DNA of 39,706 bases from Janibacter limosus NBRC 16128 (lineage in GTDB: Bacteria; Actinomycetota; Actinomycetes; Actinomycetales; Dermatophilaceae): NCBI RefSeq assembly GCF_001570985.1, contig NZ_BCSS01000034.1, positions 1 to 39,706 of the forward strand. The letters are read 5' to 3'. A program made the position numbers and the translations under genes. Under the pieces are notes generated by a model. It was given only the letters and a program-made list of their open reading frames with translations. It ran no database searches and was not told the origin of the DNA. This document shows, in pieces, positions 1 to 39,706 of the stretch; position 1 is the stretch's first letter; each line of letters opens with the position of its first letter.

Positions 1-91
1 GGGTCGACCGCGGGGCGGGTGCCGGCGACCCGCAGGTGCGGCCGCGACGGCTCCCGGGCGTCGCGGCCGACTGCTGGTGAGGGCGCGGGTG

Positions 92-538
92 TCATGCGAT
101 GGTCCCGCGTTCGGTGGCGGTGGCAGCGTGGTCCGGGGTCGCCAGGACGTAGAGGGACAAGGCCGCCACGAGGAGGCCGAAGTCGCGCAAGGCCACGTCG
201 TAGAAGCCGCCGTAGGTCAGCAGGTTGACGATGATGCCGATCAGCCATGCGGAGACGAGCAGGGCTCCCCAGCGCGGACGGGTGGCGACGACGATGCCGG
301 CGACGATCTCGATGACGCCGACGATGTACATCGCCTGCTGGGCGTCACCGGGGACGATGCCGTCGATCCACGGGGCGAGGTACGAGGGCCAGTCGGTGAG
401 GACATTGGCGAACTTGTCGAGTCCGAAGACGATCGGCGCGATGGTGAAGACCGTGCGCAGCAGGAGGAAGGCGCGCTCCGCTCCCTTCGATGAGGTGGCG
501 TGCGTGGACGGGGACTGGTGTGCGGCTGTGGTGCTCAT
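92..538 (-). CDS. DoxX family membrane protein
   Basis: A 148-residue integral membrane protein of the DoxX type. Hydrophobic segments lie at about residues 25-45, 65-85, 92-112 and 117-135, and there is a short polar tail. The start at 538 is chosen because AGAAGGAG stands just before it; an in-frame upstream start at 610 has no such site and would run through the promoter. DoxX proteins sit in the cytoplasmic membrane and some take part in redox or thiosulfate-related stress responses; the exact role here is not visible. It is divergent from a SufR-like cysteine regulator, which probably controls it. Confidence is high for family, low for function. Confidence 0.85.
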   Translation of the reverse strand: MSTTAAHQSPSTHATSSKGAERAFLLLRTVFTIAPIVFGLDKFANVLTDWPSYLAPWIDGIVPGDAQQAMYIVGVIEIVAGIVVATRPRWGALLVSAWLIGIIVNLLTYGGFYDVALRDFGLLVAALSLYVLATPDHAATATERGTIA

Positions 539-550
539 GACGAGGCTCCT

Positions 551-618
551 TCTAAACAAGATGTATTTTGATTTTAGACCCGTCACCAACTCTTGTGTCA
601 ATGAATTCATGTTTTAGA
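551..618. promoter_or_regulatory. Divergent regulatory region of doxX and SufR-like gene, with repeated TTTAGA and a palindrome
   Basis: This AT-rich spacer in a GC-rich setting contains TCTAAA at 551-556 and TTTAGA at 573-578 as an inverted pair, a third TTTAGA at 613-618, and the perfect palindrome ATGAATTCAT at 601-610. The clustering suggests binding sites for the adjacent winged-helix regulator, but I infer this from position and symmetry only. Confidence 0.45.
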
Positions 619-626
619 GTGGAGTC

Positions 627-1301
627 ATGGACCTCCGCACCCTCGCCTCCGGCATCGGCTCGCTGTCCGACGACACCCGCCGCGAGCTCTACGACTACGT
701 CGTGGGCCGGGGCGAACCGGTCAGCAGGGAGGAGGCCGCCACCGCCACCGGGATACGCGCCCACAAGGCCAACTTCCACCTCGACCGCCTCGTCGAGGAG
801 GGGCTGCTCGAGGTCGAGTACCGCCGGCTCACCGGGCGCACCGGTCCGGGCGCCGGTCGCCCGAGCAAGCTCTATCGCCGGGCCGAGCAGGAGTTCTCCC
901 TCTCGCTGCCCCCGCGCCGCTACGACCTGGTCGGCGACATCCTCGCGGCATCGGTGACCCGGGCGAGCGCGGGCGAGCCCCTCGACGGCGCATTGCAGGA
1001 GTCGGCCCGCGACCGGGGCATGGAGACGGGTCGAGCGGCCTCCCGCCACGAGCAGGCAAGCATCGAGGACCTCACCACGGCCCTCGCCGGACAGGGATAC
1101 GAACCCAGCGACGAGGCCGGCGTGGTCGAGCTGCACAACTGCCCCTTCGACGCCCTCGCCGGCAAGCACCGCGCCCTCGTGTGCGGACTCAACGAGTCCT
1201 ATGTGCAGGGCGTGGCCGATGGCCTGGGCTGCACCGACGCGGACGCGCGCCTCGAGCCGGGCGAGGGCCGGTGCTGCGTGCGGGTGCACCGACGGGAGTA
1301 G
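627..1301 (+). CDS. SufR-like winged-helix regulator with C-terminal cysteines
   Basis: A 224-residue regulator with an N-terminal winged helix (about residues 8-90; dimerising region after that) and a C-terminal region carrying C172, C186, C202, C216 and C217. In the SufR branch of ArsR-like proteins, C-terminal cysteines hold an Fe-S cluster that senses oxidative stress or iron state; the pattern CPF followed by CGLN and a late CC pair resembles that arrangement. GGAG precedes the start. It is divergent from doxX rather than being beside suf genes, so it is probably a DoxX-specific redox repressor. The Fe-S claim is inference from the cysteines. Confidence 0.75.
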   Translation: MDLRTLASGIGSLSDDTRRELYDYVVGRGEPVSREEAATATGIRAHKANFHLDRLVEEGLLEVEYRRLTGRTGPGAGRPSKLYRRAEQEFSLSLPPRRYDLVGDILAASVTRASAGEPLDGALQESARDRGMETGRAASRHEQASIEDLTTALAGQGYEPSDEAGVVELHNCPFDALAGKHRALVCGLNESYVQGVADGLGCTDADARLEPGEGRCCVRVHRRE

Positions 1302-1323
1302 CAGCCCACCCGCCAGCTCTGGA

Positions 1324-1339
1324 CGTGACGGCCGTCACG
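1324..1339. promoter_or_regulatory. Perfect 16-nt palindrome fitting the Crp/GlxR consensus
   Basis: CGTGACGGCCGTCACG is a perfect inverted repeat that contains GTGA-N6-TCAC, the core consensus of Crp/GlxR-type regulators. It lies 15 nt before the acyl-CoA ligase start, where a bound protein would block or tune transcription. Confidence 0.5.
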
Positions 1340-1354
1340 CAGTTGTATGGGCCC

Positions 1355-3004
1355 ATGCAGAGCTCGATGCAGGACTACCAGCTGACCATCGCCTCCCTCA
1401 TGCGCCACGGCACGCAGGTGCATCCCGACTCCGAAGTCGTCACGGCCACGACCGACGGGAGCCGGTCGATCACCTACGGCGAGCTCGGCGGGCGGGTGGC
1501 CCGGCTGGCCGGCGGTCTGCGCTCGCTCGGCATCACGGGTGACGACCGGGTCGCGACCTTCCAGTGGAACAACCAGGAGCACCTCGAGGCCTACCTGGCG
1601 ATCCCCGCGATGGGCGCCGTCCTGCACACCCTCAACATCCGGCTCTTCCCCGAGCAGCTGATCTATGTCGCCAACCACGCCGAGGACAAGGTCGTCATCG
1701 TCGACGACTCCCTCGTGGGGCTGCTCGCGGCCCAGCTGCCACACCTCGACACCGTGACCCATGTGCTCGTCGCTGGTCCCGACGCTGCGAGCGCCAACCT
1801 GGACTCCCTTCGCTCCAGCGGCAAGGAGGTCCTGCTCTACGAGGACCTGCTGGCGCAGCAGGAGGAGACCTTCGACTGGCCCGAGGTGGACGAGCGGGAC
1901 GCGGCGGCCATGTGCTACACGAGCGGGACGACCGGTAACCCGAAGGGGGTCGTCTACAGCCACCGTTCGGCCTACCTGCACTCGATGGCGGCCTGCACGG
2001 GCAATGTCGCGGGGCTGACCTTCGCCGACCGGGTGCTGCCGATCGTGCCGATGTTCCACGCCAACGCGTGGGGTCTGGCCTACGCAGCGATCATGAGCGG
2101 CGCCTCGCTGTGCATGCCCGACCGGTGGCTGCAGGCCGAGCCGCTCGTCCGCTTCATCCGCGAGACCCGACCCACGATCTCGGGCGCGGTGCCGACGGTC
2201 TGGAACGACGTGCTCACCCACCTCGACGACCACCCGGATCTGCAGCTGGACTCGCTGCGACGGATCCTGTGCGGCGGGTCCGCCGTGCCCGTCGCCTTGA
2301 TGAAGGCCCTGCGCGAGCGGCACGGGCTCGACATGGTCCAGGCGTGGGGGATGACCGAGACCTCGCCGGTCGCCTCCGTGGCCAACGTGCCGCTCGGTGC
2401 GGATGGCGAGGAGGAGTGGCGCTACAAGGGTTCGGCCGGTCGGCTCCTGTGTGGCGTCGAGGGTCGGATCGTCGGTGACGACGGCAGCGTCCTGCCGCGC
2501 GACGGTGTGGCCGTCGGCGAGCTCGAGGTCCGCGGGCCGTGGGTCACCGCGGGCTACTACCTGGCCGACGACGACGCCGAGTCCGAGGCGAAGTTCGACA
2601 ACGGCTGGCTGCGTACGGGCGACGTGGGCAACCTCGACGAGCGCGGCTACATCACGCTCACCGACCGGGCCAAGGACGTCATCAAGTCCGGAGGCGAGTG
2701 GATCTCGTCGGTCGACCTCGAAAACGCACTCATGGGGCACCCGGCCGTGCTCGAGGCAGCGGTCGTCGGGATCCCGGACGAAAAATGGCAGGAGCGCCCC
2801 CTCGCCAGCATCGTCGTACGCGAGAGTGCGAGCGTCACCGCGGGTGAGCTGCGGGAGTTCCTGTCCGCCGACTTCGCGAAGTGGCAGCTTCCCGACGCCT
2901 TTGCCTTCATCGACCAGGTGCCGCGCACGTCCGTCGGCAAGTTCGACAAAAAGGTGCTGCGGCAGCGATACCGCGAGGGGAACCTGAGCGTGGAGCAGCC
3001 CTGA
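1355..3004 (+). CDS. Long-chain fatty-acid-CoA ligase (AMP-forming)
   Basis: A 549-residue member of the ANL adenylating family, which activates a carboxylate with ATP to an acyl-AMP and then forms the CoA thioester. The phosphate-binding motif YTSGTTGNPKG is at about 188-198, an MTETSP core motif follows, the GWLRTGD motif and hinge region are near residue 415, and the C-terminal catalytic lysine is K529 in SVGKFDK. The length is normal. The start MQSSMQDYQLT is chosen because the family begins this way; the frame is open further upstream into the SufR-like gene but without family similarity. The likely substrate is a medium or long fatty acid, not provable from sequence. A Crp-like palindrome lies just upstream. 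Confidence 0.9.
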   Translation: MQSSMQDYQLTIASLMRHGTQVHPDSEVVTATTDGSRSITYGELGGRVARLAGGLRSLGITGDDRVATFQWNNQEHLEAYLAIPAMGAVLHTLNIRLFPEQLIYVANHAEDKVVIVDDSLVGLLAAQLPHLDTVTHVLVAGPDAASANLDSLRSSGKEVLLYEDLLAQQEETFDWPEVDERDAAAMCYTSGTTGNPKGVVYSHRSAYLHSMAACTGNVAGLTFADRVLPIVPMFHANAWGLAYAAIMSGASLCMPDRWLQAEPLVRFIRETRPTISGAVPTVWNDVLTHLDDHPDLQLDSLRRILCGGSAVPVALMKALRERHGLDMVQAWGMTETSPVASVANVPLGADGEEEWRYKGSAGRLLCGVEGRIVGDDGSVLPRDGVAVGELEVRGPWVTAGYYLADDDAESEAKFDNGWLRTGDVGNLDERGYITLTDRAKDVIKSGGEWISSVDLENALMGHPAVLEAAVVGIPDEKWQERPLASIVVRESASVTAGELREFLSADFAKWQLPDAFAFIDQVPRTSVGKFDKKVLRQRYREGNLSVEQP

Positions 3005-3043
3005 GGCGCGGGCGCCCGCCATCCTGACGAGCGGTGCCCCGGG

Positions 3044-6000
3044 TCAGTCGTCGGGGTCGAGTAGCGCCCGGATGTCGGTCGAGGTGATCGCCCCCGACAG
3101 GGCTTCGCCCTCGTCGACGACCCGCTCGAAGAGGTCCCGCTTGCGTTCCTGCAGGGCCAGCACCTTGTCCTCGATCGTCCCGGTCGAGACGAGCCGGTAG
3201 ACCATGACCGGCCGGTCCTGACCGATGCGATGCACCCGGTCGATGGCCTGCGCCTCGGCCGCGGGGTTCCACCAGGGGTCGAGGATGAAGACGTAGTCGG
3301 CCTCGGTGAGCGTCAGCCCGACTCCGCCGGCCTTGAGGCTGATGAGGAAGGCGGTCTGCTCGCCCTGCTTGAAGCCGTCGATGACCTCGGGCCGGTCGGT
3401 CGTCGAGCCGTCGAGATAGCTGGTCGTGATGCCCTCGGCGGCGAGGCGATCGCGGACGAGGCCGAGGAATCCGGTGAACTGGCTGAAGACGAGGGCCCGA
3501 TGCCCCTCGACCGCCAGCTCGCGCAGGTGCTCCACGAGCACCTCGATCTTGGCCGAGGCGCCCTGACCCAGCAGGTCCGCGTCGACGAGCCCGGGGTCGA
3601 GGCTCAGCTGACGCAGCCGGGTGAGGGAGGCGAGGATCGCCACGCGGTTGCCGTCCGGGTCCTCCAGGAGGCCGAGCACTCGCTTGCGCTCGCGCTGCAG
3701 GTGGCGGTCGTAGACCCGGCGGTGGGTCGGCGTGAGGTCGACGGGCAGGACCTGGACCTGCTTGGGCGGCAGGTCGAGCGCCACCTGCTCCTTGGTGCGC
3801 CGCAGCATGAGCGGACGGATGCGACGACGTAGCCGATCGAGGAGCTCGGGCTGCGCCCCGGACTCGATGGGCTTGCGGTAGAGGTCGGCGAAGCGGTCGC
3901 GCCGCGGGTAGAGACCGGGCGCCGCGAGCGCGAAAAGGGACCACAGGTCCATCAGCGAGTTCTCCAGCGGAGTCCCCGTCACCGCCAGGACGAAGGGGGT
4001 GGACAGTCCCCGGAGCGCCTGGTGGGTCTTGGACCGGTCGTTCTTGACGAACTGCGCCTCGTCGAGGATCACCCCTCGCCACTCGACCTCGGTGAACTGG
4101 TCGGCGTCGATGCGCAGCACGGCGTAGGAGGTGACGACGAGGTGCGCCCCCTCGACGGACTCGCGCACCGTGCTCCCCCGCCGCTTGTGGGTGGATCCGA
4201 GGGTGCGCACGTCGAGGTCGGGGACGAATTTCGCCGCCTCGCTCGCCCAGGTGCCGACGACGCTCGTGGGGGCCACGACGAGGACCGGACGATCGAGGTC
4301 ACCCGCCGCGTGGGCCCGGGCGATCAGCGCGAGCGTCTGCACGGTCTTGCCCAGACCCATGTCGTCGGCGAGCACGCCGCCGAGGCTGGCGTCCCAGAGC
4401 GTCGTCAGCCAGTGGTACCCCTCGAGCTGGTAGGGGCGCAGGGTCGCTCCGAGGGACGTGGGCACCGGCGGCGCCGGCAGGACCTCGATCTCGCGGAGGG
4501 TCTCGACGCTGGTCCGCCACTCGTGCGCGCGGTCGATCTCGATGTCACCGAGGTCGGACAGCTCGTCCCAGAGGTCGACCTGATAGCGACTCAGACGAAC
4601 GTGGCCGGCCGCCGGCTCGGCGAGCTCCCGGGCCTCCTCGATGAGCGCCCGCAGGTCGGCGAGGACGGGGTGGTCGAGACGAAACCACTCGCCGGTCTCC
4701 AGGTGCATGAGCTCGTCGCCGCGCACGAGCGCCTCGAAGAGCGGCTCGAAGGGAACCTCGACATCACCGATGGTCACCGACACGTGCAGGTCCAGCCAGT
4801 CGGATCCGCCGGCTGCGTCGCTGGCACCGATCGCGATCTGCGGCTCGTCGACGAGCTCCTCGTAGACCGGCAGGTCGTCGTCGAGCTCGACGACCACGCG
4901 CGGATCGTCGTCGAGGCGCGGCACGACCTCGGTGAGCACGTGGACGGCGACGGTCCCGCGCAGGGTGAGCGTCGGTTGCAACCGCCACCGGGTGCTGCCC
5001 TGGACCCGCGTCGTGGCACCGGGGATGGCGTCGAGCGCCTCGATCCCCATGAGCAGCGCCTGCTCCCCCCGGGTGTCCCGTGGGGCACTGCCCCCCGCGC
5101 CGGCGCCCACGACGTGGCTGCGCGCTCCGACCGTGTAGATGAAGCCGAGCTCGAGCCGGACGCCGTGACCGGCTGCTCGCACGCGCAGGTGCAGTCGCGG
5201 TGGCTCCGGCTCGGGCAGGTCGACGCTGCCGTCCGACGAGATGACCGTCAGCCGCTCCCGTAGGCGTGGCAGATAGAGGGTGAGGAAGCGATCGACATCG
5301 CCCTCGGGGATCTCCAGCCCGCGGGGTCGGTCCACGAGATCGGCGACATCCGGGTCGAGCGGGGCGACGAAGGGGGTGAGCACCAGGACGCCCCCTCGGG
5401 TGACAGCCACACCGTGGCGCGGCCGTCCGATGAGCTGGATCTCCTCGAGATCGGGGCGCTGACCGCCATCGTCTGCCCCAGTGCCCTCGACGAGGGGCTG
5501 CAGGAGGAGCCCGTCGCCCGCGCGCACTATGTCGACGGCCACCTCGACGGGAGCGTCGTCGAGCAGCGCCGGCTCACCGGCCTCGCTGCCGACGAGAGCG
5601 ACACCCGCGTCACGCACGCGTCGCAGGAGTGGCCACACGTCCGGACCGAAGTCGTCGAGGTGCAGCGCCGTGGTCTCGACCCTGTAGTAGGCAGGCCCTC
5701 CGCCAGTGCTCCTGTCGTGCAGCTCGACCAGCGATGCGAGCATCGCGCGATGGCGCTCGAGGACCTGGCCACGACCGGGACTGCGCGCGGGCTGGCGCAC
5801 CGTGCTCCATGCGGTGTTCTTGGCCCAGTGCCCCGCCTTGGTGCGTTGGCTGGGGCGCAGACGGATCCGCGGCTCCCCGTGCCGACTCCAGGTGTCGCGG
5901 GGGGCGATGACACTCTCGACGATGAGCGCCAGGGGAGCTCCCTGGTCGAGCCGCTCGGGCATCGGGTCAGCGGTGAGGGTGGCCAGTGCCTCCTCCCACG

Positions 6001-6346
6001 AGGCAGTCACCGGCTCGTCGCCACCGAGGGCAGCGCGCACGGTGAGGATGACGGCCACGGCGTGCTTGCAGTCCGTGGCCACCGGGCAGCTGCAGCGCGC
6101 GCTCCACTCGAGGACATCGTCCTTGGGGTCGCTGTGCTGCGAGATGATCGTCTGGTAGCTCTGTGAGCCGGATCCGCGCACCTTGGCCACGACGACCCGG
6201 CCACGGTTGAGCGTCGCGATCTGGGTGACCATCTCTTGCTCCGCATAGGCGGAACCCCGCTGCAGGGAGCCGGCGTCGAGCGCCCCCTCGAGGCGCTCAT
6301 CCGTCAGCGTGCGCACCCATGTCGCGGAGGCAAGGTCCCAGACCAC
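3044..6346 (-). CDS. SWIM zinc-finger SNF2-family helicase
   Basis: An 1100-residue Swi2/Snf2 ATPase. Near the N-terminus a SWIM zinc finger (C85, C87, C93, H95) suggests DNA or protein binding; a long middle region of unclear fold follows. The motor has Walker A DDMGLGKT near residue 665, box II DEAQ near 761 (Q rather than H), VTGTPLENS, and C-terminal helicase motifs LKAGGVGLTLTEAD and DRVHRIGQD. Such proteins translocate on double-stranded DNA and remodel protein-DNA complexes; the bacterial role is usually unknown. It starts with GTG and is convergent with the acyl-CoA ligase, 39 nt apart. No helicase motif is missing. Confidence 0.9.
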   Translation of the reverse strand: MVWDLASATWVRTLTDERLEGALDAGSLQRGSAYAEQEMVTQIATLNRGRVVVAKVRGSGSQSYQTIISQHSDPKDDVLEWSARCSCPVATDCKHAVAVILTVRAALGGDEPVTASWEEALATLTADPMPERLDQGAPLALIVESVIAPRDTWSRHGEPRIRLRPSQRTKAGHWAKNTAWSTVRQPARSPGRGQVLERHRAMLASLVELHDRSTGGGPAYYRVETTALHLDDFGPDVWPLLRRVRDAGVALVGSEAGEPALLDDAPVEVAVDIVRAGDGLLLQPLVEGTGADDGGQRPDLEEIQLIGRPRHGVAVTRGGVLVLTPFVAPLDPDVADLVDRPRGLEIPEGDVDRFLTLYLPRLRERLTVISSDGSVDLPEPEPPRLHLRVRAAGHGVRLELGFIYTVGARSHVVGAGAGGSAPRDTRGEQALLMGIEALDAIPGATTRVQGSTRWRLQPTLTLRGTVAVHVLTEVVPRLDDDPRVVVELDDDLPVYEELVDEPQIAIGASDAAGGSDWLDLHVSVTIGDVEVPFEPLFEALVRGDELMHLETGEWFRLDHPVLADLRALIEEARELAEPAAGHVRLSRYQVDLWDELSDLGDIEIDRAHEWRTSVETLREIEVLPAPPVPTSLGATLRPYQLEGYHWLTTLWDASLGGVLADDMGLGKTVQTLALIARAHAAGDLDRPVLVVAPTSVVGTWASEAAKFVPDLDVRTLGSTHKRRGSTVRESVEGAHLVVTSYAVLRIDADQFTEVEWRGVILDEAQFVKNDRSKTHQALRGLSTPFVLAVTGTPLENSLMDLWSLFALAAPGLYPRRDRFADLYRKPIESGAQPELLDRLRRRIRPLMLRRTKEQVALDLPPKQVQVLPVDLTPTHRRVYDRHLQRERKRVLGLLEDPDGNRVAILASLTRLRQLSLDPGLVDADLLGQGASAKIEVLVEHLRELAVEGHRALVFSQFTGFLGLVRDRLAAEGITTSYLDGSTTDRPEVIDGFKQGEQTAFLISLKAGGVGLTLTEADYVFILDPWWNPAAEAQAIDRVHRIGQDRPVMVYRLVSTGTIEDKVLALQERKRDLFERVVDEGEALSGAITSTDIRALLDPDD

Positions 6347-6509
6347 GGCTCAGCTCGCGGGGGACGCAGGGGGCGGGATCGGCATGTCGTCCACCTTAGG
6401 CGCGGGAGGTGTCAGCCCCTGTGGAGACCCAGCGGCCTGTGGAGAGGAAGCCCACCACCTCGGACGCTGTGGACCAATCGGGGTCGGAGGTCAGCCCCAG
6501 CGACCCGCC

Positions 6510-7040
6510 TCAGCCGACCTGCTCGTTCATCGACGGGTGGCTCGAGCACTCGCTGCCGAAGCGGACGGTCGTCTTCAGGTCGTTGGTCCGGTACGACACG
6601 AAGAAGCCGGCGGCGGACTCCGCATTGATCCCGGACCCCTCCCGCACGGTGTTGCCGGGTCTGTAGTTGGTGACCTCCATGCCCCTCGCCTTCAGCAGCG
6701 AGCTCATCCGCTTGATGTCAGCCGGGCCGTCGGTGGTGGGCCCGGACAGGAGCATCAGGAGGAGCTGGCGGCTGTCCGGGTCCGAGCTGCAGGCCTTGGG
6801 GTTGAACCAGTCCCGGTCGTCCGGGCTGAAGGGGGTCGTCCTGTCCAGATAGGTCCAGTCGCCACCCGCGGCCTCGGTGATCTCGCCGATCTGGGTGTAG
6901 AAGTCCTCGCGGACGATTTCACCATCCTTCTGGCTGGTCGACGGGGACGGGCTGCCGCTCATGACAGGGCCCAGGCCACAGGCCGCCAGCGACAGGGCCG
7001 CGGCGAGACCGACCAGTGCACGGGTGAATCGCGCCGTCAT
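6510..7040 (-). CDS. Putative lipoprotein
   Basis: A 176-residue secreted protein. The start at 7040 gives a signal peptide MTARFTRALVGLAAALSLAAC whose lipobox LAAC marks lipidation, so the mature protein should be anchored to the outer face of the membrane. It is followed by a Ser/Pro-rich spacer, and the remainder is a compact domain with no family I recognise. Its start codon overlaps the stop of the upstream DinB/MDMPI-like gene (ATGA), so the two are translationally coupled. A start at 7094 would put a non-signal leader ahead of the lipobox and is less likely. Confidence 0.7.
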   Translation of the reverse strand: MTARFTRALVGLAAALSLAACGLGPVMSGSPSPSTSQKDGEIVREDFYTQIGEITEAAGGDWTYLDRTTPFSPDDRDWFNPKACSSDPDSRQLLLMLLSGPTTDGPADIKRMSSLLKARGMEVTNYRPGNTVREGSGINAESAAGFFVSYRTNDLKTTVRFGSECSSHPSMNEQVG

Positions 7041-7663
7041 CCCCACGCCCCCGCGTCCCACCCCGGGTCCACCGACCCGCGGCCGGCGACCCACGCCATG
7101 AGGCTGCGCTGGTCCTGCTCGCTCAAGCGCTCCGGGAGGGTCGTGAGCAGGACGCGCACGTCCCAGTCGACGTAGTCCTGCGGCCAGTCAGCCGCCCTGT
7201 ACGACAGACCGAGGTCGACGTGGTGCATCTCGACCTCCCGCAGGCGGTGCGCCGGGCAGGCGGTGACGGGGTAGGCCTCGCCGCCAAGGAGATCGCCGTG
7301 CGGCCAGCCCGCGGCGTCGGCCGTCTCGAAGAGCTCCAGGAGCCGCGCCTGACTCGAGCGCAGATCCGCCAGGACCTCGACCGCTGGCCGGTGGGCACCC
7401 CCTTCGATCTCGTCTCGACGCTGCTGCGCGCCCCCGGCGTACTTGCCCAACGACTCACCCCGCAGGGCGCCCTCCACCCGACGGGCGTGCCCGTCCGCGT
7501 TGCTGGCGAGGTGGGTCAGGACGTGACCGACGCTCCATCCGGGCAGGAGGCTGGGTGCGCGCAGGTCCTCGTCGGCGAGCGCGGCGGCAGTCACTGCGAG
7601 GCGCGCCTCCGCTGCGCGGCACAGCGAGAGGGCGCGGGCAGGGTCCTGCGAGAGGTCGATCAT
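7037..7663 (-). CDS. Maleylpyruvate-isomerase-like mycothiol-dependent protein (DinB fold)
   Basis: A 208-residue protein of the DinB/MDMPI superfamily. The N-terminal part carries PGWSVGHVLTHLA and a later helix carries EVEMHHVDLG; in this superfamily such histidines bind a divalent metal and the enzyme uses mycothiol as thiol cofactor. Mycothiol is the main actinobacterial low-molecular-weight thiol, which fits the host. The start at 7663 is preferred because the region upstream of MIDLSQDPA is not conserved-looking. It overlaps the downstream lipoprotein gene by 4 nt. The substrate is unknown; a detoxifying thiol transferase is a reasonable guess. Confidence 0.75.
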   Translation of the reverse strand: MIDLSQDPARALSLCRAAEARLAVTAAALADEDLRAPSLLPGWSVGHVLTHLASNADGHARRVEGALRGESLGKYAGGAQQRRDEIEGGAHRPAVEVLADLRSSQARLLELFETADAAGWPHGDLLGGEAYPVTACPAHRLREVEMHHVDLGLSYRAADWPQDYVDWDVRVLLTTLPERLSEQDQRSLMAWVAGRGSVDPGWDAGAWG

Positions 7664-7733
7664 GGCGTACTTCCTGGATCGGGGACGGCTACCGGAGCCT
7701 AGACGCCCCATGGCCTCTGCGGGCGGTCCGCGC

Positions 7734-7739
7734 TAACCT
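7734..7739 (+). promoter_or_regulatory. Candidate -10 element TAACCT
   Basis: TAACCT, within GCTAACCTCG, lies 26 nt before the flavin-fold gene start. The same GCTA(A/G)CCTCG string precedes two other genes in this window (16883 and 21877), which supports a shared actinobacterial -10 style. Confidence 0.4.
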
Positions 7740-7765
7740 CGAAGGACCCTCGAGAGGCGGCACAG

Positions 7766-8221
7766 ATGAGTGCTTCACAGACAGTCCCAGAGCTGACGGC
7801 CGACGCGTGCTGGTCGTTGATGAGGTCGACCACGGTCGGCCGTCTCGCGGTCTGGGTGGACGACCACCCGGACATCTTCCCGCTCAACTTCGTCGTCGAT
7901 CATGGCACCGTCGTCTTCCGCACCGGTGAGGGGACCAAGGTGGCCGGGATCAGCGCGGCCCCCGTCGCACTGGAGGCCGACGGTCTCGACGAGGCCACCG
8001 GCGAGGCATGGAGCGTCGTCGTCCGGGGCCGCGCGCACTCGATCACCGAACAGGACGACGTCATGTACACGGCCGACCTCCCGCTGCACCCCTGGCACGA
8101 CGGGCGCAAGGATCGCTTCGTGCGCATCACTCCCGACGTCATCTCCGGCCGCCGGTTCGCCGTCGCGGACCCCAGCGTCTGGCGGACCGGCTTGGACCAC
8201 CGATCGGCTGCCACCGACTGA
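7766..8221 (+). CDS. Pyridoxamine 5'-phosphate oxidase-family flavin-binding protein
   Basis: A 151-residue split-barrel protein. The strand pattern starting with VGRLAVWVDDHPDIFPLNF and the segment VVFRTGEGTKV are typical of the small actinobacterial PNPOx-like group that binds FMN or F420 and reduces small molecules. The C-terminal IRITPDVISGRRF-like segment (FVRITPDVISG here) closes the barrel. It stands alone between a divergent mycothiol-type gene and a downstream esterase. The cofactor cannot be decided from sequence; function as a true PdxH is unlikely because the protein is too short. Confidence 0.75.
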   Translation: MSASQTVPELTADACWSLMRSTTVGRLAVWVDDHPDIFPLNFVVDHGTVVFRTGEGTKVAGISAAPVALEADGLDEATGEAWSVVVRGRAHSITEQDDVMYTADLPLHPWHDGRKDRFVRITPDVISGRRFAVADPSVWRTGLDHRSAATD

Positions 8222-8275
8222 CCCGCGAGGGCTGCGGCCCCGACGGTCGCTCCCCTCGCCGCGGTGCACTACATT

Positions 8276-8291
8276 GGTTGTCGTAACAACC
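8276..8291. promoter_or_regulatory. Inverted repeat GGTTGT-N4-ACAACC, possible MarR-type operator
   Basis: A 16-nt element with perfect 6-bp arms sits 18 nt before the esterase start. Its size and its position across the likely promoter fit MarR-family operators, which often control such esterases. No marR gene is in the immediate neighbourhood. Confidence 0.4.
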
Positions 8292-8309
8292 TTTAGCGAT
8301 CGGAACGTC

Positions 8310-8945
8310 ATGATCTCCTCTGCCCTCCCCGGTCCCGTCGTCGCGACCTACGGCTCGAACGACCCATCCGCGCCGCTCGTCGTACTCCTGCACGGTCGCG
8401 GCTCGCAGGAGAGCGAGATCATCTCGCTCGCACCGCACCTGCCGACCGGCCCGCAGTACGCCGCCGTGCGCGCCCCCATCGCCGAAGGGGGTGGCTACGC
8501 CTGGTTCGCCAACCGCGGCATCGGCCGACCGGTCGCCGAGTCGCTCGACGCGACGATGAGCTGGTTTCGCCGTTGGCTCGACGAGGTCGCCCCCGCCGGC
8601 CGCCCCGTCGTGCTCATCGGCTTCAGCGGCGGCGCAACCTTCGCCGGCGGCCTGCTCCTCTCGGAGCCACAGCGTTACGCCGGCACCGCCATCCTCTACG
8701 GCACCCTGCCCTTCGACGCCGGCCTGCCCGTGGCGCCCGGACAACTGACGGGGGCCGCGACCTTCGTCGCCCGGGGTGACGCCGACCAGGTCATCCCCCG
8801 CGACCTGCTCGACAGCACCTGGGACTACCTCGTCGAGGACTCGGGCGCCACGACCACGAGCCGGCGCGGCCCCGAGGGCCACGGCCTGAGCATCGAGACC
8901 CTGCGCGAGCTCTCGACGTGGGTCGAAGGATTGCTCAGGGACTGA
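8310..8945 (+). CDS. Alpha/beta-hydrolase, phospholipase/carboxylesterase type
   Basis: A 211-residue cytosolic serine hydrolase. VVLLHGRGSQESEI forms the oxyanion-hole strand, GFSGG holds the nucleophile serine, ARGDADQVIP carries the acid and GPEGHGLS the histidine. The length and order match the carboxylesterase/dienelactone-hydrolase group that acts on small esters or quinone-derived adducts. The start at 8310 gives a normal family N-terminus; an earlier in-frame run would overlap the preceding gene. The substrate is unknown. Control by a thiol- or quinone-responsive MarR protein is an inference from the upstream repeat. Confidence 0.8.
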   Translation: MISSALPGPVVATYGSNDPSAPLVVLLHGRGSQESEIISLAPHLPTGPQYAAVRAPIAEGGGYAWFANRGIGRPVAESLDATMSWFRRWLDEVAPAGRPVVLIGFSGGATFAGGLLLSEPQRYAGTAILYGTLPFDAGLPVAPGQLTGAATFVARGDADQVIPRDLLDSTWDYLVEDSGATTTSRRGPEGHGLSIETLRELSTWVEGLLRD

Positions 8946-9017
8946 GCAGTCCGGCCGATCGCGCGCGTCAGCCGATGCGCCGCAGGATGCACGAGCGGAC
9001 TGTGGACATGCCTGTGG

Positions 9018-9037
9018 GCCGGCCCGTCAGGGCCGGC
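9018..9037. terminator. Hairpin between convergent genes
   Basis: GCCGGCCC and GGGCCGGC pair perfectly over 8 bp around a GTCA tetraloop, in the 107-nt gap between the convergent esterase and DUF222/HNH genes. There is no U-tract, so it may act as a bidirectional high-GC terminator. Confidence 0.5.
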
Positions 9038-9052
9038 TACGGGACGTGGCAG

Positions 9053-10543
9053 CTACACGTGCCAGGTGACGCCGGCGGCCGTGATGGTGCAGGTCAGGTC
9101 ATGGGTGTGGACCGTGGTGTGGTGGCGCTCGCACAGCAGGGCTGCGTTGTCGATGTCGGTGAGCCCGCCCATGGACCAGTAGTCGACGTGGTGGGCATCG
9201 GACCAGTGAGCGGGCATGGTGCACCCCGGGAAGGTGCAGCCCCCGTCCCGCAGGTACAGCGCCCGCTTTTGTCCCGGGGTGAAGTAGCGGGCGGCACGGC
9301 CCAGCTCGAGGGGTTCGGAGTCGGTGCCCAGGAGCGCGGGGATGATCGCGCCCTCGCAGGCCATCTTGCGCACCACCGCGGGTGCCAGGACCTGCCCGGT
9401 CGCCGTCAGCCCGCCCGCGTGACCGCCACCAGCCACGCCCGCAGCACCCAACCCGTGTCCCGCGCCGCCACCGAGGTCGCCCACATGGGTGAGTGGTTGG
9501 CCAAAGGCGTTGGTCGGCAGGTCCTGCCCGCAGGCTCCACACTGGCCAGCCGTGAGATTGGCCGTGAGTGCGGCCAGGCTGATGGTGACGATGACCTGGG
9601 CCTTGTCAGTCTTGGGCGCCTCGCCCGGGGAGGAGACTCCACGGCCCACGACCGACAGCAATGCATCCGCCCGCCGCCGCGCCGGGGTGCGCTCGTCCAG
9701 CGCACCCTCAGGTCCCTTGACCGGGGCCGAGAGGGCAGCGACCGCTGCGTCGATGATCGCTGCACCCTCGGGATCCAGGACCAACTTGTAGCGCGTCATC
9801 CCGCACCCGTCGGTGTGCTGGGTCAACGAGCGGGACGCCTTCTGTCGCTCGTCCTCATCACGCAGGTCCTTGTCCGGGCGCAGCATCCGCGCGGTCATCG
9901 TGATCGCCGCGGCCAGCTTCTTGTCGTCCAAACCCGACACTCGCACCCGAGTCCGGCCCTGCGGACCGGTGAAGACCTCGTCATCGCAGGCGTGACCGAG
10001 CAGGATCCCCAGATCGTCTGCGAGCAGGTCCGGGTCGGCGACCCGGCGCACGCCCTCCTCGAACCGCACGAGCTGATCGGCCTTGCCCAACGGCAGGCAA
10101 CCGTCGGCGAAGGCGGCGACCACGTCGCTCACGCCAGCCGCCGGGCTGGACGAGGCCTCCTCGCCCGTGTCGGAGTTTGGGGTCGGGTCCGGGTTGCTCA
10201 GGCCACTCCCGGTGCGCAGGCTCGCCTCGGCCACCCGCACCACCGACCCCACGTGCCGCACCGAAGGGCGCGGTGCTCGGCGTCCTTCGTTGACACCGAC
10301 CCAGTCCCGCACCGACCACGACTCCTGGGTCGGCAGGCCCCGGGAGACCCCCTCACGCACGGCCGCGACCTCAGCGCGCTCGGTCCGCTGACGGATCTGC
10401 CCCACCAGGGCGAGCACCTCACCGACGTCGCTGTCGGGGACCTGCCATATCGTCGAGACGTCACCACGCATCAACGCGCGCAGCGCATCCCGCAGCCCCG
10501 GGAGCAACCCGGGATCCGCGTAACGCACCGTCGCCTCTGACAT
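9053..10543 (-). CDS. DUF222/HNH endonuclease-domain protein (13E12 type)
   Basis: A 496-residue protein with a DUF222 N-terminal half (about 1-300) and a C-terminal HNH nuclease domain: GGCTFPGC, then HWSDAHHVDYWSMGG and LLCERHHTTVH. This is the family of the mycobacterial REP13E12 repeats, often multicopy and linked to mobile DNA. The HNH residues look intact. A segment rich in Gly/Ala (about 360-380) breaks the middle. A near-perfect SOS box lies just upstream of the start, so induction by DNA damage is likely, as reported for several 13E12 genes in Mycobacterium tuberculosis. The cellular role is unknown. Confidence 0.85.
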   Translation of the reverse strand: MSEATVRYADPGLLPGLRDALRALMRGDVSTIWQVPDSDVGEVLALVGQIRQRTERAEVAAVREGVSRGLPTQESWSVRDWVGVNEGRRAPRPSVRHVGSVVRVAEASLRTGSGLSNPDPTPNSDTGEEASSSPAAGVSDVVAAFADGCLPLGKADQLVRFEEGVRRVADPDLLADDLGILLGHACDDEVFTGPQGRTRVRVSGLDDKKLAAAITMTARMLRPDKDLRDEDERQKASRSLTQHTDGCGMTRYKLVLDPEGAAIIDAAVAALSAPVKGPEGALDERTPARRRADALLSVVGRGVSSPGEAPKTDKAQVIVTISLAALTANLTAGQCGACGQDLPTNAFGQPLTHVGDLGGGAGHGLGAAGVAGGGHAGGLTATGQVLAPAVVRKMACEGAIIPALLGTDSEPLELGRAARYFTPGQKRALYLRDGGCTFPGCTMPAHWSDAHHVDYWSMGGLTDIDNAALLCERHHTTVHTHDLTCTITAAGVTWHV

Positions 10544-10546
10544 GCC

Positions 10547-10562
10547 TCGATCGTATGTTCGA
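10547..10562. promoter_or_regulatory. LexA (SOS) box
   Basis: TCGATCGTATGTTCGA differs by one base from the actinobacterial SOS consensus TCGAAC-N4-GTTCGA. It starts 4 nt upstream of the DUF222/HNH start codon, so LexA bound there would overlap the transcription start. Confidence 0.6.
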
Positions 10563-10641
10563 CCACCGACAGCGTCCCCGGGTCATGAGACCCGGTGGAC
10601 GCCGCCCCCTTCGACCCGGGGATGTGGACAGGGGCGGCGGA

Positions 10642-10911
10642 TCAAGCGCGGCGGGACCTCAGCTCCTGGATGATCGCTGCCTGCCGGTCACGCAGCTGCC
10701 GCATCGAACCGGCCTGCTGCTCCCCCTGCAGACGAGCGAGGTTGAGTTGGTCCTCGCTGCGCGCCAGCTGGGCGATGAGCTCCCTCACGGTGAGCATGGA
10801 GAGGTCGGTCCCCGACGCAGGAGCCGTCGGGCGTCTGACTCCTGGAGCCGGCTCGTCCGCGCCGACGGGACGCTCGAGCGTCGTCGCCGGACGGTGCTCA
10901 GAGGTGGTCAT
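10642..10911 (-). CDS. Small hypothetical protein in the hsp cluster
   Basis: An 89-residue, mostly helical protein with no family I recognise. The first 35 residues are Pro/Ala-rich and probably disordered. From about residue 40 to the end there is a charged heptad-like stretch (LTVRELIAQLARSEDQLNLA) that suggests a coiled coil. A GAGGA site precedes the start, and only 26 nt separate it from the MerR-type regulator upstream, so the two are probably co-transcribed. A role as partner or cofactor of the heat-shock regulator is a guess. Confidence 0.6.
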   Translation of the reverse strand: MTTSEHRPATTLERPVGADEPAPGVRRPTAPASGTDLSMLTVRELIAQLARSEDQLNLARLQGEQQAGSMRQLRDRQAAIIQELRSRRA

Positions 10912-10937
10912 CGTGCTCGTCCTCCTCAGTCCTCACA

Positions 10938-11225
10938 TCAGGTGTCGGGATTGCCCTTGGCCAACTCCTCGCGCAGACCCTCGACCTCGTCCTGCAGGGC
11001 GATGACCATCGAGATGCCGGCGGTGTTGAGTCCGGCGTCGAGGAGCACTTCGATGCGGCGCAGCCGCACCAGATCGTCGTCGCTGTATCGCCTGGTGCCT
11101 CCCGAGGTGCGGTCCGGACTCAGCAGCCCCTGCGTCTCGTACCAACGCAGCTGCTGGGAGCCCATGCCCACCAGGTCGGCCGCCACCGAGATGCCATACA
11201 CGCCTCGCGCCGAGTCCGTCGTCAT
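10938..11225 (-). CDS. MerR-family regulator, HspR-like
   Basis: A 95-residue MerR-type DNA-binding protein with the winged helix at about residues 8-75: the signature LRWYETQGLLSPDRT is followed by GGTRRYSDDDLVRLRRI, then a short coiled-coil helix. It lacks a long effector domain, as in HspR and related repressors of heat-shock genes. It is divergent from hsp20, which supports that job. The start at 11225 is preferred; a start at 11312 would cross the hsp20 promoter. Autoregulation through the shared intergenic region is likely. Confidence 0.8.
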   Translation of the reverse strand: MTTDSARGVYGISVAADLVGMGSQQLRWYETQGLLSPDRTSGGTRRYSDDDLVRLRRIEVLLDAGLNTAGISMVIALQDEVEGLREELAKGNPDT

Positions 11226-11241
11226 GTCCGCCCATTGCCTC

Positions 11242-11270
11242 TTGAGTGCTTCCTTGGTTTCTGCTATAAG
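11242..11270 (+). promoter_or_regulatory. Promoter of hsp20 with a HAIR half-site
   Basis: TTGAGT (11242-11247) and TATAAG (11265-11270) are spaced by 17 nt, a good sigma-70-type promoter. The -35 is part of CTTGAGT (11241-11247), the left arm of the HspR-binding HAIR element CTTGAGT-N7-ACTCAAG; the right arm is not recognisable, so the match is only half. Confidence 0.6.
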
Positions 11271-11329
11271 AAATCTATCACCATCATCACAGATCGTGGA
11301 GGTGGTCATCATGAGGAAGGAGTCTGAAG

Positions 11330-11767
11330 ATGACGCAGATGTTGATGCGCACCGACCCGTTCCGTGAGCTGGACAGGGTCACCCAGCAACTGTTTCGCGG
11401 TGACGGGAGCCTGGCCCCCACGTCGATGCCGATGGATGCGTGGCGCGACGGCGACACCTTCGTCGTCGAGTTCGACCTCCCCGGCCTGCGAGCCCAGGAC
11501 ATCGACCTGGACGTGGAGCGCAACGTGGTCACCGTGCGGGCGGAGCGCCCGGTCGGGGACACGGAGCGGGAGATGATCGCCGCCGAGCGACGACGCGGCA
11601 CCTTCACCCGACAGCTGATCCTCGGGGACAACCTGGACACCAGCAGCATCGACGCCGCCTACGACGCCGGTGTCCTCACCCTGCGGATCCCCGTGGCCGA
11701 GCAGGCCAAGCCACGCAAGATCCAGATCACCGGCCAGGGCGGTGGCCACACGGCGATCGACGCGTGA
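11330..11767 (+). CDS. Hsp20/alpha-crystallin small heat-shock protein
   Basis: A 145-residue ATP-independent holdase chaperone. The N-terminus [19 protein letters not shown] is typical, the alpha-crystallin domain spans about 35-130 ([19 protein letters not shown], then [12 protein letters not shown]) and the [11 protein letters not shown] segment carries the family's conserved final strand. The cytosolic role is to hold unfolding proteins during heat or redox stress. AAGGAG precedes the start. It is divergent from a MerR/HspR-like gene, and followed after 12 nt by a small gene probably in the same transcript. Confidence 0.92.
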
Positions 11768-11779
11768 TCGGGGTGCGAC

Positions 11780-12163
11780 ATGAGCCCGGCAATGGTCGCG
11801 CACGACGACATCCTCGACACCACCCACGAGCGGTTTGTCGACGTCGTCCTGCAGGACGAGGATCTGCTGCTCCTGGAGTTCAAGGCGATCATCGAGTCCG
11901 GCCCACCGCGGGTGACCATCTGCAGCGGGCCGCGCCGGCGAGGCACCGGCCCCGTCGATGCCCGACGAGCACCCTCGGTCACGGCGCACCTCGCCCCGAC
12001 CCTCGAACCGTGGGCGAGGCAGCGCTCACCCCCGCGCGAGCGACCGTCTGCGGTCACCGACGTGGAGAGTGGTGACCCAGCGACTGCCGCACCGGGGCCG
12101 CCGCCCCGCCCCCACAGTTCGCACACGCGCGCCCGACGAGATCACGCGGCGACCGTGTCATGA
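11780..12163 (+). CDS. Hypothetical protein downstream of hsp20
   Basis: A 127-residue reading frame beginning 12 nt after hsp20. The first 45 residues (VLQDEDLLLLEFKAIIESG is the clearest part) look like a genuine acidic folded segment; the rest is Arg/Pro/Ala-rich and low complexity, so the real protein may be shorter or the end may have drifted after a frameshift. No family is recognised. If translated it is coupled with hsp20. Moderate to low confidence. Confidence 0.45.
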   Translation: MSPAMVAHDDILDTTHERFVDVVLQDEDLLLLEFKAIIESGPPRVTICSGPRRRGTGPVDARRAPSVTAHLAPTLEPWARQRSPPRERPSAVTDVESGDPATAAPGPPPRPHSSHTRARRDHAATVS

Positions 12164-12256
12164 CGACACCCCACGAAGGGGGCCGGGCGGCGGTCGTCGG
12201 TCAGCCCGGTCTCGACACGACACCCGGAGCCGGGCCCCGAGAGGAGACGGGTCGCC

Positions 12257-12595
12257 TCAGATGGACGCACAGTCGATGCAGGTCCGCGCGGTGGGCCGCG
12301 CCTCGAGCCGGCCCGCTGCGATCAGCTGGCCGCACCGCTCGCAGGTGCCGTAGGTGCCGGCGTGCAGACGCTCCAGCGCGGCATCGATCTCGGTCAGGTG
12401 GTGGCGCGCCTGCTGGACGAGCGCGTCCAGCTGTGAGCGCTCGAAGGCGATCGTCGCGCCTTCAGGGTCGTGCTCGTCGTCGGCATTGCTCCCTTCGCTC
12501 GCCTCGACGATGGCCGTGAAGTCCCCGGTGAGCGTCGCGAGGCGGGCGAGGGTCTCCCTCCGCTCCTCTTCGAGTGTCGTGCGCGGATCAGCCAT
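12257..12595 (-). CDS. TraR/DksA-family zinc-finger protein
   Basis: A 112-residue member of the DksA/TraR group. A coiled-coil first half (about 5-75) leads to a four-cysteine zinc finger GTCERCGQLI and ARTCIDCAS near the C-terminus. DksA-like proteins insert into the RNA polymerase secondary channel and modulate initiation under stress; actinobacterial ones are shorter and less studied, and the acidic tip residues must be checked before assuming this activity. It is a single gene, convergent with the hsp20 operon. A 17-codon relic of a similar C-terminus occurs at 16.8 kb. Confidence 0.85.
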   Translation of the reverse strand: MADPRTTLEEERRETLARLATLTGDFTAIVEASEGSNADDEHDPEGATIAFERSQLDALVQQARHHLTEIDAALERLHAGTYGTCERCGQLIAAGRLEARPTARTCIDCASI

Positions 12596-12660
12596 CCGCC
12601 CATCCTGCCCCCACGAGGTCGCACGCCGGGCGGGGTTGCAGACCGGATGGCTGACACTGG

Positions 12661-12897
12661 GTGGTCACGCAGCCGGGCGGTAGCGCACCCCATGCGTCGG
12701 CCCGAATCGCACGCGACGACCTCGACGGGAGGGGGATGTTCGTCGAGCTGGGCGCAGCCCTGGCCTCGGCAACCGGAGGCGGACGCGTCCGGCACATCGT
12801 CGTCGTGGGCCCGATCCAGCACGAGAGCGTCTTCTACTTCCATCCCGCGGTGACCCGGGTTGGTCACGTCGGCGAGTGGCTGACGGCGTTGGCCTGA
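12661..12897 (+). pseudogene. Relic of a nucleoside 2-deoxyribosyltransferase-like gene
   Basis: This frame is nearly identical, from SARIAR to the C-terminus, to the intact gene at 20641-21042, but has lost the first ~40 residues and a 16-codon in-frame block (the part corresponding to bases 20824-20871, holding the AVLTADAVIVVASEHP core strand). Without that strand the Rossmann-like fold cannot form, so the product should be inactive. DNA identity is high right up to both stop codons, so the duplication is recent. Confidence 0.7.
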
Positions 12898-12986
12898 AGC
12901 GTTGAGCGCGCGAGTACGAGTGCCCCACCGGGACCCACGCGAGTGCTGCGTCGACCTCGGTGCGGTGCGCGGACAGGCCGCGACGA

Positions 12987-14363
12987 TCACACCCCGGCGC
13001 GCTCCCGCTCGGCCCACGCTGCGTAGCCACCGACGAGATCGGTCACCTCGGCGTGACCCCGTGACCGCAGCAGGCTCGCGGCGACCGAGGAGCGCCAGCC
13101 CCCGGCACAGTGGACGAGCACCGGCCGCTCGGCAGGCAGCTCACGGTGACGACGGGCAAGCTCGGCCAGTGGGATGTGGATGGCCCCGGGGATGAGCTGA
13201 CCGCCCTCGCGCTCGCCGGCATTGCGCACGTCGAGCACGACTGTCTGGTCGGCCAGCTCGTCCCAGCCGGTGACCTCGACGCGCTCGACCGAGACGACGG
13301 CGTCGGGGACCTGTGCCAGCGCGGCCGGCCCACCTGCGACGTGGCCGATGACGGTGTCGAAACCGATGCGCGCCAGCCGGAGCGCCGCCTCCGCGTGCCG
13401 ACCGGGCTCGGCGAGGACGAGGATCTCGTCGCCGTGATCGAGGACCATCCCCGCCGTCTCGGCGAAGCGACCGTCGAGTCCCACGTTGAGCGAACCGTCG
13501 AGGTGGCCGGTGGCGAAGTCCTCCGGGGATCGGGTGTCGACGACGACGGCCCCGCCCTCGATCGCCGCGCGCACCTCGGCGGGGGTGAAGGGGACGACGG
13601 TCTCGTCCGGGTCGAGCAGCTCGCGCTGACGCAGGTTGAGCGCCGCGTCGACCTGGAAGTACGGCGGCGCGGAGGGCTGACCGGTGGTGACCATCCGGAC
13701 GAACTCGTCCACGGGCATCGCTGCGGCGAAGGGGTTGGTCGCGCGCTGGGCCCCGATGGTGGACTCGAGCTCGTCGGACAGGCCCCGACCGCAGGACGAG
13801 CCGGCGCCGTGGGCGGGCATGACCTTCGTCGCGTCGGGCAGCGTCAGCAGCACATCGTGCAGCGTGCTGTACATGGCCTCGGCCAAGGACTGGGGCGTCG
13901 ACCCGTCGGAGACGACGAGGTCGGGCCGGCCGATGCCGCCGATGAAGAGCGAGTCGCCGGTGAGGACCGCGTGGGGGTTGCCGTGCTCGAGCACGAGCAC
14001 GCTGATCGACTCCCAGGTGTGGCCGGGCGTCTCGAGGATCTCGAGGGTGACCTCGTCACCCAGCTCGATGCGGTCCCCCTGCGCGAGGGGCCGCACCTCG
14101 AACTCGGCCCGCTCGGCCGCGGTCGGCCCGTAGCCGATCCAGGCGCCGGTCGCGGCGGCCAGCTCGAGGTGACCCGCGACGAAGTCGGCGTGCACGTGCG
14201 TGTTGATGACACCGACGATGTCGAGGTCGTGCTCCCGCGCTTCGGCGAGGTAGTCGCTGATGTCGCGTCGCGGGTCGACCACGACGGCCTTGCGGCTGCC
14301 CTCGTCGGCGATGAGGTAGGAACCGTGCGAGAGGCAGCTGAGGTAGTACTGGGTGAGGATCAT
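12987..14363 (-). CDS. MBL-fold persulfide-dioxygenase-like protein fused to two rhodanese domains
   Basis: A 458-residue protein. Residues 1-250 form a metallo-beta-lactamase fold with DPRRD and THVHAD (H56, H58, D60; the usual last His is Phe61). Two rhodanese domains follow: the first (about 265-345) lacks a catalytic cysteine, the second (about 365-458) has HCAGGWRS with the cysteine. This is the layout of CstB/BlhR-like proteins, which oxidise persulfides and pass sulfane sulfur. GAAGGAGC precedes the start. It is the last gene of the cassette 1 operon, 62 nt after tauE, and is likely induced through the CstR operator at 15512. Confidence 0.88.
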   Translation of the reverse strand: MILTQYYLSCLSHGSYLIADEGSRKAVVVDPRRDISDYLAEAREHDLDIVGVINTHVHADFVAGHLELAAATGAWIGYGPTAAERAEFEVRPLAQGDRIELGDEVTLEILETPGHTWESISVLVLEHGNPHAVLTGDSLFIGGIGRPDLVVSDGSTPQSLAEAMYSTLHDVLLTLPDATKVMPAHGAGSSCGRGLSDELESTIGAQRATNPFAAAMPVDEFVRMVTTGQPSAPPYFQVDAALNLRQRELLDPDETVVPFTPAEVRAAIEGGAVVVDTRSPEDFATGHLDGSLNVGLDGRFAETAGMVLDHGDEILVLAEPGRHAEAALRLARIGFDTVIGHVAGGPAALAQVPDAVVSVERVEVTGWDELADQTVVLDVRNAGEREGGQLIPGAIHIPLAELARRHRELPAERPVLVHCAGGWRSSVAASLLRSRGHAEVTDLVGGYAAWAERERAGV

Positions 14364-14425
14364 CGAGTCGCTCCTTCGGGGATGCGGGGTGTGGTGGTCA
14401 TGGGGCACGTCCGGAAGGGGGTGGG

Positions 14426-15235
14426 TCAGGCCAGGAGTGCCGGCAGGGACTGCGTGGCGGTGAAGGCGGCGATGACGAGCACGAGGACCGCGAAGGCTTG
14501 TGAGAGTCGAGCCGCCGGAAGCCGGTTGGCGACACGGCTGCCGAGGAGGCTGCCGACGACGGCCACCGCGGCAAAACCGACGATGAGGGGCCAGTCGAGG
14601 TCACCTATGCCCTGCTGCGCCCGGGCGGCCAACGCCGTCGCGCTGTTGATCGCGATGACGAGCAGGGAGGTGCCGACAGCCGCGGGCATGGTGAAGCCGA
14701 GGACGAGCACCAGTGCCGGGACGAGCACGAAGCCGCCCCCGACACCGAGGAACCCGGTCAGCAGGCCGACGAGAGTTGCCGCGACGACCAGCTTGATCAG
14801 GCGCGGGCAGGCGCAGGTCAGAGGGCGCACGGTCAGGATCGGCTCGTGGGGACCGAGGTCGGCACTCCCCCGGGACTCGGGGCGACTGCGCCGCAGCATC
14901 AGGACGGCCACCACGACCATGAGCGCGGCGAAGACGGTCATCAGGACCTCACCGGGCACCGCCCGGGAGGCCGCCGACCCGGCGAACGAGCCGGCCGTCC
15001 CCAGCAGACCGAAGGCCACCCCCTGCCCAAACCTCACTCGCTGCGCACGGTGGTGCGCCGGCAGGGAGAGGAGGGAGGTGATGCCCACGATGAGCAGTGA
15101 GCTGGTGGTCGCGATGACCGGGTCCTGTCCCAGGACGTGAACCAGGGCGGGGACGGCGAGGATCGACCCTCCTCCGCCGAGGGCACCGAGCGCGAGGCCG
15201 ATGACCAGGCCGAGGGGGATGACAGCAAGGGGCAC
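14426..15235 (-). CDS. TauE/SafE-family anion exporter, cassette 1
   Basis: A 269-residue polytopic membrane protein with about eight hydrophobic helices and the Gly-rich repeats GLALGALGGGGSILAVP and LLTGFLGVGGGFVLVP that mark the TauE family. Family members move sulfite, taurine-derived sulfonates or other sulfur anions; beside MBL-rhodanese and CstR genes, sulfite or thiosulfate export is the best inference. A GTG start is used, 13 nt after the 59-aa gene, so they are co-translated. A near-identical paralogue is at 33734-34543. Confidence 0.9.
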   Translation of the reverse strand: MPLAVIPLGLVIGLALGALGGGGSILAVPALVHVLGQDPVIATTSSLLIVGITSLLSLPAHHRAQRVRFGQGVAFGLLGTAGSFAGSAASRAVPGEVLMTVFAALMVVVAVLMLRRSRPESRGSADLGPHEPILTVRPLTCACPRLIKLVVAATLVGLLTGFLGVGGGFVLVPALVLVLGFTMPAAVGTSLLVIAINSATALAARAQQGIGDLDWPLIVGFAAVAVVGSLLGSRVANRLPAARLSQAFAVLVLVIAAFTATQSLPALLA

Positions 15236-15248
15236 GGCGCCGGGTGGA

Positions 15249-15428
15249 TCAGCCGCGGCCGAAGAGGCGGGCGAGCGGGTTGCGGGAGGCGGCGGCCCCC
15301 TTCGCCGGAGCGGAGTGTCCGGGGCACCGCTGGCTGCCCGGCACTCCCTTCATGACCTGGTCGACGTGCTGGCCGCAGCCGGCCCAGCTGGTCTTGCCGC
15401 ACTGACGGCAGGTTGTTTGACGGCACAT
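15249..15428 (-). CDS. 59-residue Cys-rich protein, cassette 1
   Basis: A small protein with CRQTTCRQCGKTSWAGCGQH and, later, QRCPGH: six Cys with one or two His arranged like a zinc ribbon or thiol-storage site. The C-terminus is RNPLARLFGRG. It is almost the same as the protein at 34625-34804, which shows strong selection. A CAGGAG site precedes the ATG. It is the first gene read leftward from the CstR operator, so expression should be the most direct readout of CstR. Its role is unknown; a zinc/persulfide carrier or partner of TauE or MBL is possible. Confidence 0.75.
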   Translation of the reverse strand: MCRQTTCRQCGKTSWAGCGQHVDQVMKGVPGSQRCPGHSAPAKGAAASRNPLARLFGRG

Positions 15429-15500
15429 GGGGATCTCCTGGAGCTGGGGAAGGGGGTGGGTCAGCTGGCGTGGCCACGGCAGCTCGCGCTGTGGCCACCG

Positions 15501-15530
15501 TGGACAAATTAATACCCCCGGGGGTATGGT
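15501..15530 (+). promoter_or_regulatory. Rightward promoter of duf302-cstR, cassette 1
   Basis: TGGACA (15501-15506) and TATGGT (15525-15530) are spaced by 18 nt, and the palindromic operator lies wholly in this spacer and -10. A bound CstR would exclude RNA polymerase. Confidence 0.5.
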
Positions 15531-15535
15531 GTCAA
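15509..15535 (-). promoter_or_regulatory. Leftward promoter of the 59-aa/tauE/MBL operon, cassette 1
   Basis: On the minus strand TTGACA (15530-15535) and TATTAA (15509-15514) are spaced by 15 nt, a short spacing. The same operator fills the spacer. The -35 matches consensus perfectly; the -10 is fair. Confidence 0.45.
15512..15527. promoter_or_regulatory. CstR/CsoR-family operator, cassette 1
   Basis: ATACCCCCGGGGGTAT is a perfect 16-nt palindrome with the C5G5 core typical of CsoR/CstR binding sites. It sits between two divergent gene sets, one of which encodes a CstR-like protein. A variant with one central change stands at 36225. Confidence 0.85.
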
Positions 15536-15573
15536 CACGGTCGGACAGGCCGCACGACACAGGGAGAGACGAC

Positions 15574-16274
<701 letters not shown>

Positions 16275-16316
16275 GACTCGTGGCCTTACGCTGAGACAGT
16301 CACCTGGAGGCTCGTC

Positions 16317-16787
16317 ATGACGATCAAACCGCCCACTCCTCCGTTCACCCTCGAGACCGCGACTCAGAAGGTCCGCGGCGCCGAGGACGCGTGGAACAGG
16401 CAGGACCCCGACAGCGTCGCGTTGGCGTACACCGCTGACAGCTGGTGGCGTAATCGGACATCCTTCGTCCAGGGGCGCGAGCAGATCATCGAGTTCTTGG
16501 AACACAAATGGGCCCGCGAGCTGAACTATCGGTTGATCAAGGAGCTCTGGGCATTCACCGAGACCCGGATCGCCGTTCGCTACTGCTATGAGTCGCAGGC
16601 CACCACCGGATCGTGGTACCGATCGTTCGGAAACGAGAACTGGGAGTTCGACCAGAACGGATTGATGCGTTGGCGGCATTCGAGCATCAACGACCTGGAG
16701 ATCGATGAGGCGGACCGCAAGTTCCATTGGGAGCTTGGCACGCCGAGACCTCCCGATCACCCCGGACTCAGCGAGCTGGGGCTGTGA
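16317..16787 (+). CDS. DUF1348/SnoaL-like nuclear transport factor 2 fold protein
   Basis: A 156-residue cone-shaped alpha+beta protein of the DUF1348 family. Landmarks are [29 protein letters not shown] and [14 protein letters not shown]. The family is soluble and of unknown activity; the fold usually hosts an isomerase or hydrolase pocket. It lies 42 nt after cstR, but has no known tie to sulfur, so co-regulation is not assumed. The length is that of the family. Confidence 0.85.
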
Positions 16788-16807
16788 ACGGGTCACGGCG
16801 AGCCACC

Positions 16808-16858
16808 GGTCCGCGCGGTGGGTCGCGCCTCGAGGCGCCCCGCGGCGATCCTGTCACC
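16808..16858 (-). pseudogene. Relic of a DksA-like C-terminal zinc finger
   Basis: Read on the minus strand, 17 codons spell GDRIAAGRLEARPTART, matching residues of the intact DksA/TraR gene at 12257-12595 (GQLIAAGRLEARPTART) at 15 of 17 positions. No open frame surrounds it, so it is a fragment left by a duplication or recombination. Confidence 0.55.
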
Positions 16859-16882
16859 GTGACCGAGAGGGCGCGGATTCGC

Positions 16883-16888
16883 TAGCCT
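16883..16888 (+). promoter_or_regulatory. Candidate -10 element TAGCCT
   Basis: TAGCCT, within GCTAGCCTCG, lies 35 nt before a small acidic gene that has its own AGGAG site. Confidence 0.35.
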
Positions 16889-16923
16889 CGAGGACCCACC
16901 GCACCCAGCGCACAGGAGCGATC

Positions 16924-17139
16924 ATGAGCACTCGGACACCGGAGCCCGCGGACGATCTCCCCGACGACGTCCCCGAGGCAGATGCCGCCGACCAACGACT
17001 GTCGACAGGCACGCAGGACGAGGACGGTCAGAGCCTGCCCGAGGAGCCCATCGGGCTGAGCGACGATGCCAATCCCGCCGACGTCTGGGAGCAGTCGCAG
17101 CCCGTCCCGGACGACGAGGACGAGCGCGACGAGGTCTGA
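16924..17139 (+). CDS. Small acidic hypothetical protein
   Basis: A 71-residue, strongly acidic and probably disordered protein (more than 20 Asp/Glu). The C-terminal NPADVWEQSQPVPDDEDE resembles a short motif that recurs in small acidic proteins of actinobacteria, but I cannot name the family. An AGGAG site stands before the ATG and a -10-like TAGCCT is 35 nt upstream. It is convergent with the P-loop gene. Confidence 0.65.
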   Translation: MSTRTPEPADDLPDDVPEADAADQRLSTGTQDEDGQSLPEEPIGLSDDANPADVWEQSQPVPDDEDERDEV

Positions 17140-17163
17140 GACCCGGCGCGGCGAAAGGGGGCG

Positions 17164-17697
17164 CTACCCCGCGATCTCGGCCACGAGCTCGTCGACTCCT
17201 CGGGTGCTGTCGAGGCGAAGCACCGGGCAGGTCAGGGTGGCGAGCCACGCCTCGTGCTGGGCCCGGTTGCGGCCATCTGTCGTGGGGTCCTCGTAACCGC
17301 TCGCCCAGTCCATGAAGTCGCGGTGCGCGCTCTCGTGCATGCCGCCGGGCTCGATGCGCGAGCCATGGCGGGTCACCTCCCGGGCGTGGAGGCGACTCAT
17401 CCGCACGTCGTGGTCGACGGAGAGGAAGACCACCGCATCGAAGCTCTCGGTGAGCGGGTCGCCCCACCCCATGAGCGACCCGGACAGCACCCAGGCGTCG
17501 CGGCCGACGAAGACCTCGCGCATCAGGCGGATCCGCGCGGCCTCCTCGCGCTTGGTCGTGTACGGCGGCGAGGTCGGCACCCAGAAGTAGTCGTCCGAGT
17601 CGGCGTGCGGCACCGCCCACTGCGTGGCGAGCCGACGGCCGAGCGTGGTCGTGCCGGTCCCGCTGGCGCCGGTGATGTGCAGGCGGCAGGGCGTCAT
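17164..17697 (-). CDS. P-loop NTPase, adenylate-kinase-like, with atypical Walker A
   Basis: A 177-residue protein. The N-terminal loop reads GASGTGTTTLG at 10-20: it has the Walker A spacing but Thr16 stands where lysine is normal. A LSGSLMGWGD segment and a strand VVFLSVDHDVRMSRL (a lid/NMP-type arrangement) follow, as in small nucleotide/shikimate kinase-like proteins. Proteins of this group with GTTT loops exist in other bacteria, so the gene may be functional with altered nucleotide handling. It lies 26 nt downstream of the HxlR gene in the same direction, suggesting an operon. Confidence 0.7.
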   Translation of the reverse strand: MTPCRLHITGASGTGTTTLGRRLATQWAVPHADSDDYFWVPTSPPYTTKREEAARIRLMREVFVGRDAWVLSGSLMGWGDPLTESFDAVVFLSVDHDVRMSRLHAREVTRHGSRIEPGGMHESAHRDFMDWASGYEDPTTDGRNRAQHEAWLATLTCPVLRLDSTRGVDELVAEIAG

Positions 17698-17723
17698 GCG
17701 CGGCAGTCTACGAGCGGTGCGGC

Positions 17724-18146
17724 TCACCGCTCCGCGGTGACGAGGTGCCGCTCGCGCAGGACGTGCTGCCAGGTCGCTACCTCGTCGGCGTCGCCCGTGC
17801 GGACGAAGTCCGGCTGCGCGTCCGTGGTGCTCGGGTCGACGATCATGCCGAACCTCGCCAGCTCGACCATGAGGGGAAGCGTGGCGATGCCCAGCTCGGT
17901 GAGCGAGTAGCGACCCTGCTTGCCGCGTGGGGTCGGCGACTTCACGAGGAGGCCGGCGGCGGTGAGGTCGGCCAGGCGGCGCGAGAGGACCGGCGCGCTG
18001 ATCCCCTCCGCGTTGCCGGTGAGCAGCTCGCGGAACCCGCGGCGGTCGTAGGCCGCGATGTCGCGCAGGATCACCAGGCTCCACTGGTCGCCCAGCACCT
18101 CGAGCCCGCGGTTGATCGGGCAGCCCGAGCGCGGTGACGTGATCAT
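17724..18146 (-). CDS. HxlR-family winged-helix regulator
   Basis: A 140-residue regulator with a typical HxlR core: CPINRGLEVLGDQWSLVILRD near residue 9-29, then LSRRLADLTAAGLLVKSPT, then a winged segment KQGRYSLTELG. Cys9 is at the position where HxlR redox-sensing members have the sensing thiol. It is divergent from the quinone-oxidoreductase/hydrolase fusion, with paired GTTGCAAT sites between them, so it most likely represses that gene and itself in response to electrophiles or quinones. Confidence 0.85.
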   Translation of the reverse strand: MITSPRSGCPINRGLEVLGDQWSLVILRDIAAYDRRGFRELLTGNAEGISAPVLSRRLADLTAAGLLVKSPTPRGKQGRYSLTELGIATLPLMVELARFGMIVDPSTTDAQPDFVRTGDADEVATWQHVLRERHLVTAER

Positions 18147-18159
18147 CGGTCCTCCACCA

Positions 18160-18210
18160 GTTGCAATGTGTAACCACTATGCCATAACGTCGCTGATAAC
18201 AGATTGCAAC
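18160..18210. promoter_or_regulatory. Inverted GTTGCAAT / ATTGCAAC sites of HxlR
   Basis: GTTGCAAT (18160-18167) and ATTGCAAC (18203-18210) are exact inverted 8-mers 35 nt apart, filling the divergent region before hxlR and the fusion gene. They are the best candidate operators. Confidence 0.6.
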
Positions 18211-18231
18211 CACCTACGTCAGGCAGTCACC

Positions 18232-20109
18232 ATGCAGGCCTTCGTCCTCGAGAAGTACTCCTCCCCCATGCGGCGCGTCGACATGCCGGTCCCCACCCCC
18301 GGCGCCGACGAGGTGCTCGTCCGGGTGGCCGCCGCGGGCGTCAACCACGCCGACGAGCGCGTCCGCTCCGGCGAGTTCAAGCAGATCTTCCCCTTCGAGC
18401 TGCCGATGGTCATGGGCAGCGAGTTCGCCGGCGAGGTCATCGCGAAGGGGGCCGACGTCACCGGCCTCGAGCCCGGCACCCGGGTCTTCGGCTACGCCGA
18501 CCAGGCCAGGATGGGCGCCTATGCGGAGGTCATCGCCGTCCACCGCGACAACCTCTCCGAGGCCCCCACCTCCACGACGACGACGGAGGCTGCCTCCCTT
18601 CCCGTCGTGTGGTTGACCGCCTGGCAGGCGCTCGTCGAGATGGGTGACCTGCAGCCCGGCCAGACCGTCCTGATCCACGGCGGATCCGGCGGCGTCGGTA
18701 CGGTCGCCATCCAGCTGGCCAAGCACCTCGGGGCCAACGTGGCCACGACCGCGAGCGCGAGGAACGCCGACCTCGTCCGGGAGCTCGGCGCCGACATCGT
18801 CATCGACTACGCCACGCAGGACTTCGCCGAGGTCGTCTCGGACGTCGACCTCGTCCTCGACACGCAGGGCGGCGAGACGCTGTCGAAGTCGCTCGGCATC
18901 GTGCGCCGCGGTGGTCTCGTCATCGGGATCACCGGCCCGCCCGACCCCGACTTCGCCGACCAGGCGGGCGTCAACCCCTTCGTCAAGGTCGCGATCCGGG
19001 GGCTCAGCGCGAAGGTGCGCCGCCGCGCGGACCAGCTCGGCGTCACGTACCGCTTCCTCTTCATCCGGCCCGACCGCGAGCACCTGCGCCGCGGTGCGGA
19101 GCTCGTCGACGCGGGCGTCATCCACCCGCAGGTCGGGACGGTCCTCCCCTTCGCCCGGACCATCGAGGCGCTCGAGGGCGCGCTGGCCGGCGGCAACCGC
19201 GGCAAGGTCGTCGTCACCCTCGAGGACGAGACCACGACCACCAGCACGAAGGGGGGCGCCCCCCGTGCCACGACGTGGAGCACCGCTGCGACACAGCGGA
19301 TCTCGGCCGCGGGCGAGTCCCTCGTCTACCGCGAGCTCGGCCCCGACCAGGGCACCCCGGTCGTGCTGCTGACCCACCTCGCGGCGAGGCTCGACGAGTG
19401 GGACCCGGCGGTCGTCGACGCGCTCGCGCAGGAGCACCACGTCATCGCGGTCGGCCTGCCGGGCACCGGCGGGTCCACCGGCAAGGTGGCTCCGACCGTC
19501 CAGGGCATGGCCGATGCGGCGGTCGCCTTCATCGAGGCGATGGGGCTGCGACAGGTCGACCTCTTCGGCTTCTCCCTCGGCGGTTTCGTCGCGCAGCAGG
19601 TGACGCTCGACCACCCCGAGCTCGTGCGCCGGCTGGTGCTCACCGGGACCGGCCCGGCGGGTGGCGAGGGCATCGACCGGCCGACCGGCGGTGCCTACAT
19701 CTACGCCGACGTGCTGCGTGGGGCCCTCGCGCGGACGGACCCCAAGGAGTTCCTCTTCTTCCACCGGGACGCGACCGGCAAGCAGGCGGCACGGGAGTAC
19801 CTCGCGCGCATCGGCGCCCGGGTCATGGACCGCGACGAGCCGATGCCGCTGACGGGCTTCCGCACGCAGATCGAGGCCATCAAGGCATGGGGCAGGGCGC
19901 AGCCGCAGGACCTCTCCCGCATCACGGCGCCGACCCTGATCGCCAACGGCGACGCCGACAAGATGGTGCCCTCGGTCCTCTCCGAGGACATGCACCGCCG
20001 CATCCCCGGCAGCACCCTCGAGATCTACCCGAGCTCGGGGCACGGGGGCGTCTTCCAGCACGGAGAGGCCTTCACCGCCGCGCTGCTGAAGCACCTGGCG
20101 GCGTCATGA
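18232..20109 (+). CDS. Fusion: zinc-free quinone oxidoreductase (MDR) plus alpha/beta-hydrolase
   Basis: A 625-residue protein. Residues 1-333 are a medium-chain dehydrogenase/reductase of the quinone-oxidoreductase type with the NADPH loop GGSGGVG at 150-156; the zinc-binding residues are absent, as in this subgroup. A Thr/Ser/Gly-rich linker (334-351) leads to an alpha/beta-hydrolase (about 352-625) with Ser448 in GFSLGG, D574 and/or D576 in GDADK, and H604 in SSGHGG. One chain would reduce an enone or quinone and hydrolyse an ester or thioester. A separate downstream thioesterase overlaps by 4 nt. The fusion is unusual; the codons run straight through the linker without a stop, so it is not an assembly artefact at a gap. 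Confidence 0.85.
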   Translation: MQAFVLEKYSSPMRRVDMPVPTPGADEVLVRVAAAGVNHADERVRSGEFKQIFPFELPMVMGSEFAGEVIAKGADVTGLEPGTRVFGYADQARMGAYAEVIAVHRDNLSEAPTSTTTTEAASLPVVWLTAWQALVEMGDLQPGQTVLIHGGSGGVGTVAIQLAKHLGANVATTASARNADLVRELGADIVIDYATQDFAEVVSDVDLVLDTQGGETLSKSLGIVRRGGLVIGITGPPDPDFADQAGVNPFVKVAIRGLSAKVRRRADQLGVTYRFLFIRPDREHLRRGAELVDAGVIHPQVGTVLPFARTIEALEGALAGGNRGKVVVTLEDETTTTSTKGGAPRATTWSTAATQRISAAGESLVYRELGPDQGTPVVLLTHLAARLDEWDPAVVDALAQEHHVIAVGLPGTGGSTGKVAPTVQGMADAAVAFIEAMGLRQVDLFGFSLGGFVAQQVTLDHPELVRRLVLTGTGPAGGEGIDRPTGGAYIYADVLRGALARTDPKEFLFFHRDATGKQAAREYLARIGARVMDRDEPMPLTGFRTQIEAIKAWGRAQPQDLSRITAPTLIANGDADKMVPSVLSEDMHRRIPGSTLEIYPSSGHGGVFQHGEAFTAALLKHLAAS

Positions 20110-20594
20110 GCCGGGAGCGGACCTTCACCTGGCAGGACCCGCGAGAGCTGGCGCAGGCCGCGGCGACGACCGACGGGCTGGAGTTCCTCACCCGCACGAC
20201 GACGGGCGAGCTCCCGCACCCACCACTGAGCGCGTCGACCGGGATCGTGCCGGCCGAGTTCGGTGACGGGTGGGCGGTCTTCGAGATGCAGCCCGCCGAG
20301 TGGCACTTCAACCCGATCGGGTCGGTGCACGGCGGGATGCTCGCCACGATGGCCGACTCCGCGCTCGGTTGTGCGGTGCAGACCAAGCTGTCCGCGGGCA
20401 CCGGCTACACGTCGCTGGACCTGACCATCAAGTTCACCCGCAAGGCCGACCTCGACAGTGGCCTGCTGCGCTGCCGCGGCGAGGTGACGACGATCGGTCG
20501 GCGGACCGCCACCGCGGAGGCGCGGATCACCGACTCCCGGGACCGGGTCATCGCGCACGCGGTGGCGAGCTGCCTGATCTTCCCGATCGACTGA
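20106..20594 (+). CDS. PaaI-family acyl-CoA thioesterase
   Basis: A 162-residue hot-dog fold thioesterase. HFNPIGSVHGGMLATMADSALG is the active-site region with Gly-Gly and Asp in the place expected for the PaaI group; the strand TSLDLTIKFTRKAD follows. It hydrolyses acyl-CoA thioesters in the cytosol, substrate unknown. The ATGA overlap with the fusion gene shows translational coupling, so it should be regulated by HxlR. Confidence 0.85.
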   Translation: MSRERTFTWQDPRELAQAAATTDGLEFLTRTTTGELPHPPLSASTGIVPAEFGDGWAVFEMQPAEWHFNPIGSVHGGMLATMADSALGCAVQTKLSAGTGYTSLDLTIKFTRKADLDSGLLRCRGEVTTIGRRTATAEARITDSRDRVIAHAVASCLIFPID

Positions 20595-20640
20595 GGCCCT
20601 CGCCTCGCGGGCCGACCCGCCGTCGGCGTGAGAGCGTCGG

Positions 20641-21042
20641 GTGGTGAGGATCTACGTGGCGGGCCCGCTCGCGGATGTCGAGAGTGTCCGGCGGGTGCAG
20701 TCCGAGGTCGTCGCCGCCGGGCATGAGCTCACCCTCGACTGGAGTCGTGGCCCGGAATCGCAGCTCTCGGACTACGACAGCGCGCCGGAGGCATCGGCCC
20801 GGATCGCGCGCAACGACCTCGACGCCGTGCTCACGGCCGACGCGGTGATCGTCGTCGCCTCGGAGCACCCCGGGCGGGGGATGTTCGTCGAGCTGGGCGC
20901 AGCCCTGGCCTCGGCAACCGGAGGCGGACGCGTCCGACACGTCGTCGTCGTGGGCCCGATCCAGCACGAGAGCGTCTTCTACTTCCACCCCGCGGTGACC
21001 CGCGTTGGTCACGTCGGCGAGTGGCTGGCGGCGTTGGCCTGA
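20641..21042 (+). CDS. Nucleoside 2-deoxyribosyltransferase-like protein
   Basis: A 133-residue Rossmann-like protein starting with RIYVAGPLADVESV (GTG start at 20641, or 20644). The key loop is DAVIVVASEHPGRGMFVELG: in NDT enzymes the corresponding glutamate performs glycosyl transfer. The protein is shorter than classic NDTs, and may act on modified bases or nucleotides. It is the intact parent of the relic at 12661-12897, which tells that the duplication went from or to this locus. Downstream its tail is directly joined to a truncated ArsR gene. Confidence 0.7.
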   Translation: MVRIYVAGPLADVESVRRVQSEVVAAGHELTLDWSRGPESQLSDYDSAPEASARIARNDLDAVLTADAVIVVASEHPGRGMFVELGAALASATGGGRVRHVVVVGPIQHESVFYFHPAVTRVGHVGEWLAALA

Positions 21043-21076
21043 GGCCTCCCCCGATGGACGGTGCGCCGAGCGCTCG

Positions 21077-21331
21077 GTGAGCGACCTCGTCGAGATCGTC
21101 GGCATGCACCAGCCGGGAGTCTCCCGGCACCTCAAGGTGCTGCGCGAGGCGGGACTCGTCGAGGTCCGTCGCGATGCGCAACGGCGCCTCTACCGTCTGC
21201 AGCCCGAGCCACTCAGAGAGCTCGACGAGTGGCTCGGACCGTATAGGGCGATGTGGGCCGACCACCTCGATGCCCTCGAGCAGCATCTCGAACGCACAGC
21301 CACGCAGCACGCAACCAAGGAGCCGTCATGA
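21077..21331 (+). CDS. ArsR-family regulator, N-terminally truncated
   Basis: An 84-residue stretch from a GTG at 21077 that keeps the helix-turn-helix and wing (SVSDLVEIVGMHQPGVSRHLKVLREAGLV) but lacks the N-terminal helices that start normal ArsR proteins. The frame runs 5' to 21005 through a non-ArsR segment that overlaps the NDT-like gene's 3' end. The junction is therefore a deletion scar, and the regulator is probably weak or dead. It overlaps the SRPBCC gene by ATGA, the usual ArsR-SRPBCC pair. Confidence 0.6.
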   Translation: MSDLVEIVGMHQPGVSRHLKVLREAGLVEVRRDAQRRLYRLQPEPLRELDEWLGPYRAMWADHLDALEQHLERTATQHATKEPS

Positions 21332-21846
21332 CGTCCAGCCCCCACGGCACGATCGAGCGCACCCCCGAGGGGGGCATCGTCCGCTTCGACCGCCACCTCG
21401 CCTTCCCTATCGGGGAGGTCTGGGCATCGATCACCGAGCCGACCCGCCTCGCCGACTGGTGGCCCCCCTTCGCAGCCGACATCTCGGTTGACCTCCGCGA
21501 AGGGGGCTCACTGGTCTTCGCTTGGCCCGACATGGACTTCCCGACACTGGAGCTCCGGATCGTCAGGCTCGAGGCGCCGACGCTGCTCGAGCACACCCAC
21601 ACCAGTCCGGGATCGTGGATGCGCTGGGAGCTGGAGAGCGTGCCAACCGGCACCCGGCTGCGCGCCACGTACTTCGTCCCTGACGTCGACATGGCCATCG
21701 AGCGCGGTGATGTCCTCGGGCTGCACCACTCCCTGGATCGCCTCGAGCCGGCCCTCGACGGACGACCTCAGGCCTGGGACAACGACGCCTTCAACGCCCT
21801 GCGTGCCATCTATGCGGGCCTCACCGAGGCTCAACCTCGCGCGTAG
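21328..21846 (+). CDS. SRPBCC-family (AHSA1/START-like) protein
   Basis: A 172-residue protein with the SRPBCC fold, a deep hydrophobic pocket. VRFDRHLAFPIGEVWASITEP and LADWWPPFAADISVDLREGG are the typical first helix and loop, and MRWELESVPTGTRLRATY is the later strand pair. Family members bind lipids or aromatic ligands and often lie next to ArsR-type regulators, as here. The start overlaps the stop of the truncated ArsR, so it is co-translated. The ligand is unknown. Confidence 0.82.
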   Translation: MTSSPHGTIERTPEGGIVRFDRHLAFPIGEVWASITEPTRLADWWPPFAADISVDLREGGSLVFAWPDMDFPTLELRIVRLEAPTLLEHTHTSPGSWMRWELESVPTGTRLRATYFVPDVDMAIERGDVLGLHHSLDRLEPALDGRPQAWDNDAFNALRAIYAGLTEAQPRA

Positions 21847-21876
21847 CGGCACGCCGTCGGGCACCGCCCTGCGCGC

Positions 21877-21882
21877 TAGCCT
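21877..21882 (+). promoter_or_regulatory. -10 element TAGCCT of a probably leaderless gene
   Basis: TAGCCT ends 6 nt before the GTG start of the Pr6Pr gene, so transcription would begin at or very near the start codon, giving a leaderless mRNA, common in actinobacteria. Confidence 0.45.
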
Positions 21883-21888
21883 CGGCAC

Positions 21889-22620
21889 GTGGACACTCAG
21901 CCATCGCACGCCCGGTACTCCTCGGTGTGGCCAGGGCTGAGGCTGGTGACGGCAGTGCTCATCTCCGCCGCGATCGTCGCCCAGCTGTCCCGCACGATCG
22001 AGACCGCGGCCGCCAGCCAGACCCCTCACGGCAGCCACCTGCCCACGGTGGTCGGCAACTTCTTCAGCTATTTCACCATCCAGTCCAATGTCGCCGCTGC
22101 CGTGGCACTCGTCGTGGGCTCACTGTGGGCATGGCGTCGCGGCAACACTCCAGAGCCGCGCTGGCTCACCGTGCTGCTCGCGTGCACGTCGACCTACATG
22201 ATCGTGACCGGCCTCGTCTACAACCTGCTGCTGCGCGGGGTCGTGCTGCCGCACGGCACGACGGTCCCGTGGTCCAACGAGGTGCTGCACGTCGTCGGTC
22301 CGCTGATCATGCTGGCCGACCTCCTGTGGTCCCCCGGTCGCCGGGTGCTGCCCTGGCGGGCGATCGGGGTCGTGCTCGTCTTCCCGATCCTGTGGGTCCT
22401 CTACACGCTGGCGCGCGCCAACCTGGTGACCTCGCCCATGTCCAGCGCCCCGTGGTGGTACCCCTATCCCTTCCTCGACCCGCACGTCGTGCCCAGCGGA
22501 TACACGGGGGTCGCCGGCTACATCACCGGGATCGCCGTCGTGATCTGCGCCGTCGCAGCCTTCGTCGTCTGGGTTGGGCGAAGGGAGAGCCCCCGGGTGG
22601 ACCGGGTGCGGCACCGCTGA
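21889..22620 (+). CDS. Pr6Pr-type membrane protein
   Basis: A 243-residue membrane protein with about six transmembrane helices. NFFSYFTIQSNVAAAVAL and YMIVTGLVYNLLLRG are signature stretches of this actinobacterial family, and the loop PWWYPYPFLDPH before the last helix is also characteristic. The family is related to androgen-inducible/FAR-17a proteins and its function is unknown. It begins with GTG, probably leaderless. It is a single gene, 51 nt before the glycosidase gene. Confidence 0.8.
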   Translation: MDTQPSHARYSSVWPGLRLVTAVLISAAIVAQLSRTIETAAASQTPHGSHLPTVVGNFFSYFTIQSNVAAAVALVVGSLWAWRRGNTPEPRWLTVLLACTSTYMIVTGLVYNLLLRGVVLPHGTTVPWSNEVLHVVGPLIMLADLLWSPGRRVLPWRAIGVVLVFPILWVLYTLARANLVTSPMSSAPWWYPYPFLDPHVVPSGYTGVAGYITGIAVVICAVAAFVVWVGRRESPRVDRVRHR

Positions 22621-22671
22621 GGCCACGAAGAAGCCACGCTCCCGTCACCTTGGTGGCCAACGCTCGGCGCC

Positions 22672-24300
22672 ATGACCTCCAGAAGAAGAGCTTCAGCGAT
22701 CTCCGCCGGCGCGGTCGGCATCCTCATGGCCGGTTCGACGGCGATCCCGACGCTGAGCGCGTCGGCCAGCACGCAGGACCCGGCAGACACCAGCGTGACG
22801 AGGGGCAGCGAGCCGTTGCCCCTCGGCCCGTCCGATCTGCCCGAGGAACGCACCAGCCGCACCCTCCAACCAGGGGTCACGTTCACCCACATCGATCGTG
22901 GAGCGCCCAGCGCGGACGTTCCGTGGGTGGTCGAGCTGAACATTCCGGCGACCTCCTCGAGCTCGGACCCCGACGGCCCGGCACGCTCGGTGCAGGACAA
23001 GGCGAGCGCGGATGCGTTGGTGGCCCGCCTGCGCGCCGCGGGCTTCGGCAGCCGTGCCGAGCCCGTGCGTCAACCGGCGGTCGCGGACGTCGACGCAGGA
23101 ATCATCGGGCACCGCGTCAGGCTGTCCACGTCCCACTCGAGCCGGACCGAGGCCGATGCGACAGCCGCGAAGCTCAAGGCCCAGGGCTTCAGTGGGCGCA
23201 CCTGGTACGCCGGGTGGGACGGCGGGAGCCGCGCCAGCGGACACTGGAGCGTCAACGTCATCACGATCGATCCACGATCGTTCAAGGGACGCCTCACCGG
23301 AACCTACGGACCGGACCTCGAGCAGCGTGAGACGACCACCGAGCTGGCGCGATCCACCGGCGCGTCGGCCGCCGTCAACGGGGGCTTCTTCACCATGGAT
23401 CCCAAGGCTGGCGCCGAGGGCGACCCTTCGGGGGTCGGCGTCTACAACGGCACCTTCGCGTCCGAGCCGGTCGGCGACCGTCCGGCCCTGGTGCTGCAGC
23501 AGAATGCGCGACGCACCACCGTCACCCGCCCCAGCTGGGACGGCACGATCCGACTCGGCTCTCGCACCGTGGACCTCGACGGCAAGAACCGCGTCCCGGG
23601 TCTCATCCGCAACTGTGGCGGTGATGCCAGCGACTCCCCGACATTCCTGCCCGTGCACGACACCACGTGTACCGACTCCTCCGAGCTGGTCACCTTCGAC
23701 TCGGCCTTCGGCGCCCGGACACCCTCAGGCCCCGGGACAGAGGCAGTGCTCGACCGGTCCGGTCGCGTCGAGCGCCTCCTGCACAGCAGGGGGGTTCAGC
23801 TGCGGCGCGGTGAGACCTCCGTGCAGGGGATCGGCAGCAAGGCCGCCGTGCTCAAGACCCTCGAGATGGGCGACCGCGTGGGCGTCAAGGAGAGGGTCGA
23901 CATCGGGGCGCCCCACACGCGACACACCACCGTCGTGGGCGGCGGCCCGGAGCTGGTCCGCTCGGGGTCGGAGCACATCACGCAGAAGCGCGACGGGATG
24001 CATCAGGTGGACAACCCCAGCTTCGACTACGGCTGGGTGCTGCAGCGCAATCCGCGCACCTTCGCCGGGACGGATGCGAAGGGGAGGACGGTCCTGGTCA
24101 CCGTGGACGGCCGCCAGGCCGACCAGCTCGGGGTGTCGATACCGGAGGCAGCCGCCGTCGCCAAGTCGCTGGGCATGCAGGAGGCGGTCAACCTCGACGG
24201 AGGCGGGTCGACGGCGATGTCCGTCAGGGACCAGCTCGTCTCGAGCCCGTCCGATGCCGGCGGCGAGCGCTCGGTCGGGGATGCCATCGTCGTGCGCTGA
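22672..24300 (+). CDS. Exported phosphodiester glycosidase (NAGPA family) with SPOR-like repeats
   Basis: A 542-residue secreted protein. A signal peptide (about 1-31, ending ASA) is followed by two SPOR-like segments near 105-125 and 145-180 (KASADALVARLRAAGFGS; TEADATAAKLKAQGFSG), which bind cell-wall glycan. The catalytic NAGPA domain spans about 210-542 with SAAVNGGFFTM and NLDGGGSTAM. NAGPA enzymes uncover phosphodiester-linked sugars; in bacteria they may act on wall polymers such as teichoic acid. An envelope location is thus likely. No other wall gene stands near. Confidence 0.85.
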   Translation: MTSRRRASAISAGAVGILMAGSTAIPTLSASASTQDPADTSVTRGSEPLPLGPSDLPEERTSRTLQPGVTFTHIDRGAPSADVPWVVELNIPATSSSSDPDGPARSVQDKASADALVARLRAAGFGSRAEPVRQPAVADVDAGIIGHRVRLSTSHSSRTEADATAAKLKAQGFSGRTWYAGWDGGSRASGHWSVNVITIDPRSFKGRLTGTYGPDLEQRETTTELARSTGASAAVNGGFFTMDPKAGAEGDPSGVGVYNGTFASEPVGDRPALVLQQNARRTTVTRPSWDGTIRLGSRTVDLDGKNRVPGLIRNCGGDASDSPTFLPVHDTTCTDSSELVTFDSAFGARTPSGPGTEAVLDRSGRVERLLHSRGVQLRRGETSVQGIGSKAAVLKTLEMGDRVGVKERVDIGAPHTRHTTVVGGGPELVRSGSEHITQKRDGMHQVDNPSFDYGWVLQRNPRTFAGTDAKGRTVLVTVDGRQADQLGVSIPEAAAVAKSLGMQEAVNLDGGGSTAMSVRDQLVSSPSDAGGERSVGDAIVVR

Positions 24301-24313
24301 CAGGCGACCGCGT

Positions 24314-25447
24314 CTACCCCTCGCGGCTCTTGACGTGGGCGCCGGAGGGCTCGCCCGCAGCTCGGGCGGACGTGATGTCGTCCGCGATGGCCGCGATGTG
24401 GCTCATGCTGGCGATGAGGGATCCGTAGAGAGGCCACGACTGGGGTGGGAGCTGGCCCTCGGCCTGCAGATCGATGCCCAGCTGGATGAGGCGCTCCTGG
24501 ATCGGCTCCGCCTCGACGTCGGCGTCCTCGTCAGCGAATGCGTGCCCGACCTGCCCGACGATCTCCACCCATCGCTCGCGGAAGCGCGCATCCCACTCAC
24601 CCTCGATCTGAGCGCCCTCACGCAGAGTGCGGGCCAGGTGACGCAGGTGTACGACCCCCTCGTCGGCGCGCTCCAGGATGTTTTCGTAGTTCGCCATTTC
24701 GATACCGGGGCCCTGAGTCTGCCCTGTACGGGTCCTCCGCCTGCGCAGCCCGGTCCGCGGGTTGACCCGCTCGCTCTCTCTGGCGAATCGCACCGTCTGC
24801 CAGGCCAACTCCAGCTCTGCACTCATCGACTCCGCCTCTCGGAGCCAGGCATCTGCCTGATCGGTGTCCCACGACGTGGCGAACTCACTCGCCATGTTGT
24901 TGAGGACATCACCCATCTGCCGGTTGATGCTGTCCATGTACTGGGTGGCCTGGATGTCTCGCATCGGCGGGATCAGCAGGAAGTTGACGGCCAGGCCGAC
25001 ACCGACGCAGACCTCGAGCATCCGGTCCCCGAGGAGAGGGGCCTGGCTGTTGAAGCCGCTGCCGAGCACGAAGACGGCGGTGGTCGCGATGGCCACGCCT
25101 TCATCTCGGATCCACGACATCCGTGCCCCGATCATCCCCACGAGCAGCGCGAGCGCAAAGGTCCAGAGACTGACGCCCAGCCACACACCGATGGCGAAGG
25201 AGAGAGCGATTCCGATCGCTGAGGCGATGGTGGTCTGCAGACCCCGCGACAGAGATCGATACACCGTGGCGTGGACGGTGAGCAGCGCAGTCCACGGGGC
25301 GAGGAAGGGGAGCTGGGACTCCAGGACATTGACCGAGAGCCACCACGCGGCGGTGCCCGCCACCACGCCCTTGACGAGTTGCAGGACCTCCGTGACGGCT
25401 TCGGGCTTCGTCATCCGTCCCGGAAGTTCGCGCCATGGACGCTGCAT
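24314..25447 (-). CDS. FUSC-family (aromatic acid exporter-like) membrane protein
   Basis: A 377-residue protein with a hydrophobic N-terminal half (about six helices between 20 and 165; WTALLTVHATVYRSLSRGLQ is a landmark) and a long charged, helical cytoplasmic C-terminal half. FUSC proteins export aromatic acids or similar amphipathic compounds. The start at 25447 is supported by AAAGGA 6 nt upstream. It is convergent with the glycosidase gene, 13 nt apart, so there is hardly space for a terminator. Confidence 0.8.
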   Translation of the reverse strand: MQRPWRELPGRMTKPEAVTEVLQLVKGVVAGTAAWWLSVNVLESQLPFLAPWTALLTVHATVYRSLSRGLQTTIASAIGIALSFAIGVWLGVSLWTFALALLVGMIGARMSWIRDEGVAIATTAVFVLGSGFNSQAPLLGDRMLEVCVGVGLAVNFLLIPPMRDIQATQYMDSINRQMGDVLNNMASEFATSWDTDQADAWLREAESMSAELELAWQTVRFARESERVNPRTGLRRRRTRTGQTQGPGIEMANYENILERADEGVVHLRHLARTLREGAQIEGEWDARFRERWVEIVGQVGHAFADEDADVEAEPIQERLIQLGIDLQAEGQLPPQSWPLYGSLIASMSHIAAIADDITSARAAGEPSGAHVKSREG

Positions 25448-25627
25448 GACAGTCCTTTGCTGGGTGGGGTTTGCATCCCTCGGCCAAGTGCCCGGGACGC
25501 ATCAGGAGACCGCCGTCCCCTTCGTCTCCAACATATGGCTTCAGATCGAGGTCGCTCGTACCCACGGGGGTGTCACCGTCTCGTCTGCGTCCTGCTCCTA
25601 CCGGGAAAGCAGCGCCGTTGCTCGACT

Positions 25628-25657
25628 CATCTCGACTTCACATCAGATGTCGAGATG
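25628..25657. repeat. 9-bp inverted repeat, 12-nt loop
   Basis: CATCTCGAC (25628-25636) and GTCGAGATG (25649-25657) are perfectly complementary around a 12-nt loop. It could be an operator or a stem loop; no neighbour decides. Confidence 0.45.
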
Positions 25658-25717
25658 CAGCGCAGACTGCACACGACACGCGGCCTACATTGCACAGAGA
25701 CGGCCTCACGGAGGTGC

Positions 25718-25729
25718 CCGTGCAAAGTA
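25718..25729 (+). repeat. Direct repeat CCGTGCAAAGTA, left copy
   Basis: An exact 12-nt match to 26742-26753. The two copies flank about 1 kb holding the GNAT gene. Mobile-segment boundaries are possible, chance is also possible. Confidence 0.3.
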
Positions 25730-25762
25730 GGGGAGTGCCCGCGGCTGTGATCTCCGTCGTTG

Positions 25763-25858
25763 TCAGTTCTTCGGAACAGCGCTGCTGGTCAGTCCTGCGA
25801 CGAAGAAGATGCCCAGGCCCCAGCCACGGAGAGCTGGCTTCCTCCTCGCGGAGCACAC
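25763..25858 (-). CDS. 31-residue membrane-like peptide or relic
   Basis: A GTG-started frame that ends with WGLGIFFVAGLTSSAVPKN. This reads as the last transmembrane helix and tail of a small membrane protein; nothing upstream continues the protein and no clear ribosome site is seen, so it is probably a relic or a free micropeptide. Confidence 0.3.
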   Translation of the reverse strand: MCSARRKPALRGWGLGIFFVAGLTSSAVPKN

Positions 25859-25946
25859 TTTCGAAATGCCGGGGCCCACTGGTCAGGAGTCAGACGGGTC
25901 GAAATCCGGTGGCAGTACGACGCGGTCTGCTGACAACCTCGGTGCC

Positions 25947-26426
25947 ATGAACGTCGAGGTCCGCACCATCACTGCTGATGACTGGCCTCTCTTAAGAGAC
26001 GTCAGCTTGCGGGCACTGGCCGACTCTCCCGACGCCTTCCGCAGGACGCTCGCCGAGGCCCAGGCGTTCACGGAGGACTTCTGGCGGCAGCAGACCGAGG
26101 GGTCAGCACCGATCCTGGTGGTGCTGGAAGACGGCCGCGGAGCCGCGATGGGTGGCGTCTTCACTCCCCCGGACAGCGCCATCGCCTACGTCTGGGGCAT
26201 GTGGACGGCGCCCGAGGCGCGCGGCCGTGGGTACGCCGCCAGGCTCCTCACCGATCTGGTGAACTTGTGCCGCGATCGCGATCTCGGTGTACGTCTGCAT
26301 GTAACCGAGGGCAACCAGGCCGCCCGCCGGCTCTATGCCGCCCACGGCTTCAAGTCGACCGGCGTGTGGGAGCCGCTCCGGGGAGGATCGGCGCTGCAGG
26401 TCGAGGAGCTGCAGCTCGTGGAGTGA
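25947..26426 (+). CDS. GNAT-family N-acetyltransferase
   Basis: A 159-residue acetyl-CoA-dependent acyltransferase. The acetyl-CoA loop is EARGRGYAARLL near residue 90, and the C-terminal NQAARRLYAAHGFKSTG is the usual motif B end. The substrate is unknown, probably a small amine or a peptide N-terminus. It stands alone between two empty intergenic stretches, so no operon context helps. Confidence 0.85.
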   Translation: MNVEVRTITADDWPLLRDVSLRALADSPDAFRRTLAEAQAFTEDFWRQQTEGSAPILVVLEDGRGAAMGGVFTPPDSAIAYVWGMWTAPEARGRGYAARLLTDLVNLCRDRDLGVRLHVTEGNQAARRLYAAHGFKSTGVWEPLRGGSALQVEELQLVE

Positions 26427-26741
26427 CCGGCGTTCTCGAAGCGCGACACTCACGACGAGGCATCGATCAGCATGCTCACTCCGCGCCCGGACACGTCGCT
26501 GACATGGACGGCATAGCGTGACCGCTCATGCCGCGTTGTGCGCGGTCGTGCCGAGGAACGAGTAGCCGTGGAGTGTTGCCCGCGCTCTGTCGCCCGGGCG
26601 CGCGGGTGATCTGGACACGACATCGGAGACGTTCGGACCTGACGCCGATGATCCGGACTTGGTTCCTGGAGGCCGGGTTCACCGAGCAGCACCCTCGTCT
26701 GACTTCCTCTCGCACCGCGCCGCCGCCGCGCTTCCCCGAGG

Positions 26742-26753
26742 CCGTGCAAAGTA
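26742..26753 (+). repeat. Direct repeat CCGTGCAAAGTA, right copy
   Basis: Exact partner of 25718-25729. Nearby GTGCAATGT (26792-26800) is the reverse complement of ACATTGCAC (25687-25695), giving a crude mirror order around the GNAT gene. Confidence 0.3.
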
Positions 26754-26887
26754 CGCGTGCTGTGCGCAGTCGGACCGTCTGCCGAGACTACGTGCAATGT
26801 GCTCTGGCCGAGCTGCACCAAGAGTGATGCCAGGGGCGCGGGTGGTTCGGTCGATCGTCAGCTGATGGTCCATGTCGCCGCTGAGAG

Positions 26888-26907
26888 TGGTCCAGCGGCC
26901 TGGACCA
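26888..26907. repeat. Perfect 8-bp stem-loop
   Basis: TGGTCCAG and CTGGACCA pair around a CGGC tetraloop. It may be a terminator or operator ahead of the defence-like genes. Confidence 0.4.
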
Positions 26908-27004
26908 GTCGACTGTTCCGCATGGGGCACCGTCACCGGGCAATTTCTCGGACGGGTCTTACGGGACGCCCGAACATGCGTTCATGCGCTGACCTGCACC
27001 GTCA

Positions 27005-27026
27005 CCGCAAGGGATTCTGCTTGCGG
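27005..27026. repeat. Perfect 7-bp stem-loop before the frameshifted Abi-like gene
   Basis: CCGCAAG and CTTGCGG pair around an 8-nt loop, 58 nt before the next start codon. Stem and loop lengths do not fit a tRNA arm. Confidence 0.35.
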
Positions 27027-27084
27027 AACGTCTAGCGAAGGGCCTCCCGCGGGGCCATGCACCCAACGCTGAGAGAGTACGGAC

Positions 27085-27937
27085 ATGAGATTCGATGACT
27101 TCTTCGGGGAGGGTCTCGATTCGGCAAGCCCTTGGGGTTCGTCCCGTACCACGGCGATCAGGATGGATTTGGTGCGCCAGCTCGCGGATGGCCCGTTGCC
27201 CGGCGATGACCCGTTGGCAACCGCAAATAGCGCTTACCCAGTTCGTACGCGGCCAGTACAACTCCTACGGTACTGACGGCAGGCAGCAGATTAACGACGT
27301 GGAATCGCGCGAGGTTCTCCGGTCACTGCGAGCCGTCCTGCGGCGTCAGGGAGTCGAGTTTGATCCGCAGTGGAGCGACTTCCCCTCCTTCCGCACCTAT
27401 TGGAACGCGCACGAGGGTAGAGGTAGCTGGCAGGCCCGCCGCGACATGTTGGCTGATCTGTTCGATCCAGTACTTGCAGCCCTCGAGACCGCTCAGGACA
27501 GGGCATCGGGAAATGAGGTTGCTCTACCCGTGTCGCCCCGTAGTGAACTGGGCTGGCCCGCCGTGGATGAGCACATTGAGCAACTCCGGCAACGGTTCGC
27601 AACCGCATCGACGCACGTCGACTACAAGGACGTAGGCAACCGCTGTGTCGGCGTCCTTGAGGCCCTCAGCGCCGTCGTCTACGACCCCGCCGTGCACTGC
27701 CCGGACGGCAAGCCTCAGCCCCCGGTGGACAAGACCGACATTCGCATCGGTGCGTACATCGACCAGCGACTTCCGGGCCCCTCGAACGAAGAGTTGCGTG
27801 GCCTCGTGAAGAAGGCTTCAGCACTTTCCCACAAAATGAAGCACTCTCCCCGGGCCGACCGGACTACGACCGGCATCGCCGCCGACGCAGTGATCCTGCT
27901 CGCCAACATCCTGAGGCGTCTGCGCCAGGAGCCATAA
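27085..27937 (+). pseudogene. Frameshifted Abi/HEPN-like gene
   Basis: The N-terminal frame (from ATG 27085: RFDDFFGEGLDS and MDLVRQLADGPLPGDDPLAT) breaks off near 27222-27235, and the sequence continues in the +1 frame with TQFVRGQYNSYGTDGRQQI and a full-length remainder to 27937. The C-terminal part (NRCVGVLEALSAVVYDP to ADAVILLANILRR) is helical, like the ligand- or toxin-type domains of abortive-infection proteins. A downstream restart at 27206 (243 residues) is possible. Explanations are decay, an assembly error or programmed frameshifting; simple decay seems most likely. I cannot name the family surely. Confidence 0.55.
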
Positions 27938-28058
27938 GCCGCCGAGGCGCCGTCGGTCCGCATCGTCTCCACCAGGGCCGTTGCCCTACGATCACCCGCA
28001 TGGCCGCGGCGCGCATCAGGCGCACACACTTGACCGCGAGGGATACACAGGATCGGGC

Positions 28059-29207
28059 ATGGGTTATCGCGCGTTCACGACTGCCGAGTACTCGGCGCTG
28101 AGGCGCCAGCACAACATCATGGTGCTGGTGGGCAACGGCTTCGACATCCAAGTCACCCGGCGCTACGCGTCCCGGTTCTCTCCCCGCTACCCAGCCTTTT
28201 ACTACTACCTGCTGTCTCGCGACTTCGACTCCTCGAACCTTGTGGTTCAGCAGATGGCCGCTGCCAAGGAGGACGGTGAGCAGAACTGGAGTGACGTCGA
28301 AGCAGCGATCGGGCGCCTCATCACACCTGAGGGCGGCTGGCACTCGGCTGACGCCGTCTACGAGGCGACGCTGGCTATCCAAGCAGCATTCTCGGAGTAC
28401 CTGGACCTCGTCGCACCGCCCGCCCTGCTCGCCCGCGTCGGCGAGGATTCAGCGAAAGGCTCCTTAGCCGTGAAGTCAATGGCGGACTTTATTGGGGACG
28501 TCGCCAAGGGGTCTCGGACAGTCGGCTCCTTCGCCTTCCCCGAAGAAACCAACCACTACGACCTTTTCAACTATCTGTTCGTCAACTTCAATTACACGCC
28601 ATTGCTCGACGACTACGTCTTCCGCGACGCCCAGCAGTTCCGACCACAAGCGCACAGGTATGCCGACCGGAACTTCATGTTCCGACCCAACCCAACTAAC
28701 CATCCGGACGGCTACGGAAACCAAGAGACCGGTTGGTCCAGCTATGTCCGCAGCGAGGTCATTCATCCCCACGGACAGCAGCCGATTCCACGGTCGCTGC
28801 TGTTCGGGATGGACGCCCCCGACAACCTCGCCCCGGGCCGCGACCCCAATCGGCAACTCATGAAGCCTTACTGGGCCATGAACCGCATCGAGTACGCACA
28901 CCTGTTCCCCGACACCCGGCTGTTCATCATCTTCGGGTGCTCCCTCGGCGAATCGGACGGCTGGTGGTGGCGACGCATCTACGAAGCGCTGAACCGCCAG
29001 ACCAACGACGGAACGCCCATGAGCGAACTAATCATCTACTGGTGGAGCCCTGTCGCGAGCCCCGCCAGCAGGGAAGAAGTCCTAGGCACCTTCTTCGCCA
29101 GTGTCGCAGCGGCCTTAGACGAACCTAAGCGGGCGAGTGTGGAGGACCGGATCCAGGTCGTGGTCTACTCCGATGAGATCCCGCCGGTCTTCCTCGCCAC
29201 GCCCTGA
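28059..29207 (+). CDS. AbiH-family abortive infection protein
   Basis: A 382-residue protein with LVGNGFDI at 23-30 (the glycine-rich nucleotide loop of AbiH), NFNYT at 176-180, HPHG at 236-239 and FGCSLGESD at 292-300. These four motifs, in this order, define AbiH, a Rossmann-like (SIR2-related) protein that aborts phage infection, perhaps through NAD or another nucleotide. The start at 28059 follows AGGA. It seems full length. The convergent PD-(D/E)XK gene overlaps its last 43 nt. It is the best preserved defence gene in this island. Confidence 0.85.
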   Translation: MGYRAFTTAEYSALRRQHNIMVLVGNGFDIQVTRRYASRFSPRYPAFYYYLLSRDFDSSNLVVQQMAAAKEDGEQNWSDVEAAIGRLITPEGGWHSADAVYEATLAIQAAFSEYLDLVAPPALLARVGEDSAKGSLAVKSMADFIGDVAKGSRTVGSFAFPEETNHYDLFNYLFVNFNYTPLLDDYVFRDAQQFRPQAHRYADRNFMFRPNPTNHPDGYGNQETGWSSYVRSEVIHPHGQQPIPRSLLFGMDAPDNLAPGRDPNRQLMKPYWAMNRIEYAHLFPDTRLFIIFGCSLGESDGWWWRRIYEALNRQTNDGTPMSELIIYWWSPVASPASREEVLGTFFASVAAALDEPKRASVEDRIQVVVYSDEIPPVFLATP

Positions 29208-29974
29208 CATCGACGGCAAAACTCAGCGGACGCCGAGCTCAGGATGAGAAGTTCCTCGCCGAGTTTCCGCGCGGTCAGGCTCTCGCGCGTCATCTTCGTC
29301 TCAACGATGACCCCCACCTCCGGCAGTACGAAGTCGACGCGCGAGTTGGCTCCCGCATGCGAGGGCACGTAGTCCTCTGCCCGCACGTCGTCGAAGAGAG
29401 TCCTGAGGTACGCCTCGACGACGATCTGGAGGTCAGCCTCGTCACTGATGGCTTCGCCGATAGGCCAGTCGGGTGCCCGGCGTTGAAGGGTCGCGAGCAG
29501 TTCGGGCAGACGGCGCAGACACTGGCTGAGGTCGGTGGCCGCAGCCTCCGCGGGCGACGTGTCGGGGGCCACCTCGGCGATCAGCGCACGCTGCCGTTCC
29601 AGCTTCTCGCGGATCTGCGAAAACGGGTGCTGCCAGCGACCCAGAGGGTAGGAACCGTCATCTGCCTGAAGGACATTTGGCTCGCGGGGGTTGTCAAGGT
29701 AGTTAGCGACACCTTGTGAAAACAGTCCACCATCTCGATACTCATCGAGCTTCTTCTGTGACTCAGGCTCCAGCAATCGACGCGCCCGGGCGTGCCACCC
29801 GCGATAGTCGCTGCGCACCGCGGCGACCTCTGCGGGATCCGGCTCGGAGGACCGTACCTGCCAGTCGGCCATGCGCTCTTCCAATGCCTCCGACTCCCGC
29901 ACCAGCGCGTCGAAGGCCTCTGCCGAGTGCCTTTGGATGCTCACGCTCCGCATGTTACTGGCGCGCACGGACAT
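29165..29974 (-). CDS. PD-(D/E)XK nuclease-domain protein, C-terminally truncated
   Basis: A 269-residue protein with a helical N-terminal part (1-180) and a nuclease core SRVDFVLPEV...VETKMTR (D214, E225, K227). Related proteins continue after GEEL with a strand like DIARYQSHP and further core residues. Here the frame turns to SSASAEFCRR and stops inside the abiH end; another frame reads SHPELGVR, showing a small deletion and frame change near 29260. Core strands are lost, so activity is doubtful. The start is uncertain (GTG 30013, ATG 29974 or ATG 29953); no site is convincing. Confidence 0.55.
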   Translation of the reverse strand: MSVRASNMRSVSIQRHSAEAFDALVRESEALEERMADWQVRSSEPDPAEVAAVRSDYRGWHARARRLLEPESQKKLDEYRDGGLFSQGVANYLDNPREPNVLQADDGSYPLGRWQHPFSQIREKLERQRALIAEVAPDTSPAEAAATDLSQCLRRLPELLATLQRRAPDWPIGEAISDEADLQIVVEAYLRTLFDDVRAEDYVPSHAGANSRVDFVLPEVGVIVETKMTRESLTARKLGEELLILSSASAEFCRRCQGVARKTGGISSE

Positions 29975-30112
29975 GCCACGGACACCACCGTCGGCGTTGG
30001 GCAGGTTGACCACGTACGGCCTCGAGCGTCACCAGCTTTGCGTCGCGCCCACCGTCGCGCTCGGAGACGAGGGCGCGTGGAGCGAATCGGGGAGCCTCCG
30101 CCCTCGGCAAGC

Positions 30113-30291
30113 GCGGCGTGTCAGGGGCCGACGCTCGTAGTCACCGGCCGGCAGGACTCGACCGTCGGCTGCAGACCGCAGTCGACCTGGTCGACCACTA
30201 CCCGCGCGCGACGCTCACAGTCCTAGTCGGCGCCGACCACGCCTTGCCCCGCAAGAAGCCAGAGCCGCTGGCAGGGTCTTGCAGGACTGAC
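30113..30291 (+). pseudogene. Relic of an alpha/beta-hydrolase C-terminus
   Basis: Two adjacent frames together read CQGPTLVVTGRQDSTVG, then VDLVDHYPRATLTVLVGADHALP. This is the acid and histidine region of an alpha/beta-hydrolase, broken by a frameshift near 30170. No N-terminal half is present. The region 30014-30407 otherwise holds no gene. Confidence 0.5.
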
Positions 30292-30407
30292 TTGATCGTA
30301 CGGATTCAGACGACTGCTCAAGGCGGTCAACGCCGACTCGGGTTGGCGCTGGGCACCGTGTCAGTTGAGGACCCTGCGGCGACGAAGATCAGCTGCATGG
30401 AGGTGCT

Positions 30408-30698
30408 GTGAGTGACGGTGGCAGGGGGGGGGGCGCCAACGAGCGCCCTGGGCGTTCGTGGCCTCGTGGGACGGCGACCCAGACAGCAGCGCTACTGCTT
30501 CAGTGCGGCGCAATCCACAGCGGTCAAGCCCGCCTCGATATACTGCGTACCGCGATGGGACGACTTGGTGTTGCGACGCTGAACCGCGAATCGCCTACGT
30601 TGGAAGCATCTTGGTATCCAGAAGCCTTCGATTGGGTTCGCGGCTCGCTAGAAGCTCGGCAACCGTCGCCGAGACTCGAAAACATGGGACCAGGATGA
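30408..30698 (+). CDS. Small protein with a ten-G tract, coupled to the composite nuclease
   Basis: A 96-residue frame from a GTG with a good GGAGGT site 6 nt upstream. Codons 6-9 contain ten consecutive G residues (30424-30433). The stop TGA overlaps the ATG of the nuclease gene (ATGA), so translation would be coupled. No family is recognised, and the codon third-position GC is low compared with the chromosome. One G more (or two fewer) would fuse this frame to the nuclease frame, giving a ~645-residue product. Coding status is uncertain. Confidence 0.4.
   Translation: MSDGGRGGGANERPGRSWPRGTATQTAALLLQCGAIHSGQARLDILRTAMGRLGVATLNRESPTLEASWYPEAFDWVRGSLEARQPSPRLENMGPG
30424..30433 (+). repeat. 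Homopolymer G10
   Basis: Ten consecutive G within codons 6-9 of the coupled small gene. A candidate slippage site, or a spot where sequencing may have miscounted. Confidence 0.8.
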
Positions 30699-32344
30699 CA
30701 GCATTTGACGACACCTCCTACCTATGGAAGGTGTCACTGGACTTCGCGGAAAACGGCCACATTCTCGCGTGGTGGGGCGAGGCTCAGGACGAGACTCTCA
30801 CCCGCCTTATCGACGAGTTCGCATGGCTGTACCCGTGGCACATCTCCGATGCCATCGTCGCTATCACGTCCGATGACGTGGCCGCCGCTTGGCGGGAGCA
30901 GGACCCTGCCTGCCAACGGTATGCTTGGTACAACGTCCTGATGTACTTCGGTGTTGCTCGGGCACGGACAACGGGCCTCGAACACGCGATGCGGCCACCG
31001 GAGACCCTGAACTGCCTCCGGTGTAAGACCAGATTCCGCCAAGATGAGGTGGGCGCGTCTACGGCCCGCAAACTCGGCAAAGTCAGCAACATCCGGTACT
31101 GCCAGGCATGCTGCAGCGCCGCCTTCGCTGGTGGTAGTGATTTGGACGATCTGAGACTCTCGGACGCCGCGATTGCTGACTGGATTCGGGATGTCGCGTC
31201 CCTCACCGGGCTGATCCCGCCGCAGGATTTCTTCAACAATGAGGACTTCCTGGAGGCAGTCTCCGGCGACACCGCCCGGACACAACTACTGGGCCTGGCT
31301 GCGCGGCGGCCAACCGCCAAACGGATCAAGGACGCGTTCGGGTCGTGGCTCAACGCGCTTGCTGTCGCTGGTGTGCTTCCGGACGGAGCGCACCACACCC
31401 GGCGTGGCGTCCGATCTGTTGCTGCCGATGGCCATGTGTGCCTGTCTCTACCCGAGCGCACCATCGATGACTGGCTCTCGGCGTACGGCCTCGACCATGA
31501 GAAGGAGCCTCGCTACCCCGACAGCAACTATCGCGGTGACTGGCGAGTGGGAGGCTCGATCATCGAGTTCTTCGGACTCGCCGGCAATCCTGACTACGAC
31601 GCTCGAATCCAGGAGAAGCGCGAGCTCGCCGAGCGGCACGGCATCGACCTAATCGAGGTCTATCCGAAAGACATGCTGAAGTGGGGCGCAACTCAGGAGT
31701 GGCTGGCGACGCGCCTTGGAATCGACTTGGCGGCACGAGAGCGGCGGATCCTGCCGACGCAGCCGCAGGCCCTGAGCGACACCAAACCAGCGATCCCGAA
31801 GGCGCCTCCGGTCGGCCCCGCGGAGGGATGGTATGCCGACCCGACTGGCCGCGAGGCTTCGCGGTGGTGGGACGGCCGCTACTGGACACAGTTGGTGCTC
31901 GACGCGTCGGGCGACACCTACTCCGACACGCCGTACCCGGAGCGGGACGACCCGGTGAATCATGGAAGCGAGATCGAGGGTCAGCAGACGTGGGAGTTCC
32001 TTTCGAGCACCAAGCTCCCGTGGCCAGGCAAGCCCAAAGGCGCCGAACTGGTCACCCACCTTGAGTTGATGTTCCGCTGCATGGATGCGGTCGAGAATGC
32101 GGCAAGACGCGACGGCTACGGAACCTCCCCCGGGGCATACTCCGAAGCGGCCGGTCACCTCCGGCACGCGCGAAATCATGCTGGCGAGGCGGCGATTCTT
32201 GCCCGTGCACTGCAAACTGGCCTCGGGCCAGGAGCAGGACGCCGTGACATCTCGACGCGGATGGCTGCGATCGATGAGGCGGGCGTCCATCCCAACCCGG
32301 TCGAATCGGGTATGACGGCCCACTATCCTCCGCCAGAGACCTAG
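30695..32344 (+). CDS. Composite zinc-ribbon / HNE-repeat / PD-(D/E)XK-like / DUF2510 protein
   Basis: A 549-residue protein. In order: an N-terminal helical part (1-100); a CxxC...CxxC zinc ribbon (C107, C110, C136, C139); a homing-endonuclease-associated repeat LLGLAARRPTAKRIKDAFGS (199-230); a nuclease-like core RGDWRVGGSIIEFFGLAGNP (D282, E291) with K308 in the next helix and LIEVYP, like the nuclease lobe of some helicases; a DUF2510 motif GWYADPTGREASRWWDGRYW (378-397); and a helical C-terminus. Each part is known, but the combination is not one I know. DNA binding and cleavage against invading DNA is an inference from the domains and from the AbiH and hsdR neighbours. Confidence 0.65.
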   Translation: MTAFDDTSYLWKVSLDFAENGHILAWWGEAQDETLTRLIDEFAWLYPWHISDAIVAITSDDVAAAWREQDPACQRYAWYNVLMYFGVARARTTGLEHAMRPPETLNCLRCKTRFRQDEVGASTARKLGKVSNIRYCQACCSAAFAGGSDLDDLRLSDAAIADWIRDVASLTGLIPPQDFFNNEDFLEAVSGDTARTQLLGLAARRPTAKRIKDAFGSWLNALAVAGVLPDGAHHTRRGVRSVAADGHVCLSLPERTIDDWLSAYGLDHEKEPRYPDSNYRGDWRVGGSIIEFFGLAGNPDYDARIQEKRELAERHGIDLIEVYPKDMLKWGATQEWLATRLGIDLAARERRILPTQPQALSDTKPAIPKAPPVGPAEGWYADPTGREASRWWDGRYWTQLVLDASGDTYSDTPYPERDDPVNHGSEIEGQQTWEFLSSTKLPWPGKPKGAELVTHLELMFRCMDAVENAARRDGYGTSPGAYSEAAGHLRHARNHAGEAAILARALQTGLGPGAGRRDISTRMAAIDEAGVHPNPVESGMTAHYPPPET

Positions 32345-32397
32345 GGCGTGCCCGCCAATGACATCGGGACTCGAACATCCTTCGTCGAGCGCATGAT

Positions 32398-33063
32398 TCA
32401 TCGCCGCGCAAGTTGATCGTGTGCCGTTTCATAAAACGCATCAGCCAACGCCACGACGACGCCGTGAGCTCCAGGCCCGTCGCTGAAGAAGTAGTCGGCC
32501 ATGGTGTTGTGGGCGTCCTGGTTGTCGACAACCGCCTCGGTGACGGCCGCCTGGAAGTCCTGCGACTCCATGAACTGCTTCTTCGAGTTCACCTTCGTCT
32601 GGTTCACGAGATCCGGGTCCGCCATCAGGCGCTCGACGAGCCCGTTGACGAACTCACGGATCTGCGATTCTGCGAACGACTCCGCCCCGAACAGATCGTT
32701 CATCTTGTCGATGACGACCTGGAGCGCGACGTACTTCGGGTCCTTCTTCGCGCCCGTGCCAGCGGCGCTGATGCCCTTCAGCTCTCCGTCACCGGTCAGA
32801 GAGATGTCCGTAGACGCGCCCTTGCTGTGTTTGACCCCGACCAGCACCACGTCGGAGAGGTCGACCTCGGCGGACCAGGACTCGTCCTTGATGACCCGCT
32901 CGAGCAAGCGCAGGTAGATCGAGAGCATCTCCATGTACGGGTCGCCGTAGTCGACGATCTGGCTCATGAAGTCGTACATCCGCACGTACGTGGAGACGTC
33001 CTTGCGGAAGAGGTCGAGCTCGTTGAGCAGCACCTTGTCGTCGGTCTCCGGCAGGCTCAGCAC
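32398..33063 (-). pseudogene. hsdR: C-terminal remnant of type I restriction subunit HsdR
   Basis: 221 residues that match only the C-terminal helical domain of HsdR: NELDLFRKDVSTYVRMYDF, YLRLLERVI, then VVIDKMNDLFG and an end region with several helices. HsdR is normally about 1000 residues with nuclease, helicase and this helical domain. Nothing of the first two remains; the frame meets a stop just upstream of 33063, and 31 nt further the rhodanese gene of cassette 2 ends. No hsdM or hsdS is in the window. The gene was probably cut by insertion or deletion at the cassette edge. Confidence 0.8.
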
Positions 33064-33094
33064 CTGAGGTCAACGGGTCCGGCGGTTGGGTACG

Positions 33095-33697
33095 TCAGGT
33101 CGCCGTTGGTGCGTACGAGCTCTGCAACTGTGCAAAGACCGTCTCAAGGTCGGGCACGTTGCGGCGGTTGTAGGGGAGCTTGGACAGGAGCATCCCCATG
33201 GCGCAAGTGTCGGTCAGGGCTGCGGCGGTCAGCCCAGCGCCGATGCCGGCCGAGATCCACTTGGCCTGGGGCACGAGGGTGCTCACGAGGACTCCGGTGA
33301 GCACGATCGAGCCGGCCACGAGTCGCACCTGTCGCTCGAGGTCCCACGTCCCATCGCCGCGGATGACGTCGCCGCCGGCGCTCTCCCAGGCGGTGATGCC
33401 ACCGTCGAGGACGTGCAGGTTGGGCAGGCCGGCCGAGGCGAGGGAGCTCTCGGCGCGGCAGGCGCGGGCGCCGGAGCGACAGACGAGGACGACGTCGTCG
33501 TCAAGGTGCTCGGCCAGTTCGCGGCGGTGCTCCTCGAGGAGGTCCAGGGGCACGTTGTAGGAGCCGGGGATGTGCATGCCGGCGAACTCGCCGGGGGTGC
33601 GCACATCGATGATGCGCGCGTCGTTGGTGCTGGCAATCCACTCGCGCACCTGCGCGGAGTCGAGGGTGGCAGGTCGGGGGGTGGTGTCGGTGGTCAA
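33095..33697 (-). CDS. Rhodanese-DUF2892 protein
   Basis: A 200-residue protein: a rhodanese domain (about 10-115) with the catalytic loop CRSGARA, followed by DUF2892-type hydrophobic helices (about 125-170) that tether it to the membrane. It probably takes sulfane sulfur from persulfide or thiosulfate and passes it on near TauE. It begins with TTG after AAAGGA. It is last in the cassette 2 operon, 36 nt after tauE; cassette 1 has no equivalent. Confidence 0.85.
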   Translation of the reverse strand: MTTDTTPRPATLDSAQVREWIASTNDARIIDVRTPGEFAGMHIPGSYNVPLDLLEEHRRELAEHLDDDVVLVCRSGARACRAESSLASAGLPNLHVLDGGITAWESAGGDVIRGDGTWDLERQVRLVAGSIVLTGVLVSTLVPQAKWISAGIGAGLTAAALTDTCAMGMLLSKLPYNRRNVPDLETVFAQLQSSYAPTAT

Positions 33698-33733
33698 GGG
33701 GGGTCCTTTTCGTTCGGTGTGAATGCGTTCGGG

Positions 33734-34543
33734 TCAGGCCAGGAGAGCTGGCACGGCCTGTGCGGCCGTGAAGGCGGCGATGGCCAGCACGAGGACCGCG
33801 AAGGCCTGCGAGAGTCGTTCTGCCGGGAGTCGGTCGGCGACGCGGCTGCCGACGAGGCTGCCGATGACGGCAACTGTGGCGAAGCCGAGGATGAGGGGCC
33901 AGTCCAGTTCGCCGACCCCCTGCTGCGCCCGTGCAGCCAGCGCTGTGCCGCTGTTGATGGCGATGACGAGCAGGGAGGTACCGACTGCCACGGGCATCGT
34001 GAATCCGAGGACGAGTACGAGGGCGGGGACGAGCACGAAGCCGCCACCGACACCGAGGAACCCGGTCAGCAGTCCGACGAGGGTGGCAGCGACGACGAGC
34101 TTGAGCAGGCGCGGGCAGACGCAGGTCAGGGGGTGGAGGGTGAGGATCGGCTCGTGGGGTCCGGTGTCGTCACTCTGCAGTGACCCGCTGCGGCTGCGCC
34201 GCAGCATCAAGACGGCCACGACGACCATGAGCACGGCGAAGACGGTCATCAGGACCTCTCCGGGCACGGCTCGAGAGGCGGCTGACCCAGCGAAGGAGCC
34301 GGCCGTGCCCAGCAACCCGAAGGTCATGCCCTGTCCAAAGCTCACCCGCTGCGCACGGTGATGCGCGGGCAACGAGAGGAGGGAGGTGATGCCCACGATG
34401 ATCAGCGAGCTGGTCGTGGCGGTGACCGGGTCCTGCCCCAAGACGTGCACGAGGGCGGGTACGGCGAGGATGGACCCTCCGCCGCCCAAGGCACCGAGGG
34501 CGATGCCGATGACCAGGCCTAGTGGGATGACAGCAAGGGGCAC
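33734..34543 (-). CDS. TauE/SafE-family anion exporter, cassette 2
   Basis: A 269-residue paralogue of the cassette 1 exporter, with the same length, GTG start and repeats (GIALGALGGGGSILAVP; LLTGFLGVGGGFVLVP). Differences are mostly conservative. The likely substrate is sulfite or thiosulfate made by persulfide oxidation. It is read after the 59-aa gene with an 81-nt gap. Confidence 0.9.
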   Translation of the reverse strand: MPLAVIPLGLVIGIALGALGGGGSILAVPALVHVLGQDPVTATTSSLIIVGITSLLSLPAHHRAQRVSFGQGMTFGLLGTAGSFAGSAASRAVPGEVLMTVFAVLMVVVAVLMLRRSRSGSLQSDDTGPHEPILTLHPLTCVCPRLLKLVVAATLVGLLTGFLGVGGGFVLVPALVLVLGFTMPVAVGTSLLVIAINSGTALAARAQQGVGELDWPLILGFATVAVIGSLVGSRVADRLPAERLSQAFAVLVLAIAAFTAAQAVPALLA

Positions 34544-34624
34544 GATGGGCTCCTAGTGGAGTTGATGGGTGAGTCCTGCGGGGGCGCAGAATCAGGGACC
34601 TCCCCCCGCCGGACTCCAGGCGGC

Positions 34625-34804
34625 TCAGCCGCGCCCGAAGAGCCGGGCGAGCGGGCTGCGGGAGGCGCCGCCCCCCTTCGTCGGGGTGGAGTGACCGGGG
34701 CAGCGCTTGCTGCCGGGCACCCCCTTCATCACCTGGTCGACGTGCTGGCCGCAACCGGCCCAGGTGGTCTTGCCGCATTGACGGCAGGTCGCTTGACGGC
34801 ACAT
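34625..34804 (-). CDS. 59-residue Cys-rich protein, cassette 2
   Basis: The paralogue of the protein at 15249-15428, equal in length and different at only about ten positions; all cysteines and the C-terminus SPLARLFGRG are kept. The first residues are MCRQATCRQCGKTTWAGCGQ. Conserved Cys pairs suggest zinc or sulfane-sulfur binding. It follows the MBL-rhodanese gene by 30 nt, in one operon. Confidence 0.75.
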   Translation of the reverse strand: MCRQATCRQCGKTTWAGCGQHVDQVMKGVPGSKRCPGHSTPTKGGGASRSPLARLFGRG

Positions 34805-34834
34805 TGGGTCTCCTTGGAGTGGGGTGACGGTGGG

Positions 34835-36211
34835 TCAGTTGGAGGAGGTCATCGGCAGGCCGGCATCGCCGGCGTTGCCGAAGGCGTCGTCGACGAGGAC
34901 AACCTGGTGGTCGTGCGCCGCGAGGACCGACGCGGCGATCGAGGCCCGGTAGCCGCTGCCGCAGTGGATCCACAGCTCGCGCTGCGGGATCTCCTCGATG
35001 CGCTCGAGCAGTTCGCCGATCGGGACGTTCTGCGCACCCTCGATGTGGCTGTTCTCGTACTCGCCAGCGAGGCGGACGTCGAGGATGTGCACGGGGCGGT
35101 GGTGACGCACCTGGGACAGGTCGGCGAAGGCGGCCGTCTCCAAGGTGCCGAGTGGGCGGTCGGTCCAGTCCTCGGGCCCACCGGTAGCTGCGCCGGCAAT
35201 CCGGTCCAGACCGATCCGCACCATCTCGCGTTGGGCCTGCGCGACCTGCTCGGAGCTCTCACCGAGCAGGGTGACCTGGGCATCCCAGGGGATGAGCCAC
35301 CCGAGATACGTGGAGAACTGACCGTCGAGGCCAAAGTTCAGCGTCCCGGTGGCGTGACCGGCCGCGAAGGCGGTGCGGGTTCGCAGGTCGACGACCCACT
35401 CGCCGGCGTCGATGCGCTCCGCGAGCGTGTCCTTGTCGGCCTGCTCGGGGGCGCTCAGGTCGGCCTCGCTCGGTCCGGCAGCGTTGGCCGGGGACATGTG
35501 GACGTAGTAGGCCGGGTAGGCGTCCAGGCCGGCGAGGGTGTCGGCGACCCACTGCTCCTGGTCCTGGGTGAGCGCGGGGTTGTTGCGCTTCTCCTGACCG
35601 ATGGTCGATTCGGTGGAGCCACCGGTGGACCCGGAGGAGCAGAAGGAGCCGAACCCGTGCGTCGGCAGCACCTCGGCGTGCTCGGGCAGCTCGTCTGCCA
35701 GTCGGTGGATCGAGGCGAACTGGTGGCGCACGAGGGCGCCCGTGTGCTCCTGGCCGAGCAGGTCCGGTCGCCCCGTGGCACCGAAGAGCAGCGAGCCCCC
35801 GGTGAAGACGGCCGAGGCCGTGGCACCGGAGTCGGTGACCGTCTCCACGGCGTAGGAGAGGTGGGTGAAGGTGTGGCCCGGGGTCGCGATGGCACGCACG
35901 CGCATCGTCGGAGAGATCTCGACGACGTCCCCATCGCGAATGGACTGACGGTCGAAGGAGACCTCGTCCTCAGCGTTGACGTGGTACCGCGCGCCGAGGC
36001 GGCGAGCGAGGGCCAGACCCCCGGTCACGTAGTCGTTGTGGAGGTGGGTCTCGAAGACGTCGGTGATTCGCACGCCGGCCTCCTCAGCGACCGCGAGCAC
36101 ACGGTCGATGTCTCGCTGTGGGTCGACGACGAAGGCGACGTCGCCGTCGTGGGCGAGGTAGGAACGGTCGCCCAGGCTCGGGGTCTCGATGGTCATGATC
36201 GTGGGTTCCAT
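34835..36211 (-). CDS. MBL-fold rhodanese protein, cassette 2
   Basis: A 458-residue protein, same length as the cassette 1 protein but clearly divergent. The MBL domain has DPQRD and THLHND (H56, H58, D60, then Tyr where His is usual), the first rhodanese domain has no catalytic cysteine and the second has HCGSGYRAS. It probably oxidises persulfide to sulfite, with a final rhodanese step. The start at 36211 is preferred; ATG at 36196 is an alternative and neither has a strong ribosome site, so near-leaderless translation is possible, since the promoter lies 11 nt upstream. Confidence 0.88.
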   Translation of the reverse strand: MEPTIMTIETPSLGDRSYLAHDGDVAFVVDPQRDIDRVLAVAEEAGVRITDVFETHLHNDYVTGGLALARRLGARYHVNAEDEVSFDRQSIRDGDVVEISPTMRVRAIATPGHTFTHLSYAVETVTDSGATASAVFTGGSLLFGATGRPDLLGQEHTGALVRHQFASIHRLADELPEHAEVLPTHGFGSFCSSGSTGGSTESTIGQEKRNNPALTQDQEQWVADTLAGLDAYPAYYVHMSPANAAGPSEADLSAPEQADKDTLAERIDAGEWVVDLRTRTAFAAGHATGTLNFGLDGQFSTYLGWLIPWDAQVTLLGESSEQVAQAQREMVRIGLDRIAGAATGGPEDWTDRPLGTLETAAFADLSQVRHHRPVHILDVRLAGEYENSHIEGAQNVPIGELLERIEEIPQRELWIHCGSGYRASIAASVLAAHDHQVVLVDDAFGNAGDAGLPMTSSN

Positions 36212-36213
36212 GG

Positions 36214-36243
36214 GTGACAAACTAATACCCCTGGGGGTATAGT
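36214..36243 (+). promoter_or_regulatory. Rightward promoter of cassette 2 (toward cstR)
   Basis: GTGACA (36214-36219) and TATAGT (36238-36243) are 18 nt apart with the operator in between. TATAGT is close to consensus. Confidence 0.5.
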
Positions 36244-36248
36244 GTCAA
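36222..36248 (-). promoter_or_regulatory. Leftward promoter of the cassette 2 operon
   Basis: On the minus strand TTGACA (36243-36248) and TATTAG (36222-36227) are spaced by 15 nt and share the operator, as in cassette 1. Confidence 0.45.
36225..36240. promoter_or_regulatory. CstR/CsoR-family operator, cassette 2
   Basis: ATACCCCTGGGGGTAT equals the cassette 1 palindrome except for one central C to T change. It sits in the spacer of both divergent promoters. Confidence 0.85.
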
Positions 36249-36285
36249 CTGCAGCCACCAAGGTCGTGCGCTCGATGGGAGACCC

Positions 36286-36694
<409 letters not shown>

Positions 36695-36714
36695 CCGCCC
36701 CACGACGCATGTCC

Positions 36715-37221
36715 CTACGTGCACACGGAGGGAAATCGGGGACAGGAGCGTTCGCGGCGGACGCGGACGACGAATGCCCACGCCAGCAGCACGATGGCCA
36801 CGGCGGCGAGCAGCGGCTGCACGGGCGCAAAGTACTGCATTGCTCCGGAGTAGCCCAGGGCGATGAGGACGAGCTTGTTGCACACCGGGCACCCGACGGA
36901 GAAGAAGGTCGTGAATGCCCCGAGCATGCCCAGTCGTGAGCCGCGTTCGCCCTCGTCGCGCACATCACGCCGGGCAACGTATGTCGCAGCGACCAGCCCG
37001 GCCAGGGTCGAGGTCATCATCAGCACGGGCCACGCCCACGCAGTAGTGGGGACCTCCCGGCTGAACACCGGGCTGGGGATCATCGCGGTCGGGATCGCGG
37101 TCACGATCACTGTCAGCACCGCGACCCCGACGACGGTCCACCATCGGCGTGACTGCCACGTCCGCAACTCAGCGATCAAGAACGGTTGTCCCCGCTCCGG
37201 TGACTCGATGAGGGTCTTCAC
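36715..37221 (-). CDS. Membrane protein with a CPVC motif
   Basis: A 168-residue protein with about four hydrophobic helices and SVGCPVCNKLVL (C111, C114) between helices three and four. A CxxC in such a place can exchange thiols or bind copper. It begins with GTG 1 nt after the end of ccdA, with AAGGAG upstream. Its role in the DsbA-CcdA module could be as electron acceptor or metal handler. The family is not named with certainty. Confidence 0.7.
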   Translation of the reverse strand: MKTLIESPERGQPFLIAELRTWQSRRWWTVVGVAVLTVIVTAIPTAMIPSPVFSREVPTTAWAWPVLMMTSTLAGLVAATYVARRDVRDEGERGSRLGMLGAFTTFFSVGCPVCNKLVLIALGYSGAMQYFAPVQPLLAAVAIVLLAWAFVVRVRRERSCPRFPSVCT

Positions 37222-37222
37222 A

Positions 37223-38101
37223 TCAGTTCTCCTTGCGCACGAAGTCAGAAGTCGAAGGGGTTGACCCTGAGGCGGACGCCCTCGACTGTCGCTTCTCGCT
37301 CTGATTGCGCCAGAGTAGAGCCCCTGCGAGGACGACAGCCGCAGCAAGGACGAACCAGACGTCGGACACGCCCGAGCTCCAGGCGCTGAGCGCCGACTCC
37401 GCCGAGCGTTGGGTGCCGATGGTGAACACGCCACTGAGGCTGGCGGTGCCATCGGTGAGGATGAGCACAACGCCAATGCCGATCGACAGTACCCCGGAGA
37501 CGAGCATGGCCCAGGTGTTGCGCCAAGGCCCGATCGAGACCTCCTTGGGGGCGACGAACGCCCGTCCGCGAGCACCCAGACGCTTCCAGACCGCCGCGAG
37601 CACGAAGAGCGGGACGGTCATGCCCAGCGAGTAGAGAGCGAGCATGGAACCCCCGTAGACGGGGTTGCCGCTCACAGCGGCCACCATGAGCACTGACCCG
37701 AGGATCGGGCCGGCACACACACCGGCGACCGCGTATACGGAGCCGAGGGCGAAGACTGAACCGATGGAGGTGCGGTCACTGCTACCGCCGTGCTGCGTGC
37801 GGGACGCGCCGGGCACCGGCAGCCCCGAGAGCTGCCACAGGCCCAGGACGATGACCACTCCCGCGGCGACCGTCACCATGAGTGAGCGATGGGTCGTCAC
37901 GAGGGATCCGAGCGACCCGGAGAAAACCCCCAGCGGAACGAGGGTGATGCTCAGGCCTGCGTAGAACACCAGCGTGCGACCGATGAGTGCGCTCGGCGAG
38001 GTGAAGGCGTAGGCAAAGAAGGCCGGAAGCAGCATGACCGAGCATGGGCTGAGAAGCGTGAGAACGCCACCGAGGAAGGCGCCGGTGTACCCGATGTCCA
38101 T
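37223..38101 (-). CDS. CcdA-family thiol-disulfide transporter
   Basis: A 292-residue membrane protein with the CcdA signature LLSPCSVMLLPAFFAY at the first helix (C20) and GVCAGPILGSVL in the fourth. CcdA carries reducing power across the membrane to extracytoplasmic thioredoxins. The protein is longer than the usual 200-240 residues because of a polar C-terminal tail (about 255-292). Its ATG overlaps the stop of the DsbA-like gene by 1 nt, so they are coupled. A role in reducing the DsbA-like partner or in cytochrome/copper maturation is inferred. Confidence 0.85.
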   Translation of the reverse strand: MDIGYTGAFLGGVLTLLSPCSVMLLPAFFAYAFTSPSALIGRTLVFYAGLSITLVPLGVFSGSLGSLVTTHRSLMVTVAAGVVIVLGLWQLSGLPVPGASRTQHGGSSDRTSIGSVFALGSVYAVAGVCAGPILGSVLMVAAVSGNPVYGGSMLALYSLGMTVPLFVLAAVWKRLGARGRAFVAPKEVSIGPWRNTWAMLVSGVLSIGIGVVLILTDGTASLSGVFTIGTQRSAESALSAWSSGVSDVWFVLAAAVVLAGALLWRNQSEKRQSRASASGSTPSTSDFVRKEN

Positions 38102-38838
38102 CAGCTGTCCTCCAGAGCCTCGAGCTGCTCGTCAATGGCCTGCTGGAAGGCCTCGGTCGGCTGCGCGCCAACGATGAGGTCCTGGCCGATCAGGAAGGTC
38201 GGGGTCCCTGTTGCGCCTACCTGGCGGGCTTCCTGGGTGTCGGCATCGACCTTGGCGCGCAGCTCGGGGCTGTCCAGGTCCTTCTCGAACTGCTCTAGGT
38301 CCGGAACGCCGATCTCATTGGCCCAGTCCATGATCTTTTTGTCGGTGATCTTCAGGTGGCCACGCTCGGGGGCGTCCTGGTACATCGCATCGTGGTACTC
38401 CCAGTACAGGTCCTGCTCACCGGCAGCCCGTGCGGCCATCGCCCCGTCTTCCGACTCTGGGCCGAAGACGGGAAAGTCCCGCCACTCGAAGCGCAACTTG
38501 CCGGTGTCGATGTACTGCGCTTTCAGCTTCGGGAAGGTGTCACGAGCGAAGGCCCCGCAGAAGGGGCACCGGTAATCGGAGTACTCGATGAGCACGAGGT
38601 CGGCGTCCTTGTCCCCTATCGCCGTGACGGTGTCAGCGTCCCGTCGAGCCAACCCGACCCGTTCCTCAGCCTCGCGCGGATCGGCGATCGCCTGGCTCGG
38701 CGCCCCCTTCTGCGAGGAATTTTGCCCGACAGTCGGTCTACCTCCCTCGTCCTGGCTGGCAAACACCACCCCGGCGATGAGGACGAGGATGATGGCAATG
38801 CCTGCGACGATGGTCGCCCGGCGGCGCGTGTCGTTCAT
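38101..38838 (-). CDS. DsbA-like extracytoplasmic thioredoxin-fold protein
   Basis: A 245-residue protein with an uncleaved-looking N-terminal anchor (about 9-27), a Ser/Gln-rich spacer, then a thioredoxin fold with CPFC (C91, C94) and GTPTF (cis-proline) near 210. It belongs to the DsbA/DsbG-like group and acts in disulfide exchange outside the membrane. It is the first gene of the thiol operon, divergent from the GntR regulator. Confidence 0.88.
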   Translation of the reverse strand: MNDTRRRATIVAGIAIILVLIAGVVFASQDEGGRPTVGQNSSQKGAPSQAIADPREAEERVGLARRDADTVTAIGDKDADLVLIEYSDYRCPFCGAFARDTFPKLKAQYIDTGKLRFEWRDFPVFGPESEDGAMAARAAGEQDLYWEYHDAMYQDAPERGHLKITDKKIMDWANEIGVPDLEQFEKDLDSPELRAKVDADTQEARQVGATGTPTFLIGQDLIVGAQPTEAFQQAIDEQLEALEDS

Positions 38839-38855
38839 GACCCCGACCGTAGCCT

Positions 38856-38869
38856 AATGTCTATACATT
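38856..38869. promoter_or_regulatory. GntR/HutC operator AATGT-N4-ACATT
   Basis: AATGTCTATACATT contains GTCTATAC, fitting the GTNTANAC consensus of the HutC group of GntR regulators. TATACA (38862-38867) also makes a -10. It lies between the divergent dsbA operon and the gntR gene. Confidence 0.6.
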
Positions 38870-38883
38870 TCCTAGGAGTGGGT

Positions 38884-39642
38884 GTGCACACACTTCCGCG
38901 GTGGCGACAGATCAGCGATGACCTGATGCGCAGGGTTCAGGGCGGCGAGTTCGTCGACGGGTTTCCGGGCGAGTTGTCGCTGACCACGGAATACGGCGTC
39001 AGCCGCGGCACCATCCGCCGCGCACTTGAACCCCTGCGCGAGCGAGGGGTCGTCGGTGGGGCTCGAGGACGGCAGTCCTATGTCATCAATGCCAGCCGCA
39101 CCAGCGGGCTCGGACCCATGTACAGCCTGCGAGAGGCCATAACGGCCAACGGCACCTCTGAGCGCTCGGAGGTGCTGGCCCAGCGGGTCGTGACCAGCGA
39201 AGTGGTCGCCCGCGCACTGGGCCTCGAAGCGGACACCCCCTTCGTGCACATCACAAGGGTGCGCTTCGTCGACGACGATCCCATCGCCTTCGACCGGCTG
39301 TGGATCATCGCCTCGGTGGCGGCGCCCCTCTTGGACGCGGACCTGACCGAGACGTCCGTGTACGAGTCACTTCGATCCCGCTGCGGCGTGGAATTCGATG
39401 CCGGCGTGGAGCACACGCGCTCAGTGGGAGCGACCGGCGAGGTCGCCTCACGTCTGGGTGTCCCCGAGGGCACTGCACTGCTGACGATCCGGCGAAAATC
39501 CTGCCTCAATGGCCGACCGGCGGAACTGCGCGACACCTGTGCCGTCGGCGAGCGAGTCACTCTCACCCACGTCTTCGGCGACGCATCCGCGGTCCTCAAC
39601 TGCGGCGGCAACGGACGCCCGGTAGAGATCCCTTGGGAATGA
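38884..39642 (+). CDS. GntR-family (HutC group) regulator
   Basis: A 252-residue regulator from GTG 38884: a winged helix (about 5-65: PGELSLTTEYGVSRGTIRRAL), then a UTRA effector domain (about 75-250) with RFVDDDPIAFDRLWI and a conserved TALLTIRR segment. UTRA binds sugars, amino-acid derivatives or other small molecules. The GTG is chosen over ATG 38857 because AGGAG is 5 nt upstream and the operator and -10 lie over 38857. It is divergent from the dsbA-ccdA operon and probably regulates it. Confidence 0.82.
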   Translation: MHTLPRWRQISDDLMRRVQGGEFVDGFPGELSLTTEYGVSRGTIRRALEPLRERGVVGGARGRQSYVINASRTSGLGPMYSLREAITANGTSERSEVLAQRVVTSEVVARALGLEADTPFVHITRVRFVDDDPIAFDRLWIIASVAAPLLDADLTETSVYESLRSRCGVEFDAGVEHTRSVGATGEVASRLGVPEGTALLTIRRKSCLNGRPAELRDTCAVGERVTLTHVFGDASAVLNCGGNGRPVEIPWE

Positions 39643-39706
39643 CCAGAACCGCACGGATCGTTGACACCGACGTCGACGGTGACGGGGAGCCCGATGTGCG
39701 GGTCTG
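39639..39706 (+). CDS. Partial gene at the window end
   Basis: An ATG overlapping the gntR stop (ATGA) opens a frame to the window end, beginning TRTARIVDTDVDGDGEPDV. The start is translationally coupled with gntR. Too short to name; the DVDGDGEPDV run looks like an acidic, Ca-loop-like sequence. Confidence 0.4.
   Translation, partial: MTRTARIVDTDVDGDGEPDVRV

Follow-up and report, generated by a model that had tools for sequence, protein, structure and literature searches.

A putative single-gene defence nuclease of Janibacter limosus that joins a zinc ribbon, a T7-endonuclease-I-like core and DUF2510

Introduction

Single-gene nucleases are among the simplest of immune systems, and how they spare the DNA of their host is an open question. 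In Shedu, as set out in the excerpted text of one account, a PD-(D/E)XK nuclease nicks DNA that is held by an end-binding N-terminal clamp, and the N-terminal domains vary from one system to another (PMC12904381). A second source, likewise in excerpt, treats PDCs as putative candidates arrived at through guilt-by-embedding, most of those it discusses still awaiting validation (PMC12988326). PDC-S69 is one such single-gene candidate represented in the PADLOC library, and a literature search on it returned nothing usable, as did searches on CxxC motifs combined with PD-(D/E)XK nucleases and on Holliday junctions in anti-phage defence.

The active site of PD-(D/E)XK nucleases of the T7-endonuclease-I-like kind consists of a glutamate on a helix, followed by an aspartate and then by an E-x-K motif. 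We take the catalytic residues of T7 endonuclease I to be E20, D55 and E65 together with K67, and the nuclease domain of Shedu is SduA (DUF4263).

Here we describe a gene, P0001, carried on a window of 39,706 bases that constitutes an entire contig of the 3.38-Mb genome of Janibacter limosus NBRC 16128. For its protein we worked out the order of the domains, the conservation of the core, the purifying selection acting on it, the rarity of the family and its closeness to defence genes, and we compare it with the systems named above.

Results

Extent and domain layout of P0001

P0001 is a whole gene on the forward strand (30695..32344), an uninterrupted ORF of 549 amino acids equal in extent to its homologues P0002 and L015, the latter having 77% identity. 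An earlier note, made from the DNA letters of this window, had given the same ORF, and its coordinates and residues proved correct on re-reading of the sequence. The frame stays open 5' as far as a GTG at 30458, and the ORF of the 77% homologue begins merely five codons 5' of the position equivalent to ATG-30695. Scans for promoters and terminators yielded zero sites, and the repeats that flank the gene are short.

The N-terminal domain (residues 1-100; 30695..30994, on the forward strand, as are all parts of the gene given below) aligns with the 77% relative and with a relative of 40% identity, and partly with a 364-residue Streptomyces form; it has no match in Pfam. It is followed by a zinc ribbon, C107-x2-C110 ... 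C136-x2-C139 (31013..31111), which the note had also read and whose two CxxC pairs are present and invariant in 7/7 and, in the core alignment, in 8/8 members. A degenerate homing-endonuclease-associated repeat at residues 205-226 (31307..31372) corresponds to positions 31-52 of the 54 in profile PF18780, with an E-value of 0.062 and 14.1 bits against the curated Pfam cut-off of 26. The repeat had been placed at residues 199-230, an assignment that falls below threshold in P0001 itself and is backed by relatives in which the repeat lies just N-terminal of the core. Of these, L064 (E 0.0027) and L035 (E 7e-5) stay below the cut-off, whereas in L036 two stretches together reach 35.1 bits and exceed it. 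Seven other relatives scanned alongside these three gave no match to the repeat.

The nuclease core spans residues 236-330 (31400..31684) and is supported by conservation, profile comparison and a match to the PADLOC model PDC-S69. DUF2510 occupies residues 378-399 (31826..31891), where PF10708 scores 30.1 bits, above its gathering cut-off of 24 (E 4e-7, and E 3e-8 in P0002), in agreement with the 378-397 reported earlier. The remaining C-terminal region comprises residues 403-549 (31901..32341). We considered whether it serves as a module of other proteins and found this unsupported, clear matches being confined to proteins of the DUF2510 architecture. Weak matches (E 3e-4 to 0.01) came from ten genomes other than its own and those of the two Nostocoides; three of them, inspected by eye, were judged to lie in antisense or unrelated frames. 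A Curtobacterium plasmid gave a partial match (35% covered, E 7e-3).

Comparison of the complete gene with that of the 77% relative (L015) gave a dN/dS of 0.21 overall, 0.17 in the nuclease, 0.21 in DUF2510 and 0.17 in residues 461-549, with weaker constraint in the zinc ribbon (0.34) and the linker (0.32). By these ratios the accessory parts are being maintained and are not in decay. The corresponding ratios against the 40% relative were left unused, synonymous sites in that pair being near saturation.

Conserved core and similarity to T7 endonuclease I

In an alignment of 31 rows, 30 of which span the core, seven residues are invariant in all 30: E254 (31454..31456), H268, D282 (31538..31540), E291 (31565..31567), G294, Y301 and K308 (31616..31618). 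The rows were recruited by the family model, so that this conservation is to be read as conservation within the family; a few are near copies, and two come from a single viral contig. A nuclease-like core built on D282, E291 and K308 had been proposed, and it is supported both by this invariance and by profile similarity to T7 endonuclease I; E254, which the proposal did not name, is equally invariant.

The top match of the core profile in the PDB was T7 endonuclease I (E 0.09, weak by itself), with E254, D282 and E291 paired with T7 residues 20, 55 and 65; a PDB search with the single P0001 sequence gave a chance match only. When a profile of 29 family cores was aligned by hhalign with a profile of six T7-endonuclease-I proteins, the probability was 75.7% and the score 34.4, as against 8.9 for the reversed profile, 19.2 for the best of 60 single proteins and 19.5 for the best of 200 column shuffles (0/200 reaching 34.4); single sequences are an unequal control for a six-row profile, a defect that the column shuffles repair. 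The same family cores scored 11.1 against a single Vsr and 27.4 against the DpnII-type nuclease that neighbours P0001 in the window, and with these values the comparison favours the superfamily at large over T7 endonuclease I in particular.

The position of T7 K67 is occupied in P0001 by F293, and the lysine of the E-x-K motif is thus replaced. K308, further along the chain, is a candidate displaced catalytic lysine: the lysine has apparently moved, and K308 would then take over from the residue at the K67 position. We assign the core provisionally to the T7-endonuclease-I-like PD-(D/E)XK nucleases, its similarity to T7 endonuclease I being moderate, and the active-site residues suggest that P0001 probably cuts DNA.

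Relatives and their distribution

Full-length matches to P0001 were present in two of 58 related genomes, its own counted, and seven more had partial matches, mostly around DUF2510. The full DUF2510 architecture was found at four loci only (the window, L052, L010 and L054), with DUF2510 identified by Pfam in two of them and by alignment in the other two. L052, from Nostocoides sp. F2B08, a member of the same family as the host and of a genus that NCBI lists under the Intrasporangiaceae, encodes the 77% relative and is the nearest intact one; L010, on a Hoyosella plasmid, encodes a protein with 40% identity over 97% of the length; and L054, from Nostocoides jenkinsii, is a copy whose 5' part is missing and which adjoins a transposase gene, IS30-like by eye.

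Two features of these loci were noted in passing. In L054 (8250-14525) two outward-pointing transposase genes with identical 349-residue products enclose the truncated copy together with a DUF3800 gene, perhaps as a composite element. In L010 (9629-10078) a gene of 149 amino acids, with no Pfam match and no counterpart among the called genes of the window, overlaps the stop codon of the homologue from Hoyosella, with which it may be co-translated.

Other relatives are differently built. Short forms that end after the core occur in Streptomyces (364 aa), in another actinomycete (369 aa; 46% identity over 293 residues) and in a Chloroflexi MAG (359 aa). Longer proteins from Nocardioides, Cellulosimicrobium and other actinobacteria have the zinc ribbon and the core with different N-terminal regions, and some of them show a weak C-terminal helix-turn-helix match. 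Six records of relatives are plasmid-borne. The core profile matched at least 16 of 186 genomes at the family level with E <= 1e-6 (nine at 1e-30 or better and seven weaker) and, with E <= 1e-10, at least 2/396 at the level of the order, at least 8/394 at that of the class and at least 7/396 at that of the phylum, all of these being lower bounds that include the genome of origin. The nuclease family is rare and patchy, and its N- and C-terminal modules are variable.

Phage-borne relatives and the tree of cores

Phage records searched with the whole P0001 protein gave no match. Among viral contigs, the full-length alignment retrieved no locus, the core alignment two (L035 and L036) and a third alignment just one of these two. 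Both viral cores carry equivalents of E254, D282, E291 and K308, and L035 has HNH-type matches in addition to its repeat. On L036, two separate ORFs on the forward strand (3613-4473 and 5659-6558) each match the core with its E, D, E and K residues, so that two related endonucleases may be encoded on this contig.

A tree of 29 cores gave the DUF2510 group a single origin (support 93/85; 92% of bootstrap trees). A set of 12 rows (98/98) unites this group with the 369-residue form, with four forms that belong to other classes of the phylum and with the three rows from phages; the program flags these phage rows as long branches, and their position in the set is unsure.

Genomic neighbourhood in the window

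P0001 is flanked on one side by a DpnII/MboI-type nuclease, itself next to an AbiH-family gene, and on the other by a relic of a type I restriction subunit. The AbiH-family gene (28059..29207, forward strand; its ORF open from 27981) matches PF14253 with E 5e-16. The DpnII/MboI-type nuclease gene (29165..30013, reverse strand) matches PF18742 with E 1e-18 and the PADLOC model Aga_Helical-REase with E 5e-14. The relic, a C-terminal piece of HsdR (32398..33063, reverse strand), has no Pfam match and shares 82.5% identity, across 212 residues, with a protein of Rhodococcus annotated as a type I restriction endonuclease; it resembles a Rhodococcus plasmid copy, with the N-terminal side missing and a rhodanese gene in its place. 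These are the neighbours that the earlier note had listed (AbiH, PD-(D/E)XK and an hsdR relic), and all three hold up under these comparisons.

No methyltransferase was recognised beside P0001, either by Pfam or by inspection of the window genes, and no tRNA gene was found across the window. G+C content is 62-65% over most of the 27-33 kb interval, compared with 67-70% in the next 3 kb downstream and 64-68% upstream (24-27 kb); because the upstream value is not clearly different, composition marks no sharp island.

Several further arrangements in the window deserve record. The AbiH and DpnII-type genes are convergent, their 3' ends overlapping by 43 bases (28059-30013). Directly upstream of AbiH, a forward-strand gene (27206-27937) encodes a C-terminal end that by eye resembles abortive-infection proteins, and it returned no above-cut-off Pfam match (tested as 27095-27937). 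Similar gene sets lie some 20 kb apart at 12987-16274 and 33734-36694, each with a metallo-beta-lactamase/rhodanese protein, a sulfite-exporter-like membrane protein and a CsoR-like regulator (membrane protein and regulator were identified by eye, with Pfam used for one protein), as if the set had been duplicated or acquired twice.

Neighbourhoods of relatives

At E <= 1e-10, 178 PADLOC models were matched by the 143 genes of 16 target neighbourhoods, against 12 by the 140 genes of 13 control regions; the counts are of models and not of genes, and redundant methyltransferase models inflate the figure of 178. The 16 neighbourhoods remained from 24 gene-called loci after seven without a called target were left out and L014, a duplicate of L054, was dropped; L012 and L013 fall outside the count. 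Genes were called with a home-made caller, and for one window gene that it had called wrongly (29357-29719) the DpnII-type gene was substituted manually ahead of the count. Controls were arbitrary regions of 13 target genomes (140 genes in 13 regions used, from 164 in 15), and L010, L011 and L064 had no control from their own genome.

Individual loci illustrate what lies behind these numbers. The 9 kb upstream of the gene in Nostocoides sp. F2B08 encode DrmA (E 4e-120), DrmB (3e-64), a C5 methyltransferase (1.5e-169), a type II endonuclease of the REase_II family (2.5e-74) and Vsr (2e-14). Avs3a is the second gene downstream of the 369-residue relative; the 364-residue Streptomyces relative is flanked by a divergent N-6 DNA methylase and, at its opposite end, by EndoVII and PycTM; and a type I HsdR gene adjoins the relative at L053. 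Among seven of the more distant loci, 61 genes matched 26 PADLOC models, including SoFic, PtuA and several candidates, with one gene apiece among the matches listed (25 of the 26). A NACHT protein near the relative at L058 had no PADLOC match at 1e-5.

Some neighbourhoods are of an ordinary kind: L060 includes 2-oxoglutarate dehydrogenase, L067 includes a thioesterase, and L061 and L066 look by eye like ordinary chromosome. The idea of a defence island put forward in the note is thus sustained by the excess over controls and by Drm and Avs3a genes near relatives, and qualified by those distant relatives that sit among housekeeping genes. Housekeeping contexts throughout, which the note had held would count against its reading, were not what we found: these four loci have them, and others lie near defence genes. 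The window, L052, L054 and L010 have no neighbouring gene in common (blastp, 1e-5), and because of this no obligate partner shows.

Discussion

We propose, with the chances in our judgement about evenly divided, that P0001 is an autonomous metal-dependent DNA endonuclease, a one-gene effector of defence against the DNA of phages or plasmids. The earlier suggestion of a single-gene restriction or anti-phage effector fits what we observe, no partner being shared by the four DUF2510 loci and no adjoining methyltransferase being recognised. In outline, the N-terminal domain, the zinc ribbon and the remnant repeat would hold or recognise DNA, the T7-endonuclease-I-like core (E254, D282 and E291, with K308 as the displaced lysine) would cut it, and DUF2510 with the C-terminal region would control activation or contact with a partner. 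The target would be some feature of invading DNA, such as a branched or end structure, a modification or a replication state. Specificity would probably derive from such a feature and not from host methylation, because no methyltransferase was recognised adjoining P0001 in the window, and recognition of structure, modification or replication state seems more likely than classical restriction.

Other readings deserve to be weighed against the same observations. P0001 might be, or might recently derive from, a free-standing homing endonuclease, a selfish element that spreads by cleavage at a rare site and merely accumulates in defence islands. The phage proteins L035 and L036 join repeats (and, in L035, HNH-type matches) to the same core as that of P0001, phage rows group with the DUF2510 proteins in the set of 12 rows, subject to the long-branch warning, and the gene is patchily distributed, all of which speaks for this reading. 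The four DUF2510 loci, however, with no neighbouring genes in common, reveal no common site, a comparison of genes and not of empty sites; the repeat in P0001 is degenerate; the gene lies between other genes and not within one; and purifying selection acts on the DUF2510 and C-terminal region that have been added to it. On balance we think this reading unlikely. We also rate as quite improbable that the protein supplies the nuclease of a restriction-modification pair and relies on a methyltransferase that is borrowed or encoded at another place in the genome. The N-6 DNA methylase divergent from the 364-residue Streptomyces relative, the C5 methyltransferase at L052 and the HsdR relic adjoining P0001 would speak for it, but among the four DUF2510 loci a methyltransferase was seen, in the stretches examined, at L052 only, where it already accompanies REase_II and Vsr; none is annotated within 8 kb at L010, in a gene table that is incomplete, and none was recognised at L054 (by eye) or beside P0001 (by eye and by Pfam).

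A role in host repair or recombination, as a junction resolvase-like nuclease with no part in defence, would suit the fact that the profile search found the closest solved relative in T7 endonuclease I, a junction resolvase, as well as the housekeeping contexts of some relatives. Against it speak the lack of a full-length match in most of the related genomes searched, the plasmid-borne relatives and the enrichment of defence genes nearby, and we hold such a role to be equally improbable. Finally, DUF2510 or the C-terminal region could sense infection and release the nuclease on host and phage DNA alike, making P0001 an infection-triggered suicide effector; a single gene with a separate conserved C-terminal module, the AbiH gene among the neighbours and Avs3a near a relative are compatible with this, and we nevertheless give it very little credence.

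If the defence reading is right, P0001 may belong to a new family of single-gene defence nucleases, whose T7-endonuclease-I-like core with its displaced lysine, also present in homing-endonuclease-like proteins of phages, would have been recruited to bacterial defence islands and there have acquired interchangeable modules for sensing or targeting, DUF2510 then serving immunity, possibly as an activation switch. We offer this broader view only tentatively and with more doubt than conviction; a literature search on DUF2510 found no paper giving the domain a role in immunity or as an activation switch. Were it true, DUF2510 would gain a testable role and homing-type nucleases would be linked with immunity. 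The natural variety of head and tail modules around a single conserved core offers a route to locating specificity, and there is a real chance that this nuclease family merits a name of its own.

How the protein stands to described systems can be stated with some precision. T7 endonuclease I has the same order of E, D and E over the 84 aligned columns, and differs in that the lysine of P0001 is not at E+2 and in that P0001, a bacterial gene, adds a zinc ribbon, the repeat, DUF2510 and the C-terminal region. The phage proteins L035 and L036 have the repeat followed by the same core with all four equivalent residues, but no DUF2510 match, clearer repeats and other N-terminal parts, and they are located on viral contigs. 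The nuclease end of HEAT_CxxC_PDDEXK (PDLC01150) is matched by the Streptomyces (E 1e-5) and Chloroflexi (E 1e-3) short forms, whereas P0001 has no match to that model at E <= 1. Shedu, so far as the excerpted account describes it, is the nearest working analogue: P0001 may work alike in outline, and yet it is not a member, neither Pfam nor PADLOC giving a match to Shedu at E <= 1, and has a zinc ribbon and DUF2510 instead. PDC-S69 (PDLC05067), the single-gene phage defence candidate, has the C-terminal nuclease in common (P0001 E 4e-6; P0002 3e-10; L016 6e-11), the match being limited to positions 179-278 of 289 (182-271 for the match at E 4e-6) and leaving DUF2510 and the C-terminal region of P0001 without counterpart; at E <= 1e-8 its profile matched one of 119 genomes, which was not the genome of origin. 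That the architecture is not a named defence system, as had been claimed, accordingly stands for the whole, which fits none of the named systems in PADLOC, NCBIfam or Pfam, the libraries searched, and not for the nuclease, which is already represented in the PADLOC candidate PDC-S69.
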